Source: Aquirufa antheringensis
Lineage (GTDB): Bacteria; Bacteroidota; Bacteroidia; Cytophagales; Spirosomataceae
NCBI RefSeq assembly: GCF_004307425.1
Contig: NZ_SEWZ01000005.1
Span: forward strand, 1 to 64,000
DNA length: 64,000 bases
Direction: 5' to 3'
Shown: positions 1 to 64,000 of the stretch, one piece after another
Layout: every line of letters begins with the position of its first letter
Position numbering within the stretch: position 1 is the stretch's first letter
Translations under genes and position numbers: made by a program
The notes under the pieces: generated by a model
What the model was told of the DNA's origin: nothing
What the model saw: the letters and a program-made list of their open reading frames with translations, nothing else
Databases searched by the model: none

Positions 1-234
1 ATGTTTGACTGCTCTTATTTTAATAAGAAAATTGTCATTATCCTTGTCTTGAATGCTACTATTTCGACACTGTGATTTAAACACAGTATCTCTTCTTTAT
101 TTCTATCAACACGTCAAAGAACTCTTGTACCTCGATATAAACCAAACAAAGCAACCCGCTCTGTCGTGAACTTAATCACCTGATCTACTCTCAGTCTAGA
201 TCTAGAAACCTTTTGTTCCTAGCGATTGGGAGTG
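1..234 (-). other. Probable rRNA operon leader (left edge, minus strand)
   Basis: No protein-coding frame is convincing here. Read on the minus strand, positions 124-114 give GAGTTCTTTGA, which resembles the boxA-like antitermination element found ahead of 16S rRNA in Bacteroidota. A small hairpin (ACTGTG/CACAGT, 69-87) lies downstream of it. The 16S start itself is not reached before position 1, so this is an inference from the leader and promoter only. Confidence 0.45.
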
Positions 235-266
235 CAAAGATGTAGGATTATTTTATATTCTACAAA
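235..266 (-). promoter_or_regulatory. Strong promoter reading left, probably for an rRNA operon
   Basis: On the minus strand TTTG (266-263) is followed after exactly 20 bases by CATCTTTG (242-235). That is a one-mismatch copy of the Bacteroidota primary-sigma -7 box TAnnTTTG at the correct distance from the -33 element. It reads away from tyrS into the boxA-containing leader. Confidence 0.55.
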
Positions 267-316
267 CCTGCACTCTAATTTTTTTATTTTTTTTTGTGTA
301 GGGTATGAAACCTAGA

Positions 317-1609
317 CTATTTGAAGGATAAAATATAATTTTTCTGCTTTCCATTTCCAATTAAAAGGAAAGAGCCTTTGATTTTGTCGAAATGAAGGGG
401 CGAAGTAGGGTCTGTAATTTTTACTTTATTGACGCTGATGGCATTTCCTTGGATGGCTTTTCTAGCTTCACCTTTGGAAGAACAAATGAGATTTTCTGTT
501 CCTACGCTGATGAGGTCGGTGAGGTTTTGGCATTCAGCTAATAAAGTGGCTGAAACTTCATAGACTGGTAATTGTGCAATTAAGGCATCTGAGGCATTGC
601 TTAGTAATTCGACCGCGTCTTTAGAGAAGAGTAGGGCAGAAGCTTCAATGACAAGCGCACATATGTCTGCACCATGAACTCGCGTAGTTACTTCTTCTGC
701 AACGGCCTTTTGCAAAATACGCAAGTGGGGTGCTTCTGCGTGGGCACGCTCCATTTCTTCGATTTGGTCCTTCGTATATAAAGTGAATACGCGGATCAGG
801 CGTGGGACGTCTGCATCAGCGGCATTTAACCAAAACTGATAGAAAGCGAATGGAGATGTTTTAGTAGCATCTAGCCAAACATTACCCGATTCGGACTTGC
901 CAAACTTAGTTCCATCTGCTTTTGTTACTAAAGGAGTCGTTAATGCGAAAGCAGCACGCTCCGTCGCATCTTCATCATGTCCTTCTTTACGACGAATGAT
1001 TTCTGTACCTGTGGTAATATTACCCCACTGATCAGAACCACCCATTTGAAGGCGTACATTTTTGTGCTTATATAAATGGTAAAAATCGTAACCTTGTAAT
1101 AATTGATAAGAGAACTCTGTGAAAGAAATACCGGTTTCAAGGCGCTTCTTTACCGAATCTTTGGACATCATATAATTAACGGTTAAGAATTTGCCAGCCT
1201 CACGCAGGAAACCTAGGAAGCTGAATTCTTTAAACCAATCGTAATTATTAACCACCTCAGCAGAATTAGCTCCAGAATGGAATTCCAAGAATTTCTCCAG
1301 CTGGGCTTGAATACCTACTTGATTTTCGCGTAACGTATCTTCTGAAAGAAAATCGCGTTCGGCGGATTTCCCTGAAGGATCACCAATCATTCCGGTGGCT
1401 CCACCTACTAAGGCTATAGGCTTATGACCTGACAATTGAAAATGCTTTAAGAGCATAATCGCCGCTAAATTTCCAATGTGAAGACTCGGTGCAGTAGGGT
1501 CGAAACCGATATAGGCTACCGTCATTTCTTTGGCAAGCTGATCCTCTAAACCTGGAATCATATCGTGTAACATCCCTCTCCAACGTAATTCTTCTATGAA
1601 ATTTGTCAT
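317..1609 (-). CDS. tyrS: Tyrosine-tRNA ligase
   Basis: Cytosolic class I aminoacyl-tRNA synthetase that charges tRNA-Tyr with tyrosine. The 430-residue protein has the usual bacterial TyrS length. The HIGH-type signature is present as HIGN at about residues 44-47, the KMSKS-type loop as KFGKS near residue 235, and the C-terminal third looks like the S4 RNA-binding domain. It starts 24 bp after the stop of queA on the same strand, so queA-tyrS may be co-transcribed. Downstream, T-rich sequence precedes the putative rRNA promoter. Confidence 0.96.
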   Translation of the reverse strand: MTNFIEELRWRGMLHDMIPGLEDQLAKEMTVAYIGFDPTAPSLHIGNLAAIMLLKHFQLSGHKPIALVGGATGMIGDPSGKSAERDFLSEDTLRENQVGIQAQLEKFLEFHSGANSAEVVNNYDWFKEFSFLGFLREAGKFLTVNYMMSKDSVKKRLETGISFTEFSYQLLQGYDFYHLYKHKNVRLQMGGSDQWGNITTGTEIIRRKEGHDEDATERAAFALTTPLVTKADGTKFGKSESGNVWLDATKTSPFAFYQFWLNAADADVPRLIRVFTLYTKDQIEEMERAHAEAPHLRILQKAVAEEVTTRVHGADICALVIEASALLFSKDAVELLSNASDALIAQLPVYEVSATLLAECQNLTDLISVGTENLICSSKGEARKAIQGNAISVNKVKITDPTSPLHFDKIKGSFLLIGNGKQKNYILSFK

Positions 1610-1633
1610 AATGTATTCTTTTTTGCAAAAGTA

Positions 1634-2839
1634 CTAAATATCCTTCTTTTTAAATAATAGAGACGAATCGCCATAACTAAGGAAGCGGTAATCGTTTGCC
1701 AAAGCCGTGTCGTAGACCCGCCTCCAATCATCCCCAATCAAGGCGGCGATTAACACTAATAGCGTAGATTTAGGCTGGTGGAAATTCGTCACGATGCCAT
1801 CACAGAAATGCAAGGTGTAGCCTGGCATAATCAGAATCTCCGTTTCTGCGACCCATTGATGTATATTGTTAGCCTCCAAATAACGAATAATGGCCTCTAA
1901 GGAGTCCTTTATACGAATGGTCGAACGCAATTCGTAAGCAAATTCTTTAGGGATAACGAGAACTCCGTTCTCTAGAGGCCTTTTTTCAAGAAGCCAAACC
2001 CCACTCCAGTACAAGCTTTCTAAGGCGCGCAATGCCGTTGTTCCAACTGGAATAAACGGTCCCTGATGAGCCAAAAGTGTTTTTATTAATTCTGGTGTAA
2101 AAACCAACTGCTCCCGATGCATGGGGTGTTTACTAACATCATCATCCTTGACCGGTAAGAAAGTGCCAGCACCCACGTGCAAGGTGAGGTAAGTTTTAGG
2201 GATATGACGTCGATCTAAATCGGCTAAAACCTCCTCAGAGAAATGCAAGCTAGCAGTAGGAGCCGCCACTGCTCCTAATTTATCCGAGAATAAGGTCTGG
2301 TAGCGATCACTATCACTTAGTTCCGTATCCCGTTCCATATAAGGAGGAAGCGGGATTTTGCCTATTTCTTCTAAAATTTCGGCAAAGGGCTGATCAGTAG
2401 TCCAACAAATACGAATGTGATTTTCTTCCCTATTCACCCACGAAAAGGACAATGCCCCTCTTGTTAAGACATCCTGCTCTTTCCAGCGCTTTTTGTTCCC
2501 CACTAGGCATTCCCACACGATTTCTCCCTTGCTTTCCATCAATTGCTCGGTAGGAGCCGAATTCGAAATAGGGTGTAATAGAAATAGTTCAATCGCCACG
2601 CCGTTTTCCTTGAATAAAGGAATGCGGGCTGGAATGACTTTGGTATTATTAAAAATTAATAAAGCATTCTCCGGTAGATAATCGGCAAGATTTCGAAAGG
2701 AATGGTGTTGGATTTGTCCTTCCTCGTAAATCAAAAGCTTTGAATCGTGGCGATTAGCTAGAGGAAATTGAGCGATTTTCGATTCAGGTAAGGGGTAATC
2801 AAAGGCCTGAATGGGAATATTCGGCATTTGAATACTCAT
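1634..2839 (-). CDS. queA: S-adenosylmethionine:tRNA ribosyltransferase-isomerase
   Basis: QueA moves the ribosyl group of SAM onto preQ1-modified tRNA (anticodon position 34) to form epoxyqueuosine in the cytosol. The 401 residues align along the family: N-terminal FDYPLPESKIAQFP, the central LTLHVGAGTF segment and the C-terminal NFHQPKSTLLVLIAALIG block. It is slightly longer than many QueA proteins (about 350 residues), with inserts around residues 90-150. Its ATG overlaps the stop of the upstream membrane gene by 4 bp, which implies translational coupling. Confidence 0.95.
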   Translation of the reverse strand: MSIQMPNIPIQAFDYPLPESKIAQFPLANRHDSKLLIYEEGQIQHHSFRNLADYLPENALLIFNNTKVIPARIPLFKENGVAIELFLLHPISNSAPTEQLMESKGEIVWECLVGNKKRWKEQDVLTRGALSFSWVNREENHIRICWTTDQPFAEILEEIGKIPLPPYMERDTELSDSDRYQTLFSDKLGAVAAPTASLHFSEEVLADLDRRHIPKTYLTLHVGAGTFLPVKDDDVSKHPMHREQLVFTPELIKTLLAHQGPFIPVGTTALRALESLYWSGVWLLEKRPLENGVLVIPKEFAYELRSTIRIKDSLEAIIRYLEANNIHQWVAETEILIMPGYTLHFCDGIVTNFHQPKSTLLVLIAALIGDDWRRVYDTALANDYRFLSYGDSSLLFKKKDI

Positions 2840-3345
2840 AGTTCCTCTTCGAATTTAGGGCTAGCAAAAAGTCGGACAGGTAAATAGATTAACCATACTA
2901 ATAAGAAAACGATTCCTAGCATAGGAATGTAGCTATAATCGGTTTGGTAGGTTCTTTCATCGTTCAGCATTAAAAGCGCCCTCATTACTAAAATGAGATA
3001 CGTATTAATGAGCGCTGGAAAGAAATGAAGCCAGTTAATGAACGTGTTTTTAACGGTAGCGTTTCCTTTTTCAGCAAAAACAGGTAGGATTAGTCCCCAT
3101 TTTTCAGTTGGAATTTTATCGATTGCCTTGATCAACAATAGGGTTAGAACGTTCAACAAGGTAATGATTCCGGCCACTAAATAGAAAACCTCCTCTTTAG
3201 GTAGAAATCCATCGCCACGTCCCGTTTCTCCAAAATGCACCGCCGTAGGGTCAGGAAGCCCTCGGTATATAAATAATAGAGAGATTCCGAATGCCACCAT
3301 GGACAAAATTCGCCAAACTCGAGATGCAAAATGGTCTATCGACAT
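2836..3345 (-). CDS. Small integral membrane protein, DUF1648-like
   Basis: A 169-residue protein with about four hydrophobic segments, near residues 13-30, 55-75, 105-125 and 140-160. The stretch after the first segment (LPDPTAVHF, then GxGD) resembles the DUF1648 pattern seen in SdpI-like membrane proteins; function unknown. A longer frame begins at a TTG at 3366. I chose the ATG at 3345 because a TAATTTTG -7 box at 3371-3364 would place the transcript start downstream of that TTG. It overlaps queA by 4 bp and diverges from the cobalamin adenosyltransferase gene. Confidence 0.7.
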   Translation of the reverse strand: MSIDHFASRVWRILSMVAFGISLLFIYRGLPDPTAVHFGETGRGDGFLPKEEVFYLVAGIITLLNVLTLLLIKAIDKIPTEKWGLILPVFAEKGNATVKNTFINWLHFFPALINTYLILVMRALLMLNDERTYQTDYSYIPMLGIVFLLVWLIYLPVRLFASPKFEEEL

Positions 3346-3363
3346 AGTTGAATAAAATGTCTG

Positions 3364-3416
3364 CAAAATTAGTTTTGAAAATCATACCGACCTAATCTTT
3401 ATTTCTATTATTTTTG
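3364..3416. promoter_or_regulatory. Divergent promoter region with two TAnnTTTG boxes
   Basis: TAATTTTG on the minus strand (3371-3364) serves the small membrane protein-queA-tyrS side. TATTTTTG on the plus strand (3409-3416) lies 17 bp before the ATG of the cobalamin adenosyltransferase. Both match the Bacteroidota -7 consensus exactly. I see no convincing TTTG -33 element at 19-20 bp for either. Confidence 0.45.
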
Positions 3417-3433
3417 TAGATAACCCCAATAGA

Positions 3434-3985
3434 ATGGCAATTTATACGAAGAACGGTGATGGAGGATTTACCCGCTTAGCGGATGGAAAAGGATTGTCTA
3501 AATCAGATGTTCGAATGGACGCGATTGGGGATATCGATGAATTAAATTGCCATATTGGTGCGTTGGTTTGTCAGATAGAAGCTCCGCTGGCTGAAAAATT
3601 ACAATCTATCCAGTCTAGTTTATTCGTGTTAGGCGCTCACGTCGCGAGTGATTCGAAAGAATACCTAGGCAACATGAAGTTGATTTCCTTGCATGACATT
3701 GTAGCAATCGAGGAAATGATTGATGAAATAGATGGTAAAATAGCGCCGATGCGTTTCTTTATTTTACCAGGAGGACATCCCACCATCGCTGCGGCTCAAA
3801 TTACCCGTACTGTTTGTAGGCGTGCTGAACGTAGTTTAATTCGTTGGGTGCAAGTAGAAGAAAAAGAAGATTATGCGACTGCGATCGCTTATTTGAATAG
3901 ATTATCCGATTACTTATTTATGATGTGCCGTTATTTGCACCATTCGTTGGGTATCCCTGAGATACCTTGGAATTCCGGCAAGTAG
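3434..3985 (+). CDS. Corrinoid adenosyltransferase (PduO/MMAB type)
   Basis: Transfers the adenosyl group of ATP to cob(I)alamin to make coenzyme B12, usually for methylmalonyl-CoA mutase or ribonucleotide reductase. The 183-residue sequence shows the PduO-type N-terminal motif YTKNGDGGFTRLADG (ATP-binding loop), a DELN segment near residue 36, and the C-terminal signature CRRAER...YLNRLSDYLF. Length and motifs fit a full single-domain enzyme. It sits 12 bp ahead of ilvE and is probably co-transcribed with it. No other cobalamin gene is in the window. Confidence 0.93.
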   Translation: MAIYTKNGDGGFTRLADGKGLSKSDVRMDAIGDIDELNCHIGALVCQIEAPLAEKLQSIQSSLFVLGAHVASDSKEYLGNMKLISLHDIVAIEEMIDEIDGKIAPMRFFILPGGHPTIAAAQITRTVCRRAERSLIRWVQVEEKEDYATAIAYLNRLSDYLFMMCRYLHHSLGIPEIPWNSGK

Positions 3986-3997
3986 AAACAAAAACTT

Positions 3998-5050
3998 ATG
4001 CAAATTACCATTCAAAAAACGCCTACATCTCGCTTGAGCGAGGTTGATTTTGACAATTTGGCTTTTGGCCGCAGTTTCGCTGATCACATGCTCGTCGCTG
4101 AATATGCGGATGGAGCCTGGAAATCCGTCCAAATCCAGCCTTATGGACCCTTATCCTATCAACCTGCGATGATGTCGATCCACTATGGTCAGGCCATTTT
4201 TGAAGGAATGAAGGCCTATCGCTCTAAGAAAGGAGAAGTTTTAGTATTTCGTCCTGAGGAGAATATGAAGCGTTTCAATAAATCTGCGCTTCGTATGTGT
4301 ATGCCGGAGGTGCCTGAAGAGATTTTCTTGGGAGGTTTGAAGCAATTGATACAATTAGACAATGCTTGGGTGCCAGAAAAAGAGGGTTGCTCTTTGTATA
4401 TCCGTCCGTTTATGTTTGCGACAGACGAATACGTGGGTGTTTCTCCTTCGACAACTTATAAATTTATCATTTTCCTTTGTCCTGTGGGATCGTATTATTC
4501 AAAGCCTTTACGCGTTCGTGTGGAGACGGAATATATCCGTGCTGCGAAAGGTGGGGTAGGTTTTGCAAAGAATGCAGGTAACTATGGTGGTTCCTTATAT
4601 CCTACCATAGAAGCGAATAAAGCAGGTTACGATCAGATTATTTGGACGGATGCGGCGACTCACCAATATGTGGAGGAAGCGGGTACAATGAACTTGATGT
4701 TTATTATTAACGGAGCCTTAGTGACTGCGCCTACGGGGGACACGATCTTAGATGGTGTAACACGTAAGTCGGTGATTCAGATTGCCAAAGATTGGGGTGT
4801 GGAAGTACAAGAGCGACTTTTATCCGTGAAGGAATTAGTGGAAGGGATCAGTTCGGGAGCGGTAACGGAAGCTTTCGGAGCAGGTACGGCAGCCGTAATT
4901 GCGCCCATTCAAACGATTGGTTTCGAAGGAAAGGATTACGAATTACCTCCTCGTAAAGAATCTGACTTCTCTGCCAAAGTATTTACGGAGATCAGCCAAA
5001 TTCGTTTAGGCGAAATCGCTGATACGCGAGGATGGATATATAAAATTTAA
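3998..5050 (+). CDS. ilvE: Branched-chain amino acid aminotransferase
   Basis: PLP fold-type IV transaminase interconverting leucine, isoleucine and valine with their 2-oxoacids, using glutamate/2-oxoglutarate. The 350-residue length matches the larger BCAT2-like form. The PLP lysine lies in GFAKNAGNYGGS at about residue 190. The EAFGAGTAAVIAPI segment near residue 290 is the cofactor-phosphate region, and YIRPFMFATDEYVGV is the conserved substrate-side stretch. It ends in a 4-bp tail-to-tail overlap with the convergent lipoprotein gene. Confidence 0.95.
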   Translation: MQITIQKTPTSRLSEVDFDNLAFGRSFADHMLVAEYADGAWKSVQIQPYGPLSYQPAMMSIHYGQAIFEGMKAYRSKKGEVLVFRPEENMKRFNKSALRMCMPEVPEEIFLGGLKQLIQLDNAWVPEKEGCSLYIRPFMFATDEYVGVSPSTTYKFIIFLCPVGSYYSKPLRVRVETEYIRAAKGGVGFAKNAGNYGGSLYPTIEANKAGYDQIIWTDAATHQYVEEAGTMNLMFIINGALVTAPTGDTILDGVTRKSVIQIAKDWGVEVQERLLSVKELVEGISSGAVTEAFGAGTAAVIAPIQTIGFEGKDYELPPRKESDFSAKVFTEISQIRLGEIADTRGWIYKI

Positions 5051-5604
5051 TGAACGGCTTTAAAGCTAAGTTTAATACCCGGATCCTTCAGAGTACTTAC
5101 ATTCTCTAATTCGATTCGGGTATTTTTGTTTTTAGTCCAAAGGATTTGCTTTCCCTTTACTTCAGATGGACCAAATTTAGCATCTAAATAGCCTTTCCAT
5201 TGTTCAATTAGAGGTTGTACATCTGCGCTTGATTCGACAAAAATATCAAAGTCGATTTCTTGTAATTCATTCTGATCGTTAGGAATGTAGGTAATATCAC
5301 TAAAATTCAAATCAGTGTCATCGAAATACAAGGTGTAGGATTGGCCTTTTTCTGGTTGTGATTCCGCAAGGGCTAACGTATCTTTCAGACTAGACATTGC
5401 TTGTCCCCAAGTAGCATTTCGAATAATTTGTTGGGGACTTAAGCTCAGTTTTTGTACCCATTCTCCGCTATCATTCCAGGCAGCAGTGACAGATTCCTGC
5501 TGGGCACTTTCCTTATTCTCGTTCTTCTTCTCTTGATTACAAGAGGTGACAAAAATAAATAAGGCGAATAAAGGAACGATTAGTTTATTTAACGGGTTTT
5601 CCAT
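5047..5604 (-). CDS. Predicted lipoprotein of unknown function
   Basis: A 185-residue protein. The start is taken at 5604, where MENPLNKLIVPLFALFIF forms a signal peptide ending in the lipobox VTSC. The frame extends upstream to 5661 without added signal character. After a short charged linker (residues 25-40) it forms one soluble domain with alternating short strands, and I do not recognise the family. A TATTTTTG box on the minus strand (5646-5639) is a plausible promoter. The stop overlaps ilvE by 4 bp, tail to tail. Confidence 0.75.
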   Translation of the reverse strand: MENPLNKLIVPLFALFIFVTSCNQEKKNENKESAQQESVTAAWNDSGEWVQKLSLSPQQIIRNATWGQAMSSLKDTLALAESQPEKGQSYTLYFDDTDLNFSDITYIPNDQNELQEIDFDIFVESSADVQPLIEQWKGYLDAKFGPSEVKGKQILWTKNKNTRIELENVSTLKDPGIKLSFKAVH

Positions 5605-5677
5605 AGTAGTGAAAATCGAGCAAAGGTTTTTTATTTGCCAAAAATAAATGAATTTCGCCATTGATAATAAAAAATGT

Positions 5678-5788
5678 TATTTTTGGAAAAATTATGATGT
5701 AAAAGACTTCGAGTCTTCCCAGATATACAAGATTATTAGTGGTTAGGTATTTTTAAAATGAGCCGGTCTTTGATCGGCTTTTTTTTTG
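5678..5788 (+). ncRNA. Candidate small RNA with its own promoter and terminator
   Basis: In the gap between the lipoprotein and the Omp85-type gene, the plus strand has a -7 box TATTTTTG (5678-5685). Next come a hairpin AAGACT-TCG-AGTCTT (5703-5717) and an intrinsic terminator, AGCCGGTC-TTT-GATCGGCT (5761-5779), followed by eight T (5780-5787). No plus-strand gene lies immediately upstream to need this terminator: ilvE ends 700 bp earlier. A transcript of roughly 95-100 nt is predicted. The terminator might alternatively serve the minus-strand gene ending at 5790, but its T-tract on that strand is weak. Confidence 0.45.
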
Positions 5789-5789
5789 G

Positions 5790-7178
5790 CTAAAATTCTC
5801 TGCCAATACTGACCACTAAGCCTGATTTACCACTATTCACGACGGGGACACCTAATTTGCAGACAAAATTATAGTAGGTGACGATGTCAAACCCAAGGCC
5901 CATACCGTAAATCCAGCGATTCGAGAAGCGACTTGATGTTAACTCCGGGTTTGCTTGGTATACATAGGCAAAATCGAAAAATACGGTAGGATAGATGGAG
6001 AGAGGAACCTGGTTAAATTGTTTGTAGGGGATGATTCGAAGCGGTATGATTTTGTTGAATAATTGGTATTTGAACGTGTTTTTTGATAATAGATAATTAG
6101 TCCCATCAATCACGTTTAACTCATAGCCTCTTACATTGTCATTTCCATAACCAAGGGCTAGAATGTTTGCATAAGGGATATTTTTATTCTCCTGAGTTAC
6201 TTTAGCTTTCCACTGAGAAGTGATAAAAAAGTTAGAGCCTAAGTCGAAAAAATAGGCAACAGAGGCTCTCAGATCCCAATAATTCAAGGCGTCTTGGGCT
6301 AAAATTCCATAAAAATTATAGGCAAAATCGATCTTTTTGCCTCTCAATGGGTAGGGAGCGTAATCTCTGAAATCGTAAGAATAGGCGTACGTTAACTGTA
6401 AAAAGTTTTGTTCGTTGGATCCTTTGTAATAATAATTAGGGTTTAATTGTCTTATCGTATCTGCGACTACTGAATGGCTGTAACGAATTTCAGCGAAATG
6501 AAAATCATAGAACTTGAGTCTTTTTCGAAGGCTCAAAGCCCCGCTCCAACGTTCACGTAAGATTTTATTACTACTCAACGTATTGAGCGTATCATTAACC
6601 GTTCGAAAGGCTAAATTTTTGTTCGTGATATAGGTGAGAGAGGCGCCTAAACCCAGTGTTTTTTTAGGGTCAATATAGGGGTTCGAGTAGCCTAATTCGA
6701 GACGTTGTGTAAATCCTGTCTCTGCTTTGAGACTAAGTTTTTCATTTCGCCCCATAAAGTTGTTATGAATCAAATGGGCGCCATAGATCGTGCGCTCCAT
6801 GGAATGCCCTCGGGACCACCAGTCGTTTAAGTTTCGGTCCGCTAATTGGAAAACGGGGTAGCCTAATAAATACCACTGTTCTAGGAATTCATAGGTAATG
6901 ATAATGTGTTGTGGTTTGTTTTGGTGATAATCGCCCTTAACCCAAATGAATAAATTCGTATTCGTTAATTTACGGCGGTTGAACTCAAGCCTTGAGTCGA
7001 TTTCTGCTACTTGAAGCGTATCTCCTGAGTTTAAGTCTAACTCCCTGCGAAGTATATTGTCTCTGGTTTTTTCATTTCCTTTGAAAATGACACTATCTAC
7101 GATGACATACTGTGCCTGAGCTGCTTCTTGTATAAAAAAGCAGGCAAAAAGTACGAGGTATAGGCGGAAATAGTTCAC
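5790..7178 (-). CDS. Omp85/BamA-superfamily outer membrane protein with one POTRA
   Basis: A 462-residue protein with a signal peptide (cleavage near AAQAQ), one POTRA-like domain (about 25-95: VDSVIFKGNEKTRDNILRRE, then LEFNRRKL) and a predicted 16-strand beta-barrel to the C-terminal phenylalanine (SIGREF). The single POTRA and missing long plug distinguish it from BamA (five POTRAs) and from most TamA proteins. It may insert or transport a substrate across the outer membrane, but which is unknown. It lies 17 bp downstream of the acyl-CoA synthetase gene and is probably in its operon. Confidence 0.85.
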   Translation of the reverse strand: MNYFRLYLVLFACFFIQEAAQAQYVIVDSVIFKGNEKTRDNILRRELDLNSGDTLQVAEIDSRLEFNRRKLTNTNLFIWVKGDYHQNKPQHIIITYEFLEQWYLLGYPVFQLADRNLNDWWSRGHSMERTIYGAHLIHNNFMGRNEKLSLKAETGFTQRLELGYSNPYIDPKKTLGLGASLTYITNKNLAFRTVNDTLNTLSSNKILRERWSGALSLRKRLKFYDFHFAEIRYSHSVVADTIRQLNPNYYYKGSNEQNFLQLTYAYSYDFRDYAPYPLRGKKIDFAYNFYGILAQDALNYWDLRASVAYFFDLGSNFFITSQWKAKVTQENKNIPYANILALGYGNDNVRGYELNVIDGTNYLLSKNTFKYQLFNKIIPLRIIPYKQFNQVPLSIYPTVFFDFAYVYQANPELTSSRFSNRWIYGMGLGFDIVTYYNFVCKLGVPVVNSGKSGLVVSIGREF

Positions 7179-7195
7179 CTCGCAAGGTAAAAATT

Positions 7196-8863
7196 TTAAT
7201 CCATTAGTTCATAAACAATTGTCTCAGGATGAGCGTACCAAGCCTCGAAATGAGCTTGGTATTTTTTCTCTATCGAGGGACGTTTTATCTTCATTGTAGG
7301 CGTAAGGCATTCATTTTCGATATTCCAATCCTCTTTCACTACGACGATTTTTTTCAAATGTTCATAATTTTTTAATAGTGGATTTACTTCTTGACGTAAT
7401 TCGGTAAATGCCTTGTGCAATTCTCCTTGATCTTTTGACTTTCCTAGAGCACTTAACACGACTAAACCAATCGGTTGAGGCAAATTAACTCCTACCACAC
7501 ACACTTGTTCGATGAATTCGTGTGTATTTAGCTTGTTCTCAATAGGCGCAGGAGCCACATAATGACCTTTGGCCGTTTTGAAATTATCCTTCACACGGCC
7601 TATGATAGAAATAAAGCCTTCCGGATCTAATTTGCCTTGGTCTCCCGTTTTCAGCCAGCCATCCTCCGTAAATAATTCTTGCGTTAATACGGGCTCTTTA
7701 AAATAACCAGTAGAATTGTAGGGGGCACGCATTTGGATTTCTTGCGTAGTTGGATCGATGCGAGTTTCGCAATCCGGGTGAATTCTGCCTACATAGCCTA
7801 GTTTTATTTGGTCACGAGGCATGACAGCGTTAAGGCCCATATTTTCAGTCATGCCATAGGCTTCCTGAATATATATCCCCAGTTTTTGAAACCAAATCAG
7901 TAGTTCAGTCGTAATGGGAGCTGCGCCACTTACGGCTAATTTCGTTTGATCTAATCCGAGACCTTTTTGAATCTTTTTCTGTATCAACCTGTTGATTAAG
8001 GGTATACCTAGGAGTAGATTTAGTTTCTTTTGGCCGCCTATTTTTTGTAAAATGCCCTCCTGAAATTTTGCCCAAATTCGTGGTACCGCCAAGAAATGGG
8101 TCGGTCGAGCGCCGGCAAGGTTTTTTGAAAAGGTTTCTAGGTTTTCAACAAAATAGATCGTGCCGCCTGCAGCAGTTGCCGCAAATTCGACAAAATTTCG
8201 TTCGGCAATATGGCAAAGGGGAAGGTAGGATATAAAGCGAGTCTCCGGCATATCCAATAAGGCAATTCCACGCGCCATATTGATTCCCGCTTCGATACCG
8301 CCGTAGGTGATCATAACACCCTTAGGCATACCTGTGGTGCCTGAGGTATACACGATGGTGGCGATGTCCTCCGGTTTTGGCTGCGGAAGTGTTTGAATTT
8401 CTTTCGTCAGGTGTAAAAGTTCCGACCACTGAATTCCCGTTTTTTCCGAACTTTCAGGCGTGTGTAGAAGTAAAATATGGTCCGGTATCCCGTCTTTGAT
8501 TTGGTTCCAATGATCTAATTTGCCCACGATCAAAATTTGGCATTCGGAATGCACTAACACTTGATGTAACTGATCCTTCGTTAAGGTGGCATAAAAGGGT
8601 ACTGAAATTCCTCCTGCAGCGGCAATAGCTAGGTCTGCCATCATCCAATGAGCAGAATTCTTCGAGAGAATACCCACATTTTTTAGGCCATCCTTAAGGT
8701 TATTTTGAATGAACTGAGCAATTCGTTTTACCTCAGATGCTGCAGCGGAATAGCTGTAGTCAATGTATTGGTCGCCAATTGGTTGGCGTAAATAGATTCG
8801 GTTAGGTTGTTGCTTAGCCCAATGAAGAAAGTTCTCCAAATTGCTTTGGTAATGGGAGATCAT
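7196..8863 (-). CDS. Long-chain acyl-CoA synthetase (AMP-forming)
   Basis: Activates fatty acids to acyl-CoA through an acyl-adenylate. The ANL-family P-loop YTSGTTGMPKG is at about residues 172-182, A5-type QEAYGMTEN near 335, the hinge region TGDQGKLDPEGFISIIGR near 405, and the C-terminal catalytic lysine region around GHYVAPAPIEN and PTMKIKR. At 555 residues it resembles the FAA1/FadD15 group with a short N-terminus. It is 20 bp downstream of birA on the same strand, so birA, this gene and the Omp85-type gene form a likely operon. Confidence 0.92.
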   Translation of the reverse strand: MISHYQSNLENFLHWAKQQPNRIYLRQPIGDQYIDYSYSAAASEVKRIAQFIQNNLKDGLKNVGILSKNSAHWMMADLAIAAAGGISVPFYATLTKDQLHQVLVHSECQILIVGKLDHWNQIKDGIPDHILLLHTPESSEKTGIQWSELLHLTKEIQTLPQPKPEDIATIVYTSGTTGMPKGVMITYGGIEAGINMARGIALLDMPETRFISYLPLCHIAERNFVEFAATAAGGTIYFVENLETFSKNLAGARPTHFLAVPRIWAKFQEGILQKIGGQKKLNLLLGIPLINRLIQKKIQKGLGLDQTKLAVSGAAPITTELLIWFQKLGIYIQEAYGMTENMGLNAVMPRDQIKLGYVGRIHPDCETRIDPTTQEIQMRAPYNSTGYFKEPVLTQELFTEDGWLKTGDQGKLDPEGFISIIGRVKDNFKTAKGHYVAPAPIENKLNTHEFIEQVCVVGVNLPQPIGLVVLSALGKSKDQGELHKAFTELRQEVNPLLKNYEHLKKIVVVKEDWNIENECLTPTMKIKRPSIEKKYQAHFEAWYAHPETIVYELMD

Positions 8864-8883
8864 ACAAGGTGTTTAGAGGTCAA

Positions 8884-9672
8884 TTAGGCAGTGAAAATAA
8901 AACTAATTTCCTTTAAATCATAGGACTCTACCGTGAATTCTTTTTCAATTTCTAATAATCCTTGCTCGTTTACGCCAATAATTTTACCTTCAAATTGTCC
9001 GTTTGATGTCTCATAAAGGGCCCATTGTGATCGTCTAAACAAACGTTCGTGGTAGATTTCGTCAAGGGTAGGAAATGCTTCACGCGTAAATAAGTCGTAC
9101 GATTCTTCAATACCTTGCGAAATGTATGAATAGATTTCAGTCAGGGGGATTTCCTGTTCTAGTTGTAGATAGGAGCGAAGGGAAGTACCCCGGATATTTT
9201 CAAATTGTCTTTGATTGATATTAAGGCCAATTCCAATGATGGAAAAGCTCCATTGACCGGCTTGAAAATTATTCTCAATTAATATGCCGCCCATTTTGAC
9301 TCCATCCAAGTAAATGTCGTTCGGCCATTTGATTTCGAAGTTAAAACTTTCACCTTGTGTGGCTCGGGACCAAGCCTCTAATCCAGCTAAAATTCCATTC
9401 GCTACTGCTTTGCTCAAGTAAAATTGTTTGTCCAATAAGCGGTGTGGTGGACGTAATAAAATGGAAAGAGTTAGATTTTGATGAGGTTGGGCATTCCAAG
9501 TGTTCCCTCTTTGGCCTCTCCCTGCCGTTTGATGTCCTGCAATCCAGGCAAATCCCTCCGGTAAATCTCCCTGTAAGGCCTCTGAGAAAGCCAAAGAATT
9601 AGTCGATGGACAAATGTCTAGATATTTACTGTTTTTGCCAACGAAGCGGGTAGGGGCGTGGTAATTGTTCAA
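8884..9672 (-). CDS. birA: Biotin-protein ligase, no DNA-binding domain
   Basis: Makes biotinyl-AMP and attaches biotin to the carrier protein of acetyl-CoA carboxylase. Motifs are GRGQRGNTW (about residue 52, biotinyl-AMP loop) and KWPNDIYLDGVKMGGILIE (about 117-135), followed by the small C-terminal domain. At 262 residues, starting directly with the catalytic domain, it is a group I enzyme. It lacks the N-terminal winged helix of E. coli BirA, so it should not act as a repressor. It diverges from rsfS. Confidence 0.94.
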   Translation of the reverse strand: MNNYHAPTRFVGKNSKYLDICPSTNSLAFSEALQGDLPEGFAWIAGHQTAGRGQRGNTWNAQPHQNLTLSILLRPPHRLLDKQFYLSKAVANGILAGLEAWSRATQGESFNFEIKWPNDIYLDGVKMGGILIENNFQAGQWSFSIIGIGLNINQRQFENIRGTSLRSYLQLEQEIPLTEIYSYISQGIEESYDLFTREAFPTLDEIYHERLFRRSQWALYETSNGQFEGKIIGVNEQGLLEIEKEFTVESYDLKEISFIFTA

Positions 9673-9765
9673 TTATTATTTGTAATTTTAGGGTTACAAG
9701 AACAAATTTAGATTTTTATTCGTTATTGGTTTCTTGTTACACAAATTAATACAGAAAAAACATTT

Positions 9766-10152
9766 ATGAGTAAAACTCTTAAGAAAGCCGCAAAGCAAGT
9801 CGATGCGTCTGAGGAAATAGTGAGCTGGGTGGTAAAAGGCATGCAGGATAAAAAAGCACAAGAAATTACGGTGCTAGATTTACGTAAAGTAGATAACGCT
9901 TTTACGGACTTTTTTGTGATTTGTTCAGGTACTTCAGATACCCAAATCGATGCAATTGCTGATTCAGTGGATAAGGAAGTGTGGGAATCAGGAAAAATTC
10001 ATGTACATGCAGTTGAAGGTAAAGCAAATCGGGAATGGATTTTGATGGATTATTACGATGTCATCGTACACGTATTTTTGAAAGAAAAACGTTCCTTCTT
10101 TAAACTAGAGGAGCTGTGGGGAGACGCTAAATTTACGGTCATCCCAGATTAA
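9766..10152 (+). CDS. rsfS: Ribosomal silencing factor RsfS
   Basis: Binds uL14 on the large ribosomal subunit and blocks subunit joining in slow growth. The 128-residue protein shows the RsfS/Iojap core: the KAQEITVLDLRKVDNAFTDFF strand-loop, FVICSGTSDTQIDAIAD, and EGKANREWILMDYYDVIVHVF near the C-terminus. A roughly 15-residue N-terminal extension precedes the domain. ftsH follows 67 bp downstream on the same strand. Confidence 0.94.
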   Translation: MSKTLKKAAKQVDASEEIVSWVVKGMQDKKAQEITVLDLRKVDNAFTDFFVICSGTSDTQIDAIADSVDKEVWESGKIHVHAVEGKANREWILMDYYDVIVHVFLKEKRSFFKLEELWGDAKFTVIPD

Positions 10153-10219
10153 TATTATTTTAGATTTATAGAACCTTTGCACCTAACAAGGTGTTTAATG
10201 CCCAACAATAAAAATCAAA

Positions 10220-12397
10220 ATGGCGAAACAAGGGAACAATTTTAAAAATGCAAAGCGCTCTGGCTTACAACCAAGAATGCCTAAAAAGCCAGTAGGAGGA
10301 TTCCAAAGCTGGATGGTCGTAGGTCTAGTCATTGCCGTGATCAGTCTATTTTTCTTTTCAAAGGAAACGACGTTGCAACCCATTACCATCAAGCAATTTG
10401 AATCTATGTTGATTCAAAAAGAGGTAGAAAAAGTGGTCATTGTGAACGATAAAATTGTCGAGGTTAGTCTAAAACCGACTTTTATCCCAAAGTATTTCAA
10501 GAAAAATACGACGCAGAAATTAGTTCCTGCGGCTCAGGTGCCTCACTTTGAATTTGAGATTAATTCGAAGGAAAGCTTTGAGCGATTCTTAGAAGATCGC
10601 CAAAAAGCCTTCCCTCGGAATGAGCAAATCATGGCCTCTCCAGAGACTAGAACGGGTCCTTTGGACTGGTTAGGAACCTGGGGTTTCTTTATTTTAATGG
10701 GTCTTAGTTTCTATTTCTTATTCTTTAGAATGGGTGGAGGAGCTGGCGGCGGTGGCCAAATTTTCAACATCGGTCGCTCCCGGGCTACGTTAATTGAAGG
10801 AGAATCTAAAGTGAAGATTACGTTCAATGACGTTGCTGGTTTAGATGAAGCAAAAGAAGAGATTCAAGAGATTGTTGAGTTCTTAAAATTCCCTAAAAAG
10901 TTCACTGATTTAGGGGGTAAAATTCCGAAGGGAGCCTTATTAGTAGGCCCTCCAGGTACGGGTAAAACCTTGCTAGCGAAAGCAGTGGCAGGGGAAGCTG
11001 GCGTTCCATTCTTCTCTCTATCTGGTTCTGATTTTGTAGAGATGTTTGTGGGTGTAGGGGCAGCTCGTGTGCGTGATTTGTTTAAGCAAGCAAAGGAAAA
11101 AGCGCCTTGCATCATCTTCATTGATGAGATTGATGCGGTAGGTCGCTCCCGTGGTCGTGGCTCTATGCCCGGTGGCAATGATGAGCGCGAAAATACCTTG
11201 AACTCTCTTTTAGTCGAGATGGATGGATTTGCAACAGATTCAGGAATCATCATTATGGCGGCTACAAACCGTCCAGATGTATTGGATCCAGCCTTATTGC
11301 GTCCAGGTCGTTTTGATCGTCAAATCTCGATCGACAAGCCCGATATCATCGGTCGTGAGGCAATTTTTAAGGTACACTTGAAGCCGTTGAAATTAGCGGC
11401 TGATACAGACCCTAAAGAATTAGCGGCCCAGACTCCCGGTTTTGCAGGTGCTGAGATTGCCAATGTGTGTAACGAGGCGGCTTTAATTGCGGCTCGTCGT
11501 TCAAAGACAGCGGTGGATATGAATGACTTCCAAGAGGCGATGGATCGCGTGATTGGTGGTTTAGAGAAGAAAAACAAGTTAATCTCTCCAGAAGAGAAGA
11601 AAATAGTTGCGTTCCACGAAGCAGGTCATGCGATTGCAGGTTGGTTCTTAGAACACGCAAACCCACTAGTGAAAGTTTCCATCGTACCACGTGGTGTTGC
11701 TGCGTTAGGTTACGCACAATACTTGCCTAAGGAGCAGTTTTTGTACCGTACAGAGCAATTGATGGATGAGATGTGTGTGACTTTAGGCGGGCGTGCAGCA
11801 GAGGAAATTGTCTTTGGCAAGATTTCTACGGGTGCACAAAATGACTTAGAGCGTATTACGAAATTAGCCTATTCGATGGTGACCATTTATGGCATGAACG
11901 AAAAATTAGGCAATATCTCTTATTACGATTCGAAAGGATCGGAGTATCAATTTAACAAGCCTTATTCAGAGACCACTGCGCGTGAAATTGATGAAGAGGT
12001 TCGTAAAATCATTAAAGAGGCTTACGACCGCACGAAGAAATTGTTAAAATCGAAGCAAGATAAATTGACCATTTTAGCTGAGCAATTATTGCAGAAAGAG
12101 GTTTTATTCCAAAGTGATTTAGAAGCCCTAGTAGGTCCTCGTCCATTCGAACAATTGACTTCCTACCAAGAGTTTATTAAAGGTGAGACCGAGAAAAAAC
12201 GCAAGGTGGCGAAAGATGAGCGTGATTTAGCAGAGGAGAAAAAAAATGCTCCGAAGAAAGCTCCTGCTACGAAAAAAGCGGTGGCAGAGGTAAAGGTGCC
12301 CGCTAAAAAGGCACCAGCTAAAAAGCCAGCAGCTGCTAAAGACGTGGCCGCAAAGCCGAGAGCAAGAAAACCTAAATCAACAGGTACTAATAGTTAA
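10220..12397 (+). CDS. ftsH: ATP-dependent zinc metalloprotease FtsH
   Basis: Membrane AAA+ protease that degrades misassembled membrane proteins and regulatory proteins. Transmembrane helix 1 is at about residues 31-47, a periplasmic domain follows to about 148, and helix 2 ([16 protein letters not shown]) ends before a glycine-rich linker. Walker A GPPGTGKT lies near residue 242, Walker B FIDEIDA near 300, and the zinc site HEAGH near 465. At 725 residues it is longer than E. coli FtsH. The last 60 residues form a Lys/Ala/Pro-rich tail, probably disordered. A strong terminator follows. Confidence 0.97.
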
Positions 12398-12402
12398 TTA
12401 AT

Positions 12403-12432
12403 TGGGGCGCCTAACAATCGCCCCATTTTTTT
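12403..12432 (+). terminator. Intrinsic terminator after ftsH
   Basis: TGGGGCG (12403-12409) pairs with CGCCCCA (12419-12425) and is followed by seven T. It ends 3 bp before the start of the lpxH-like gene. Confidence 0.85.
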
Positions 12433-12435
12433 GAT

Positions 12436-13239
12436 ATGATTCACATTAATCTGACATCCGGGAAAAAAGTATATTTCGCCTCTGATTTTCATTTAGGTTT
12501 TCCGGATGAAAAGACATCTAGAGAGCGGGAGAAAGCCTTGGTTTCTTGGTTAGATCAGGTGCAGTCAGATGCCCAGGATTTATTTCTGTTGGGTGATTTA
12601 TTTGATTTTTGGTTTGAATATAAAACAGCAGTTCCGCGTGGTTTTGTTCGCTTTCTAGGTAAGCTCTCAGCTATAGCTGACCAAGGAATTACCCTTCATA
12701 TTTTTGTGGGTAACCATGATTTGTGGATGTGGGATTATCTGGAGAAGGAATTAGGGGCTAAGATCTACCGAGAACCTCGTGATGTAAAGATCAGCTCTTC
12801 GAAAGCTTCTTTTCAGTTGCATGTTGGTCACGGAGATGGCTTAGGCCCAGGAGACACGGGATACAAGATTTTGAAGAACGTATTCACAAATCGAATAGCG
12901 CAATGGCTTTTTGGATTCTTGCATCCAAATGTTGGGATTAGTCTGGCTAATTTTTGGTCATCTACTCGTAAGGAAAGTACGATGACGAAAGGCGAGCAAG
13001 CTTTTGATCCAAACACGGATTACATTTTATCCTATGTGCGCGAGACGGCTGCATCGAATACATCGATAGAGGCCTTTGTTTTTGGTCATAGACATCATCC
13101 CATTGCTCTTCCGCTGCCTTCGGGGGCGACTTATTACAATCTAGGGGATTGGTTTAATCCTCAATTTAAAAATGCTTATTATCTCCAAATTGATGAAAAT
13201 AAAATCAACTTTATTCATTTTAACGCTTCTAGCGTTTAA
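12436..13239 (+). CDS. lpxH: UDP-2,3-diacylglucosamine diphosphatase (LpxH-like)
   Basis: Calcineurin-like phosphoesterase predicted to hydrolyse UDP-2,3-diacylglucosamine to lipid X in lipid A synthesis at the inner membrane face. Metal-binding motifs appear in order: DFHLG (about residue 18), GDLFDFW (about 54), GNHD (about 95), the HVGHGDGLGPGD block (about 134) and GHRHHP (about 217). Its length (267) fits Bacteroidota LpxH. The 3' end overlaps the start of the GH32 gene by 47 bp in another frame. Confidence 0.85.
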   Translation: MIHINLTSGKKVYFASDFHLGFPDEKTSREREKALVSWLDQVQSDAQDLFLLGDLFDFWFEYKTAVPRGFVRFLGKLSAIADQGITLHIFVGNHDLWMWDYLEKELGAKIYREPRDVKISSSKASFQLHVGHGDGLGPGDTGYKILKNVFTNRIAQWLFGFLHPNVGISLANFWSSTRKESTMTKGEQAFDPNTDYILSYVRETAASNTSIEAFVFGHRHHPIALPLPSGATYYNLGDWFNPQFKNAYYLQIDENKINFIHFNASSV

Positions 13240-14680
13240 TACGTTAGCACAACAATCGACTGAACAATGGCGTCCTGCCATTCATTTTAGCCCTAAGAAA
13301 AATTGGACCAATGACCCGAATGGGTTGATCTGTATCAACGGGAATTACCACCTGTTTTTCCAGCATAACCCACAAGGTAACGAATGGGGAAACATGAGTT
13401 GGGGACATGCAAAAAGTAAGGATTTATTGCACTGGGAGGAATTGCCGTTAGCCATTCCACATGGCAAAGAATATATCTTCTCCGGCTGTGTGGTCTATGA
13501 TAAAGACCATGTTTCGGGTTTAGGTGATCCGTCAAAACCTTTATTGATTGCCATTTATACGGCAGATTATCCGAATACGTTGCAAGAACAGCATTTGGCC
13601 TTTTCGAACGATGAAGGTTTAACTTGGACGAAATATGCCCAAAACCCTGTGTTAAGCATCAATCTAAAGGATTTTAGAGACCCGAATATCATCTACCATG
13701 CGCCATCAAAGCAGTTTGTGATGACGGTAGTTAAACCTTGGGAATATACAGCTCAGTTTTACGGATCGAAAGATTTGATTCACTGGAGTTTGTTGAGCGA
13801 ATTCGGTCCGCAAGGTGATGTGGACATGATCTGGGAATGCCCTTCTTTGCTAGAATTACCGGTGGAAAATTCGAAAGAGAAAAAGTGGGTCTTAGCTTTA
13901 TCTAGCCAAGGTCCCTACAAGAAAGCGGTGGGCATGCAGTATTTTGTAGGGGATTTTGATGGTAAAACTTTTACAAACGATGCACCTAAAGAGCAGGTAA
14001 ACTATGTGGATTATGGTCGAGATTTTTATGCGGCGATTCCATTTTATAATACGGCGAATACAGAAACGTTTTGGTTAGGTTGGATGTTAAGTTGGTCCTA
14101 TGCTAAAGAACAGCCGACCTTCCCTTGGAAAGGACAAATGTCCTTAGCTAGAACACTTTCATTAGTGCGTACATCACAAGGATTGAAATTAAAGCAGGTG
14201 TTGAAGCCTGATTTGACGAAGATGAAACCTAGTTTTGAAGCGAAAAATTTGGTCCTTAAAGGCAGTAAGACCTTATCAGGAATGAAATTTCTTCAAAGTA
14301 AGACCTATGTCATAGAGCTAAAAGTAGATGCTGCCAATGCGAAACAATGGGGCATAGAACTAGGGGACGAGGCAAAGCAGAATCCAGAATTGACCCGTAT
14401 AGGTTTCGATGAGAAGAGTCAAGATTGGTTCATCGATCGACGATTGAGCGGCGAAATTCCAGCCCCAGGTTTTGATGTAATACAATCAGCTCCCTTCCTG
14501 GCTGGGGAGGATAAAGTAATGCAACTCGTAGTGGATCGTTCTACCATCGAATTGTTAGCTCAAGACGGGTTAGTGGCTATCAGCTCTTTGCGTTTTCCTA
14601 AGAAAAAAGAAACAGTTCGTTTAGTGTCTTTGGGAGGTGAACTCCGGATAAAGGAATTACGTATTTGGGAGGTTAAATAG
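13193..14680 (+). CDS. Secreted GH32 fructanase (levanase/inulinase type)
   Basis: Predicted exo-acting fructan or sucrose hydrolase of glycoside hydrolase family 32. I start it at the ATG at 13193 because this begins directly with a signal peptide (MKIKSTLFILTLLAFNTLAQ). The five-bladed propeller carries the nucleophile motif WTNDPNG (about residue 38), RDPN (about 162, transition-state stabiliser) and the acid/base motif WECP (about 214). A C-terminal beta-sandwich covers about 345-495. It overlaps lpxH by 47 bp. No fructose transporter or susCD pair is adjacent. Confidence 0.93.
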   Translation: MKIKSTLFILTLLAFNTLAQQSTEQWRPAIHFSPKKNWTNDPNGLICINGNYHLFFQHNPQGNEWGNMSWGHAKSKDLLHWEELPLAIPHGKEYIFSGCVVYDKDHVSGLGDPSKPLLIAIYTADYPNTLQEQHLAFSNDEGLTWTKYAQNPVLSINLKDFRDPNIIYHAPSKQFVMTVVKPWEYTAQFYGSKDLIHWSLLSEFGPQGDVDMIWECPSLLELPVENSKEKKWVLALSSQGPYKKAVGMQYFVGDFDGKTFTNDAPKEQVNYVDYGRDFYAAIPFYNTANTETFWLGWMLSWSYAKEQPTFPWKGQMSLARTLSLVRTSQGLKLKQVLKPDLTKMKPSFEAKNLVLKGSKTLSGMKFLQSKTYVIELKVDAANAKQWGIELGDEAKQNPELTRIGFDEKSQDWFIDRRLSGEIPAPGFDVIQSAPFLAGEDKVMQLVVDRSTIELLAQDGLVAISSLRFPKKKETVRLVSLGGELRIKELRIWEVK

Positions 14681-14726
14681 GGATTTTTTACTATCTTCGA
14701 ATGCTAAAATTTTAACCAAGAAACGA

Positions 14727-15704
14727 ATGTCGCAATTTCACACACGCTTAGAGGTCATGACTGAATTGGCCAAAAACATGGACTCCTATGTGAAGGACTA
14801 TTTAGTCCCGATCGAGACCAATTGGCAGCCAGCAGACATGTTGCCAGATTCCACGAAGGATTCTTTCTTTTCGGATGTGAAAGCTCTGCAAGAAGCAGCG
14901 AATGAATTGCCTTATGATTATTGGGCTGTTTTAGTAGGTGATACCATTACGGAAGAAGCTTTGCCTACCTATGAATCTTGGTTGTTAGCGATGGATACTG
15001 TTAATCAGGTAGACCAAAACGATGGCTGGACGCGGTGGATTCGCAACTGGACCGCTGAAGAAAACCGTCATGGAAATTTATTAGGCACGTATCTTTATTT
15101 ATCTGGAAAGGTGGATATGAAAGCGGTAGCCGTTTCCACTCAATACTTAATTGCAGATGGATTTGATATCGGAACTTCCGCGGATCCGTATCGCAATTTT
15201 GTGTATACTTCGTTTCAAGAATTAGCAACCAACATTTCTCACCGTCGCACAGCTTCTTTAGCCAAGCAACACGGCAACTCTCTTTTATCTCGTATGTGTG
15301 CGCAAATCGCCGCAGATGAGTTACGTCACCACAAGGCATACCGTGCTTTCGTTTCGGAAATCTTTACACTAGATCCGAATGAAATGATGCTTGCCTTTGC
15401 GGATATGATGAAAAAGAAGATTGTGATGCCCGCTCATTTCTTGCGGGAGATCAATGGTGCGAAGAGCTCTTTATTCGAACATTTCTCAGATGCGGCTCAG
15501 CGTTTAGGCGTGTATACGACGAACGATTATGTGACCATCATGAGGGGTTTAATCAGTGACTGGAATATTGAAAATATGACCGGTCTGAATGAATCAGCTG
15601 AGAAGGCGCGTGATTACGTAGCCAATTTGCCAGCCCGTTTAGAAAAATTAGCAGATCGAGTTAAGGTGCCAGAATTAGCGTATCCTTTCTCTTGGATTGC
15701 CTAA
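14727..15704 (+). CDS. desA: Acyl-[acyl-carrier-protein] desaturase
   Basis: Soluble diiron desaturase that introduces a cis double bond into acyl-ACP (plant stearoyl-ACP desaturase/actinobacterial DesA family). The diiron ligand motifs EENRHG (about residue 111) and DELRHH (about 197) are present, the pair of ExxH sites expected for the ferritin-like fold. At 325 residues it fits the family. It is a likely route to unsaturated fatty acids; an accompanying ferredoxin is not visible nearby. The TrmH-family gene starts 6 bp downstream. Confidence 0.92.
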   Translation: MSQFHTRLEVMTELAKNMDSYVKDYLVPIETNWQPADMLPDSTKDSFFSDVKALQEAANELPYDYWAVLVGDTITEEALPTYESWLLAMDTVNQVDQNDGWTRWIRNWTAEENRHGNLLGTYLYLSGKVDMKAVAVSTQYLIADGFDIGTSADPYRNFVYTSFQELATNISHRRTASLAKQHGNSLLSRMCAQIAADELRHHKAYRAFVSEIFTLDPNEMMLAFADMMKKKIVMPAHFLREINGAKSSLFEHFSDAAQRLGVYTTNDYVTIMRGLISDWNIENMTGLNESAEKARDYVANLPARLEKLADRVKVPELAYPFSWIA

Positions 15705-15710
15705 ACTAGT

Positions 15711-16244
15711 ATGTCTAAGAAATTGTCAATGGATGAGCTGAATAGGCTCGACGTATCCACTTATAAAAGCACGGAAAAGTTCCCTTATGTGATCGTTTTA
15801 GATGACATAAGGAGTATGAATAACATTGGCTCTGCCTTTCGGACAGGAGATGCCTTTAAGTGTGCTGCCATTCATTTGTGCGGAATCACAGCACAACCCC
15901 CACATCGGGAGATTTCAAAAACAGCCTTGGGAGCAGATGAATCAGTGGACTGGGTCTATTTTGAGAATGGTGCTTCTAGTCGCCAGGCTTTGCGCGCAGC
16001 GGGATACCAAATCGTTTGTGTAGAACAGGTGCAGGGTTCTGTTTCGTTAGAAAAATTCGAGCCAGCAAAAGATCAAAAATATGCTTTTGTGTTCGGAAAC
16101 GAGGTTTTTGGGGTAAATGATGAATGGATTCAAGAGGCTGACTTTAGCTTAGAAATCCCTCAGTTTGGTACGAAACATTCCTTAAATGTATCGGTGAGTA
16201 TGGGGGTCGTTATTTGGGATTTTGTATCCAAAATCATCGCTTAA
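15711..16244 (+). CDS. TrmH/SpoU-family RNA 2'-O-methyltransferase
   Basis: A SPOUT-fold methyltransferase of 177 residues with the three family motifs: NNIGSAFRTGDAF (about residue 33), FVFGNEVFGV (about 125) and SLNVSVSMGVVIWDF near the end, which forms the SAM knot. There is no N-terminal substrate-binding domain, so it is the minimal type. Whether the target is tRNA (TrmH/TrmL-like) or rRNA cannot be decided here. It is 6 bp from desA and followed by a terminator. Confidence 0.88.
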   Translation: MSKKLSMDELNRLDVSTYKSTEKFPYVIVLDDIRSMNNIGSAFRTGDAFKCAAIHLCGITAQPPHREISKTALGADESVDWVYFENGASSRQALRAAGYQIVCVEQVQGSVSLEKFEPAKDQKYAFVFGNEVFGVNDEWIQEADFSLEIPQFGTKHSLNVSVSMGVVIWDFVSKIIA

Positions 16245-16266
16245 TTTCACTTATCCTGTTTATTTT

Positions 16267-16303
16267 GCGTTCATCCTTTTGCCGGGATTTGAACGCTTTT
16301 TTT
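16267..16303 (+). terminator. Intrinsic terminator
   Basis: GCGTTCA (16267-16273) pairs with TGAACGC (16290-16296), with a 16-base loop and then seven T. Confidence 0.75.
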
Positions 16304-16332
16304 GTTTAAATTCGTCTAGTTAATTTTACTCT

Positions 16333-17226
16333 ATGATCTTATCAATTCAACAGGTGGTGAAACGCTATGCGGATCACACAGCCCTAGCCGGTGTCAGTTT
16401 GGAAATTCCAAAGGGCCAAATATTTGGTCTTTTAGGGCCCAATGGAGCCGGCAAAACCTCACTCATACGCATCATTAATCAGATTACTGCACCAGACGAG
16501 GGACACGTATTGTTTGATGGCGAACTTTTGCAGCCTAAACATGTGGAGCAAATCGGTTATCTGCCCGAAGAGCGCGGTTTATATAAGAAAATGAAGGTAG
16601 GTGATCAGCTGATGTATTTAGCGCAATTAAAAGGTCTTTCTAAGGCTGAGGCGCAGAGTAGATTGAAGGATTGGTTCATTCGGTTGGATATAAAGGATTG
16701 GTGGTACAAGCCTGTGGATAATTTGTCCAAAGGTATGCAGCAAAAGACCCAGTTCATTGCGACGGTCGTGCACGAGCCGAAATTGTTGATTCTAGACGAA
16801 CCCTTTTCGGGTTTTGATCCCATTAATGCGAATATGCTGAAAGATGAGATTTTGGCCTTAAAGGAACGTGGTACAACTATTTTGTTCTCGACGCATCGCA
16901 TGGAATCTGTGGAGGAATTATGTGATAGTATTGCGCTGATTAATCATTCTCAAGTCGTTTTAACGGGCGAAAAAGAGGAGGTCAGGAACCGCTTTAAGCA
17001 GCACGCATTCGAGGTGAGTTATTCAGGAGAATTAGAGGAATCAAAGGCTTTTGATATTATATCCATTACACCTGAAAAGAATAAGGCCGTTATTAAGTTA
17101 ACGGAGCCTAATCAAACAAATAAAGCTATTGCAGCTTTGATCAAGCAGGTCGATTTGTTTGAATTCAAAGAGGTGATTCCCTCGTTTAATGACATTTTTA
17201 TTCAAGTAGTAGCCGAAACGAAATAA
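16333..17226 (+). CDS. ABC transporter ATP-binding protein (NatA-like)
   Basis: Energises an ABC-2 exporter. The 297-residue protein has Walker A GPNGAGKT (about residue 37), signature LSKGMQQ (about 135), Walker B LLILDEPFSG (about 155) and the H-loop STHRMES (about 190). It also has a C-terminal extension of about 80 residues typical of NatA/YtrB-type subunits. The permease begins 3 bp after its stop, so they form one unit. Substrate unknown; sodium or peptide/lipid export are possibilities for this family. Confidence 0.92.
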   Translation: MILSIQQVVKRYADHTALAGVSLEIPKGQIFGLLGPNGAGKTSLIRIINQITAPDEGHVLFDGELLQPKHVEQIGYLPEERGLYKKMKVGDQLMYLAQLKGLSKAEAQSRLKDWFIRLDIKDWWYKPVDNLSKGMQQKTQFIATVVHEPKLLILDEPFSGFDPINANMLKDEILALKERGTTILFSTHRMESVEELCDSIALINHSQVVLTGEKEEVRNRFKQHAFEVSYSGELEESKAFDIISITPEKNKAVIKLTEPNQTNKAIAALIKQVDLFEFKEVIPSFNDIFIQVVAETK

Positions 17227-17229
17227 GCG

Positions 17230-18540
17230 ATGAACAAGATATTATTAGTGATTCAGCGGGAGTATTTGACCCGCATTCAAAAGAAATCCTTCTGGGTTGC
17301 CTCTTTGTTAGGGCCCATTTTAATTACGGCAATTTATGCAGTTCCCATTTGGTTAGCGACGCAAGATAAAGAGGTGAAGCGAATCGAAATTTTAGACGAG
17401 AGTGGTTTGTTTCAAATGAGTGACTTAGTAGACAAGGAAGTCGAATTCAAGCTCGTGAAAAAGCCTGTTTCTGATTTGAAGAGTTCTTTTACCAAAGAGG
17501 GGTATGCCGCTTTTGTTCATTTACCTAAGGATCTTTTGACCCATTCAAAAGATATTAAGATTTATTCAGAGAAGAATTTAAGTCTACCGTTGAAGTCTTC
17601 GATCGAGCGTGTTATTGAGAAAAAGGTACGCGCCATTTTAATGAAGGACGCTGGTATAGCGTCTGAGGTGTATGAAAAGACCCAAATAGAAGTAAGTAGC
17701 GAGACTATTACTGTTTCAGAGAAAGGGGATGAAACAAGCTCTTCCTCTGGAGGTGCGATGATTTTAGCGGGAGTGATGGGTATGTTGCTTTACGTGACCT
17801 TATTATTATACGGATCTCAGGTGATGAATGGGGTGATTGAGGAGAAAAGTAGTCGGATAATTGAGGTAATCATATCCTCCATAAAGCCTTATCAGCTAAT
17901 GTTAGGGAAGATTTTAGGTGTAGGGATGGTAGGTTTGACACAGTTTTTATTGTGGATTGTATTAACTATTGGTTTATCCCAAGTGGCCTCGAAATTCTAT
18001 AGTGCTAACCCAATGCAACAGAAGGTGGAACAAATCAAAAAAGGAGACCCTGAAGTGGCGAAGAAAATAGAGGATGCTTCGCCGATGGCCGAGGTAACGA
18101 AGGTGATCGAAAGCACCAATATTCCACTCATGGTAGGCGGATTTTTGTTCTATTTCTTGTTCGGTTATTTACTTTACAGTTCGTTATTTGCGGCCATTGG
18201 AAGCGCGGTTGAAAGTGCTGCAGAGGCCCAGCAATTCACTTTTATTGTCATGCTTCCCATAATTCTTGCTTTCATTATGGCGCAGTTTACCTTGCAAGAT
18301 CCAGATAGCCCGATGGCATTTTGGGCCTCTATGATTCCCTTTACATCACCTATTAATATGATGGTGCGCTTACCTTATGGTGTTCCGATGTGGGAATTAG
18401 CCACCTCTATGATCTTGTTAGTGGTAGGTTTCTTAGGTTGCAGCTGGATTTCAGCCCGTATTTACCGGGTGGGAATCTTAATGTACGGGAAGAAAATCAC
18501 CGTAAAAGAGATGGCCAAATGGCTCTTTTATAAAGGATAA
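17230..18540 (+). CDS. ABC-2 type permease (NatB-like)
   Basis: A 436-residue integral membrane protein. The N-terminal transmembrane helix (about residues 22-43) is followed by a large extracytoplasmic domain (about 45-170), then five hydrophobic segments between about 175 and 415. The motif GVIEEKSSRIIEVIISSIKPYQLMLGK is the conserved cytoplasmic coupling region of NatB/ABC-2 permeases. It is paired with the ATPase 3 bp upstream and ends directly against the convergent Spx-like gene. Confidence 0.9.
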   Translation: MNKILLVIQREYLTRIQKKSFWVASLLGPILITAIYAVPIWLATQDKEVKRIEILDESGLFQMSDLVDKEVEFKLVKKPVSDLKSSFTKEGYAAFVHLPKDLLTHSKDIKIYSEKNLSLPLKSSIERVIEKKVRAILMKDAGIASEVYEKTQIEVSSETITVSEKGDETSSSSGGAMILAGVMGMLLYVTLLLYGSQVMNGVIEEKSSRIIEVIISSIKPYQLMLGKILGVGMVGLTQFLLWIVLTIGLSQVASKFYSANPMQQKVEQIKKGDPEVAKKIEDASPMAEVTKVIESTNIPLMVGGFLFYFLFGYLLYSSLFAAIGSAVESAAEAQQFTFIVMLPIILAFIMAQFTLQDPDSPMAFWASMIPFTSPINMMVRLPYGVPMWELATSMILLVVGFLGCSWISARIYRVGILMYGKKITVKEMAKWLFYKG

Positions 18541-18879
18541 TTAAGTAGTTAGCCAAGTATCTAATTCTTCGGGTTTGAACCCAGCAAAACATCTGTCATT
18601 CAAGACGAAAATCGGTCGCTTGATGGCAGATGTTTTTTCTTGTAAAAAGGTAAATACATTCAGATTTGTCTTTTCTGCGTCACTTAATTGACGATAGGTG
18701 CTTCCCTGCTTGTTTAACACTGTTTCTTCGCCTAATTGCTCGATGAAATAGCGCAATTGGGAAGCTTCGATGCCACTTTTCTTGTAATTGTGGAAGGCAA
18801 AGGGAATCCCTTTTTCGTTTAAATAGTCAAACGCTTTTTTCATCGTATTGCAGGCAGGAATTCCGTAAATTATAAGCAT
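18541..18879 (-). CDS. ArsC/Spx/YffB-family thioredoxin-fold protein
   Basis: A 112-residue protein with the family start MLIIYGIPACNTMKKA. The single active-site-like cysteine lies in ACNT, followed by RPIFVLNDRCFAGFKPEEL near the end, which resembles the cis-proline region and C-terminus of Spx/YffB. The frame is open upstream to 19014, but that would overlap fumC. I therefore use the ATG at 18879, where the family homology begins. True arsenate reductases have extra catalytic arginines that I cannot verify, so redox or regulatory roles are equally possible. Confidence 0.8.
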   Translation of the reverse strand: MLIIYGIPACNTMKKAFDYLNEKGIPFAFHNYKKSGIEASQLRYFIEQLGEETVLNKQGSTYRQLSDAEKTNLNVFTFLQEKTSAIKRPIFVLNDRCFAGFKPEELDTWLTT

Positions 18880-18896
18880 CTTATTGATTTTGGTGG

Positions 18897-18904
18897 TATT
18901 TTTG
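18897..18904 (+). promoter_or_regulatory. -7 promoter box for fumC
   Basis: TATTTTTG matches TAnnTTTG exactly and lies 32 bp before the fumC ATG, predicting a leader of about 25-30 nt. There is no clear TTTG at -33. Confidence 0.45.
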
Positions 18905-18936
18905 TGGACTAAGACAAATTTAATACAAAACATCGT

Positions 18937-20340
18937 ATGGAGTATAGAATTGAAAAAGATACTATGGGTAAGGTGCAAGTGCCTGCTCACGTTTATTGGG
19001 GTGCTCAAACGCAACGTTCGATTGAGAATTTCCCGATTGCTCAGGATATTAATAAAATGCCAAAGGAGATCATTAGAGCCTTTGCATACCTAAAGAAAGC
19101 GGCGGCCATCACGAACTTCGAGGCTGGCGTCTTAGACGAGGCTAAGAAGAACTTAATTGGTCAAGTTTGTGACGAAATCCTAGGTGGACAATGGGCAGAC
19201 CAGTTCCCTTTAGTGGTTTGGCAAACAGGTTCAGGTACTCAATCCAATATGAATTGCAATGAGGTGATCGCTTACCGCGCTCACGTTTTACAAGGTGGAA
19301 ATTTGCTTGATGAGCAAAAATTTGTACACCCGAATGACGATGTTAATAAGTCTCAATCGTCGAATGATACGTTCCCTACGGCGATGCACATCGCTGCCTA
19401 TCAATCTCTAGTGGAGGTAACGATTCCAGGTATTACGAAGTTGAGAGATACCTTGGCTGCCAAAGCAAAGGCCTTTAAAAACGTGGTTAAAATTGGTCGT
19501 ACGCACTTTATGGATGCGACTCCTTTAACTTTAGGTCAAGAGTTTTCTGGTTATGTATCCCAGTTAGATCACGGTTTACGTGCCATCAACAATAGCCTTG
19601 CACACCTTTCTGAGCTTGCCTTGGGGGGTACAGCGGTAGGAACGGGTATTAATACGCCTAAAGGCTATTCAGAAAACGTAGCGAAGCACATTGCTACATT
19701 GACAGGATTGCCTTTTGTCACAGCGGAGAACAAGTTTGAGGCCTTAGCCGCACACGATGCAATTGTAGAGGCTCACGGAGCTTTAAAGACGGTTGCAGTG
19801 AGTTTAATGAAGATTGGTAACGATGTTCGTATGCTTTCATCTGGTCCTCGTTCGGGTATTGGTGAGATTTATATTCCTGATAACGAGCCTGGTTCTTCTA
19901 TTATGCCTGGTAAGGTGAATCCAACGCAATGCGAGGCGATGACGATGGTTGCGGCGCAGGTGATGGGTAATGACGTAGCCATTGGAATTGGTGGTTCAAA
20001 TGGCCATTTCGAGCTGAACGTTTTTAAACCAGTGATGATTTATAATTTCTTACATTCAGCTCGTTTAATTGGCGATGTGTGTGTCGCATTTAATGATAAA
20101 TGTGCGGTAGGTATCGAACCGCTACACGATAACATTAAGAAGCACGTGAATAACTCTTTGATGTTAGTAACTGCCCTAAATACGAAGATCGGATACTATA
20201 AAGCAGCGGAGATTGCGCAAACTGCTCATAAAAATGGCTCTACACTTAAGGAAACAGCGATTTCATTAGGTTATTTAACTGCCGAAGAGTTTGATGCTTG
20301 GGTAAAGCCTGAGAATATGGTAGGCGAGATCAATCTATAA
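18937..20340 (+). CDS. fumC: Fumarate hydratase, class II
   Basis: Iron-independent fumarase of the TCA cycle (fumarate to L-malate). The 467-residue length is standard. The superfamily signature [11 protein letters not shown] is at about residues 318-328, the [10 protein letters not shown] region near 98 and the [11 protein letters not shown] active-site stretch near 140. It diverges from the Spx-like gene, and a bidirectional terminator lies 38 bp downstream. Confidence 0.97.
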
Positions 20341-20377
20341 GGAGAGAAAAAATACGCGATTCTCGTCGCGAATGCAT

Positions 20378-20412
20378 AAAAAAGGCCTATACATTACGTA
20401 TGGGCCTTTTTT
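20378..20412. terminator. Bidirectional terminator between fumC and the YCII-like gene
   Basis: An A-run plus AGGCCTATAC (20383-20392) pairs with GTATGGGCCT and a T-run (20398-20412). The symmetric A/T flanks let it act on both converging transcripts. Confidence 0.85.
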
Positions 20413-20430
20413 GTTGAATAGGATAGGGGT

Positions 20431-20766
20431 TTAAGCCATTTCTCTCAATTCGAGACTATAAAACTCGTTAGGGAAGGGGAAACTCGCTGCGATTTCTTCG
20501 GCCACTTCTAAGCCTGGCAAAATCAGCGTGACGATCTGAGAAATTTCTCCTCCATCAATTTGTTGGATCAGTCGGCTGTCTAATTTTCCGCTCTGATTTA
20601 GCGCCTGTAATTCACCTGAAAATTTTTGGAAAAGCATGTCCGAATAAGTCGATTTTAAGCCCTTTAACCAGGTGCGAATTTGGTCTAATTCTGCCTCCGA
20701 TGCTAAGCTAGATTCGCTGGAAATTCCGGCTACTGGACCTCGAATGATGAACACAAATCGCTTCAT
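20431..20766 (-). CDS. YCII-like small protein
   Basis: A 111-residue protein that resembles the YCII/DGPF alpha-beta barrel fold. It has a first strand MKRFVFIIRGP, a helix with WLKGLK, and a final strand-helix-strand (ISQIVTLILPGLEVAEEIAASFPF...YSLELREM) like the part of YCII proteins that closes the barrel. The assignment is by pattern only and the biochemical role is unknown. It is 24 bp downstream of an ArsR-type regulator on the same strand, a pairing often seen for YCII-like or SRPBCC proteins. Confidence 0.6.
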   Translation of the reverse strand: MKRFVFIIRGPVAGISSESSLASEAELDQIRTWLKGLKSTYSDMLFQKFSGELQALNQSGKLDSRLIQQIDGGEISQIVTLILPGLEVAEEIAASFPFPNEFYSLELREMA

Positions 20767-20790
20767 TATAAATTGTATTATTTTTATATT

Positions 20791-21138
20791 TTAGAATTCA
20801 GACTGAAATTTATCGAAAGGGTTTTCTTTCGGAATTTTAGGTACTTGATTCGATTTTTCTTTCGGTGCGGCCTTTGCTTTCGGTAGGAAAGGGGAGAGCC
20901 ATTCGTCTAATTGACGCAGCGCATCCTTCTCTAAAGAGTAGTAAATAAAGACTCCATTTCTGCGTGTACTGACTAAGCCTGCATCTTTTAAAACAGATAA
21001 ATGCCTGGAGATAGTAGGGGCGGCGTACTCAAATTGATCAAATATAGCGGTAGCAGGAAGTTCTCCTTCCTTTAATAGTTCGATGATTTTCCTTCTGGAC
21101 TCATCCCCTAAAGCTTTTGCTATGTTCTCTACAGCCAT
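20791..21138 (-). CDS. ArsR-family transcriptional regulator
   Basis: A 115-residue winged-helix protein. The recognition region APTISRHLSVLKDAGLVSTRRNG (about 40-62) and wing FIYYSL are typical ArsR/SmtB. There is no CxC metal site in the recognition helix, so it may sense something other than arsenic. A Lys/Pro-rich tail covers about 90-115. It is probably co-transcribed with the YCII-like gene. Palindromes upstream of its start could be its operator: TTAGCTAA at 21154-21161 and CTATTTAG/CTAAATAG at 21206-21229. Confidence 0.88.
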   Translation of the reverse strand: MAVENIAKALGDESRRKIIELLKEGELPATAIFDQFEYAAPTISRHLSVLKDAGLVSTRRNGVFIYYSLEKDALRQLDEWLSPFLPKAKAAPKEKSNQVPKIPKENPFDKFQSEF

Positions 21139-21443
21139 GCTATTATTTGATATTTAGCTAAGTTAATATATAGAATGGATATCTCCAAATCAGGTTATTG
21201 ATAAGCTATTTAGCAGCCGCACTAAATAGTTAGCCGAATAAACAATTAGTAATTAGCGATATTGTAAAGTAGTAATAGTGTGCATAGCAATATAGCTAAT
21301 TAATAAGATTAGAGATTATAGAGTAGAGATAAGAGATGGTGAATGGAGGATGGTAGATGATGGATGGTGGATGGTGAATGGGCGCACTCCTTCGGACTCT
21401 TTCCCTCCGGACTGTCTACTGGATACTGATTACTGTCTACTGC
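21139..21443. repeat. Intergenic: possible ArsR operator, then repeat patch P1
   Basis: Positions 21139-21300 are AT-rich and hold a short palindrome (TTAGCTAA, 21154-21161) and an 8-bp inverted repeat with an 8-base loop (21206-21229). From about 21308 to 21449 the sequence is a low-complexity patch. Read on the plus strand it consists of TAGAGTAGAGA-type, ATGGTGAATGG-type, CTCCGGACT-type and CTACTGATTACTG-type modules. The patch runs into the 3' end of murF-alr (minus strand) and supplies its TAG stop. Confidence 0.7.
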
Positions 21444-23900
21444 CTACTGTGTCACATAAACCCTCTTCACACGTTCACTGATATTTGTCATCAGTTCGTA
21501 AGGGATAGTTTCTGCTTGTTTCGCTAATTCGTATAATTGTATTTTCCCTCCAAAGGCTATGGCGGTATCTTCGACTGAAATGTCGGGGAATTGGCTAATA
21601 TCGACCATGCACATGTCCATGCAAATGGAGCCAACGGTGGGGCATAAATGACCCTTTATTTCGAAGCTTCCTTTGCCCATTCCCAGGGCTCTAGAATAGC
21701 CATCCGCATAGCCAATGGCCAGGGTAGCAATGCGTCCAGAACCGGCTAATTTACCACGTCTTCCGTAGCCAATTGTCTCTTCTGGGGCGATGTTTTTGAT
21801 CTGAGAAATAGACGTTTTTAAGGTTAATACGTTCTCGATCTTGTTTTTTACGTTTGGATTACCCGTAATTCCATACAAACTGATGCCCAAGCGGACCATA
21901 TCTAGTCGTGCTGAGGGGTAACTTTGGATGGCAGCGGAGTTTGCAATATGTTTGATTGTTTGATAACCGAGGCTTGATTCGATTTTGGATGCTGCCGAAT
22001 TGAATCTTTTTATTTGTTCTTCTGTAAAATCTGTGTGTTGTGGGCTATCTGCTGCCGCTAAATGGCTTAAGATGCTGGCCACCCATAAATGGGGCATTTG
22101 AGCTAAATTTTGGCTTAATTCAGCGATTTCAGATGCTTCAAAGCCAAGGCGTTTCATCCCTGTATCTAATTTGATATGGATTTTGATGTTTTTGCCTTGT
22201 TGCATTCCATATTCGTCGATGGCTTTGAGTAGGTCTAAGCTATAGATTTCGGGTTCTAATCCATTATCGGTTAGCTTATCGAATTCTTCTATTTGCGGAT
22301 TCATCACCATAATAGGTACGAAAATGCCGTGTTTACGTAAGTAAACGCCTTCGTCTGTGTAAGCTACGGTGAGGTAATCTACGCCGCTGTTTTGGAGTAA
22401 GGTGGCAATTTCGATGGCGCCGGTGCCGTAGGCAAAGGCTTTGACCATCACCATTAATTTAGTTTTTGGTCCGATGTCCTTTTTAAAATAAGCTAGATTA
22501 TGCTGTAAGGCATCCAGGTTCACCTCTAATTGCGTTCGATGGGTCTTATTTTCTAAGTTATGAACGAGTTTTTCGAAGTTGTATTTACGCGCGCCTTTTA
22601 GTAAAATTTGGCTCGTGTTGATGGTATTAAGTAGTCCAGAAGCAATAAGGTCTTCTGTACTGTGAAATACATCTATTTGATCAAAATTGGTTTTATTGCG
22701 GATTATTTGGTCACCTATTCCGATCATTCGATCAATTTTTTGGTGACGAACTAAGGCCGCAATGGTGGTATATAATTCCTTTTCAGGGATGCCTGTTTCG
22801 AGGAAATCACTGAGGATTAAGACACTTTTCTTGTGTTTGTTTTTCTTTAAGAGAGGTAAAGCGAGGCGAAGTCCATCCAGGTCATTGTTATAGGAATCAT
22901 CAATTAAGGTATTTCCACGCAAGCCTTCTTTCATTTCTAAGCGCATTGATACGGGTTTTAATACCCGTGCTTTTAGGCTTAATGTATCGCGATTGAGGCC
23001 TAAAATAGAGGCCATAATGAGGCAATGGGTGCTGTTTTCGAGTGATGCTTCATCGTTAAAGTCGATGGAACTATCGATGAAGGTTTCGCTTTGAGCGGCT
23101 TTGATCACTTTGATTTGGGCTGTTTTACCTTTTGTTTGCCAAAAAGTGAACAAACCTTTATCTGGGCTAATCGTATTCCATCCAATCAATTCACACGAAG
23201 GATTAATTTCCTGCATTATTTGCTTGATGGGATCATCTTGCAGATTGGTGACACGATAGACGAGTTTTTTCGCTCTTTTAAAGAGTTGCAGTTTTTCTCT
23301 TAGCTTCTCTTCATCTGAGCTGAAATTAGAGCCGTGTGCCTCACCAAAATGCGTAAAAATACCATAGTCCGGCTTCAGCATCGCTTCGATTTTGTCCATT
23401 TCCCCTTTTTGAGAAATACCCGCTTCGAAAATGCCCAAGTTGTGCTTCTCCTGCATCGCCCAGAGGGAGAGGGGAACACCAATTTGGGAATTAAAACTCT
23501 TAGGACTTTTAACTACAGTAAACGCATGATTGCAAAGTGTCGCCAGCCATTCTTTGCAAATGGTTTTACCATTTGAACCCGTTATGCCGATGACAGGATA
23601 TTGAAATTGGGCCCGGTGTTGCTGGGCTATTTCTTGCAAGGTAGCGATGCTGTTTTCAACGACATAAATGTTCGTTTGCTCCCAGTTAGCAGCCTTTTCT
23701 GCGATTGGGCCGTGCCATGCAGATTCTTCGACAATAAATTCCCGAACGCCTTTAGCATACAGCGATTCTACATATTGATGCCCATCGTGGTGTAGCCCGT
23801 TTACTGCAAAAAAGGCAGTTTTAGAAGGCTCATAAATCTGGCGACTATCTAAACTCAAGAAGCTGGCACGCAGATGGGCAGGGTTTTTATGCTGAATCAT
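21444..23900 (-). CDS. Bifunctional MurF / alanine racemase fusion
   Basis: The N-terminal part (about 1-440) is UDP-MurNAc-tripeptide:D-Ala-D-Ala ligase, with the ATP loop GITGSNGKT near residue 108 and the EAGISQKGEMD stretch near 170. The C-terminal part (about 455-818) is PLP-dependent alanine racemase, with the cofactor lysine in VKAFAYGTG near 488, GYGRRGKL near 705 and the SICMDMCMVDIS block near 750. The fusion couples D-Ala production to its use in peptidoglycan and is characteristic of Bacteroidota. The last codon and TAG stop lie in repeat-derived sequence. Confidence 0.95.
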   Translation of the reverse strand: MIQHKNPAHLRASFLSLDSRQIYEPSKTAFFAVNGLHHDGHQYVESLYAKGVREFIVEESAWHGPIAEKAANWEQTNIYVVENSIATLQEIAQQHRAQFQYPVIGITGSNGKTICKEWLATLCNHAFTVVKSPKSFNSQIGVPLSLWAMQEKHNLGIFEAGISQKGEMDKIEAMLKPDYGIFTHFGEAHGSNFSSDEEKLREKLQLFKRAKKLVYRVTNLQDDPIKQIMQEINPSCELIGWNTISPDKGLFTFWQTKGKTAQIKVIKAAQSETFIDSSIDFNDEASLENSTHCLIMASILGLNRDTLSLKARVLKPVSMRLEMKEGLRGNTLIDDSYNNDLDGLRLALPLLKKNKHKKSVLILSDFLETGIPEKELYTTIAALVRHQKIDRMIGIGDQIIRNKTNFDQIDVFHSTEDLIASGLLNTINTSQILLKGARKYNFEKLVHNLENKTHRTQLEVNLDALQHNLAYFKKDIGPKTKLMVMVKAFAYGTGAIEIATLLQNSGVDYLTVAYTDEGVYLRKHGIFVPIMVMNPQIEEFDKLTDNGLEPEIYSLDLLKAIDEYGMQQGKNIKIHIKLDTGMKRLGFEASEIAELSQNLAQMPHLWVASILSHLAAADSPQHTDFTEEQIKRFNSAASKIESSLGYQTIKHIANSAAIQSYPSARLDMVRLGISLYGITGNPNVKNKIENVLTLKTSISQIKNIAPEETIGYGRRGKLAGSGRIATLAIGYADGYSRALGMGKGSFEIKGHLCPTVGSICMDMCMVDISQFPDISVEDTAIAFGGKIQLYELAKQAETIPYELMTNISERVKRVYVTQ

Positions 23901-23933
23901 GAAAAGGCAAGGGTCAAAGTACTAAAATACAAA

Positions 23934-23958
23934 AAGGCGAGGAATGTTTCCTCGCCTT
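23934..23958 (-). terminator. Terminator after pgk
   Basis: On the minus strand AAGGCGAGGAA-ACA-TTCCTCGCCTT forms an 11-bp stem with a 3-base loop, followed by further T residues. It lies just downstream of the pgk stop. Confidence 0.85.
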
Positions 23959-23988
23959 CTGCAATTTTATCTGAAATTCCGGTGTTTT

Positions 23989-25179
23989 CTAAGCTTCTAA
24001 AGCAGCCACACCTGGTAAAGTTTTACCTTCCATGTATTCTAATAAAGCGCCACCACCCGTAGAAACGTAGCTAACGCGATCTCCATAACCTGCGTTATTA
24101 ACTGCAGAAGCTGAATCGCCACCTCCGATAAGAGAGAATGCTCCATTTTCTTCCGTTGCTTTCACGACAGCATCCGCAATTGCGTTAGTTCCGATAGCGA
24201 AGTTTGAGAACTCAAATACGCCCATTGGACCGTTCCAAAGAATTGTTTTTGATTTCGCGATCGTTTCTTGGAATAAAGCGATCGACTTAGGGCCGATATC
24301 TAAACCTTCCCAACCATCAGGAATCTCACCGCGTTCTACTGTTTGACGATTTGCGTTGTTATTGAAATCATCTGCACAAACGTTGTCTAAAGGCATGATT
24401 AAATTCACACCTTTAGCCTTCGCTTTTTCGATTAATTGTTTCGCCAATTCCACTTTATCAGGCTCACAGATCGATTTACCAATCTTTCCGCCTTCTGCTA
24501 AAGAGAAAGTGTAAGTCATACCACCGCCGATAATCAAGTTGTCTACTTTGTCCAACAGACGTTCGATAATCAAGATTTTATCAGAGATTTTCGATCCACC
24601 CATAATCGCCGTAAACGGACGCTCAGAGTATTCAAGGATCTTTTGTGCGTTATCTAATTCCGCTTGCATCACGTATCCACTCACTTTATCTGAGAAGAAT
24701 TGACCAATTACCGCAGTAGAAGCGTGCGCACGGTGCGCCGTTCCAAATGCGTCATTAACCCAAACGTTGCCCAAACGAGCTAGTTTTTGCGCAAAATCAA
24801 CATCTCCTTTTTCTTCTTCTTTGTAGAAACGAAGGTTTTCTAGAAGCAAGATTTCGCCTGCTTGTAAACCGTTCGCTAATTCAACAGCCTCATCTGAGAT
24901 GCAATCAGTGGCAAATTTTACTTTCACGCCAAAAACCAATGACAAAGGTGTCACCAAGTGTTTCAACGAATATTTTTCAGTAGGACCATCTTTCGGACGA
25001 CCTAGGTGAGACATTAACACAACCGATCCGCCGTCTTTCAAAATCTTTTGGATCGTAGGAATCGTCGCCTTGATTCGGGTATCATCTGTAATTTCGAAAC
25101 GCTCATTCAATGGAACGTTGAAATCAACACGTACTAGCGCTTTTTTACCAGCAAAATTGAAATTAGCAACAGTTTGCAT
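23989..25179 (-). CDS. pgk: Phosphoglycerate kinase
   Basis: Glycolytic enzyme converting 1,3-bisphosphoglycerate and ADP to 3-phosphoglycerate and ATP. The 396-residue protein carries the signature VRVDFNVPL near residue 17, SHLGRPK near 57, the hinge and nucleotide-binding region [12 protein letters not shown] near 320, and the C-terminal GGGDSASAV near 352. It has its own terminator and no partner glycolytic gene nearby. Confidence 0.97.
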
Positions 25180-25243
25180 ATTTTTGTTTTGATTTATGAA
25201 TAAAAGGATAATCCCCTAAAAAGGTAGACAAAGATAAACAATA

Positions 25244-26854
25244 ATGACGAATGATCGAAAAAATGAGGTAGAATTGTCTGCAACCTATTATTGGGATCAT
25301 TTTAGCTACATTCTGCGTTATATCGATCGGCATTATCTGCCCCTTTTACAGGAAAAGGAAATAGCATTTTTAAAAGATTTTTCTGAACTGACTTTCGCCG
25401 CGCAGTGCCTGTATTTGCGTTTAGCGTCGCGTCGGTCGGCCTGTTTTCGGATAGAGAAATTGAAATATCCAGAAATAGGAGATTTAGCGACTCCGCTGCG
25501 TGTTTTGCGCAGGTCCGGTTTGCTAACCGATGTTTCCGAAGGAATAGAATCGATTTTTACGAAGCAGGAATGTGTTACTTTGGCCAAAAAACAAGACATC
25601 AAAATTCCTAGTTCTGCCTCTAAAGAAGAGGCTGCGGCACTCGTTTCATCCTCTGACTTAATCACTGCATTTTCTTCTGGTGTGGTTGCACCCGCGAGAG
25701 TGGAGGTGTTTGCGTTCATTCAGTTCTTGTTTTTTGGGACGCGATCTCGGGATTTAACAGACTTCGTGGTGCGTGATTTAGGGCACCGTGCCTTTGTGGA
25801 AGTACAGGAAGAAGACTTAAAACCCTATTTTCAAACCAGAGAAGAAGCGGAACAAAAATGGGCCATTTCGATGTGGAGGGAATGGTTTTATACGACCATC
25901 GTAAGTGCAGATGAGGTGCTGGCTTCCTGGCGAGTGCATATGTTGCCCTTAGCTTCTTCCTTGTTAGAGCCATCGGTTCGTGCATTTGAAAAGACCTGTT
26001 ACGCTTTAGGTCGTTTGTTAGAGCGCGAAAAGGCTTATTTAGAGGCTTTGGAAGTATATGAGGTTTCCTTAACGGGTGCTTCTTTAGAGCGGCGTGTGCG
26101 TGTTTTGCAGAAAATGGGGGAGTTAGAGGAAGCCATTGCTTGGGCTCGTGTGGGATTAGAGCTGTGCGTGTCGCCCACGGAGATTCATTTTTTCGAAGAT
26201 TTTTTGGCCAAACAAGCCTCTAAAAAATCCATCAAACAGGTAACTGCCTCGCTCAAGCAGGCTGAATTGATTGAAATATCGCCGGAATACATTGGTCAAG
26301 TGGAAGCAGGAGTGGTTGCCCATTTTCAGGCAGAGGGCTATTATGCGGCTTTTACAGAGAATCAGATTTGGCGTAATTTCCTCGGTCTTTTCGCTTGGGA
26401 TTTGATTTTTGCCGACCGAAAAGAGGGCTTTCACCACCCTTTTCAATGGGCTCCGAGTCATTATGGAAAAGAAAGTTTTGCGGGTGAATTGCCGTTGCAT
26501 TTATTAGGGGATCGGGTCAGTTTATTAGCTCTTTTACGCTCCCGTGCTGAGGCAAATCATGGGGCTATGAATCCCTTAGTAGATTGGTATTCCCTCGATT
26601 TCGATCTGATGGAGCGGTTTTTGCAAGTGATGCCTCCGGATGGGTTGGCCGCAATAGCTCAATACTTATGGGAACATTTAGGCACACACGTCAAGGGCTT
26701 CCCTGATTTATTTATCCAAAAAGGAGAGGAATTTGCCTTCGTCGAAGTGAAGTCTCCGAATGACCATTTATCGGCTATTCAGCATTTTTGGCACGATTTT
26801 ATGAGAAGGAATGGGGTGGGGGTGAGGTTGGTGAGGTTGAAGTATCTAGAGTAG
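25244..26854 (+). CDS. FAN1-like VRR-NUC structure-specific nuclease
   Basis: A 536-residue protein. The C-terminal VRR-NUC domain shows KGFPDLFI (about 484-491) and FVEVKSPNDHLSAIQHFW (about 497-514), the PD-(D/E)xK pattern GxPDL...EVK...Q..W of FAN1. The N-terminal half is helical and compatible with the FAN1 SAP-like and TPR-like region. FAN1 enzymes cleave 5' flaps and unhook DNA crosslinks. The remaining catalytic acidic residue cannot be placed with certainty by eye. The gene is alone between pgk (divergent) and hpf, and its stop codon lies inside a TAGAGTAGAGA repeat. Confidence 0.82.
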   Translation: MTNDRKNEVELSATYYWDHFSYILRYIDRHYLPLLQEKEIAFLKDFSELTFAAQCLYLRLASRRSACFRIEKLKYPEIGDLATPLRVLRRSGLLTDVSEGIESIFTKQECVTLAKKQDIKIPSSASKEEAAALVSSSDLITAFSSGVVAPARVEVFAFIQFLFFGTRSRDLTDFVVRDLGHRAFVEVQEEDLKPYFQTREEAEQKWAISMWREWFYTTIVSADEVLASWRVHMLPLASSLLEPSVRAFEKTCYALGRLLEREKAYLEALEVYEVSLTGASLERRVRVLQKMGELEEAIAWARVGLELCVSPTEIHFFEDFLAKQASKKSIKQVTASLKQAELIEISPEYIGQVEAGVVAHFQAEGYYAAFTENQIWRNFLGLFAWDLIFADRKEGFHHPFQWAPSHYGKESFAGELPLHLLGDRVSLLALLRSRAEANHGAMNPLVDWYSLDFDLMERFLQVMPPDGLAAIAQYLWEHLGTHVKGFPDLFIQKGEEFAFVEVKSPNDHLSAIQHFWHDFMRRNGVGVRLVRLKYLE

Positions 26855-27212
26855 AGATGGGTGAGTAAAGATGGTGAATGGTAAGTGGTGAATGGTAAAT
26901 GGTGGAATCGCCTCTGGCAAATTTCAAAGAGCAAAGTTCAAAGTTCAAATGTGGAATCGCCTGTGGCGATGGTATAGTGGTTTAGAGTAGAGAGAATAGA
27001 GTATAGAGTAGAGATGGTGAATGGTAAGTGGTGAATGGTAAATGGTGGTATCGCCTGCGGCGATGGTATAGTGGTGCGGCCTCCGGCCTCATTTACTAAC
27101 TACTGACTAGTGTCTACTGATTACTGTCTACTGATTACGCCCACTGCCCACTACCCACTGACTAAGCGACACAGTCGCGACTAGGCCGCAGGCGACTAGG
27201 CAGCGAAGCTGC
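26846..27212 (+). repeat. Repeat patch P2 (modules plus mini-hairpin array)
   Basis: The patch begins at the stop codon of the FAN1-like gene. Module order on the plus strand is TAGAGTAGAGA; GATGGTGAATGGTAAATGG; ATCGCC-NNN-GGCGAT hairpins (26956-26970, 27050-27064); CAAAGAGCAAAGTTC; a second TAGAG and GATGG set; then CTACTGATTACTG. Mini-hairpins joined by GACTA(A/G) follow: GCGAC-ACA-GTCGC (27166-27178), GCC-GCA-GGC (27185-27193) and GCAGC-GAA-GCTGC (27200-27212). No coding frame is credible. Confidence 0.85.
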
Positions 27213-27215
27213 GAC

Positions 27216-27264
27216 TTTTTAACAGAATTTATTTGAGCCTCGCTCAAATAAATTCTGTTAAAAA
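27216..27264. repeat. Perfect 23-bp inverted repeat with 3-base loop
   Basis: Left arm 27216-27238 and right arm 27242-27264 are exact reverse complements around CTC. The stem is AT-rich at the base (TTTTTAACAG) and GC-rich at the tip (GAGC). It closes patch P2 and could act as a terminator or a cruciform. The rest of the gap, 27265-27375, shows no recognisable element beyond AT-rich sequence. Confidence 0.85.
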
Positions 27265-27375
27265 CTTGACATCACCTGAAAAATACAATACGTTTATAAC
27301 GAATCTAAAACGTTCTTTTTTCTGTCAGCTTTGCTAAGATTCCCAAAGCGTGTTTCACCATTAAATTTTAAGCTT

Positions 27376-27717
27376 ATGAAAGTGCAAGTTCACGCGATCC
27401 ACTTTACTGCGGACCGCAAATTGGTAGAAAGCATTCAAGAAAAGTTAAACAAGTTAGATACCTTTTATGACCGAATAACCGGGGGTGAGGTGTTCCTGAA
27501 AGTGGCGAAAAGTCTAGGAAAGGTAAAGGAGAAAATGTTAGAAATTAAGATCACAGTTCCCGGGGCGGTGTTATTTGTGAAAGAAACAGCGAAATCATTC
27601 GAAGAGGCATTAGACCTGGCGTTGAATGCCATCGCAGAGCAGATTAAGCGATTTAAATCGAAAAACAATTCCGTAAAGGCGCTTCGAGCAGAAGATTTGG
27701 AGAGCGAGGAATTTTAA
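27376..27717 (+). CDS. hpf: Ribosome hibernation promoting factor / RaiA family
   Basis: Short HPF/YfiA-type protein (113 residues) that binds the decoding region of the 30S subunit and helps form inactive ribosomes in stationary phase. The beta-alpha-beta-beta-beta-alpha fold is recognisable: a VQVHAIHF first strand, a LVESIQEKLNKLDTFYDRI helix, and a final helix with LDLALNAIAEQIKRFKSK. The frame is open to 27331, but family homology starts at the ATG at 27376. It lacks the long-form C-terminal dimerisation domain. A very strong bidirectional terminator follows. Confidence 0.9.
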   Translation: MKVQVHAIHFTADRKLVESIQEKLNKLDTFYDRITGGEVFLKVAKSLGKVKEKMLEIKITVPGAVLFVKETAKSFEEALDLALNAIAEQIKRFKSKNNSVKALRAEDLESEEF

Positions 27718-27737
27718 AAAAAATAAAGCTCTAAACT

Positions 27738-27766
27738 AAAAAAGGCGACCGAAGGTCGCCTTTTTT
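27738..27766. terminator. Bidirectional terminator between hpf and metK
   Basis: AAAAAAGGCGACC-GAA-GGTCGCCTTTTTT is a perfect 13-bp stem with a GAA loop. Poly-A and poly-T flanks allow termination in both directions. Confidence 0.93.
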
Positions 27767-27785
27767 CATATCAAGGTAATCAAGA

Positions 27786-29042
27786 TTAGATTCCGAATGC
27801 AGACTTAACCGCATCTACGTAGTCTAATTTTTCCCAAGTGAATAATTCCACTTCTTTGCTTACTTTTTGGCCGTTAGGACCAGTGAATTCTTTTGTAACG
27901 ATTTCATTCTTACGTCCCATGTGTCCGTAAGCTGCCGTCTCAGAATAGATCGGGTTACGTAATTTCAAGCGTTGCTCGATGAAGTAAGGACGCATATCGA
28001 AGATAGCTTCTACTTTACGTGCGATTTCGCCGTCTGTCATTTCAACTTTCGCTGTTCCGTAAGTATCGATGAATAAACCGCAAGGTTTAGCTACACCAAT
28101 CGCATAAGAAACTTGTACTAATACTTGGTCACATAAACCAGCAGCGACTAAGTTTTTCGCGATATGACGTGTTGCATAGGCAGCTGAACGGTCTACTTTG
28201 GACGGATCCTTTCCAGAGAAGGCACCACCACCGTGAGCACCTTTTCCACCATAGGTATCTACGATGATCTTGCGGCCTGTTAAACCCGTATCTCCGTGTG
28301 GACCACCGATCACGAATTTACCTGTTGGGTTAATATGATACGTAATCGCATCGTTGAATAAAGCTTGCAATTCAGGCTTCAATTTAGCCTTCACGCGAGG
28401 GATAACGATTTCAACGATGTCCTTGTTGATTTTCGCTAACATTTCTGCTTCTGACGCGAAATCATCGTGCTGAGTGGAAACAACGATCGTGTCGATGCGT
28501 TGAGGCACGTGATTATCACTGTATTCGATTGTTACCTGAGATTTTGCATCAGGACGAAGGTATCCAATTAACGATGGCTCGTTATTGCGGATAGCTGAAA
28601 GTTCTTGTAAGATTTTGTGGGCTAAGTCTAGGGCCAAAGGCATATAGTTGTCAGTCTCTTTCGTAGCGAAACCGAACATCATTCCTTGGTCACCCGCACC
28701 TTGCTCTTCTGGGTTCTTGCGATCAACACCTTGGTTGATATCGGCTGATTGCTCGTGAATCGCTGATAAAATACCGCAAGAGTTTGCCTCAAACATATAT
28801 TCTGACTTCGTATAACCAATCTTGCGAATGACTTCACGAGTGATGGCTTGCACGTCTAAATACGTCGTTGTGTTCACCTCTCCAGCTAACACGACTTGAC
28901 CTGTGGTTACCAGGGTTTCGCAAGCTACTTTAGAAGTGGGGTCAAAGGCCATGAAATGGTCAATTAACGCATCAGAGATTTGATCAGCTACTTTATCTGG
29001 GTGTCCTTCAGAAACCGATTCAGAGGTGAATAGATAAGCCAT
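27786..29042 (-). CDS. metK: S-adenosylmethionine synthase
   Basis: Makes SAM from ATP and methionine. The 418-residue protein has the N-terminal [18 protein letters not shown] motif, [12 protein letters not shown] (signature 1) near residue 130 and [19 protein letters not shown] (signature 2) near 270. It is slightly longer than the 384-residue E. coli enzyme, consistent with Bacteroidota forms. The 70-bp leader before crtY contains no recognisable SAM riboswitch. Confidence 0.97.
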
Positions 29043-29116
29043 GGGCGAATATTATTTGTTTTGAGATTAAAATCAGGGCAAAAATACGATTATTCCAAGG
29101 AACCCGCAAGTTCCAT

Positions 29117-30298
29117 TCATTTAATTTTTGACCGGTAAATAGTTTTCAGTGCGGCTCTTACAAAAGGTAAAGTAGGTACAGACCACATCAAGCGAAGGTC
29201 TTCCTTCCAGGAGGTTTCTTCTTGTAAAAACTTCAACAGGAGCCCAGGTTTATTATTGTAAAAAAGGCTTTCAAAGACTTTAGAGCCGGCTATTTTTTGG
29301 TCGATGAGAACTTGCAGAAAGACTTCATCTAGCCAAATCTTCCAAGGACTAACGCGAATAACAAGTGTGGCAGATGGACCTTTTTCAAGCGCTGCTACGA
29401 GGTCTTTGCAGAATTTTTGGGTTCGGTAAAAGCTATAGCCGGTTGTGGATTTTACGAAGCCACCGCTTGTACCAATTTTAAGGTGTTTTTCATATAAATT
29501 GGCCGGTTTATTCGGATTATTTCGCATGGGGATCACGCCACTTTCTTCTTCCTTTAACAAATAATCATCGGCTGTCAGTCCGTAATAAGCGAAAAGATAG
29601 GATTTGATTTTGTCACGGTAATAATCAGGCTCTCGTAAGGTGCCAGAGAAAAAAGTGTATTCAAATAAGGCTTTGCGAGGGCTGGTAGGAAGTACATACA
29701 TAAACTCACATTCCTTACCAAAAGCCACACGGAAGTCAAATAAGTGCGCCGCATCCGTTTCGAAGTTATTAAAATTGCATTCGACCACCCAGCCTAAAAA
29801 ATGTTGCTTGAGGTGTTTGGGATTAGCGTTATCGCAAGGGAATGGGCTAAAGCTATCGATGATTTTCTCGGAAGCATAAAAGACGCCCTCTGAGGTGCTA
29901 ACACAAGATCCAACTCCTTGGTAGCTGATCGATTCAATTTCAGCCTGCAAGTAGTGGATGTTAGGGTGTTTTGCGAGTTCCTCTTCTATGTGCGAAAACC
30001 ACGCATGACCGTTAATCTTGTGATAAGTATACGGCTCGATCGAAATCTTCAATGACGATGGTCTGGCGCTATGGAAATAGAGAGAATCCCAGGATTTTTC
30101 GGCTAGAAAATCGAAATCGGTTGAATCTGAGCTCCAATAACAAAAGGTTTGTTCGTTTCGAACGCCCCGATCAATGATCAAGATTTGCTTGTTGCTGAGA
30201 CTACTTTGGACCAAATAATAAGCAAAAGATAGACCGGCCATTCCCCCTCCCGCCAGGATGTAATCGTATTCTCGATAGGCTGGGCCGGGTAATTGCAT
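29117..30298 (-). CDS. crtY: Lycopene beta-cyclase (CrtY type)
   Basis: FAD/NAD(P)-binding flavoprotein predicted to cyclise lycopene to beta-carotene. The 393 residues start with YILAGGGMAGLSFAYYL (Rossmann dinucleotide loop, about 13-30), then LIIDRG, the FCYWS segment near 53 and FEYTFFSG near 220, matching the lycopene cyclase E-x-TxxS-type region. No other carotenoid gene is nearby. It lies 3 bp after lipA on the same strand and is probably co-transcribed. The product could feed a retinal-based rhodopsin, but none is present here. Confidence 0.85.
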   Translation of the reverse strand: MQLPGPAYREYDYILAGGGMAGLSFAYYLVQSSLSNKQILIIDRGVRNEQTFCYWSSDSTDFDFLAEKSWDSLYFHSARPSSLKISIEPYTYHKINGHAWFSHIEEELAKHPNIHYLQAEIESISYQGVGSCVSTSEGVFYASEKIIDSFSPFPCDNANPKHLKQHFLGWVVECNFNNFETDAAHLFDFRVAFGKECEFMYVLPTSPRKALFEYTFFSGTLREPDYYRDKIKSYLFAYYGLTADDYLLKEEESGVIPMRNNPNKPANLYEKHLKIGTSGGFVKSTTGYSFYRTQKFCKDLVAALEKGPSATLVIRVSPWKIWLDEVFLQVLIDQKIAGSKVFESLFYNNKPGLLLKFLQEETSWKEDLRLMWSVPTLPFVRAALKTIYRSKIK

Positions 30299-30301
30299 AA
30301 A

Positions 30302-31171
30302 CTAGATGTGCTTTTCCGCGTGGTAACTCGAACGAACTAGGGCTCCTGATTCTACGTAAGCAAGCCCACGTTTCAAACCTTCCTCTTTGTACATCGCAAA
30401 AGTGTCTGGGTGGATCCACTCGATGACCTCGTGGTGCATTTTCGTGGGTTGTAAATATTGTCCCAAAGTCAAGACATCCAGCCCGTTCTCTACTAAATCA
30501 TCCATTGCTTTTAATACCTCGTCTTGGGTTTCGCCTAGACCTAGCATGATACCAGATTTATTGCGTTTGCCGAACTCTTTGGTCCGCTTGATTTGCTCTA
30601 AACTACGCACATATTTAGCTTGTGGGCGAACGTAACGGTATAAACGTTCCACCGTCTCCATATTATGAGAAACGACTTCTTGTCCGCCTTCGATCATGCG
30701 AATCAAGGCATCCCAGTTCGCTTTCACGTCTGGAATCAAGGTTTCGATGGTCGTCGCTGGAGTGGTTTCTTTCACCGCTCTAACGGTTTGGTACCAAATT
30801 TCTGCTCCTTTATCTTTCAATTCGTCGCGGTTCACTGAGGTGATTACGGCGTGCTTTACCTGCATTAATTTTATGGCATCGGCTACGCGGCGCGGTTCGT
30901 CCTCATCGTATTCGTTTGGACGGCCAGTGGCTACGGCGCAAAAGGTGCAGGAACGCGTGCACACATTTCCTAAAATCATGAATGTGGCTGTTCCCTCGCC
31001 CCAGCATTCTCCCATATTAGGGCAATTGCCGGATTGGCAAATCGTGTGCAATTTGTATTCATCTACAATCTTGCGAACGTTCGTATATTTTTCACCAATA
31101 GGCAATTTAACACGTAACCAATCTGGTTTACGAGAATTTGCAGCAGGACTTACTTGAGGTAATTCAATCAT
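30302..31171 (-). CDS. lipA: Lipoyl synthase
   Basis: Radical-SAM enzyme inserting two sulfur atoms into octanoyl-protein. It has the auxiliary cluster motif [12 protein letters not shown] (about 45-56), the radical-SAM motif CTRSCTFC (about 71-78) and the C-terminal RSSYHAE. I use the ATG at 31171 (289 residues). A TTG at 31195 would add eight lysine-rich residues and overlap the preceding gene. It sits 7 bp after the barrel-protein gene. Confidence 0.96.
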
Positions 31172-31178
31172 CTTTTTT

Positions 31179-31925
31179 CTATTTACTTTTTCCAAAGAAA
31201 AAGGTCACATAACCCGTCGTATAAACAGAGCGAGGGGTCGTTTGGTTTAAAATTTCAACCGGTTGACTAAAATAGTCCACTATAAAGCCGGTTTCTAAGG
31301 ACAGGTAATTTTGTTTTAAGGTTTCAAATTTAAACTCTAAAGCTGTTTTTAGGTGCCAGCCTGGAATAAATTTGGCCTCAGATAAGCCAGAAAAGAAACT
31401 GCCTTCGCCACTGATAATGGACTTATTATAGCTGTTATCTAGGGCTTTTGCCATAGGTACAGATGTACTCAAAGTTTTACCTCCTGCGTCCGTGTAAACT
31501 ATATCAACAAAATAGGGTTTTTGAATGCCAATGGTAGGCCCTGTGGCGATTCGACCATTTAAACTCGTTCCTCCATCAGACGATTGTTTTAATAATCCCC
31601 ATTGGCGGCCGTATTCAGGCCTGAAATTAAGTAGGTAATTTAATTTTCCTTCTACATAGGTCTTGCCATTATACGAATAAGGGGAATCGAATTCGCGGTA
31701 ATCCTTCGTATTGGTTAAGTCAAAATTCACGAAAGAGCGATTTTTGAATGTTTTTAAAAAACTAAATCCACCTAAAATACCTGAGTTGGTATTGGTATTA
31801 ACGCCAAATCCCCAGGACGAAGATTGCGCTTGCGATTCTTTTTTCTGGGGTGTTGCTGATTTTCTTTGGCCCATCATGAATAATGGTACCCCTAAAATCA
31901 CCCACAAGAAAAAAAATCTAGGCAT
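31179..31925 (-). CDS. Predicted outer-membrane beta-barrel protein
   Basis: A 248-residue protein with an N-terminal signal peptide (about 1-19), a short Ser/Gln/Lys-rich linker, and then about ten amphipathic beta segments ending in [14 protein letters not shown], an aromatic-rich terminal strand typical of small outer-membrane barrels. Family not recognised. It overlaps ytxJ by 8 bp upstream and is followed closely by lipA, so ytxJ, this gene, lipA and crtY look like one operon. Confidence 0.65.
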
Positions 31926-32250
31926 TCAAGTATGGTTTAATTTCGTCCACCGAAATGTCCCAATGCGTAGCAGAATAAGGGCAAGCGCCTTTATCAATCA
32001 CTAACACTTGAGGAGATTGGTGTTCAACAGTGAATTGTTCCGCAATTTGACCTGAAATAGGTCTGTAGGCGATTAAATCCAAATAATAGGCGGGTGTATT
32101 TTCAGAATCCCAGGCTCTTTCAAAGCGATTTAACGCAGTTGAAGAGATCGAGCAACGCGTACTGTGTTTGAAAATAACGACCGGTTTCTCCTGTGATGTT
32201 TCTACAATTTCCGCCAGTTGTTTCTCGTCAGTCAAGGGTATCCAATTCAT
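31918..32250 (-). CDS. ytxJ: YtxJ-like bacillithiol-system protein
   Basis: A 110-residue thioredoxin-fold protein of the YtxJ/DUF2847 family, thought to act as a bacilliredoxin-like partner of bacillithiol. The motif IFKHSTRCSISSTALNRFE (about 28-46) contains the single redox cysteine, and the strand-loop QSPQVLVIDKG carries the cis-proline. The long upstream frame to 32433 lies over waaA, so I start at the ATG at 32250. It suggests the organism uses bacillithiol as its low-molecular-weight thiol, relevant to persulfide chemistry in the right-hand island. Confidence 0.85.
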   Translation of the reverse strand: MNWIPLTDEKQLAEIVETSQEKPVVIFKHSTRCSISSTALNRFERAWDSENTPAYYLDLIAYRPISGQIAEQFTVEHQSPQVLVIDKGACPYSATHWDISVDEIKPYLNA

Positions 32251-32303
32251 ATTCACCTGCCTTTTTCGTAATTTTAAAGATTCAACATCAAATTTAGTAA
32301 AAA

Positions 32304-33545
32304 ATGAGGGTTTGCCTCTATTCTTTTGTCTTGTTTTTATATCGGGGACTGATTCGATTCGCCGCTTTTTTTCAAACCAAAGCTGCGTTGATGAATGAGG
32401 GCCAAAATCAGGTTTGGGCAGGTCTCGAGCCACATTTCAAAATGAATGAAAAGCCCGTGGCTTGGTTTCACACTGCTTCGATGGGTGAATTTGAGCAGGG
32501 AAGACCTATCATTGAAGCCTATAAAAAGGAGAATCCTGACCATTTTATTTTAGTGACCTTCTTCTCGCCCTCTGGTTATGAAGTGCGAAAAAACTATGTT
32601 GGAGCGGATTATGTGAGTTATTTGCCTTTGGATGGCTACTTCAATAGTGCGCGTTTCTTGGATTTAGTGAAGCCTTCGTTGGCGGTGTTTGTGAAGTATG
32701 AGTTTTGGCATTATTACCTGACGGGTTTAAAGAAGCGGGGAGTTCCTACGATCCTAGTATCGGCGATTTTTAGAGCTAATCAGGTGTTTTTTACGTGGTA
32801 TGGCGGTTTTTACCGTCGCTTATTGGATTGTTTTACGCACCTTTTCGTTCAAGATCAAGCATCAGCTGATTTGCTGCAACGAGAGAATGTTACTGTGGCG
32901 GGTGATACGCGATTTGACAGGGTGCTGGATACGCTTCGGAATCCCGTATCCTGGGATTTATTGACATCTTTTTTAGACAATCAAGAGTTTATGGTGGTGG
33001 GTTCTGCGTGGCAGGCCGATATGGAGGTGTTGATTCCCCTCATCAATTCAAAGAAGTACCCTTTTAAATGGGTCATTGCGCCGCACGAAATTCATTCGGA
33101 GGAATTGAAATCTTGGGAAGAACAGATTGAATTGCCGGTAGCTTATTCCCAAGGTCCTGCGCGCGAAAAGGCCGATGTTCTTTTTGTGAACGAGGTGGGT
33201 CGCTTAGCAAATCTATACCGAGGGGCTTCTTTTGCTTACATTGGAGGTGCTTTTGGGGATGGTTTGCACAATACCTTGGAGGCGGCGGTTTTTGGACCGA
33301 CGGTCTTCTTTGGTAATAAAAATTATTCCAAATTCAAGGAAGCCAGAGACCTGATCGAATTAGGACTAGCTTTTCCGATTGCCAGTACTGAGGAATTAGA
33401 TCAGGCGATGCGTGTGATATACGATGTGGACGATGTTTTTGTCAATAAACAAGTGCAATCTCGAGCTTTCGTTCAATTACAAGCAGGGGCAACGGAAAGA
33501 ATCAATCAATTTGTGCGTAATTTAGCAATCGATGGAAGGAAGTAA
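32304..33545 (+). CDS. waaA: 3-deoxy-D-manno-octulosonic acid transferase
   Basis: GT30 glycosyltransferase (KdtA/WaaA) that adds Kdo to lipid IVA at the inner membrane. It has an N-terminal membrane anchor (about 3-20), then the motif WFHTASMGEFEQGRPII (about 54-70) with the conserved Ser-x-Gly-Glu, FVKYEFWHYYL near 130, and the GGAFGDGLHNTLEA donor-site block near 315. Its 413 residues match the family. It diverges from ytxJ and overlaps rsgA by 14 bp. Confidence 0.94.
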   Translation: MRVCLYSFVLFLYRGLIRFAAFFQTKAALMNEGQNQVWAGLEPHFKMNEKPVAWFHTASMGEFEQGRPIIEAYKKENPDHFILVTFFSPSGYEVRKNYVGADYVSYLPLDGYFNSARFLDLVKPSLAVFVKYEFWHYYLTGLKKRGVPTILVSAIFRANQVFFTWYGGFYRRLLDCFTHLFVQDQASADLLQRENVTVAGDTRFDRVLDTLRNPVSWDLLTSFLDNQEFMVVGSAWQADMEVLIPLINSKKYPFKWVIAPHEIHSEELKSWEEQIELPVAYSQGPAREKADVLFVNEVGRLANLYRGASFAYIGGAFGDGLHNTLEAAVFGPTVFFGNKNYSKFKEARDLIELGLAFPIASTEELDQAMRVIYDVDDVFVNKQVQSRAFVQLQAGATERINQFVRNLAIDGRK

Positions 33546-34464
33546 AGGCTTAATTATGCGTTCAACCGGTTCTTGGTACGAAATTCGTTCCGAGTCAGGT
33601 AAGGTATTTAAAGGACGTTTAAAAGGTAAATTTAAGCTAAAAGGACCTAAAACCTCAAATCCTGTTACGGTGGGAGATCGCGTCATTTATGCGGTGGAAG
33701 ACGAGGCAAACGAGACAGTAGTCATCGAAGAAATCATCCCTCGCACGAATTATATCATCCGGAAATCCGTTCATAAAACAGGTCAGGGCCAATTAATGGC
33801 CGCGAATGTGGATCAAGCCATCTTCGTGATGACCTTGAAATCCCCTAAGACTTCTTTGGGGTTTTTAGATCGTTTTTTAGTCACTGCTGAAGCTTTTCGA
33901 ATCCCTGTCACCATCGTGTTCAACAAGATGGATTTATTGAATGAACAGGAAGAAGACCAAATCTTTGAATACGCCGCCCTCTACCAGGAATTAGGCTATG
34001 GCATTCTGTTTACGTCTATTCCGCGCAGCCAAGGCGTCGATGAATTCAAGGCGATGTTTGCCGGAAAGGTGTCGCTTTTAGCAGGCCATTCAGGCGTTGG
34101 AAAATCTAGTTTATTGAACTTGGTATCTCCCCATTTGAACATTAAAGTGAAGGAGATTTCTGATTTTGCCCAAAAAGGCGTCCACACCACCACCTATTCC
34201 ACGATGTGGGAATTGGGGCCAGAGACCTATTTAATCGATAGCCCAGGCATCAATGAATTAGGCGTGATGGAGATCGAGAAAGAAGAATTATCGCATTATT
34301 TCCCCGAAATGCGTGCGCTAATAGGCGAATGCAAATTCAACAATTGCCTGCATATTTCGGAACCGTCTTGTGCCGTTTTAAAGGCTTTTGAGGCGGGAGA
34401 TATTGCGCACAGTCGCTATTTGAGTTATTTGAGTATTTTTGAGAACAACGACAACCGTCGCTAA
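33532..34464 (+). CDS. rsgA: Ribosome biogenesis GTPase RsgA
   Basis: Circularly permuted GTPase that checks 30S maturation. The order is an OB-like N-terminal domain (SxGSWY motif near residue 12), then G4 NKMD (about 131), G1 GHSGVGKSSL (about 184) and G3 DSPG (about 233), confirming permutation. A C-terminal zinc knuckle follows (C-x5-C-x-H-x5-C around ECKFNNCLHISEPSC). The start at 33532 overlaps waaA by 14 bp; an ATG at 33556 is an alternative. It overlaps only the untranslated upstream part of the ROK gene. Confidence 0.95.
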   Translation: MEGSKGLIMRSTGSWYEIRSESGKVFKGRLKGKFKLKGPKTSNPVTVGDRVIYAVEDEANETVVIEEIIPRTNYIIRKSVHKTGQGQLMAANVDQAIFVMTLKSPKTSLGFLDRFLVTAEAFRIPVTIVFNKMDLLNEQEEDQIFEYAALYQELGYGILFTSIPRSQGVDEFKAMFAGKVSLLAGHSGVGKSSLLNLVSPHLNIKVKEISDFAQKGVHTTTYSTMWELGPETYLIDSPGINELGVMEIEKEELSHYFPEMRALIGECKFNNCLHISEPSCAVLKAFEAGDIAHSRYLSYLSIFENNDNRR

Positions 34465-34468
34465 ACCT

Positions 34469-35398
34469 ATGGAAAATTCCTATGTATGGGGCATCGATTT
34501 AGGGGGAACCAAAATCGAATGTGCCGTATTGTCTGCCGCTGATTTAACGCAAGTCATTGCCCGCGAACGCATCGATACCGAAGCAGCAAAAGGCTACGAA
34601 CACATCATTTCCCAAGTAGCCCGTTTAGTTTCCTGCGTCTCCGAACAGCTGGGTGTTTCGCCTACCCGAATCGGTTTTGCCACTCCTGGCGTCTTGAATC
34701 CCGCTACCCAAACCATGAAAAACTGCAACACGACCTCTATGAACGGTCGTCCGATGGCAGCTGATTTAACCAAAGCCTTAGGCGTTGAAGTACGTCTCGC
34801 AAATGATGCGAATTGCTTTGCGTTAGCAGAAACCCATTTGGGTGCGGTGCAAGACGTGAATCCTAAAGCGGAAGTCGTTTTTGGGATCATTATGGGAACT
34901 GGTGTAGGCGGCGGATTAGTCGTACACGGTCAAGTGATTAATGGCTTACACGGCATTGGTGGCGAATGGGGACACAGCATTTTGGAGGAAGGCGGCAAGG
35001 CGTGCTATTGCGGTAAGTCGGGTTGCGTGGAACACGTTATCTCTGGACCAGCTTTAGAGGAGTTTTATTTTTCTATTTCAGGCCAAAAACTCCGCATGCC
35101 ACAAATCCTTCAAGCTCATCTAGCTGGAACTGATATGCATGCCTCTGCTACGATTGAGCGAATGTTAGAGAATTTCGGCCGTGCCGTTTCGACTTTAATT
35201 AACGTATTAGATCCCCAAGTCATCGTCATCGGTGGCGGTGTAGGAAATATCGATTTGCTATATACAGAGGGAATCGAACGAATCAAAAAATACATTTTCA
35301 ATTCAGGAGAGGTCTTGACACCTATTGTGAAGCCTAAGTTGGGTGATTCGGCAGGGGTTTTTGGTGCGGCGCTCCTTTTTCATTCTGAGGCTATTTAG
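34469..35398 (+). CDS. ROK-family sugar kinase (glucokinase-like)
   Basis: A 309-residue sugar kinase. It shows the ATP-binding DLGGTKIE near the N-terminus, LANDANCFALAE near residue 108, GTGVGGGLV near 142, and the ROK zinc motif (GGEWGHS, then CYCGKSGCVEHVISGPAL) near 165-195. A longer frame from 34439 overlaps rsgA, so I start at the ATG at 34469. Glucose is the likeliest substrate, but N-acetylated hexoses are not excluded. Its TAG stop is inside a 17-bp perfect inverted repeat. Confidence 0.9.
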   Translation: MENSYVWGIDLGGTKIECAVLSAADLTQVIARERIDTEAAKGYEHIISQVARLVSCVSEQLGVSPTRIGFATPGVLNPATQTMKNCNTTSMNGRPMAADLTKALGVEVRLANDANCFALAETHLGAVQDVNPKAEVVFGIIMGTGVGGGLVVHGQVINGLHGIGGEWGHSILEEGGKACYCGKSGCVEHVISGPALEEFYFSISGQKLRMPQILQAHLAGTDMHASATIERMLENFGRAVSTLINVLDPQVIVIGGGVGNIDLLYTEGIERIKKYIFNSGEVLTPIVKPKLGDSAGVFGAALLFHSEAI

Positions 35399-35452
35399 TT
35401 GAGGGATTTTCAAATTGGTCTACGCCATAATTTCTAAAATCCCTCAACTAAA
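35394..35452. repeat. 17-bp perfect inverted repeat spanning the ROK stop codon
   Basis: Positions 35394-35410 and 35436-35452 are exact reverse complements with a 25-base loop. The left arm contains the stop codon of the ROK kinase. Probable terminator, or a captured inverted copy of the gene end. Confidence 0.8.
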
Positions 35453-35486
35453 CTACCCTCAGCTAAAAATCCGCTTGCGAAAAGGA

Positions 35487-35724
35487 GTCGTCCTGCGGAC
35501 TTGGTCATCGCTTCGCGATTTAGTCGTCCTGCGGACTTGGTCATCGCTTCGCGATTTAGTCGTCCTGCGGACTTGGTCATCGCTTCGCGATTTAGTCGTC
35601 CTGCGGACTTGGTCATCGCTTCGCGATTTAGTCGTCCTGCGGACTTGGTCATCGCTTCGCGATTTAGTCGTCCTGCGGACTTAGTCATCGCTTCGCGATT
35701 TAGTCGTCCTGCGGACTTGGTCAT
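35487..35724. repeat. 36-bp tandem repeat, six full copies plus a partial one
   Basis: Copies start at 35487, 35523, 35559, 35595, 35631, 35667 and (partial) 35703. Only one base change is seen, at 35683 in copy six. Each unit holds two mini-hairpins, GTCC-TGC-GGAC and ATCGC-TTC-GCGAT. On the minus strand these become GTCC-GCA-GGAC and ATCGC-GAA-GCGAT joined by GACCAA and GACTAA linkers. The period is divisible by three, so several frames stay open without being genes. There are no unique spacers, so it is not CRISPR. Confidence 0.92.
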
Positions 35725-35730
35725 TCTTTT

Positions 35731-35880
35731 TGACTCTTTGACTAAAACGAAGTTGACTAAGCTGCGAAGCAGCGACTAAGGCGCAAGGCGCCGACTAAAA
35801 CGAAGTTGACTAAGCTGCGAAGCAGCGACTAAGCCACGAAGTGGCGACCCAGCGACTAAGGCGCAAGGCGCCGACTCGAA
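35731..35880 (+). repeat. Mini-hairpin array P3 with GACTAA linkers
   Basis: Hairpins follow each other on the plus strand, each separated by GACTAA: AAC-GAA-GTT (35746-35754), GCTGC-GAA-GCAGC (35761-35773) and GGCGC-AAG-GCGCC (35780-35792). The series then repeats as AAC-GAA-GTT and GCTGC-GAA-GCAGC, followed by GCCAC-GAA-GTGGC and a second GGCGC-AAG-GCGCC. The array ends 3 bp before the stop codon of the convergent acyltransferase gene. No coding sequence is present. Confidence 0.9.
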
Positions 35881-35883
35881 AAG

Positions 35884-36993
35884 CTATACTTTCAAGAATA
35901 TTTTCTTCTTCCAAAACACCCAACAAATACTCCAGCAAACCAGCACAAAAGCAATTGCATAGGCCAGCGACCCATTGTATTTGCCAAAAATAGGTTCAAA
36001 TAGATGCCAATACAGCCATTCGCTAGCGGACATATCTTGGATCTGGTAGTTGCCTAATTGAATGGCAATGACTTCTGAAATGCCGTACGCAAGGATAGAA
36101 TTAGTGCCAAAAACGAGGAAGAAGGTGTTGCCGAAGTGACGTTCTTTAGTCTCCATCCACCAATTTAATAATCCAATCAAGATGAAGTCAATGCCAGCAC
36201 AAAGTAAAACGAAAGAGCTGGTCCATAACTTTTTATTGATGGGAAAAACTTGGTCCCAGATCAACGCCACTACAATTAAAACGGCGCCCCAGCCCAGCAA
36301 ACTGAGTAAGGCGGACTTATTTTCTTTGGCCTGATTCTCTAAAAATAAACTGACTTGATAGCCGAAAAGACAAGTAGAAATAGCGGGAAGCGTACTCAAA
36401 AGTCCCTCTGGGTCGAAGGCAATAGCGATGCCATTGACCACATTTCCATGGTATAAATGGGATTCTCCGAATAAAAATAAGTCTAGTTTTCTCACTGCAT
36501 TCGAACTGATATCCATCCAAAGTCCAGCATCTCCAAAGAAATATAAAATAGCCCAAAATGAGAATAAAATACCAGCATTTATCCAGGTTAGCCATTTAGA
36601 CGGCACTTGTAACGTTAAAAAGGAAACGGCGCAAAAGGACAGGGCAATGCGCGGTAATACATTCAAAAAACGCAACGTTTCAAAAGAGAAATGGGTGAAT
36701 GGAAAATAGAAAATGAAGTAATTGATCAGAAATAAATACAATGTCCGCTTTAAAATCTTGTTGCGAACGGCTGGCGTTAATTCGTAGTTGAATGCCTTGA
36801 AAGAGAAGCGCATGGCGACGCCCACCATGAATAAAAAACTAGGAAATACAAGGTCAGTGGGTGTAAAGCCATTCCATTCTGCGTGTAAAAGTGGCGCATA
36901 GGTGAATTGCCAGTTGCCAGCGTTATTCACTAGAATCATGCCAGCGAGCGTAATTCCTCGGAGAATGTCGAGCGAAAGAAAGCGTGTTTTCAT
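35884..36993 (-). CDS. Membrane acyltransferase of the HGSNAT/DUF5009 type
   Basis: A 369-residue protein with about ten hydrophobic segments. The N-terminus FLSLDILRGITLAGMILVNN and the following TDLVFPSFLFMVGVAM match the heparan-alpha-glucosaminide N-acetyltransferase-like family (DUF5009/YeiB-like), which moves acetyl groups across membranes onto sugars. The substrate is unknown. It overlaps the upstream protease gene by 4 bp (ATGA type), so the two are translationally coupled. Confidence 0.8.
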   Translation of the reverse strand: MKTRFLSLDILRGITLAGMILVNNAGNWQFTYAPLLHAEWNGFTPTDLVFPSFLFMVGVAMRFSFKAFNYELTPAVRNKILKRTLYLFLINYFIFYFPFTHFSFETLRFLNVLPRIALSFCAVSFLTLQVPSKWLTWINAGILFSFWAILYFFGDAGLWMDISSNAVRKLDLFLFGESHLYHGNVVNGIAIAFDPEGLLSTLPAISTCLFGYQVSLFLENQAKENKSALLSLLGWGAVLIVVALIWDQVFPINKKLWTSSFVLLCAGIDFILIGLLNWWMETKERHFGNTFFLVFGTNSILAYGISEVIAIQLGNYQIQDMSASEWLYWHLFEPIFGKYNGSLAYAIAFVLVCWSICWVFWKKKIFLKV

Positions 36994-38588
36994 CGTAATA
37001 GTACAGGTTTAACAATAGAGGTTGATTCTGTGGTAAATCTAAAATAATATTTGCCAGAAACGAAAGGGCCAAGGTAAATACTTGACTCGGCCTGTGTTAG
37101 CTGAAAGGATTGGACAATTATTCCGGCATTATTCAGTATTTCTACTTGAGCAGAAGGGAATAGGATGGAAAGGTGTACCGCTTCGCCGGGGTTTACAGGG
37201 TTAGGGTAGATGCGTAAAGTTTGTTCCTCGGAATTGCCTAAAATCAGTTCGATGGCTTCGCTTGCTTTGGCAAAATCAGGGATGCCAAATCCAAGCAGCA
37301 TATCTGTTCTAGTAAATTGTGAGCCTGATTTTAGGATGGCCTTTCTGATTTGTTGAGCCGTGTGGGTAGGGAAAGATTGCATTAATCCTGCGGCAAGTCC
37401 CGCGATTAGCGGAGCTGAAAAAGAGGTGCCATTAGAGATTCCAATGGTACCATCGGTATTTCCCACCACCGTGTTTGATCCCATACTAACAACATCAGGC
37501 TTAATGCGACCGTCAAAACTAGGTCCTGTAGAGCTAAAAGACGATAAACCGCCCAATGCATTGACTGATCCCACGGTTAAAATCGAATCGGCATCTGCTG
37601 GTGCGGTGATGTATTTCCATTCATTTGCCCCTTCATTTCCTGCGCTAATGGTGCAAAGAATCCCTTTGCTTGCTGCCCAGGCCGCGGCTTTAGAAACGAG
37701 TGTCGATTTGCCATTCATATCTGCGTAGGTGTGGTTATGCAGGGGATTGTCAAAAGTCGAGTAACCTAAAGAAGAGGAAAGGATGTCTGTGCCTAAGCTA
37801 TCGGCCCATTCTGCGCCTCTTAGCCAATTCGCTTCCTCCACGATTAATTCGTGGCGACTTTCTTCGGTTTGTGCCAAAGCAAAGGAGGCTTTGTAGGCCG
37901 TTCCAATTAATTTACCGGGTACATTTCCGGCGATGGTAGAAAGGACGTTTGTGCCGTGGCCACCGCCAGCATATACGGAGGTCAAAGATGGATCAGTGGT
38001 AAGCGTAGCGAGGATGCGTTTTTCACTGACAAGATTTTTAAGATAGGGTACGGTATTCGCATTTTTAAATCCGTCATCAAGTAGGGTAATTAGAATCCCA
38101 TCGCCTAAGATGTTTTTAGCGTGCATTTGATCAATGCCTAATTGCCCATTTTGGGAGAGGGAGTTGCCATAATCTGGGCTAATTGAACTCGATTGCGTTC
38201 CGGATTGAATTTGATTAGTTGAGCTGGAGTCCGCTGGAAAATCCCAATAAAGTCCTTTAACGCAGCTTAGAGCAAGTGTTTTCTTTAATTCACTCGGTTT
38301 TTGTAGAATCAATGCACCGTTTAGCCATTTTAAGGGAAACAAAATGCGCGCACCTGAAGCTTTTACTTGAGCTAGGTAATCGGGACTTATAGGTAGGTCT
38401 TGAAGCGTGATAGCGACGCGGTTTTTGCGACGACGTTCGAGGCTTTTGGAACTTAAAAATGCGCTTGGATTGTTAATGGAATAGGTATTCGAGCCCTTGT
38501 CTTTAAAAAGAATCAGGTAGCGGTAAGTCTGAGCTTGCAAGGGAATGCAGGCGCAGCATAGAATGAAAAAGATAAACCGCTGAAACAT
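36990..38588 (-). CDS. Secreted subtilisin-like protease with type IX sorting tail
   Basis: A 532-residue S8 peptidase. It has a signal peptide (about 1-20), a propeptide-like region, and a catalytic domain with Asp in LLDDGF (about 170), His in GGHGTNV (about 208) and Ser in GTSFSAP (about 393). The last 80 residues (from LRIYPNPVNPGEAVHL) form a Por/type A C-terminal sorting domain, so export by the type IX system and cell-surface attachment are expected. No T9SS machinery genes lie in the window. It is coupled to the acyltransferase gene and diverges from the metal cluster. Confidence 0.9.
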   Translation of the reverse strand: MFQRFIFFILCCACIPLQAQTYRYLILFKDKGSNTYSINNPSAFLSSKSLERRRKNRVAITLQDLPISPDYLAQVKASGARILFPLKWLNGALILQKPSELKKTLALSCVKGLYWDFPADSSSTNQIQSGTQSSSISPDYGNSLSQNGQLGIDQMHAKNILGDGILITLLDDGFKNANTVPYLKNLVSEKRILATLTTDPSLTSVYAGGGHGTNVLSTIAGNVPGKLIGTAYKASFALAQTEESRHELIVEEANWLRGAEWADSLGTDILSSSLGYSTFDNPLHNHTYADMNGKSTLVSKAAAWAASKGILCTISAGNEGANEWKYITAPADADSILTVGSVNALGGLSSFSSTGPSFDGRIKPDVVSMGSNTVVGNTDGTIGISNGTSFSAPLIAGLAAGLMQSFPTHTAQQIRKAILKSGSQFTRTDMLLGFGIPDFAKASEAIELILGNSEEQTLRIYPNPVNPGEAVHLSILFPSAQVEILNNAGIIVQSFQLTQAESSIYLGPFVSGKYYFRFTTESTSIVKPVLLR

Positions 38589-38623
38589 ATAGCAAATTAG
38601 TGAATTGTCCTTAATTTTGTCTA

Positions 38624-39019
38624 ATGAAATTCTTTGCCAAAAGCTTCATGTCCTTCTTTCTCGCTGCCTGGATTCTTTTCGGCAGCTTGGGAATTTCATG
38701 GACAGAGGCTACTTGCATCTACACAGGGGCGAAGAAAACAACCATTACAAAAGCAGAATCCTGCTGTAAAAAAACAACAGAAGCTCATATTTCAAGGGCA
38801 AAATGCTGTTTGTTAGGGAAATACCAGGTAAAGTTTAATTTTGATTTGACGAAAGGGAATACGGCGATGATTTTTGCCTTTACACCCATTTCTGTCTCTT
38901 CGTTTTATCAAAATCTTGATTTAAATCATCAGGGTCCTGGTTATGTTTCTTATCATTCTAACGCTCCGCCGCTCGCGCAGCAGATTCGCTTAGCTCAATT
39001 GCAAACGTATTTGATTTGA
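38624..39019 (+). CDS. Small secreted CC-motif protein (HYC_CC_PP-like)
   Basis: A 131-residue protein with an N-terminal signal peptide or anchor (about 1-25), two vicinal cysteine pairs (SCC near residue 46 and KCC near 63) and a short C-terminal SNAPPLAQQ segment. This arrangement resembles the Bacteroidota HYC_CC_PP proteins found beside TonB receptors for metals. A TAATTTTG -7 box (38612-38619) ends only 4 bp before the ATG, so the message may be leaderless or start at the second methionine (38648). Function is inferred from context only. Confidence 0.65.
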   Translation: MKFFAKSFMSFFLAAWILFGSLGISWTEATCIYTGAKKTTITKAESCCKKTTEAHISRAKCCLLGKYQVKFNFDLTKGNTAMIFAFTPISVSSFYQNLDLNHQGPGYVSYHSNAPPLAQQIRLAQLQTYLI

Positions 39020-39067
39020 TTCAGGTTATAGTTTTTTAACTATTTCATTCATCTAAATCAAAATACC

Positions 39068-41074
39068 ATGTACAAAATACTTATATTTTTGAGTTTTGCG
39101 ACGCTAGCGCAGGCTCAACAACGGGTCATGCAAAAAGATAGCATTGAACGTGAAACGGAATTGAAGGAATTTCGAGTTGTGGCAAATCCTGGCCAAAAAG
39201 ACGATAACGCCGTCCTCGCCACCGAAATCATGACGATTAAAACCTTGGGGAAAGCGGCTTGCTGCAATCTTTCCGAAAGTTTTGAAACGAATGCCTCCGT
39301 TTCCGTTAATTACTCGGATGCAGTGACGGGGTCTAAACAAATTCAGATGCTGGGTTTAGCCGGAACCTATGTGCAAACGAATGTGGAGAATGTTCCCTCT
39401 ATCCGTGGACTGAAATCCACTTACGGCTTGAATTATTTGCCAGGAACTTGGATAAGGTCGATTGATTTAGCGAAAGGTACCATCTCCGTTGTGAATGGAT
39501 ATGAATCCATGACGGGAGCCATCAATGTGGAACTCGCAAAGCCTGACACCTCTGAAGTATATTATTTAAATACTTACACGAACTCACAGGGTCGATTCGA
39601 GGTCAATCAACAAGGAGCACATCGCTTCAATTCTCGTTTATCTACGGGCGTATTTACACACTATTCTCAGCAGGCGGCTCGCTTGGATGGAAATGGGGAT
39701 GGCTTTTTGGATTTGCCTTTATTTAATTTGATCAATGTCCTCAATCGCTGGAAATATGCGACGGATCGTTGGATGATCCAGTGGGGAGCAAATTACTTGA
39801 ATGAGGATCGTTTAGGGGGTCAAAAGTCGTTCACGTCTGAAGCGGATCGTTCCCAAATATATGGTTTTGGAAGTAAGACAGAGCGTTTCGAGACCTTCGC
39901 AAAAATAGCTCGATTATTTCCTAACAAGCCTTACCAGGGTTTGGCCCTAATTGTAAGCACAGCTAACCATGCAAATGATTCCTATTTCTCCACTAAGAAT
40001 TATACAGGACGAGAACAAAGTGTTTATGGTAATTTGATTTTTCAATCCATCATTGGCAACACCAACCATACCTGGAAGACCGGTGCCAGTTTTTTACTAG
40101 ATTCCTATCAGGAGTCCTATATAGACTCTGCTTATGCTAGAACCGAAATAGTACCAGGAATTTATGGGGAATATACGTGGACGATTCCTACTAAATTAAC
40201 AGTGGTTTTAGGCCAAAGAGTCGACTTCCATAACCAGTTAGGTACACAATGGGTGCCTCGTTTGCATGTAAAATGGGATGTAGCCCCGGATTGGATCCTT
40301 CGTTTATCTGCCGGAAAGGGGTGGAGACGGGTGAATCCTTTGGCAGAAAACACGGGATTCCTCATCAATAACCGCGCCTTAAAATTAGTCGGAAATCTAA
40401 ATCCTCTGGAGGCGTCATGGAATTATGGGATTACGTTGACTAAGAACATGAACATTGGTTCTCGGAAGGCGAATCTAGTTTTGGATGCATTTAGGACTGA
40501 TTTCACCCACCAATGGATGGTCGATATGGAGGCGGGCTCGACTTTGCGCATGTATGCGATGCCCGGGGAATCATTTGCAACCAGTATTCAGGCAGAATTT
40601 AATTATAGTCCATTTAAGCGCTTTGAGATGAAAGTGGCCTACCGTTTCCAGGATGTGCAAGCAGATTATTTGCGAATGGATGGAGGATTAATTCGTTTAT
40701 CAAAGCCTTATCTTAACAAGGATCGCGTATTAGTGAATCTAGCCTATTCGACGCCGTACGACATTTGGAAATACGATATAACCTGGCAATGGAATGGATC
40801 AAGGCGGATTCCAGACCATAAATTAGCCCATTTACATACAGGTTCCATTCAAGAAGTGAGCGCACCGCCATTCTCTACCGTTTATGCGCAAGTAACGCGT
40901 CAATTTAAAAAGTGGGAATTGTACCTTGGAGTGGAAAATCTTTTTAATTTTACCCAAAAGAATCCCATTTACGTAGCGAAAGATCCATTTGCATTGGGTT
41001 TTGATGCTTCGATGGTTTGGGGGCCGATAACCGGCACGATGGTTTATACAGGAATCCGTTTTAAAATCAATTAA
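39068..41074 (+). CDS. TonB-dependent outer-membrane receptor
   Basis: A 668-residue receptor with a signal peptide (about 1-16), a plug domain (about 45-150, including ETNASVSVNYSDAVTGSKQIQMLGL and YESMTGAINVELAKP) and a 22-strand barrel ending in YTGIRFKIN. There is no N-terminal carboxypeptidase-like domain and no SusD partner, unlike glycan receptors. A vicinal cysteine pair (KAACCNLSES, about residue 60) sits in the plug. Together with flanking CC, HMBD and HMA proteins, this suggests a metal, most likely copper, or a metallophore as cargo. The link to a specific metal is inference. Confidence 0.88.
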   Translation: MYKILIFLSFATLAQAQQRVMQKDSIERETELKEFRVVANPGQKDDNAVLATEIMTIKTLGKAACCNLSESFETNASVSVNYSDAVTGSKQIQMLGLAGTYVQTNVENVPSIRGLKSTYGLNYLPGTWIRSIDLAKGTISVVNGYESMTGAINVELAKPDTSEVYYLNTYTNSQGRFEVNQQGAHRFNSRLSTGVFTHYSQQAARLDGNGDGFLDLPLFNLINVLNRWKYATDRWMIQWGANYLNEDRLGGQKSFTSEADRSQIYGFGSKTERFETFAKIARLFPNKPYQGLALIVSTANHANDSYFSTKNYTGREQSVYGNLIFQSIIGNTNHTWKTGASFLLDSYQESYIDSAYARTEIVPGIYGEYTWTIPTKLTVVLGQRVDFHNQLGTQWVPRLHVKWDVAPDWILRLSAGKGWRRVNPLAENTGFLINNRALKLVGNLNPLEASWNYGITLTKNMNIGSRKANLVLDAFRTDFTHQWMVDMEAGSTLRMYAMPGESFATSIQAEFNYSPFKRFEMKVAYRFQDVQADYLRMDGGLIRLSKPYLNKDRVLVNLAYSTPYDIWKYDITWQWNGSRRIPDHKLAHLHTGSIQEVSAPPFSTVYAQVTRQFKKWELYLGVENLFNFTQKNPIYVAKDPFALGFDASMVWGPITGTMVYTGIRFKIN

Positions 41075-41075
41075 T

Positions 41076-41279
41076 ATGAAAAAGTACATCTTAGTTTCGA
41101 CCCTAGTAATGGGTATGTTTGGGGCCTTTGCGTCCACATCTCAAGCCACTCAAAAGGCTACCAAAGAGAGTAAAAAAGAAGAATATGCGTGTCCAATGAA
41201 GTGTGAAGGCAAAAAGACCTATTCGAAGAAAGGGAAGTGCCCTGCTTGCACGATGGATTTGAAAGTAGTTAAAAAATAA
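41076..41279 (+). CDS. Small secreted heavy-metal-binding (HMBD) protein
   Basis: A 67-residue protein: signal peptide (about 1-24), Lys-rich linker, then a heavy-metal-binding motif YACPMKCEGKKTYSKKGKCPACTMDL. This is a variant of the YxCPMHPxV...GKCPxCGMxL domain found in CusB-type efflux proteins and copper ATPases. In the usual motif the residues after CPM are HPE; here they are KCE. It starts 1 bp after the TonB receptor stop, so it is in the same operon. Confidence 0.8.
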   Translation: MKKYILVSTLVMGMFGAFASTSQATQKATKESKKEEYACPMKCEGKKTYSKKGKCPACTMDLKVVKK

Positions 41280-41283
41280 AACG

Positions 41284-41601
41284 ATGAAAAAGATTCTATT
41301 TTTGTTGATTTTGCCGTTTTTGGCAATGGCTGGTCCTAAGGAGACAGTCAAGATTAAAACTTCAGCTATTTGCGAAATGTGCAAAGAGCGTATTGAGAAG
41401 AATTTAGCCTTGACGAAAGGCGTGGCTAAGTCTGATTTGAATCTAGACGACAAGGTGATCACCGTGGAATACGATGCGGCGAAAATCGATGCCGCTGGCA
41501 TTAGAAAAGTGATCTCGGAAACGGGATACGATGCTGATGAGGTAAAGGCGATAGCAAAAGACTATGCTAAGTTGCCGAATTGCTGTAAGAAAAAAGATTA
41601 A
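41284..41601 (+). CDS. Periplasmic HMA-domain metallochaperone
   Basis: A 105-residue protein with a signal peptide (about 1-16) and a single heavy-metal-associated domain of ferredoxin-like fold. The metal loop reads AICEMCKERIEKNL (CxxC at about 31-34), and a C-terminal NCCKKKD gives an additional cysteine pair. It resembles MerP/CopZ-type chaperones exported to the periplasm. It is 4 bp after the HMBD gene and ends with a terminator, closing the four-gene metal operon. Confidence 0.85.
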   Translation: MKKILFLLILPFLAMAGPKETVKIKTSAICEMCKERIEKNLALTKGVAKSDLNLDDKVITVEYDAAKIDAAGIRKVISETGYDADEVKAIAKDYAKLPNCCKKKD

Positions 41602-41603
41602 AA

Positions 41604-41631
41604 GAAGGGGGAGCGAAAGCTTCCCTTTTTT
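41604..41631 (+). terminator. Terminator of the metal operon
   Basis: AAGGGGGAGC, a GAAA loop and GCTTCCCTT with six T. The stem has one bulge and one G-T pair. Confidence 0.75.
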
Positions 41632-41663
41632 AGTAGAATAACCTAACCCTAAATAATCTCAAA

Positions 41664-42392
41664 ATGAAAAAGCTATTTACTTCTCTATTTTTATTTATTA
41701 GTTTAATCAGTTTCGCTCAGGAAATCACGTATTACAATGAAGACGGAGAGAAGGTGGGCAAAGAAGAGCCCTATTACCGTTCTGAGATCACCGTTCCTGA
41801 TTCTTCGAGTAAAAAACAGGTAATTGTAAAACGCTTTCGACCTGATGGTAGTTTGGCCACTTGGGATACCTACAAGAATAAAAATAAAAAGGTGCGAAAT
41901 GGACTCTCCTTTCAATTCGATTCTTTAGGGAAGAAAGAATATGAAGCGACTCATTTGGAAGGGAAATTAGATGGCTATCTGAAGACTTTTTGGCCTAATG
42001 GGGTGTTAAAACGCTGGGATCGCTATGATTTTGACGCATTTCAAGGTGGGTCTTGTTTTGATATTGAAGGTAAAGAGGTTGCCTATTATAAGTTTTTACA
42101 ACCTGCTCACTTTATGGGTGGTCCCAAGGCATATACCCTTTATTTGATGTCAAGTTTAGTTTATCCAGAATCTTTATTGAAGCAACAAAGGATTGTCACT
42201 GGACAAGTTTTTGTTTCCTTTGTTGTGGAGAAAGATGGTACGATTACAAATGCCAAAATAGTCAAAGGATTTCATCCTGATTGCGATTTAGAGGCAATAC
42301 GCGTCGTGATTAATATGCCTCGATGGGTTCCGACTATATTAGAGGGAAAAGCAGTAAGAAGTAGATTTACTCAACCAATTACCTTTAAGTAG
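41664..42392 (+). CDS. TonB C-terminal domain protein, secreted
   Basis: A 242-residue protein with a signal peptide (about 1-18). The middle region (about 20-130) has repeated short Gly/Asn strands like the MORN-type antitoxin repeats often fused to TonB domains in Bacteroidota. The C-terminal TonB domain (about 160-242) shows VTGQVFVSFVVEKDGTITNAKIVKGFHPDCDLEAIRVV and WVPTILEGKAVRSRFTQPI. There is no cytoplasmic membrane anchor beyond the signal, so it may not act as a classical energy transducer. It lies near the TonB receptor but after a terminator. Confidence 0.8.
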   Translation: MKKLFTSLFLFISLISFAQEITYYNEDGEKVGKEEPYYRSEITVPDSSSKKQVIVKRFRPDGSLATWDTYKNKNKKVRNGLSFQFDSLGKKEYEATHLEGKLDGYLKTFWPNGVLKRWDRYDFDAFQGGSCFDIEGKEVAYYKFLQPAHFMGGPKAYTLYLMSSLVYPESLLKQQRIVTGQVFVSFVVEKDGTITNAKIVKGFHPDCDLEAIRVVINMPRWVPTILEGKAVRSRFTQPITFK

Positions 42393-42395
42393 TGT

Positions 42396-42476
42396 AGATT
42401 AGAGAGAGGAGAGTATAGAGCATAGATGAACATTTTATCTCTTCTCTATACTCTATACTCTATAATCTCTACTCTA
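42396..42476. repeat. Repeat patch P4: inverted TAGAGTATAGAG module
   Basis: Immediately after the TonB-domain gene stop, GAGAGTATAGAG-type sequence is followed by its approximate inverse, CTCTATACTCTATAATCTCTACTC. Together they form a long imperfect stem-loop that extends into the TAG stop of tex on the other strand. Probable shared terminator of two convergent genes. Confidence 0.75.
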
Positions 42477-44570
42477 TTTCTTCATACTCAACGCAATCCT
42501 CTTCCTTACCTCATCCACCTCCGTCACTCGGACTTGCACTTTTTGGGCCACTTTAACCACTTCGTTCGGGTCTTTCACAAACTTGTCCGCTAGCTGGCTG
42601 ACGTGCACTAATCCGTCTTGGTGAACGCCGATATCGACAAAGGCGCCAAAATTCGTAATATTCGTCACGATTCCCGGAAGCATCATACCTACCCGAAGAT
42701 CTTTAATCGAATTTACGCCCTCCGTGAATTCGAAGGCTTCGAATTGCTCGCGAGGATCGCGTCCTGGCTTTGCTAATTCCTCCATGATATCGGTTAACGT
42801 AGGCATACCTACTTCCGTATTCACGTATTGACTCAAGCGAATTTGTTTGCGTAAGGATTCGTTCGCCAATAGATCAGAAACCTTGCAGTTCAAATCTTTC
42901 GCCATCTTCTCCACGATTTCGTAGCGTTCTGGATGCACTGCGCTGGCGTCCAACGGGTTTTTCGCGTTGCGAATACGCAAGAAAGCGGCGGCTTGTTCGA
43001 AAGCTTTTTCGCCTAAACGCGTGACCTTTTTCAAGTCAGAGCGTTTTAAGAATGGGCCGTTTTTGGTGCGGTAATCGATGATGTTTTGGGCTAATTGAGG
43101 TCCTAGGCCAGAAACGTAGGATAGAATCTGTTTAGAGGCCGTGTTTAATTCCACGCCTACCGAGTTCACGCACGAGATTACGGTATCGTCGAGGGAGGCT
43201 TGTAATTTCTTTTGGTCTACATCGTGCTGGTATTGTCCCACACCGATGGATTTAGGATCGATCTTTACCAGTTCTGCCAAAGGATCCATCAAACGTCTAC
43301 CGATCGAAACGGCTCCGCGAACCGTTACATCCTTGTCTGGGAATTCGTCACGCGCCGCTTCAGATGCAGAATAGATGGACGCTCCACTTTCGTTTACCAT
43401 GATGATGGTAATCCCTTCAAGCTTAAGTCCACGTACAAAGGATTCGGTCTCACGACCAGCTGTCCCGTTCCCGATGGCAATCGCTTGCACTTTGTATTGT
43501 TTCACCCAGGCTTGGATGGTGTGGGCAGCTTCAGCGGCCTGTCCAGGTCCGGTGTGCGGATAAACCGCGGTATTGTCTAAAAGCGTTCCTTGTTCATCCA
43601 GGCAAACGACTTTGCAGCCTGTTCTGAAGCCGGGATCGAGGGCTAAGACACGTTTTTGGCCTAATGGTGCCGCTAATAACAGTTGTCTGATATTTTCTGC
43701 GAATACGCGGATAGCTTCCTCGTCTGCGCGTTTCTTCGCCTCAGCTCGCATTTCGGTTTCCATCGCTGGCATTAGCAAGCGCTTATAGCCATCTTGGATA
43801 GCTAATCCCACTTGTTTCGCGCAGGCATTGTTTCCGGTTAAGAACCGGCGCTCTAATCTATTTAATACGTCCTCGTCTGGACCTGTTAAGTTCAGATTTA
43901 GAATCCCCTCGTTTTCGCCTCTGAATAAGGCCAAAACCCGGTGAGACGGCGCTTGAGCCAAGGATTCAGACCAGTCGAAATAATCTTTGTATTTAATGCC
44001 CTCCTCTTTTTTGCCTTTCGCAACCGTGGATTTAACAGTCGTCTTGCGGGTAAACAGATTTCTCGCTTCTTCTCTCGCTTCTGCCGTTTCCATCATCTCT
44101 TCCGCTAAAATATCCCGAGCGCCTGCAAGTGCTTCCTCTACGTTGTCTAAGTATTCAGCCGCTAAGACCTCTGGGTCTTTTAGGCCTTGTAAGCGGATTT
44201 GGTTTGCGAGCTCTTGTAAGCCTTTTTCTCGGGCCGCCATCGCGCGTGTTTTGCGCTTGGGTTTGTAGGGAAGGTAGATGTCTTCTAATTTGGCCAAAGT
44301 CTCAGCCCCTCTAACTGCCTTCTCCAGTTCTGGCGTCAATTTATCTAGTTCCTGTAGCGACTTCAAGATGGCTTCTCGTCGCTTTTCTAATTCTACGTAT
44401 TGGTCCCGTAAATCACGAATTGCCGCTACCTGTACTTCGTCTAAACTTCCGGTGGCCTCCTTGCGGTAACGGGAAATAAAGGGAATCGTGGCGCCCTCGT
44501 CTAATAGGGCGATGGTTTTACGAACTTGGTTTTCGGAAATGGAAAGGGAGGTGGCAATTTTAAGGATCAT
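42474..44570 (-). CDS. tex: Transcription accessory RNA-binding protein Tex
   Basis: A 698-residue Tex/YqgF-type protein with an N-terminal helical domain, a YqgF-like RNase H fold (RVLALDPGFRTGCKVV near residue 320), a helix-hairpin-helix pair (YVSGLGPQLAQNIIDYR near 490) and a C-terminal S1 domain (GMMLPGIVTNITNFGAFVDIG near 620). The frame extends to 44630, but those 20 residues come from repeat patch P5, so I start at MILKIATSLS at 44570. It probably acts in RNA metabolism and transcription. Its stop lies in the P4 stem. Confidence 0.94.
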   Translation of the reverse strand: MILKIATSLSISENQVRKTIALLDEGATIPFISRYRKEATGSLDEVQVAAIRDLRDQYVELEKRREAILKSLQELDKLTPELEKAVRGAETLAKLEDIYLPYKPKRKTRAMAAREKGLQELANQIRLQGLKDPEVLAAEYLDNVEEALAGARDILAEEMMETAEAREEARNLFTRKTTVKSTVAKGKKEEGIKYKDYFDWSESLAQAPSHRVLALFRGENEGILNLNLTGPDEDVLNRLERRFLTGNNACAKQVGLAIQDGYKRLLMPAMETEMRAEAKKRADEEAIRVFAENIRQLLLAAPLGQKRVLALDPGFRTGCKVVCLDEQGTLLDNTAVYPHTGPGQAAEAAHTIQAWVKQYKVQAIAIGNGTAGRETESFVRGLKLEGITIIMVNESGASIYSASEAARDEFPDKDVTVRGAVSIGRRLMDPLAELVKIDPKSIGVGQYQHDVDQKKLQASLDDTVISCVNSVGVELNTASKQILSYVSGLGPQLAQNIIDYRTKNGPFLKRSDLKKVTRLGEKAFEQAAAFLRIRNAKNPLDASAVHPERYEIVEKMAKDLNCKVSDLLANESLRKQIRLSQYVNTEVGMPTLTDIMEELAKPGRDPREQFEAFEFTEGVNSIKDLRVGMMLPGIVTNITNFGAFVDIGVHQDGLVHVSQLADKFVKDPNEVVKVAQKVQVRVTEVDEVRKRIALSMKK

Positions 44571-44573
44571 CTG

Positions 44574-44662
44574 TAGAGATGGTAAATGGTGAGTGGTAAA
44601 TGGTAAATGGGGTTCTGTGTAAATTTTCATTTACCATTCACCATCTACCATTCATCATTTTT
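44574..44662. repeat. Repeat patch P5: inverted ATGGTAAATGG module
   Basis: GATGGTAAATGGTGAGTGG-type sequence (44578-44611) is followed by its inverse, CATTTACCATTCACCATC (44629-44654), giving a long stem-loop. It lies between the stop of the LexA-like gene and the start of tex, both on the minus strand. Confidence 0.8.
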
Positions 44663-45361
44663 TTAGTTTTCCGGAAATTCATTATAAAAATACCCCGCGA
44701 ACTTCCAGATTTCCTGGATTTCAGAGCCCAAAATCGGGTAAGGGTCGTAGGTCTTGTTCGTGGAGTTCAGGATCAAGACTTTGCGTTCTGCGAGGTGGTT
44801 GATGACCTGCTTTAACACGACGCCGTCCTCGCGGGTCACGACGATGCAGATGGTGCCGTCCTTGATTTGGGTCCAGTCTTCTACGTATTCAGCGAAGACT
44901 AAAGAGCCCGGTTGTAGGGGCAACATCGATTCGCCTTTGATGGGGAAAACGCGGTATTTCTTGTCTTTAGGTAGGAAAGGCACTTGGAACGTAGGGAGAT
45001 CGCGCACGAAGTCGAGGTCGTCGTAGGAGGCGGTGTATCCTGCCAAAGCTTTGACCGGTACCATCTCGATATTCTCTTCATTGTTCGCATCGACCGTCGT
45101 AGCTAAAATTCGTAGCTTAGGTTTGTTCGACAGGCCGGGGATTCTTTTGGACAAATCCTCCTTCAATAATTCATCCACTTCAACCTTAAAAAACTCCGCT
45201 AGAGAGATCAAATCCGCATATTTAGGCTCCGCTCTTCCGGACTCATACGAGCCCAAAGTCGGCTTCTTAATATTCAGTAATTCCGCCAGTTTTTCCTGCG
45301 AAGTTTTCTCCGACATCTTGCTGCGTAAAAAACGTAAATTCTGACTAAAAAAAGTGCTCAT
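44663..45361 (-). CDS. LexA-like self-cleaving repressor (XRE HTH + S24 peptidase)
   Basis: A 232-residue protein. The N-terminal XRE-type helix-turn-helix (about 20-62) contrasts with the winged helix of classical LexA. The C-terminal S24 domain has a cleavage site at Ala107-Gly108 (KALAGYT), catalytic Ser145 (GESMLP) and Lys184 (VVLKQV). The spacing of 38 and 39 residues is as expected for LexA/CI proteins. It diverges from dinB and dnaE and should repress them until RecA-stimulated cleavage. Inverted repeats in the 108-bp gap are candidate operators. Confidence 0.9.
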   Translation of the reverse strand: MSTFFSQNLRFLRSKMSEKTSQEKLAELLNIKKPTLGSYESGRAEPKYADLISLAEFFKVEVDELLKEDLSKRIPGLSNKPKLRILATTVDANNEENIEMVPVKALAGYTASYDDLDFVRDLPTFQVPFLPKDKKYRVFPIKGESMLPLQPGSLVFAEYVEDWTQIKDGTICIVVTREDGVVLKQVINHLAERKVLILNSTNKTYDPYPILGSEIQEIWKFAGYFYNEFPEN

Positions 45362-45393
45362 GCGATTTGCTTATTAAAGGAAAATGAATAAAA

Positions 45394-45451
45394 TTCGTAT
45401 CTAAAATTTCTTCGTATACTTTTCGAAGTTACGAAAGGTATTCAAAATACC
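45394..45451. promoter_or_regulatory. Candidate operators between the LexA-like gene and dinB
   Basis: TTCGTAT occurs at 45394-45400 and 45411-45417 (17-bp step). Its inverse TACGAA at 45430-45435 makes an inverted pair with a 13-bp gap. A second palindrome, GGTATT-CAA-AATACC, lies at 45437-45451. The sequence TACTTTTC at 45417-45424 is a one-mismatch -7 box for dinB. The first TTCGTAT would lie near its -33 region, so binding would block the promoter. Confidence 0.5.
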
Positions 45452-45469
45452 CAAATATCTACCAATTTT

Positions 45470-46705
45470 ATGCAGGAGCGCGCGATTGTGCACATGGATT
45501 TAGACAGTTTCTTTGTCTCGGTAGAGCGACTCCGAGATACCCGACTCGTGGGCCAGCCGGTCATTGTGGGCGGCGGTTCGGATCGAGGCGTGGTGGCGGC
45601 GTGTAGTTATGAGACGCGGGCTTTTGGGGTGCGTTCTGCGATGCCCATGAAGATGGCGCTGAAATTGTGTCCGGATGCGATTGTGTTAAGGGGTGATTAC
45701 GAGGCGTATGTGCAGCATTCGGAGATGGTGACCTCGCTGATTATGGAGCGGGCGCCTTTGGTGGAGAAAGCCTCGATTGATGAGTTTTATTTAGATATGA
45801 CGGGGATGGAGCGCTTTTTTGGCTCCTATGCTTTTGCCCAGGATTTGCGGGATCGGATTAAAAAGCAGATTGGATTACAGATGTCGTTTGGTTTATCGGT
45901 GAATAAGACGGTGTCCAAAGTCGCGACGAATCACGTCAAGCCCGCCGGGGAGTTTCACGTGCCAGCAGGGCAGGAGAAAGCCTTTTTAGCGCCGATGACG
46001 GTGAACAAGATCCCGATGATCGGTGCCGTCACGGCCCAAACCCTGCGTAATATGGGCATCGTCCACGTAGGAACGCTTAGTCAAATGCCACAGCGGGTAT
46101 TAGAGCGAACCTTTGGGAAGTCGGGGACGATGCTTTGGGAAAGAGCTAATGGCATTGATTTACGTCCCGTGGTGCCTTATTCCGAGCAGAAGTCCTTGTC
46201 TAAAGAGATAACGTTTGAGCAGGATAGCACGGATGTAATTTTATTACGGCGGATTCTGGGTTCGCTGACCGAGCAGCTGAGCTATGATTTGCGCAAGCTG
46301 GGGCAATGTACGTCCTGTATTACGGTGAAGGTGCGTTACTCGAATTTTGACACCCATACCCGTCAAATCAGTATCCCCGCTTCCGCTAGCGACCACCGCC
46401 TGATTCCGGCGGTCTACGAATTGTTCGAGAAGCTGTATGACCGCAGGCTGTTGATTCGGCTGATCGGGGTGCGATTCTCCAAACTGTTACAAGGGCAGGA
46501 GCAACTGAACCTGTTTGATGACGGGGCGAAGCTAGTGCCGCTGTACCAGGCGATGGATTCCCTGAAGAACCGCTACGGCGAGTTTTCCATCTTGCGTGCG
46601 AGCGGATTGATGGGGAGTGCCGAACGGAGGAATCGACTGCCTGCTGCTGTAGTATCTGCTGGTGCGACACTCGCTGGGGCGTCACACGCAAAAAACGACG
46701 AATAG
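45470..46705 (+). CDS. dinB: DNA polymerase IV, Y-family translesion polymerase
   Basis: A 411-residue Y-family polymerase. Catalytic residues are intact: Asp10 (VHMDLDSFF) and Asp104-Glu105 (SIDEFYLD), so this is an active DinB rather than an ImuB-type pseudo-polymerase. The little-finger domain covers about 240-350. A motif EQLNLFDD near residue 345 matches a beta-clamp-binding peptide (QxxLF). dnaE starts directly after its TAG stop. The C-terminal 30 residues are Ala/Gly-rich and lack similarity to the family. Confidence 0.94.
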   Translation: MQERAIVHMDLDSFFVSVERLRDTRLVGQPVIVGGGSDRGVVAACSYETRAFGVRSAMPMKMALKLCPDAIVLRGDYEAYVQHSEMVTSLIMERAPLVEKASIDEFYLDMTGMERFFGSYAFAQDLRDRIKKQIGLQMSFGLSVNKTVSKVATNHVKPAGEFHVPAGQEKAFLAPMTVNKIPMIGAVTAQTLRNMGIVHVGTLSQMPQRVLERTFGKSGTMLWERANGIDLRPVVPYSEQKSLSKEITFEQDSTDVILLRRILGSLTEQLSYDLRKLGQCTSCITVKVRYSNFDTHTRQISIPASASDHRLIPAVYELFEKLYDRRLLIRLIGVRFSKLLQGQEQLNLFDDGAKLVPLYQAMDSLKNRYGEFSILRASGLMGSAERRNRLPAAVVSAGATLAGASHAKNDE

Positions 46706-49624
46706 ATGTATTTGAACTGCCATTCTTACTACAGCTTGCGCTATGGTACGCTTTCGCCTGAGCAATTGGTTCAGGAGGCGAAGGCGCGCGGCATTACGTC
46801 GTTAGCCTTAACGGATATACATCGGAGTTCTGGTGTCTTTGATTTCGTGCAGGCGTGTCAGCAGGAGGGGATTAAGCCCGTGGTGGGGATGGAATTCGAG
46901 GCGGGTTATGTGTGTTTAGCGCGGAATGAGCGTGGTTTTTTGCAGATCAATGATTTTGCGACGAAGTATTTAGTGTCCAAAGAGCCCTGGCCAGAGCGAC
47001 CTCCCGTTTCAGACGATGTGTGGACGATTTATCCGCTAGCCATGCGGAAAAAGATCAAGACGCTGGCTGGACCGCGGGAGCGCTGGGGCGTGCGGGCGAG
47101 TGACCGGAATTTGCTTTGGAAAGAAAAAGACCTGCGTGATTTTGTCTGGTGTCAGCCGTTTACCTTTCTGGATCAGCGTGGATTTTCGATGCACCGATTG
47201 CTGCGCGCGATCGATTTGAATACCTTATTGAGTAAACTTTCGCCTAAGGACCAGGCGCAGGCAGACGAACGTTTCTATACTCCTGCTGAAATAGCGGCTT
47301 CTTGTGCGGATTATCCGCAGCTATTAGCGGAGGCGGATCAGATTCTAGCCGATTGTAGTTTTAGCTTTGATTTTAAAAAGCCGAAGAATCGTTCGCTGTT
47401 TAGTTCTTCCAAAGAAGACGATTTAGCCCTCCTCACCAAGCTAGCTTACGAGGGTTTGCGGTATCGTTATCCGCGCGGGGATCGCGAGGCGAAGGCGCGG
47501 GTGGAGAAGGAATTGAAGATTATTCACGAGCTGGATTTTAATGCCTATTTCCTGATTACCTGGGATATCATTCGCTATGCGCGTTCTAGGGGCTATTTTC
47601 ACGTGGGGCGTGGCTCTGGGGCGAATTCCATTGTGGCCTATTGTATCGGGATTACAGACGTGGATCCGGTCGAATTAGACCTCTATTTCGAGCGTTTCAT
47701 CAACAAACACCGGACGAGTCCGCCGGATTTTGATATTGATTTCTCCTGGGATGAGCGCGATGACATTATCGATTATATCTTTAAGCGCTATGGGGCGAAG
47801 CACGTGTGTCTTCTGGCCACCTATGTGACGTTTCGGGATAAGTCGATTTACCGGGAATTGGCGAAGGTTTTTGGTCTTCCCAAAGCCGAAATAGACGCCT
47901 GGCTCGATCCCGCCACCGCCATGCGGGAGGTGACATCTGAAATACAGGCGCTGATCGTCAAATACGGCCAACTCTTGCTCGACTTCCCTAATTACCTCAG
48001 CATCCACGCGGGCGGCATCCTGATTTCGGATGCGCCTTTATCCGCTTACACGGCCTTGGAGGGAATGCCCAAAGGTTTCCCCATCTGCCAGTTCGATATG
48101 TACGTGGCGGAGGAGATCGGATTTGCGAAGTTTGATATTTTGTCCCAAAGAGGCCTCGGCCACATCAAAGAGTCCGTCGACATCATCCGAGCAAACCGGG
48201 GAGTTGATGTCGACGTGCACCGCGTCCAGGACTTTATGAAAGACGAAGGCGTACGAAAACAGCTGATGCGCCACGAGACGATGGGCTGCTTCTACATCGA
48301 ATCGCCCGCGATGCGTTCGCTTTTAAAGAAGCTACGTTGCCAAGATTACATTACCCTAGTCGCCGCATCCTCCATCATTCGCCCCGGCGTTTCCTCATCC
48401 GGGATGATGAAGGCCTACATCGAGCGTTTCCACGCCCCGAATTCCTACGAGCCCGTGCACCCGCTGATGGGGGAGCTGATGAAGGAAACCTATGGCGTGA
48501 TGGTGTACCAAGAAGATGTGATCAAGGTGGCTCACTATTTTGCCGGTTTGACTTTAGCGGAGGCCGATGTACTGCGCCGCGGGATGTCGGGTAAATACCG
48601 TTCTAGAGCTGAATTTGACCGCATTAGGCAGGCTTTTTTCGAGAATTGTGCCGCCAAAGGCTATCCAGAAGCCGTTTCACGCGAGGTGTGGAGGCAGATG
48701 GAAAGCTTTTCGGGCTATTCCTTTTCGAAAGCGCACTCGGCTTCTTTTGCCGTAGAAAGCTACCAAAGTCTCTATCTGAAGACCTATTACCCGCTCGAAT
48801 TTATGGTGGCGGTGATCAACAATTTTGGTGGATTCTACCGCACCGAATTTTACGTGCATGAGGCAAGACGCTGTGGAGCAGAGGTGGAGGCACCGGAAAT
48901 TAATGAGAGCGACTACCTAACCCGAATCGAAGGCAAGCGGATTTATTTGGGCTGGGTACATATCAAAGGCCTGGAGAAGCGGGTCATCCAAGAAATACTC
49001 GAGGCGCGGAGGCAGTCTGGGCCTTTCCGTTCTTGGGAGGATTTTGTGCACCGCGTGTCCATCGGGCTAGAGCAATCGATTTTGTTGATTCGCATAGGTG
49101 CCTTTCGCAACCTAGGTCAGGCCAAAAAGCCCCTATTATGGGAGGCGCACGCGCGTTTTCAAGGCAAAGTCTCTACGGTGGTCTCGATGGAGATGTTCGA
49201 GGAGCTTTCCCCTGACATCGGGGTTTTGCCGCCGCTTATCCACGAACCCGAGGAGGATGCTTTCGACCAATGGGAAATTCTCGGTTTTCCTCTCTGTTCG
49301 CCCTTTTTGTTGCTTGAGGAATTACCAGAGACCTTGTTGAATGCGGATTTGGTATTGCCTAAAGGCGATATCATCGGCTACCTCGTCACCTTAAAGTCCA
49401 CCCGAACGAAACAGGGCGAACGAATGTATTTTGGCTACTTTGTGGACCTCCAAGGCGAGTTCTTTGATACGGTCCATTTCCCCTCCGACCTAAAGAACTA
49501 TTCTTTCCGGGGCAGTGGAATTTATTGGATGCAGGGCGTGTCGATGGACGATTTTGGCCATAGAACCCTGCGCGTGCAACAATTGCGGAAGTTAGCGTGG
49601 CGGGTGGATCCGCGGTACGTCTAA
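46706..49624 (+). CDS. Short DNA polymerase III alpha subunit, probably error-prone
   Basis: A C-family polymerase of 972 residues, shorter than the roughly 1,160-residue replicative DnaE. It has an N-terminal PHP domain (CHSYYSLRYGTLSPEQL and LALTDIHRSSG) and a palm with catalytic aspartates in PDFDIDFSWDERD (about residue 335). FSKAHSASFAVESYQS lies near 675, followed by HhH and OB-like regions. The length and the dinB partnership resemble DnaE2-type translesion subunits. Two 60-base lines I counted (47461 and 48001) have 37 and 36 G+C, against 26-29 in counted lines of ftsH, the TonB receptor and tsdA. Confidence 0.9.
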   Translation: MYLNCHSYYSLRYGTLSPEQLVQEAKARGITSLALTDIHRSSGVFDFVQACQQEGIKPVVGMEFEAGYVCLARNERGFLQINDFATKYLVSKEPWPERPPVSDDVWTIYPLAMRKKIKTLAGPRERWGVRASDRNLLWKEKDLRDFVWCQPFTFLDQRGFSMHRLLRAIDLNTLLSKLSPKDQAQADERFYTPAEIAASCADYPQLLAEADQILADCSFSFDFKKPKNRSLFSSSKEDDLALLTKLAYEGLRYRYPRGDREAKARVEKELKIIHELDFNAYFLITWDIIRYARSRGYFHVGRGSGANSIVAYCIGITDVDPVELDLYFERFINKHRTSPPDFDIDFSWDERDDIIDYIFKRYGAKHVCLLATYVTFRDKSIYRELAKVFGLPKAEIDAWLDPATAMREVTSEIQALIVKYGQLLLDFPNYLSIHAGGILISDAPLSAYTALEGMPKGFPICQFDMYVAEEIGFAKFDILSQRGLGHIKESVDIIRANRGVDVDVHRVQDFMKDEGVRKQLMRHETMGCFYIESPAMRSLLKKLRCQDYITLVAASSIIRPGVSSSGMMKAYIERFHAPNSYEPVHPLMGELMKETYGVMVYQEDVIKVAHYFAGLTLAEADVLRRGMSGKYRSRAEFDRIRQAFFENCAAKGYPEAVSREVWRQMESFSGYSFSKAHSASFAVESYQSLYLKTYYPLEFMVAVINNFGGFYRTEFYVHEARRCGAEVEAPEINESDYLTRIEGKRIYLGWVHIKGLEKRVIQEILEARRQSGPFRSWEDFVHRVSIGLEQSILLIRIGAFRNLGQAKKPLLWEAHARFQGKVSTVVSMEMFEELSPDIGVLPPLIHEPEEDAFDQWEILGFPLCSPFLLLEELPETLLNADLVLPKGDIIGYLVTLKSTRTKQGERMYFGYFVDLQGEFFDTVHFPSDLKNYSFRGSGIYWMQGVSMDDFGHRTLRVQQLRKLAWRVDPRYV

Positions 49625-49840
49625 AGCATAGAGCATAAAGCACAAAGAATAAAGAAGATTAGAGATAAGAGAGTATAGAGAGGAGAGGATGGTAAATGGT
49701 AAGTGGTGAATGGTAAATGTTTACTCCGGACTATCGACTAGTGACTCCCGACTAGCGACTATCGACTAAGTCCGTAGGACGACTAAACGACGCAGTCGTG
49801 ACTAAATCGCGCAGCGATGACTGCCGCTTGCGGCGCGTAA
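49622..49840 (+). repeat. Repeat patch P6 with four mini-hairpins
   Basis: The patch starts at the dnaE stop codon. Module order is AAAGCATAGAGCATAAAGCAC, TAGAGATAAGAGAG, GATGGTAAATGGTAAGTGG, CTCCGGACT and CGACTAGTGACT. Hairpins linked by GACTAA-type sequence follow: GTCC-GTA-GGAC (49770-49780), ACGAC-GCA-GTCGT (49787-49799), ATCGC-GCA-GCGAT (49806-49818) and GCCGC-TT-GCGGC (49823-49834). Confidence 0.88.
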
Positions 49841-49883
49841 ACCTTTTTCCCTTATCTTGCGTTATGCTATAAATAATAATCAC

Positions 49884-50390
49884 ATGAAAAAGATGCTAGG
49901 ATTAGTACTTTTGTTCGTAAGCCTGCAAGCTTGTGGACAAGAGCCCAAACAAACGCCTAAACAAACGATAGCAACTACAGCAACAAAGACGATGGAAAAT
50001 TTGCCTAAGACGGAAGCCGAATGGAAGGCTAAATTGACAGAAGACGAGTATTATATTTTACGCCAAAAAGGTACCGAACGTCCCTATACTGGCAAATTCT
50101 TGATGCACACCGAGAAGGGAATGTATACTTGCAGAGGCTGCGGAGCCCCTCTTTTTAGCTCTGATTCTAAATTCGATTCACATTGCGGCTGGCCTAGTTT
50201 TGACAAGGAAGTGAAAGCAGGTGTGATCAAAGAAACCGTAGACAATACCTTAGGCATGCGCCGCACAGAAATTACCTGTGCAAAATGTGGAGGCCATTTA
50301 GGCCACGTTTTTGACGATGGCCCTACGGATACAGGATTACGCTATTGCGTTAATTCGGTGTCGATAGGGTTTGAAGCGGAAAAGAAATAA
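49884..50390 (+). CDS. msrB: Lipoprotein methionine-R-sulfoxide reductase
   Basis: A 168-residue MsrB that reduces methionine-R-sulfoxide. The N-terminus MKKMLGLVLLFVSLQACGQ is a lipoprotein signal with its lipobox at LQAC, so it works in the envelope. The zinc CxxC pairs are CRGC and CAKC, CGWPSF is present, and the catalytic cysteine is in RYCVNS near the end. The frame opens at a TTG at 49857, but the signal peptide begins at the ATG at 49884. Confidence 0.94.
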   Translation: MKKMLGLVLLFVSLQACGQEPKQTPKQTIATTATKTMENLPKTEAEWKAKLTEDEYYILRQKGTERPYTGKFLMHTEKGMYTCRGCGAPLFSSDSKFDSHCGWPSFDKEVKAGVIKETVDNTLGMRRTEITCAKCGGHLGHVFDDGPTDTGLRYCVNSVSIGFEAEKK

Positions 50391-50392
50391 AT

Positions 50393-50497
50393 TTCAAAGA
50401 GCAAAGTTCAAAGTTCAGAGTTGGAATCGCCTTTGGCGATACTATTTGAAATACTTAATTTAAATTCTTTGAACTTTGCTCTTTGAACTTTGATTAC
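50393..50497. repeat. Repeat patch P7: inverted CAAAGAGCAAAGTTC module
   Basis: CAAAGAGCAAAGTTCAAAG (from 50395) and GAACTTTGCTCTTTGAAC (from 50470) are inverted copies. Between them lies ATCGCC-TTT-GGCGAT (50426-50440). The patch fills the whole gap from the msrB stop to just before the Crp-like start, so any promoter for the regulator must lie within or near it. Confidence 0.8.
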
Positions 50498-50504
50498 CGA
50501 TACT

Positions 50505-51071
50505 ATGTCCCCCATCATCCCCTATTTCCAGTCTATTTACCCTCTGAGCGCAGCTTCTCAAGAGGCATTGGCAGGTATTTGCCGGGAGATTCGTATTGCT
50601 AAAAACCAGGATTTGCAATCCATCGGCCAAACCTGCAAGACCCTTTATTTTTTGAAAAAGGGAATGGCTCGTATTTATTATATCAAAGACGGAACGGATG
50701 TGACAGAGGGCTTTTATGGCGAATTCAACTTGATTGCGCGGGCTGAAAGCCTTTTTGCGGGTAAGCCTAGTCAAAAAGGCATACAGGTTTTGGAGGATTC
50801 GGAGCTTTGGTCCATTGATACGTCCGCTTTAACTTCGCTGTACGAGGAGCACCGTGATATAGAACGCTTGTTCTCGAAATTGTTTGAAAAGGCCTATGTG
50901 GAGACTATACAACGGATAGAAAATTTGCAGTTTCATGCGGCAGAGGAACGCTACCATTTATTAGAGAAAGAGCAGCCTGAGGTATTAAAGAGGGCTCCAT
51001 TGAAATTTATTGCTTCTTATCTGGGAATCACGCAGGTAAGTTTGAGTCGCATTCGCGCGAAGAAATCCTAA
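50505..51071 (+). CDS. Crp/Fnr-family transcriptional regulator
   Basis: A 188-residue protein with a cyclic-nucleotide-binding-like beta-roll (about 20-110), a long dimerisation helix and a short C-terminal HTH (FIASYLGITQVSLSRIRAK). There are no FNR-type cysteine clusters. In the recognition helix the Arg-Glu pair that reads GTGA in CRP and FNR is replaced (TQVSLSR). This makes it doubtful that this protein itself binds the GTGA-N6-TCAC sites downstream. The frame opens at a TTG at 50490; I use the ATG at 50505. An MFS gene follows in the same direction. Confidence 0.88.
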   Translation: MSPIIPYFQSIYPLSAASQEALAGICREIRIAKNQDLQSIGQTCKTLYFLKKGMARIYYIKDGTDVTEGFYGEFNLIARAESLFAGKPSQKGIQVLEDSELWSIDTSALTSLYEEHRDIERLFSKLFEKAYVETIQRIENLQFHAAEERYHLLEKEQPEVLKRAPLKFIASYLGITQVSLSRIRAKKS

Positions 51072-51072
51072 T

Positions 51073-51086
51073 TTAACATTTGTTAA
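51073..51086. promoter_or_regulatory. Palindrome between the Crp-like and MFS genes
   Basis: TTAACA-TT-TGTTAA is a perfect 6-bp inverted repeat two bases after the regulator gene's stop. CACCTTTG at 51109-51116 is a one-mismatch -7 box ahead of the MFS start. The palindrome is a candidate binding site for a dimeric regulator, possibly the Crp-like protein. Confidence 0.4.
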
Positions 51087-51134
51087 GTGCTTTTGGCGTT
51101 CATCTGAGCACCTTTGTGTCTAAATTTTACGCAA

Positions 51135-52331
51135 ATGGAAGTTCGGTTCGGATTGAAAGAGAATTGGCAGCAGTTCAGTTTGTTGGTTTTAGTGAATGCC
51201 TTTGTGGGCGGGATGGTCGGACTTGAACGTTCCATTTTGCCTCAATTAGCGGCTCAGGAATTTCATATTGCCTCTCATTCAGCCATCTTTTCCTTTATCG
51301 TCGTTTTTGGTATTGTCAAAGCCTTAACAAATTACTTCGCTGGTCATTTTGCGAATACATTGGGCCGTAGACGTTTGTTGATTTACGGTTGGCTTTTTGC
51401 GATTCCCATTCCGTTCTTGTTGATGTGGGCGCCTACTTGGAATTGGATTGTGGCTGCTAATGTACTTTTGGGAATTAATCAGGGCCTCGCTTGGTCTAGT
51501 ACCGTGACTATGAAAATCGATCTAGTGGGGGATAAGCAGCGGGGTTTAGCTATGGGAATTAATGAATTCGCGGGTTATTTATCTGTCGGTTTAGTGGCGC
51601 TTTTAACGGCCTGGATAGCGAATACATACGGAATTAGGCCTTATCCCTTTTATATCGGGATAGTATTTGTGTTTTTGGGCTTGTTGATTTCTTGGATTTG
51701 GGTGAAAGATACTCGGTCATTTGTCCAAAAAGCGGCCCAAGAAAGTTCCCTCCCTTTACTTAAAAATCCGTTTTGGGATACTTCTTTATTGCATCGAAAT
51801 TTAGGAGCTATCTCTCAAGCAGGTCTTGTCAATAATCTGAACGATGGGATGATATGGGGGCTATTTCCCCTGTTATTAGCTACTAAAGGTTTTGATTTAG
51901 GCCAAATAGGGATGATTACGGCCATCTATCCCCTGGTTTGGGGCCTAGCGCAATTAGGGACAGGACGTTTATCTGATTTTATTTGCCAAAAAGATTTATT
52001 ATTTATCGGCATGCTTCTCCAAGCCTTTGCCATATTAGGTCTTATTTGGGCTCAAACATTCGCCGCTTTTGCCATCCTATCCTTTGTGATAGGCGTAGGA
52101 ACAGCGGTTGTCTATCCGACTTTTTTAGCATCCATTGCAGAAAACACACACCCAGCTGATCGAGCCGCTAGTTTAGGCACTTTTCGCCTGTGGCGCGATT
52201 TAGGCTATGCTTTTGGTGCTATTTTAACAGGTGTTTTAGCGGACTATTTCGAACTAGAAGTGAGTGTAATCGTCATTGGATTATTGACGTTGGGTTCCGC
52301 GGGGGTGATTAAGTGGAGAATGATGTGTTAA
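51135..52331 (+). CDS. Major facilitator superfamily transporter
   Basis: A 398-residue protein with about twelve transmembrane segments. The loop 2-3 motif GHFANTLGRRRLL (about residue 76) is the MFS signature. GLAMGINEFAGY near 142 and a second-half GTGRLSDF motif near 275 repeat the pattern. The substrate cannot be read from the sequence. Placed after a Crp-like regulator and before the sulfur genes, it might export a sulfur or organic anion, but this is a guess. The start is taken at the ATG at 51135. Its stop is in the arm of a long inverted repeat. Confidence 0.85.
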   Translation: MEVRFGLKENWQQFSLLVLVNAFVGGMVGLERSILPQLAAQEFHIASHSAIFSFIVVFGIVKALTNYFAGHFANTLGRRRLLIYGWLFAIPIPFLLMWAPTWNWIVAANVLLGINQGLAWSSTVTMKIDLVGDKQRGLAMGINEFAGYLSVGLVALLTAWIANTYGIRPYPFYIGIVFVFLGLLISWIWVKDTRSFVQKAAQESSLPLLKNPFWDTSLLHRNLGAISQAGLVNNLNDGMIWGLFPLLLATKGFDLGQIGMITAIYPLVWGLAQLGTGRLSDFICQKDLLFIGMLLQAFAILGLIWAQTFAAFAILSFVIGVGTAVVYPTFLASIAENTHPADRAASLGTFRLWRDLGYAFGAILTGVLADYFELEVSVIVIGLLTLGSAGVIKWRMMC

Positions 52332-52393
52332 TGATGATTCTTTTTTAAAATTGTGCTGCGCAATAATTTTCAAAAAAGAATCATCATTAACAC
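52325..52393. repeat. 28-bp inverted repeat spanning the MFS stop codon
   Basis: The left arm (52325-52352) starts within the last codon of the MFS gene and contains its TAA. The right arm (52365-52393) is its reverse complement with one extra base. The loop is 12 bases. A T-run in the left arm and an A-run in the right make it AT-rich; probable terminator. Confidence 0.85.
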
Positions 52394-52409
52394 CTGAATA
52401 GGGAGGGAA

Positions 52410-52574
52410 GATGGTAAGTTGTGAATGGTAAATGGTAAATGTTTTCTCCATGCTCTCTACTCTTTACTCCGGACTTAGTCTCGCAGCGACGACTTAGCCG
52501 AAGGCGACTAAATCGCGACGCGATGACTTAGTCGCGAAGCGACGTAAATGACTTAGTCGCGAAGCGACTTATCT
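52410..52574 (+). repeat. Repeat patch P8, mini-hairpin array running into a gene
   Basis: Module order is GATGGTAAGTTGTGAATGG, CTCTCTACTC and CTCCGGACT. Hairpins joined by GACTTA/GACTAA follow: GCC-GAA-GGC (52497-52505), ATCGC-GAC-GCGAT (52512-52524), GTCGC-GAA-GCGAC (52531-52543) and the same again at 52556-52568. The last hairpin lies inside the 3' end of the convergent rhodanese-thioredoxin gene. There it encodes Ser-Leu-Arg-Asp, and the linker's TTA supplies the stop codon on the minus strand. Confidence 0.88.
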
Positions 52575-53260
52575 AACTCCTCTTTCCCAATCAATCCCAC
52601 GCTAGACCACGTCTTAACGCCATTCTTGTACATTTCTAGGTAGGGGATAGCTTCGATTTTCTTGGATTTTGCAAGCTCTTGGTTTTCGTCTACATCTATT
52701 TCAATCAGTTCGACTTTACCGTTTTGAGCTTTAACCCATTCTTTTAAGATAGGGCTTAATTGCTTGCAAGGGCCGCACCAAGTGGCATTGTAATCGATGA
52801 TGACCATCGGTTTGCCTTTGATTTTTTCGGCAAAAGTAGCTTCTGTTAAACCGGCAGAACCTGCTTGTTTCGCTTCGCCAGTAGCGATGGGAAGATTAGC
52901 TGATTGCCAAGCTAACATACCTCCTGTTAAATTGACGATAGATTTGAATCCCATTTCTTGTAGCATTCCTGCGGCTGAAGCAGATCTTGCACCTGAAAGG
53001 CAGTAGACGAAAACAGTTTTGTCTTTATCTAAGCCTGAGGCAATTTGTTGGAAAGTCGCTGAGCTAACATCTGCGTTAAGTGCACCTTCGATGTGGCCTC
53101 CTTGGAATTCACCGGCCGTTCTGACATCTAAAATCTGAGCCTTTGATTCAGCTGTTAATGCTGTTTGGAATTCAGTCGCACCTAGGTCTTGTTGTCCCTC
53201 TTTTGGCCCACAAGAAAATAATAATCCAAGGATTAGTAATGAATATAATACGTTTCTCAT
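52553..53260 (-). CDS. Rhodanese-thioredoxin fusion lipoprotein
   Basis: A 235-residue envelope protein. The lipoprotein signal ends at FSCG (about residue 17). The rhodanese domain (about 25-125) has its active cysteine in YCLSGARSA, and the thioredoxin domain (about 138-235) has WCGPCK. This pairing would accept persulfide sulfur on the rhodanese cysteine and resolve it with the dithiol. It overlaps the thioredoxin gene by 4 bp and belongs to the minus-strand operon started by the rhodanese at 53700. The C-terminal SLRD and the stop come from a repeat hairpin. Confidence 0.92.
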   Translation of the reverse strand: MRNVLYSLLILGLLFSCGPKEGQQDLGATEFQTALTAESKAQILDVRTAGEFQGGHIEGALNADVSSATFQQIASGLDKDKTVFVYCLSGARSASAAGMLQEMGFKSIVNLTGGMLAWQSANLPIATGEAKQAGSAGLTEATFAEKIKGKPMVIIDYNATWCGPCKQLSPILKEWVKAQNGKVELIEIDVDENQELAKSKKIEAIPYLEMYKNGVKTWSSVGLIGKEELDKSLRD

Positions 53261-53556
53261 TTTGAATGTTGTTTAATGATACCTTCCAAAGTACTCGCAG
53301 GAATTACCCCTGATTGACGCCAAACCGACTTACCATCCTTAAATAGGATCATCGTAGGTACGGAACGGATTTGGAATTTATCTGCTAAGGTACGATTCTT
53401 GTCGACATCGATTTTAATGATTTTGGCAGAATTACCAATTTTAGCCTTTAATTGTTCTAAAATAGGTTTTAATTGCTTGCATGGGCCGCACCATTCAGCT
53501 GAAAAATCAACTAAAACGGGTTCTGGCGATTTCAATAGGTCTGCGAATTTGCTCAT
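53257..53556 (-). CDS. trxA: Thioredoxin
   Basis: A 99-residue cytosolic thioredoxin with WCGPC at about residues 22-26 (AEWCGPCKQLKPIL), cis-proline in RSVPTMILFKDG near 65, and standard fold length. It overlaps the downstream rhodanese-thioredoxin gene by 4 bp. It probably provides reducing power to release sulfide or sulfite from rhodanese persulfides, rather than being the sole housekeeping thioredoxin. Symbol given by family only. Confidence 0.92.
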   Translation of the reverse strand: MSKFADLLKSPEPVLVDFSAEWCGPCKQLKPILEQLKAKIGNSAKIIKIDVDKNRTLADKFQIRSVPTMILFKDGKSVWRQSGVIPASTLEGIIKQHSK

Positions 53557-53567
53557 AATTTGTTAGT

Positions 53568-53698
53568 TTCTAGTAATCAGTAGTCAGTCGCTGCGCGAGT
53601 CATCGCTGCGCGATTTAGTCGATAGTCGCTAGTCAATAGTCCGAGGGAAACATTTATCATTAACCATTTACCATTCATCATTTACCATTCCTTCTTTT
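53568..53698 (-). repeat. Repeat patch P9
   Basis: Read on the minus strand, which is the sense of the rhodanese gene ending at 53700, the order is ATGGTAAATGATGAATGG, CCCTCGGACT and GACTAGCGACTATCGACTAA. Hairpins ATCGC-GCA-GCGAT (53614-53602) and TCGC-GCA-GCGA (53598-53588) follow, then GACTACTGATTACT. It fills the gap between the rhodanese and thioredoxin genes. Confidence 0.85.
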
Positions 53699-53699
53699 T

Positions 53700-54005
53700 T
53701 TATGCTTTAAGTGAAGTCCACGGTCCTCCATTGTACACCTGCGTATAACCGGCAGCTTGCAACTGGCGGCGAGCCATTCCACTACGGCTTCCTGAGCGGC
53801 AACAAGTAATGATAACCTGATCTTTCTTTAATTTGTTCATATTAGAACCTAAAGTTTGCAAAGGTAAATTGATGGCGCCTTTGATGTGCCCATCTTTAAA
53901 TTCTGCGGGAGTGCGAACATCGACTAATGTCGCACCATCCGCTAAAAGTGACTTGAAGTCAACCTTTGGACCAAAGCCAAATAAATTTTTAATTAAACCA
54001 ATCAT
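53700..54005 (-). CDS. Single-domain rhodanese
   Basis: A 101-residue cytosolic rhodanese-like sulfurtransferase. The strand LVDVRTPAEFKDGHIKGAINLPL (about 26-48) and the active-site loop CCRSGSRSGMA (about 68-78) are present; the catalytic cysteine is the second of the CC pair. It is the first gene of a minus-strand operon with trxA and the rhodanese-thioredoxin lipoprotein, interrupted by patch P9. It is driven by a GTGA-N6-TCAC promoter just upstream. Confidence 0.92.
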   Translation of the reverse strand: MIGLIKNLFGFGPKVDFKSLLADGATLVDVRTPAEFKDGHIKGAINLPLQTLGSNMNKLKKDQVIITCCRSGSRSGMARRQLQAAGYTQVYNGGPWTSLKA

Positions 54006-54026
54006 TATTTTTTCTGTTTAGTAATA

Positions 54027-54070
54027 CAAATTTACGGTGAACCCTAGGCCTAATTCGTGATATTGGTCAC
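54027..54070 (-). promoter_or_regulatory. Crp/Fnr-type site plus promoter for the rhodanese operon
   Basis: GTGATATTGGTCAC (54057-54070) is a GTGA-N6-TCAC palindrome. On the minus strand the perfect -7 box TAAATTTG spans 54034-54027. The site's centre is 36.5 bp from the last base of the box, giving about -41 from the predicted start, the usual class II activation distance. Confidence 0.8.
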
Positions 54071-54092
54071 CACCTAAAATAGTTTGAGTCTT

Positions 54093-54136
54093 GGGACTTA
54101 AGTCACGATTTAATTGAAGTTATCAGGGTAATTTTG
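54093..54136 (+). promoter_or_regulatory. Crp/Fnr-type site plus promoter reading right
   Basis: GGGACTTAAGTCAC (54093-54106) matches GTGA-N6-TCAC with one mismatch. The -7 box TAATTTTG is perfect at 54129-54136. The centre-to-box distance is again 36.5 bp. It is divergent from the rhodanese promoter, 36 bp away centre to centre. The transcript leads towards the DUF202 gene or ends as a short RNA. Confidence 0.7.
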
Positions 54137-54139
54137 CAT

Positions 54140-54319
54140 ATTGAATTTGGTAAACATTGGTCAAATTCTACATTTGAGTATCATACAAAAGTATTATTTT
54201 GGTTTAGAGGACATAGGAATAGAAAGGGCTTTTAGTTCTTTCTATTTTCTTTTATAAATGTAGAGTGGTCCAGGACCAAGAAAATTTGACTTCAATCACA
54301 CCTTATTAAATCTATACTG
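54140..54319 (+). ncRNA. Long leader or candidate small RNA before DUF202
   Basis: A canonical promoter TTTG-N19-TACATTTG (54146-54176) follows the Crp-type promoter. About 40-80 bases on, AATAGAAAG (54218-54226) pairs with CTTTCTATT (54238-54246) and is followed by a T-rich stretch, a plausible terminator or attenuator. Next comes a perfect palindrome TGGTCC-A-GGACCA (54266-54278) before the DUF202 start at 54320. Either a short RNA of about 70-110 nt or a regulated leader is possible. No small ORF stands out. Confidence 0.4.
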
Positions 54320-54607
54320 ATGAACAAAGACTTAATATTAAGAGAAAATTTAGCCATTCAGCGTACGATTATGGCTAATCAAACCACATTTTTATCTTTT
54401 ATTCGAACCTCCATGTATTTTCTGGTAGCTGGCTTAAGTGTTCAAAATATTGTTCAATTTAACACGATTGGATGGGCGATTTACCTATTTTATGGGATGT
54501 CAATTTTAGGGCTTATTATAGGGGTGTTAAATTATTTTAGTCAAAAAAAACGAATAAAGGAAGCTAAGAAGATGGTGGGAAATGCGGCCAAAGCCTATGT
54601 TTTATAG
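54320..54607 (+). CDS. DUF202-family membrane protein
   Basis: A 95-residue protein. The N-terminal ENLAIQRTIMANQTTFLSFIRTSMYFLVAGLSV corresponds to the DUF202 pattern (NERTFLAWIRTS). It has two transmembrane helices (about 30-48 and 53-75) and a basic tail. Function unknown; such proteins often sit beside sulfur or stress genes. It overlaps the convergent methyltransferase gene by 6 bp at its 3' end. Confidence 0.8.
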   Translation: MNKDLILRENLAIQRTIMANQTTFLSFIRTSMYFLVAGLSVQNIVQFNTIGWAIYLFYGMSILGLIIGVLNYFSQKKRIKEAKKMVGNAAKAYVL

Positions 54608-55198
54608 TTTTTGACCCACCAATTGTACAACCTCTGCTAAACCCTGGTGAAGTGGACCTTCGTTTAATGTCCGTTGCTTCTCTTCGTTTACTAGAATTTG
54701 TAATCCAGGGAATTCGGCAGCAATAGTTGCAGTAGAAAATAACCATTCTGCGTTTTTAGGTCCTCCTGAACTTAAACCGAGTTGGCGCTGGTTAAATCCT
54801 TCTAAAATAAGTAAGCCGCCAGGTTTAAGCCACGAAACGCATTGCTTGTAAAAGTGTAATCGAGTCTCCAAGGGCAGATGGAAATAGGTTAAGGCAATGA
54901 CGTCAAAAGATTCCAAAGGGAATTTTACCAGCGCGGCATCTGCCACTTTATAGTGGATCCGTATTTTTTCGGCTGAGGCTAATTTTTCCGCTTTTGCTTT
55001 CCCTTGTTCACTTAGGTCAAAGGCGTGGACTTCCCATCCTTTTTTGGCAGCAAAAACGGCATCTCGTCCCTCTCCAGCACCTGGAAATAAAATGCGGCTC
55101 GCGGGTAGGGGTGTGATTTGCTCTTTCATAAAATCATTTGGATTTATTCCATATTGGTATTCGTCCGCTTGATAACGCTCGTTCCACATTGCTTTCAT
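54602..55198 (-). CDS. SAM-dependent methyltransferase (TPMT/TehB-like)
   Basis: A 198-residue class I methyltransferase. Motif I is ILFPGAGEGRDAVFAAKKGWEVHAFDLS (about 36-63), with the acidic residue for the SAM ribose at FDLS, and FDVIALTYFHLP near 98 is motif IV. The short N-terminus starting MWNERYQADEYQYG resembles the thiopurine S-methyltransferase and TehB group that act on thiols, selenite or tellurite. In this island, methylation of sulfide or thiols is an attractive but unproven role. Confidence 0.82.
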   Translation of the reverse strand: MKAMWNERYQADEYQYGINPNDFMKEQITPLPASRILFPGAGEGRDAVFAAKKGWEVHAFDLSEQGKAKAEKLASAEKIRIHYKVADAALVKFPLESFDVIALTYFHLPLETRLHFYKQCVSWLKPGGLLILEGFNQRQLGLSSGGPKNAEWLFSTATIAAEFPGLQILVNEEKQRTLNEGPLHQGLAEVVQLVGQKL

Positions 55199-55233
55199 TT
55201 GTAAAATTTGTAGTTTAGTAAAAAAAAATAATC

Positions 55234-55638
55234 ATGAAAAAAACCTTACTGTTAACCTTATTTGTTGCTTTCATTTTTTTTGCAGCTAATGCTCAAACAC
55301 ACAAAGTGGTTGTGCAATTAAATACCTCGGATACCTTAGTTTGGCACGGAGCATTGAAAAATATTTCAAATCTTCAAACAGCACTAGGGCCTACTACGCA
55401 AATTGAATTAGTCGCTCATGGTTCTGGTATTGGTATCTTAATCGATGGCAAAACAACTCAAAAATCCAAAGTTGCAGAATTAGCTGCGTCAGGCGTTTTG
55501 TTCAAAGCCTGTGAAAATACCATTCGCGAACGTAAAATTGATCGCTCTACTATTTTAACACAAGCGGGCACTGTTCCCTCTGGTGTAGCTGAAGTAGTCC
55601 TTAAGCAGGAGGCCGGCTGGGCCTATCTCAAATATTAA
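55234..55638 (+). CDS. Periplasmic DsrE-family protein
   Basis: A 134-residue protein with a signal peptide (about 1-20). The domain HKVVVQLNTSD...WHGALKNISNLQTALG...IELVAHGSGI matches the DsrE/DsrF-like fold. A conserved cysteine sits in LFKACENTIRERKI (about residue 91), the position used for sulfur binding in DsrE-type carriers. It diverges from the methyltransferase gene and ends with a bidirectional terminator before SQR. A role as periplasmic sulfur carrier is inferred. Confidence 0.85.
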   Translation: MKKTLLLTLFVAFIFFAANAQTHKVVVQLNTSDTLVWHGALKNISNLQTALGPTTQIELVAHGSGIGILIDGKTTQKSKVAELAASGVLFKACENTIRERKIDRSTILTQAGTVPSGVAEVVLKQEAGWAYLKY

Positions 55639-55642
55639 ATGG

Positions 55643-55670
55643 AAAGGCCGCCCTAACAGCGGCCTTTTTT
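55643..55670. terminator. Bidirectional terminator between the DsrE and SQR genes
   Basis: AAAGGCCGC (55643-55651) pairs with GCGGCCTTT (55659-55667) around a 7-base loop, with T-run on the plus strand. Confidence 0.9.
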
Positions 55671-55671
55671 C

Positions 55672-56862
55672 TTACATCTTTCCGGGTAGGATTTGATTCC
55701 AATACAAATAGGGGAGTAGGTATTTCTTCATTTGGTACATAGACCAGCGCTCTTTTGATTGATCCATCGGGAATGTTTCCATTGGGGTATTGTTATAATC
55801 GAATTCGGCCAAAACTAATTTATCATATCCTGTAATAATAGGACAAGAGGAATAACCATCATAGGAGGCTGACATCGATTTGCCCTTCATTACAGCCAGT
55901 AAATTGCTCACTAAAACGGGCGCTTGCTTACGAATAGCTGCTCCAGTTCTAGAAACGGGTAATGCAGCAGCATCTCCGCAAGCGAAAATATTTTTGAATG
56001 TAGCGTGTTGTAGGGTGTGTTTTTCTACATCGATCCAGCCGGCAGCATTTGCTAAAGGACTCTTTTTAATGAAGTCCGGTGCCGATTGTGGTGGGGTTAC
56101 GTGAATCATATCGTATTCAACCCAGTATTCTTGGCCCTTATTCGCTTCGCCTATTCCCACAAATTTCGCTTTTTTATTAGGTCCATCAATCTCGTCTAAC
56201 TTAACAAAGAATTGTGTATGTATACCGTATCGAGCAATAACGTTTTTTAAGGTGTTTTCATATTTTTCTACGCCAAAAACGCGCGTACCTCCACTCCAAA
56301 ATTCCACCTGGCTATCAATGCCCTGTTTTTTGAAATAATCAGCAGCTAAGTACATAATCTTTTGAGGAGCACCACCGCACTTAATGGGGGTGTGTGGATT
56401 GGTGAAAATTGCCTTGCCGCCTCTAGTCTTCTGAATACATTCCCAGGTGTAAGGGGCTGTTTCGAAACTATAATTAGAGCAAACCCCATTTTTGCCTAGA
56501 TTTTCTTTTAAGCCTTTTATCTCCCCCCAATTCAATTGGATCCCAGGAGCTGCCACTAAATAATCATAACCTACATCGGTTCCATCAGCTAGGGTAACCT
56601 TGTTCTCTTCTGGTTTAAAGCCCGAAACCATCTGTTGAATCCACGTGGTTCCGGCAGGGATGACCGATGCTTCATCGCGTTCTGTGTCTTGAATATTGAA
56701 TTCTCCACCACCTACTAAGGTCCAAGCGGGTTGGTAATAATGTTTCTTTGCGCCATCGATGATGGCGATGTCTAAAGATGAATCTTTACGTAATAGTTGC
56801 GAGGCGATTGAAATACCGGCATTTCCTCCGCCAACGATGACAATATGGTGATGTGTTTTCAT
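55672..56862 (-). CDS. sqr: Sulfide:quinone oxidoreductase, type II-like
   Basis: FAD enzyme on the membrane that oxidises sulfide to sulfane sulfur and reduces quinone. The FAD loop is IVIVGGGNAGISIA (residues 6-19). The active-site cysteines lie in NGVCSNYSFETAP (about 128) and TPIKCGGAPQKIMYL (about 165). The latter matches the mitochondrial SQOR pattern, which points to a type II enzyme passing the persulfide to a small thiol. The start is taken at the ATG at 56862; the frame runs to 56886. It diverges from the DUF2202 gene through a symmetrical double-operator region. Confidence 0.93.
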   Translation of the reverse strand: MKTHHHIVIVGGGNAGISIASQLLRKDSSLDIAIIDGAKKHYYQPAWTLVGGGEFNIQDTERDEASVIPAGTTWIQQMVSGFKPEENKVTLADGTDVGYDYLVAAPGIQLNWGEIKGLKENLGKNGVCSNYSFETAPYTWECIQKTRGGKAIFTNPHTPIKCGGAPQKIMYLAADYFKKQGIDSQVEFWSGGTRVFGVEKYENTLKNVIARYGIHTQFFVKLDEIDGPNKKAKFVGIGEANKGQEYWVEYDMIHVTPPQSAPDFIKKSPLANAAGWIDVEKHTLQHATFKNIFACGDAAALPVSRTGAAIRKQAPVLVSNLLAVMKGKSMSASYDGYSSCPIITGYDKLVLAEFDYNNTPMETFPMDQSKERWSMYQMKKYLLPYLYWNQILPGKM

Positions 56863-56883
56863 GGTTAACAGTCTAAGTTTATT

Positions 56884-56927
56884 CAAAAATAGCTCCTATT
56901 TTCTTGCTAAAAAGTGATAAAAGTCAC
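56884..56927 (-). promoter_or_regulatory. Crp/Fnr-type site plus promoter for sqr
   Basis: GTGATAAAAGTCAC (56914-56927) is a perfect GTGA-N6-TCAC. The minus-strand -7 box TATTTTTG spans 56891-56884. The centre-to-box distance is 36.5 bp. It mirrors the next site, which drives the divergent gene. Confidence 0.82.
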
Positions 56928-56939
56928 ATGTCTGTTTTC

Positions 56940-56983
56940 GTGAGTAATATCACGCTTAGGCAGTAAGAGGCACCCTACCTTTG
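56940..56983 (+). promoter_or_regulatory. Crp/Fnr-type site plus promoter for the DUF2202 gene
   Basis: GTGAGTAATATCAC (56940-56953) is a perfect GTGA-N6-TCAC. The -7 box TACCTTTG is at 56976-56983, giving the same 36.5-bp distance. The two divergent sites are 26 bp apart centre to centre. Confidence 0.82.
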
Positions 56984-57005
56984 AGAAAAATATAAATAAT
57001 CTCAT

Positions 57006-57662
57006 ATGAAAAAGGTCCTATCGTTCGTTGCTGTTCTTGTCTTTTTAAGTAGTTGTGAAAAAGGAGGTCCTCTAGGGGATGATCAAGGCAATTCGTCTCA
57101 AAGTTTGTCCGCCATTCAAGCTACAGTCTCTAGTTTGCCTGTAGAACCATTAGACTCGGCTGAAAAGCAGCGTGTTTTGTTTATTCGAGAGGAGGAAAAG
57201 TTAGCCTACGATGTCTATCAAGCGATGTTTGATAAATATGGGGTTAAGATTTTTCAAAACATCCCCAATAGCGAATTGAGCCACATGGAGGCGATGTTAA
57301 CGATTATAACTAAATACCAATTAGTCGATCCTATGGATAAAAATCCACGCGGCGTTTTTGCTAATGCAGATCTTCAATCACTGTATAATGCGCTAGTAAG
57401 CCAAGGAAATGGGAGCATATTAGCGGCCTATCAAGTGGGGGCAAAAATTGAGGAATTGGATATTTTTGATTTGAATAAATCCATTGCAGTAACTAATAAT
57501 CAAGATGTTAAATTAGTGTATGATTTTTTAAACAAAGGTAGCCGCAACCACTTACGTTCTTTTTTCAAGAATTTGACAAATGCGGGAGGCACTTACACCC
57601 CTGTTTTTATTACCAAAGCCGAATTTGACGCAATCGTGACAACGCCTACTGAAAAAATGTAA
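57006..57662 (+). CDS. DUF2202 ferritin-like lipoprotein
   Basis: A 218-residue lipoprotein (signal peptide ending in LSSC, about residue 17). The DUF2202 region starts at LFIREEEKLAYDVYQAMFDKYG (about 60) and contains SELSHMEAMLTII (about 93). These are the paired EExxxxD and ExxHM helices expected of a ferritin-like four-helix bundle that could bind a dimetal site. No biochemical role is established to my knowledge. It shares the Crp-type operator architecture with sqr and tsdA, which suggests a function in sulfide or thiosulfate oxidation or in protection from it. Confidence 0.85.
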   Translation: MKKVLSFVAVLVFLSSCEKGGPLGDDQGNSSQSLSAIQATVSSLPVEPLDSAEKQRVLFIREEEKLAYDVYQAMFDKYGVKIFQNIPNSELSHMEAMLTIITKYQLVDPMDKNPRGVFANADLQSLYNALVSQGNGSILAAYQVGAKIEELDIFDLNKSIAVTNNQDVKLVYDFLNKGSRNHLRSFFKNLTNAGGTYTPVFITKAEFDAIVTTPTEKM

Positions 57663-57677
57663 TCATTTATCGTAATA

Positions 57678-57721
57678 GTGACAAAAGTCACAGCGTTTAT
57701 GCTGATTTATCTAGTCTTTTG
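57678..57721 (+). promoter_or_regulatory. Crp/Fnr-type site plus promoter for the tsdA-soxB unit
   Basis: GTGACAAAAGTCAC (57678-57691) is a perfect GTGA-N6-TCAC. The -7 box GTCTTTTG (57714-57721, one mismatch) ends 36.5 bp from the site's centre, as at the other four promoters. Confidence 0.78.
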
Positions 57722-57751
57722 TACGTTAATAGCTTTAAATATAGTACCTCT

Positions 57752-58798
57752 ATGTCTAATACAAGTTCAAATTCAACTCAGCCAGGCTTATTACAAGTAT
57801 TCCTTTATGCCTTATTAATTGCCCTGTTTGGTCTTTTGGGGTATTTAGGGTTCTCCCATGTTAGTACAGCTAGTGATGCCACTGATTCTACTCAAGTTTA
57901 TGTGGAGCCAGATTCTAACTTTACTCATCTTTGGACGGCACCATCGGATTGGCGAATGATGTATCTAAAGCCAGAGGAGAAAGCACTAGTGGAATATGGT
58001 AAAGAGTTAATTGGCCACACATCTGATTATTTAGGGCCAAAGGGTTCTGTTAAGGCTATTTCCAATGGCATGAATTGCCAAAACTGCCACTTGAATGCAG
58101 GTACGCAACCTTGGGGAAATAATTATTTCGCGGTACAATCTACCTATCCTAAATTCAGAGCTCGTTCAGGGGCCATTGAAGATCAGGTTAAGCGGGTCAA
58201 TGATTGTTTTGAACGTAGCTTAAATGGCCAGGCATTAGCGGCTGAAAGTAAGGAGATGCGGGCTATTTTGGCCTATATTAAATGGCTAGGCACGGATGTG
58301 AAGAAAGACAAGTCACCTAAAGGATCAGGGATTTTCAAATTAAAAGGCTTAAAACGCGCGATTGATCCCGCTAAAGGTGCGGAAGTTTACGCAGCTAAAT
58401 GCCAGTCCTGTCATCAGGCAGATGGCGGTGGCGTGCTGGCTGAAAATGGGAAGTCGTATACTTATCCACCACTTTGGGGACCTCATAGTTATAATCATGG
58501 CGCTGGGCTTTACCGGATGTCGAATTTTGCTGGGTATGTGAAATACAACATGCCATTAGGAGCGAATTACGAGAAACCGCAGTTGACAGATGAGGAAGCT
58601 TGGGATTTAGCGGCTTATGTCAATTCCATGCCACGACCGGCTAAAGACTTAAGCAAGGACTGGCCAGATGTCGCGGGCAAGCCTTTTGACCATCCTTTTG
58701 GCCCTTATGCTGATCCTTTTACGGAAGAACAACATAAATATGGCCCATATAAGCCGATTAAAGAATGGATTGCGAAACACAAGAAGTCTAAAAAATAA
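57752..58798 (+). CDS. tsdA: TsdA-like dihaem cytochrome c, probable thiosulfate dehydrogenase
   Basis: A 348-residue membrane-anchored periplasmic cytochrome. It has a transmembrane helix at about 16-36 and two c-type haem motifs, CQNCH (about 109) and CQSCH (about 217). The first haem domain has the TsdA pattern SNGMNCQNCHLNAGT followed by RVNDCFERSLNGQALAAESKEM with an extra cysteine. TsdA oxidises thiosulfate to tetrathionate. The start is the ATG at 57752; the frame's upstream TTG overlaps the -7 box and cannot be in the mRNA. The SoxB-like gene follows 5 bp later. Confidence 0.85.
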   Translation: MSNTSSNSTQPGLLQVFLYALLIALFGLLGYLGFSHVSTASDATDSTQVYVEPDSNFTHLWTAPSDWRMMYLKPEEKALVEYGKELIGHTSDYLGPKGSVKAISNGMNCQNCHLNAGTQPWGNNYFAVQSTYPKFRARSGAIEDQVKRVNDCFERSLNGQALAAESKEMRAILAYIKWLGTDVKKDKSPKGSGIFKLKGLKRAIDPAKGAEVYAAKCQSCHQADGGGVLAENGKSYTYPPLWGPHSYNHGAGLYRMSNFAGYVKYNMPLGANYEKPQLTDEEAWDLAAYVNSMPRPAKDLSKDWPDVAGKPFDHPFGPYADPFTEEQHKYGPYKPIKEWIAKHKKSKK

Positions 58799-58803
58799 AC
58801 CGA

Positions 58804-60477
58804 ATGAACTCTAGAAGAAAATTTTTACAAGGCGGAATACTGACGAGTGTGGCAGCGTTAACGCCTGTAGGCTTACAAGCTAAAAATGCAGAGAATACTA
58901 CTTTATCAACAAAATCAATCGCTGGATCTGGTCAAATAACAATTCTCCAAACCACGGATGTGCACTGTCAATTGCATGCGCATGATGAATTGTTTTGGGA
59001 AAATAATGAGTTGACCTTTCGCAAGGCTGGAGGATACCCCCATATGGCCACCGCTTTACAGAAATTAAAGGAGAAAAATCCTCAGAATACCATCACGCTC
59101 GACACGGGAGACATGTTCCAAGGAAGTATGCTCTCTGTGAAAACAACGGGGCAGGCATTCGTTCCTTTGTTAAATGCGATGGATTATGATCTGTATTTAC
59201 CAGGAAACTGGGAGGTTGTTTATTATAAAAAGAATATGCAGAAATTATTGGGTGGTTTATTAGCTCCCAAAATTTGCGCGAACATGTACCACGATTTAGG
59301 TGATGGAAAGAAAGGTGAACTGATCTTTCAACCCTACCAAATCATGCACCGCATGGGAATAAAGATCGGCTTCTTGGGCTATACAGACCCTTTAGTTCCT
59401 TTACGTCAATCCCCTTTGTATTCAAAAGGAATTATTTATACCAAACCAGAGGATAATCTGAAAGAATACGTGACGCTTTTGCGCGAGCAAGAGCAATGTG
59501 ACTTTGTGATTATCTTATCTCACTTGGGTTTATCTCAGCAAATTGCCTTGGGCAATCATCCCGATTGCCAGGGAGTAGACTATATTTTTGGGGCAGATAC
59601 GCATGAAAGGGTTCGTAAACCGATTCAAGCGGAATACACGAAGATTGTGGAGCCAGGAGCCTTTGGTTCGTTTATTGGCAAACTCGATATTCAAGTTAAG
59701 GATGGTAAAGTCCTAGGTTCTACCTATGAATTAGTGGAAGTCGATCCCATCAAATACCCCGCCGATCCAGCGATCAAAGCTTTAGTTCAAGACTTAGAGA
59801 AGCCGTACAAGGAAGAAATTAATAAAGTATTGGGCTATAGCACGGTCCCTCTTTACCGCAACTTTGTGGTAGAGAATACCATCGATACGATGATTGTAGA
59901 TGCTTTAAAATGGAAAGTAAATGCGGATGTTGTTCTATCCAATGGATTCCGTTTTTGCCCTCCACGCGTCCCAGGAAAAGATGGGAAAGTAGCGATTACG
60001 GAGGGCTATTTATACGATATGTTACCGGTGGATAGTACTATCCGTACAGCGAAAGCATCTGGGCAACAGATTTTAGATTGGTTAGAAAAAGAGATGCAGA
60101 ATGTGTTTGCCCAGGATGCTTCCAAACGTTTTGGTGGCTGGCTTATCCGTTTTAAAGGAATGCAAGTCGAATTCAAAGCTTTTGAGCGAGTAGGACATCG
60201 TGTACAAAAAGTGACCATTGCGGGCGCTGAATTAGATAAAAACCGGCTGTATACCTTGTGCGCTTGTGAGCGTGATGGCGATCCAGAAGATATGCTGTGC
60301 CGTATGAAAGGAGTAAAAGAGGCAACTAATACGGCCTATACTTTACACTCGATGATGAAGGAGTACTTAGCAAAATTCTCTCCCGTTACACCCATCTTAC
60401 GCCACGATGCGAAGATATTAGACGGGCCACAAGATTTGTTGAGTCAAGTGACTGGGGTGGATTATACGTTTAGATAG
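58804..60477 (+). CDS. SoxB-like metallohydrolase, Tat-exported
   Basis: A 557-residue 5'-nucleotidase-superfamily protein beginning with a Tat-type signal (SRRKFLQGG). Metal motifs are TDVHCQL (about 51), DTGDMFQG (about 100), GNWEVVY (about 133), ILSHLG (about 240) and GADTHERV (about 262). The Trp in GNWE, where nucleotidases have GNHE, and the C-terminal FGGWLIRFKGMQVEF segment match SoxB thiosulfohydrolases. The usual GGHTH motif is changed to GADTH, losing one His. No SoxYZ, SoxAX or SoxCD is in the window, so the substrate is uncertain. Its stop overlaps patch P10. Confidence 0.8.
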   Translation: MNSRRKFLQGGILTSVAALTPVGLQAKNAENTTLSTKSIAGSGQITILQTTDVHCQLHAHDELFWENNELTFRKAGGYPHMATALQKLKEKNPQNTITLDTGDMFQGSMLSVKTTGQAFVPLLNAMDYDLYLPGNWEVVYYKKNMQKLLGGLLAPKICANMYHDLGDGKKGELIFQPYQIMHRMGIKIGFLGYTDPLVPLRQSPLYSKGIIYTKPEDNLKEYVTLLREQEQCDFVIILSHLGLSQQIALGNHPDCQGVDYIFGADTHERVRKPIQAEYTKIVEPGAFGSFIGKLDIQVKDGKVLGSTYELVEVDPIKYPADPAIKALVQDLEKPYKEEINKVLGYSTVPLYRNFVVENTIDTMIVDALKWKVNADVVLSNGFRFCPPRVPGKDGKVAITEGYLYDMLPVDSTIRTAKASGQQILDWLEKEMQNVFAQDASKRFGGWLIRFKGMQVEFKAFERVGHRVQKVTIAGAELDKNRLYTLCACERDGDPEDMLCRMKGVKEATNTAYTLHSMMKEYLAKFSPVTPILRHDAKILDGPQDLLSQVTGVDYTFR

Positions 60478-60660
60478 GAGAGTAGAGAATATAGAGTAGA
60501 GAGTATAGATTATAGAGTAGAGATAGGGTGTTGATTAGGTTCGGCATCCTATTTTTGTGTTTAAGGGACATAAAAAAAGCTAGCATGCAGTTTGTGCTGA
60601 TGCTAGCTTTTGAATTTGAGTGAAGTATCTCTACTCTATAATCTATACTCTCGTATCTCC
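60474..60660. repeat. Repeat patch P10: 27-bp perfect inverted repeat with nested terminator
   Basis: The TAGAGTATAGATTATAGAG module at 60499-60525 has an exact 27-bp reverse complement at 60626-60652. Nested inside, AAAAGCTAGCAT (60575-60586) and ATGCTAGCTTTT (60600-60611) form a bidirectional terminator, and a TATTTTTG box lies at 60550-60557. The patch separates the convergent soxB-like and YeeE-type genes and touches both stop codons. Confidence 0.88.
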
Positions 60661-61169
60661 TAATGCGGCAATTGATCTCTGAACTTACCATATACCCAAG
60701 TTCCCGCCGTTGCACTAAGAATAACGACTAGAATGACGATGGCACCTGAACCTACTTGTGCGAAAAGAGGACCTGGGCAAGCTCCAGTTAAAGCCCATCC
60801 TAGACCAAAAGTTAAGCCACCTATGATTTGGCCCTTATTAAACTTCTTGTCCGTAAAAGTAATTTCCTCTCCGTGTATGGTTTTAACCTTGAATTTCTTG
60901 ATTAAAAATACAGAGATAGCTCCTACCACTACAGCCGTTCCGATCACCCCGTACATGTGGAAGCTTTGAAGGCGGAACATTTCTTGAATTCTGAACCAAG
61001 AGATGATTTCTGCTTTAATGAATACAATGCCAAAAATAACGCCAACTAGGCTATATTTTAGGTTATAGTACCAAGGGTGCTTTAATTCCGATTCATTTAC
61101 ACACATGGTGTCTAATGAACGTACTTCAAAATCAGCTGGATTTGTGTGTTGATTTGTCTTATTTTCCAT
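60660..61169 (-). CDS. YeeE/YedE-family membrane protein (second half)
   Basis: A 169-residue protein with about four transmembrane segments. The motif LTGACPGPLFAQVGSGA (about 127-143) carries the conserved cysteine used for sulfur-compound passage in YeeE. It is half the size of the fused YeeE/YedE thiosulfate transporter and follows its partner half by 5 bp. Together they probably import thiosulfate or export sulfur species. The N-terminal 35 residues are soluble and contain a cysteine. Confidence 0.88.
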   Translation of the reverse strand: MENKTNQHTNPADFEVRSLDTMCVNESELKHPWYYNLKYSLVGVIFGIVFIKAEIISWFRIQEMFRLQSFHMYGVIGTAVVVGAISVFLIKKFKVKTIHGEEITFTDKKFNKGQIIGGLTFGLGWALTGACPGPLFAQVGSGAIVILVVILSATAGTWVYGKFRDQLPH

Positions 61170-61174
61170 GGGTA

Positions 61175-61735
61175 TTATAAGTGTAAGATGAAGGGTAAAA
61201 TGAAATTAGCCATAATAAAACCACCTATCATAAAGCAGATGGTAGCCACTAATGAGGGCCACTGTAAGTCAGATAGACCCATAATCGCATGTCCAGAAGT
61301 ACATCCGCCTGCGTAACGCGCACCGAATCCAACTAGAAATCCGCCGCCTACCATCATAACTAGGCCACGAACAGTAAATAAGGATTCAAAAGAAAATAAT
61401 TGGGCAGGTACCATGCCTGAGAAGTCCGTAATGCCATAACTCGCTAATTCCTGAGCTAAATCTGGATGTACAATAACGGCATCTCCTGATCCTAAATAAA
61501 GTGTTGAGATAATACCACCCACTAGAATACCTCCTACGAAGAAGAAATTCCAGGTTTCTTTTCTCCAATCATACTTGAAGAATGGGATATTGCTGGGTAA
61601 GCAGACAGCGCAGGCGTGACGTAAATTCGCTGAAATGCCAAAGTGCTTGTTGCCTAAAATCAATAAGGCCGGAACGATAAGTCCGATAATAATTCCTGCC
61701 GTGTACCAAGGCCAGGGTTGGGTAATTGTTTCCAT
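61175..61735 (-). CDS. YeeE/YedE-family membrane protein (first half)
   Basis: A 186-residue protein with about five hydrophobic segments. The conserved motif ARYAGGCTSGHAIMGLSDLQWPSL (about 141-164) carries the YeeE-type cysteine (GCTSGH). A pair of cysteines at ACAVCLPSN (about 42-47) faces the other side. With the following gene it makes a split YeeE-type transporter. It is downstream of the rhodanese/persulfide dioxygenase operon, with patch P11 between. Confidence 0.9.
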   Translation of the reverse strand: METITQPWPWYTAGIIIGLIVPALLILGNKHFGISANLRHACAVCLPSNIPFFKYDWRKETWNFFFVGGILVGGIISTLYLGSGDAVIVHPDLAQELASYGITDFSGMVPAQLFSFESLFTVRGLVMMVGGGFLVGFGARYAGGCTSGHAIMGLSDLQWPSLVATICFMIGGFIMANFILPFILHL

Positions 61736-61754
61736 TGTAAGGGTATTTAATTGT

Positions 61755-61898
61755 TAGTAATCAGTATTCAGTGAGCAGTGGGCAGTAGTCAGTGGCCAGT
61801 AGTCAGTCCGGAGGGAAATAGTCCGGAGGAAAAATTCAGCATTTACCATTTACCACTTACCATTCACCATCTCTATTCTTTGTGCTTTATTCTTTGTG
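61755..61898 (-). repeat. Repeat patch P11, running into the DUF6132-like gene
   Basis: Read on the minus strand, the order is AGAGCACAAAGAATAAAGCAC, GATGGTGAATGGTAAGTGG, CTCCGGACT (twice) and GACTACTGGCCACTGACTACTG. This is the same order as in P6. The first module lies inside the preceding gene and encodes its C-terminal residues, up to HKE and the TAG stop. Confidence 0.85.
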
Positions 61899-62091
61899 CT
61901 CTAAATCCTGCCATCGTCCCCGTTACAAAATAAGCTAAAACGGCGAAATAAATAATGCTATTCAGGGGCTTACTGGTAATGGGGCAGGTGCCCGTAACAC
62001 AACCAATTTCTTTCCAGTAGAAATATCCGGCAATTCCGCCCAAAAGTCCACCCAAGATCTGCCAACTCTTATTTTGAAAGAACTTCTTCAT
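61873..62091 (-). CDS. Small membrane protein, DUF6132-like
   Basis: A 72-residue protein with two transmembrane helices. The motif GCVTGTCPITSKPLNSIIY (about 29-47) between them holds two cysteines and is typical of small Bacteroidota proteins near YeeE and rhodanese genes. The frame extends to 62157, but I use the ATG at 62091, which overlaps the preceding gene by 23 bp. The C-terminal tail (AQRIKHKE) is encoded by a repeat module and is unlikely to be functional. Confidence 0.7.
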   Translation of the reverse strand: MKKFFQNKSWQILGGLLGGIAGYFYWKEIGCVTGTCPITSKPLNSIIYFAVLAYFVTGTMAGFRAQRIKHKE

Positions 62092-62311
62092 AATCAACGT
62101 CATCTGAATGAGTGGTTTTAGTGCGAGAGGTAGGTACACCACAACCTTGTGCGCCACAGCCTAGATTGAATAAGGCCATGCCTACAAGTACGGTGCCCAT
62201 GATGCCAATCAGTACATCTGATGCACGAATAGCTTCAACAAGCGCATATCCACCTATGACTAGGCGGATAATGCGCATGAAACCCCAATTTTGTGTTAGG
62301 CTAGCTAGCAT
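62069..62311 (-). CDS. YgaP/DUF2892-like membrane protein
   Basis: An 80-residue protein with two hydrophobic helices (about 12-30 and 33-50). The sequence RIIRLVIGGYALVEAIRASDVLIGIMGTVLVGMALFNLGCGAQGCGV resembles the inner membrane domain fused to rhodanese in E. coli YgaP. Here it is a separate gene beginning 1 bp after the rhodanese stop. It probably anchors or channels sulfur species. Two cysteines (GCGAQGC) lie at the end of helix 2. Confidence 0.8.
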   Translation of the reverse strand: MLASLTQNWGFMRIIRLVIGGYALVEAIRASDVLIGIMGTVLVGMALFNLGCGAQGCGVPTSRTKTTHSDDVDYEEVLSK

Positions 62312-62312
62312 A

Positions 62313-62585
62313 TTAGTTTTGGTAAATTAACATATCCTGTAATCCTCCGCCATTATACACCTCAGAGAGACCTGCTTGCTTTAACAAGTTCATCGCCATA
62401 CCTGAACGATTACCGCTTCTGCAGTAAACGACAATGGGGCCGTTCATTGCTTTGAATTCATCTAATCGTAAGGGAATAATACCCAGAGGAATATTGATCG
62501 CGCCTTTATAGTGGCCACCAGCAAATTCACCTGTTTCTCTGACATCAACAACCGTAGTTGCTGGATTTGATAATAAATCTTCCAT
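62313..62585 (-). CDS. Single-domain rhodanese
   Basis: A 90-residue rhodanese. VVDVRETGEFAGGHYKGAINIPLG (about 12-35) is followed by the active loop VYCRSGNRSGMA (about 53-64). The frame extends to 62609, but that overlaps the upstream persulfide dioxygenase, so the ATG at 62585 is used. Directly followed by the YgaP-like membrane protein, it corresponds to a split YgaP. Confidence 0.92.
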   Translation of the reverse strand: MEDLLSNPATTVVDVRETGEFAGGHYKGAINIPLGIIPLRLDEFKAMNGPIVVYCRSGNRSGMAMNLLKQAGLSEVYNGGGLQDMLIYQN

Positions 62586-62587
62586 GA

Positions 62588-64000
62588 TTATAAAAGGGTT
62601 GAAGGACATACATAATCAGACACTTGGAACTTACCTGACTCCTTGATCGCCTTGAAGCCACCATTAATATCAATTAAGTTATCGTATCCACGAGCTCTTA
62701 GGGTAGAGTTGAAAATCATCGAACGGTAACCACCTGCGCAGTGCACAAAGTAAGTCTTGTTTTTGTCGATTTTCAACATGCTATCATTGATGAAATCCAA
62801 AGGAGCATTTTCTACATCAATCACGTGCTCAGATAAATATTCTGAATTCTTACGAACGTCGATGATTTCACCTTCGCCTGCTTGTACGCGTTTGAATGCT
62901 TCAGCTGGTTCGATAGATTCGATTTGGTCAAACTCCTTACCTGCAGCTTTCCAAGACGCAAATCCACCTTTTAGATAGCCAATCGTGAAGTCATAACCCA
63001 CACGCGCTAAACGTGTAATTACTTCTTCCTCGCGTCCCTCATCAGTGACTAACAAGATTTCTTGTTTGATGTCTGGAATCATAGCACCTACCCATGGAGC
63101 AAAAGATCCATCGATACCGATGTTAATCGAGTTAGGTACGAATCCAGCTGCGAAAGTTTGAGGATCACGTGTATCTAAGATTAACGCGCTCGTTTCGTTA
63201 GCTGCTGCTTCAAATCCTTCTGGACTTAAGGCATGTTGGCCGCGCTCTAATACTTTGTCAATTGAATCATATCCTTGAATATTCATCAAAACGTTCAAAG
63301 GGAAATAAGCTGGAGGTGCAACTAATCCTGTTAAAACCTCTTTTTTGAATGCTTCTCTTGTTAAAGCTGGATTCAATGCATAGTTGGTCTTCTTTTGGTT
63401 GCCCAATGTATCCGTTGTCTCTTTGCTCATGTTTTTACCGCATGCAGAACCCGCACCGTGCGCAGGATAGACGATGATATCATCTGCTAAAGGCATGATT
63501 TTGTTACGTAATGAATCGAATAAATGACCCGCTAAGATATCTTCTGTTAAGTCAGCCTTCACTTTTTGTGCCAAATCTGGACGACCTACATCACCGATGA
63601 ATAAGGTGTCACCAGAGAACAAACTAGTCTCCTTGCCATTTTCATCGATCAAAAGGAAACAAGTGGATTCCATCGTGTGACCAGGTGTGTGAATCACACG
63701 GATGGTCGCATTTCCTAATGGGAATTCTTGGCCATCTGTCGCCGTGATACATTCGAATTGACAAGCAGCGTTTGGACCGTAAACGATAGGAGCGCCTGTT
63801 TTGGCAGATAAGTCAATGTGACCAGAAACGAAGTCAGCATGGAAGTGAGTTTCGAATACATACTTGATTTTAGCTCCGTTACGCTCTGCTTTCTCGATAT
63901 AAGGTTGTACTTCACGAAGTGGATCGATAATCGCTGCTTCTCCGTTGTTCTCGATGTAATAAGCACCTTGTGCTAAACATCCAGTGTAAATTTGTTCTAC
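62588..64000 (-). CDS. Persulfide dioxygenase-rhodanese fusion, 5' end cut by the window
   Basis: A metallo-beta-lactamase-fold persulfide dioxygenase (ETHE1/Blh-like) fused to two rhodanese domains; 470 residues are visible. THFHADFVSGH carries the iron-binding site, and the further ligands are in HTPGHTMES and the GDTLFIGDVGRPD stretch. The first rhodanese lacks its cysteine (VTDEGRE where CxxGxR is expected). The second has HCAGGYRS and is likely active. The reading frame is open across 63697, where a GTG could be mistaken for a start, and continues to the edge. It would oxidise glutathione- or bacillithiol-type persulfide to sulfite. Confidence 0.92.
   Translation of the reverse strand, partial: VEQIYTGCLAQGAYYIENNGEAAIIDPLREVQPYIEKAERNGAKIKYVFETHFHADFVSGHIDLSAKTGAPIVYGPNAACQFECITATDGQEFPLGNATIRVIHTPGHTMESTCFLLIDENGKETSLFSGDTLFIGDVGRPDLAQKVKADLTEDILAGHLFDSLRNKIMPLADDIIVYPAHGAGSACGKNMSKETTDTLGNQKKTNYALNPALTREAFKKEVLTGLVAPPAYFPLNVLMNIQGYDSIDKVLERGQHALSPEGFEAAANETSALILDTRDPQTFAAGFVPNSINIGIDGSFAPWVGAMIPDIKQEILLVTDEGREEEVITRLARVGYDFTIGYLKGGFASWKAAGKEFDQIESIEPAEAFKRVQAGEGEIIDVRKNSEYLSEHVIDVENAPLDFINDSMLKIDKNKTYFVHCAGGYRSMIFNSTLRARGYDNLIDINGGFKAIKESGKFQVSDYVCPSTLL

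Follow-up and report, generated by a model that had tools for sequence, protein, structure and literature searches.

How can short DNA hairpins change their letters and yet stay paired? Positions 35487-35880 of the window raise this question, the window being the whole 64,000-nt stretch of Aquirufa antheringensis DNA analysed here, on contig C5 of a 2.5-Mb genome (G000). The original prediction described five patches in which mini-hairpins alternate with a GACTAA-type linker, and all five were found, together with nearly all of the stems that it named. Scanning the window for GAC[TC][AT][AG] followed by a perfect 9-, 11- or 13-nt hairpin (3-nt loop) and by GAC yielded 29 perfect units; 100 dinucleotide shuffles of the window gave 0.03 per shuffle on average (maximum 1). 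The arrays and the features adjoining them are as follows.

27160..27215, + strand: three-unit array, perfect units up to 27212; stems GCGAC, GCC and GCAGC
27216..27264, no strand: perfect 23-bp long hairpin, adjoining the first array (27160..27215)
35490..35722, - strand: left arm of a divergent array, 13 perfect units; linkers GACTAA and GACCAA; only two hairpins, repeated
35740..35872, + strand: right arm, 7 perfect units; GACTAA linkers; stems AAC, GCTGC, GGCGC and GCCAC
49764..49834, + strand: array of 3 perfect units up to 49818 (GTCC, ACGAC, ATCGC) plus GCCGC-TT-GCGGC, with GACTANN heptamers before it
52472..52568, + strand: array with linkers GACTTA and GACTAA; hairpins GCC, ATCGC and two GTCGC
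53575..53640, - strand: array of 1 perfect unit (ATCGC, 53602-53620) plus an imperfect neighbour, then GACTANN heptamers
27100-27160, 49700-49763, 52400-52471 and 53621-53690: heptamer repeats before arrays

At the central locus, the left arm is a tandem expansion of two hairpins, GTCCGCAGGAC seven times and ATCGCGAAGCGAT six times (GTCC-GCA-GGAC and ATCGC-GAA-GCGAT), and is expanded compared with the orthologous arm in the relative G007. The right arm, which stops 12 nt short of the stop codon of the gene at 35884-36993, contains twice a three-hairpin module (GGCGC, AAC, GCTGC) that is duplicated relative to G007. The stem diversity predicted for 35487-35880 therefore holds for the right half, with four hairpin kinds in seven units, but not for the left half with its two hairpins; the rest of the genome holds more. 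Elsewhere in the window, the array at 52472..52568 has 2 perfect units (52491-52524), with neighbours up to 52568 that are imperfect or offset, and one imperfect hairpin, GTCTC/GCGAC, has a perfect GTCGC counterpart in G007. The centre of the 23-bp hairpin reads GAGC-CTC-GCTC in the window and GGGC-TCC-GCCC in G007, a paired change. Two gene groups nearby were also recorded: a FAN1-type VRR-NUC nuclease gene (25244-26854) immediately before the first array, eukaryotic FAN1 being an enzyme that acts on repeat hairpins, and an ImuB-DnaE2-like translesion cassette (44663-49624) in which an S24-peptidase/HTH regulator is divergent from a Y-family polymerase (IMS) and a short DNA polymerase III alpha.

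Across G000, the pattern GACTAA-N7..15-GACTAA was matched 76 times and its reversed form, taken as control, 9 times; almost all of the 76 are hairpins. The analysis of G000 worked on the stretches surrounding such matches. When units were collected from 12 genomes by their linkers only (GACTAA-N9/11/13-GAC), pairing playing no part in the choice, 380 of 414 proved to be perfectly paired, with 33 distinct stems among them. The proposal that stems vary while pairing is kept was thus borne out genome-wide: pairing is retained in the great majority of copies, and the units do not all descend from one or two stems by duplication. The statistical test of covariation that had been suggested agrees, since 78 of 104 distinct 13-mers are perfect and re-dealing their 3' arms leaves a mean of 5.9 (maximum 15). 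Every stem starts with a purine, nearly every stem ends in C, and 5-bp stems occupy four of the eight possible purine/pyrimidine classes of their inner three positions. Because the stems fall into so few classes, many related stems are separated by paired transitions, as expected if they changed via G.T wobbles; in imperfect stems, G.T on the GACTAA strand leans 12 to 5, which is not significant. At G000:C2:544461, 551877, 552612 and 552664 and at G007:C1:1396021, a bare GCGAAGC two-bp minihairpin with five variable unpaired bases lies between intact linkers; such units are possibly young or decaying.

Most loops, read along the GACTAA strand, have the form C(GNA)G, in line with the GNA loops predicted. 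GNA is present in 113/118 units with 3-4-bp stems versus 187/262 with 5-bp stems (p = 4.5e-9, all units); as units are copied, the count by distinct sequences is safer, and it gives 16/20 versus 37/78 (p = 0.012). The mirror loop TNC occurs in 0/118 and 6/262, respectively. Short stems rely on GNA more than 5-bp stems do, so that hairpin stability appears to be under constraint. A GNA loop closed by C-G is exceptionally stable as DNA, as in d(GCGAAGC) hairpins and the phage N4 promoter hairpins. These resemble the array units in their C(GNA)G loop, 2-7-bp stem, stability as DNA and ability to extrude under supercoiling, but such hairpins are familiar from chemical work and from a single phage promoter system, whereas the arrays are chromosomal; we know of no report of chromosomal GCGAAGC-type minihairpin arrays. 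With DNA energy parameters the two strands have equal energies, because the model has no GNA triloop bonus and so is blind to that effect. Folded as DNA, the strands form the intended pairs alike (0.64 for TTAGTC v 0.66 for GACTAA). In RNA folding, the corresponding values are 0.28 for the TTAGTC strand versus 0.46 for the GACTAA strand.

Between orthologous arrays, modules have been duplicated, units lost, loops altered and stems changed on both sides, and the duplications lend support to the predicted DNA-level process, slippage included. Among aligned units of G000, G007 and G008, 41 are identical, 18 differ in the loop only, seven by both-sided stem changes only, one in at least three pairs and six on one side of the stem; 57 units have no aligned partner. 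One both-sided case was counted twice in this species trio, and its removal leaves 7 both-sided versus 6 one-sided changes. Both-sided stem changes are about as common as one-sided ones despite a divergence of ~10%, at which independent neutral mutation would give a both-sided share of ~1/19 (p about 1e-6), an excess that is strong only in kind, as repeat alignment may pair non-orthologous neighbours. Difference rates are 7.3% for stems, 13.2% for loops, 9.6% for other intergenic sequence and 3.3% for linkers, the last biased low because units are recognised via their linkers. At L022/L038, three hairpins in one gap have changed in a paired manner and the inter-arm spacer differs at ~3/80 sites; whole units differ between intact linkers, which looks like unit replacement and not slow double mutation. 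At the locus of the 35884 gene, G007, L054 and L057 carry arrays of differing units, and L051, L052, L053, L055 and L056 have long hairpins and no array. These long hairpins, which follow the orthologue of the gene in those five loci and lie at 35394-35452 and 52325-52393 in the window, belong to a second family with variable 15-26-bp stems and a conserved centre such as AAATTATGGCGTAGACCAATTT or AAAATYGTGCTKCGCAATRATTTT.

Arrays sit between genes as head-to-tail units, often where genes converge. In placement counts that use simple longest-ORF calls (single cases may be off) and include some mutually orthologous loci (the counts are not fully independent), 27/53 array-bearing intergenic gaps are convergent versus 12/46 control gaps of at least 100 bp from evenly spaced stretches of G007 (p = 0.014); in 58/72 arrays, the GACTAA strand points away from the gap's centre and toward whichever gene is nearest; and, of arrays within 50 nt of a gene end, 47/52 are oriented outward, 34 of them at stop codons and 13 at start codons. 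Such an orientation, shared by starts and stops alike, does not fit a single transcript sense. For arrays within 15 nt of a stop codon, the stop lies inside the first linker in 15/18 (TAG|TC, TAA|GTC or TGA|GTC), and TAG is the stop in 12/18 abutting genes versus 28/173 baseline genes (p = 1.2e-5). This merging of stop and linker could suggest a cassette that guards gene ends by stops on both strands (TAA, TAG) at spacings running through all frames, and GACTARY heptamers in sister species likewise give stops in every frame. Such a cassette, which we consider highly improbable, would leave the hairpins, their GNA loops and their pairing unexplained, and GACCAA linkers contain no stop.

Placement also bears on selection at the RNA level, whereby arrays would be transcribed in 3' UTRs, 5' UTRs or antisense RNA, hairpins would protect or insulate, and UUAGUC or GACUAA linkers would bind an RNA-binding protein. 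UUAGUC is indeed the sense at the 34 outward arrays near stop codons, but the orientation relative to transcription flips at the 13 near starts, and the GNA asymmetry lies on the strand antisense to most adjacent genes. The unpaired linker is conserved between variable hairpin spacers and differs less than its surroundings, with the recognition bias already mentioned accounting for part of the low rate, and the stem classes are compatible with change via G.U pairs; nevertheless, UUAGUC RNA is the strand that folds modularly less well, and the window contains no Rfam match at gathering score. Altogether, we regard an RNA-level explanation as unlikely. The form of an intrinsic terminator, a GC-rich hairpin followed by a T tract, is not seen in the units, as each hairpin is followed by GACTAA or TTAGTC; separate T-tract hairpins adjoin some arrays. 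A repeated, promoter- or operator-like box, TTGACA-N4-6-TGTCAATACCTGAAAA, was noted beside arrays in L023, L025, L039, L044 and L057.

By a strict three-linker pattern, 10 of the 38 species sampled from this genus of freshwater Cytophagaceae have arrays and the other 28 have none; presence is patchy and all-or-none, and carriers hold dozens of arrays. The named relatives, identified via a flanking gene, are metagenome-assembled genomes of Cytophagaceae; the isolate names of several point to a lake or pond origin. No hairpin arrays were found beyond G000 in a class-wide sample of 395 genomes, where the hits in six other genomes are tandem repeats or chance matches without hairpins. In G007, a single contig, units lie at 0.16-1.47 Mb and 2.484 Mb, with none between 1.48 and 2.48 Mb among the matches listed; this arc, ~1 Mb of the 2.5-Mb chromosome, is also lower in G+C, and the rest holds dozens of units. 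The GC skew of G007 is too irregular for siting arrays relative to the origin.

REPs are small extragenic palindromes in many copies, with an unpaired tag at the hairpin foot, alternative complementary stem residues and an inverted arrangement, mostly between unidirectional or convergent genes; CGTC-tagged REPs, including the neisserial dRS3, have no known transposase (PMC3733652). Like REP, BIME and REPIN elements, the arrays are many-copy extragenic palindromes with complementary stem variation (the 380/414 perfect units and 33 stems above) and inverted arms. They differ in hairpin length (9-13 nt versus 20-40 nt), in units (15-19 bp, head-to-tail, with only the two arms mutually inverted, versus 20-40 bp, mostly head-to-head dimers) and in the tag, which is the 6-nt GACTAA (variants GACCAA, GACTAG and GACTTA) versus an unpaired GTAG or CGTC tetranucleotide, a tag that the hairpins lack. 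Furthermore, unlike REPs, the arrays combine 33 stems in one family, C(GNA)G triloops and a stop codon merged with the tag, and have no RAYT. The suggestion of a REP-associated Y1 transposase did not survive a search for its gene: Pfam Y1_Tnp (PF01797) has no match in G000 and is absent from all ten array-bearing congeners, and the five clear copies are all in array-free congeners (G016, G018, G020, G024 and G033). A Y1/RAYT mover was thus rejected, with no association with arrays across G000 and 37 congeners. Because the tag and transposase tests fail, we file the arrays as a hairpin repeat variant and not as REPs. Even though they are extragenic and palindromic, with inverted arms, covarying stems and a place near gene ends, as REPs are (PMC3733652), the chance that they are classical REPs moved by a REP-associated Y1 tyrosine transposase is very slight.

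Another single-strand-DNA enzyme, outside PF01797, might instead recognise GACTAA plus hairpin and cut out or insert units in cassette fashion, the role ascribed to RAYTs in the case of REPs. The REP-like design of tag plus hairpin, the whole units replaced between intact linkers in L022 and L038 and the all-or-none presence in 10/38 species would suit such an enzyme, and the frequent abutment on TAG stops could be its target choice. We nonetheless think it quite unlikely: no candidate gene was found, no gene is common to the array flanks among the loci read, and slippage with template switching can yield the same products. Small ORFs between arms encode a 23S-IVP protein at one locus and, at a second, a protein unrelated to it; in three species (L021 9101-9469, L037 and L047), two outward arms enclose a gene for a protein of the 23S rRNA-intervening-sequence type (PF05635).

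SbcD is part of a nuclease that cuts DNA hairpins. It went undetected (TIGR00619) in 38/38 congeners, and it is present in 13/14 control genomes, so that the persistence of hairpins and template switching from arm to arm become more plausible in this genus. Because the 28 array-free species lack SbcD as well, its loss is insufficient for arrays; as their cause it was rejected, and it is permissive at most.

Degenerate heptamer tandem repeats (GACTANN, GGTAAAT-type and CTACTGA-type) precede hairpin arrays in a fixed order, and the array-free congeners G022, G031 and G035 have GACTARY heptamer repeats alone, with no hairpins. Since such heptamers also directly adjoin hairpin arrays in the window (49735-49763 and 53621-53640), they are a plausible precursor of the arrays. 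Intergenic TAACTGA heptamer repeats occur in Beggiatoaceae, Cyanobacteria and some Bacteroidetes (PMC4679880). They resemble the arrays in being intergenic, directed toward start codons, reversed after a stop in one reported case and overlapping stops, but have no hairpins and a different heptamer (PMC4679880); the GACTARY heptamers beside the arrays are closer to them than the hairpin units are. A purely neutral by-product of GACTA heptamer slippage and template switching, arising in a genus that lacks SbcCD and doing nothing for the cell, would explain the heptamers beside arrays and in array-free congeners, and arrays do come and go at one locus. However, the GNA asymmetry and stem-loop compensation require at least a fold-dependent filter, and we find this account very hard to sustain.

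The explanation that we favour, with about an even chance of being correct, is that the arrays are REP-like hairpin repeats in DNA that have no Y1 enzyme; slippage or template switching from linker to linker would multiply them, and folding of the DNA would keep them paired. Each unit joins a fixed 6-nt unpaired linker (GACTAA) to a 9-13-nt hairpin, and an array gains or loses either whole units or modules of several. The GACTAA strand would fold as DNA during lagging-strand synthesis or by supercoil-driven extrusion; the polymerase may stall or slip at the hairpins and re-anneal at a different GACTAA linker, of that array or of another, thereby duplicating, deleting or swapping units. Pairing would be maintained by one arm templating the other, or by loss of or counter-selection against unfoldable units, and such hairpins could survive without SbcCD. 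Arrays would extend through the gap up to the coding sequence, where the TAG of a linker would merge with the gene's stop codon. Template-switch mutations have been argued, from RNA-gene histories, to create and maintain perfect hairpin stems (PMC8794818). That case, like ours, involves multi-base compensatory changes and perfect stems through copying of one arm from the other, but it was described for RNA genes (PMC8794818), whereas the arrays are non-coding and have few inverted loops. Several observations count against the favoured explanation: loop inversion, a usual mark of template switching between arms, is not seen (TNC being rare), one-sided stem changes also occur (6 units), SbcD is missing from the array-free species too, and the G.T lean to the GACTAA strand is not significant.

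In these arrays, hundreds of short DNA hairpins keep their fold and change their letters, in close species and with many units per array. They bring together three subjects: a lost hairpin nuclease, the very stable mini-hairpins with GNA loops, familiar mainly from chemistry, and the settlement of repeats at gene ends. A bolder and rather doubtful possibility is that exchangeable C(GNA)G hairpin cassettes, set between fixed linkers, are replaced in place by a single-strand-DNA process that recognises hairpins, in a genus without SbcCD, the DNA fold and not the sequence being inherited; if true, this would make the arrays a new class of natural DNA element. It has long been asked whether selection or template switching produces compensatory change, and the arrays permit this to be measured directly.
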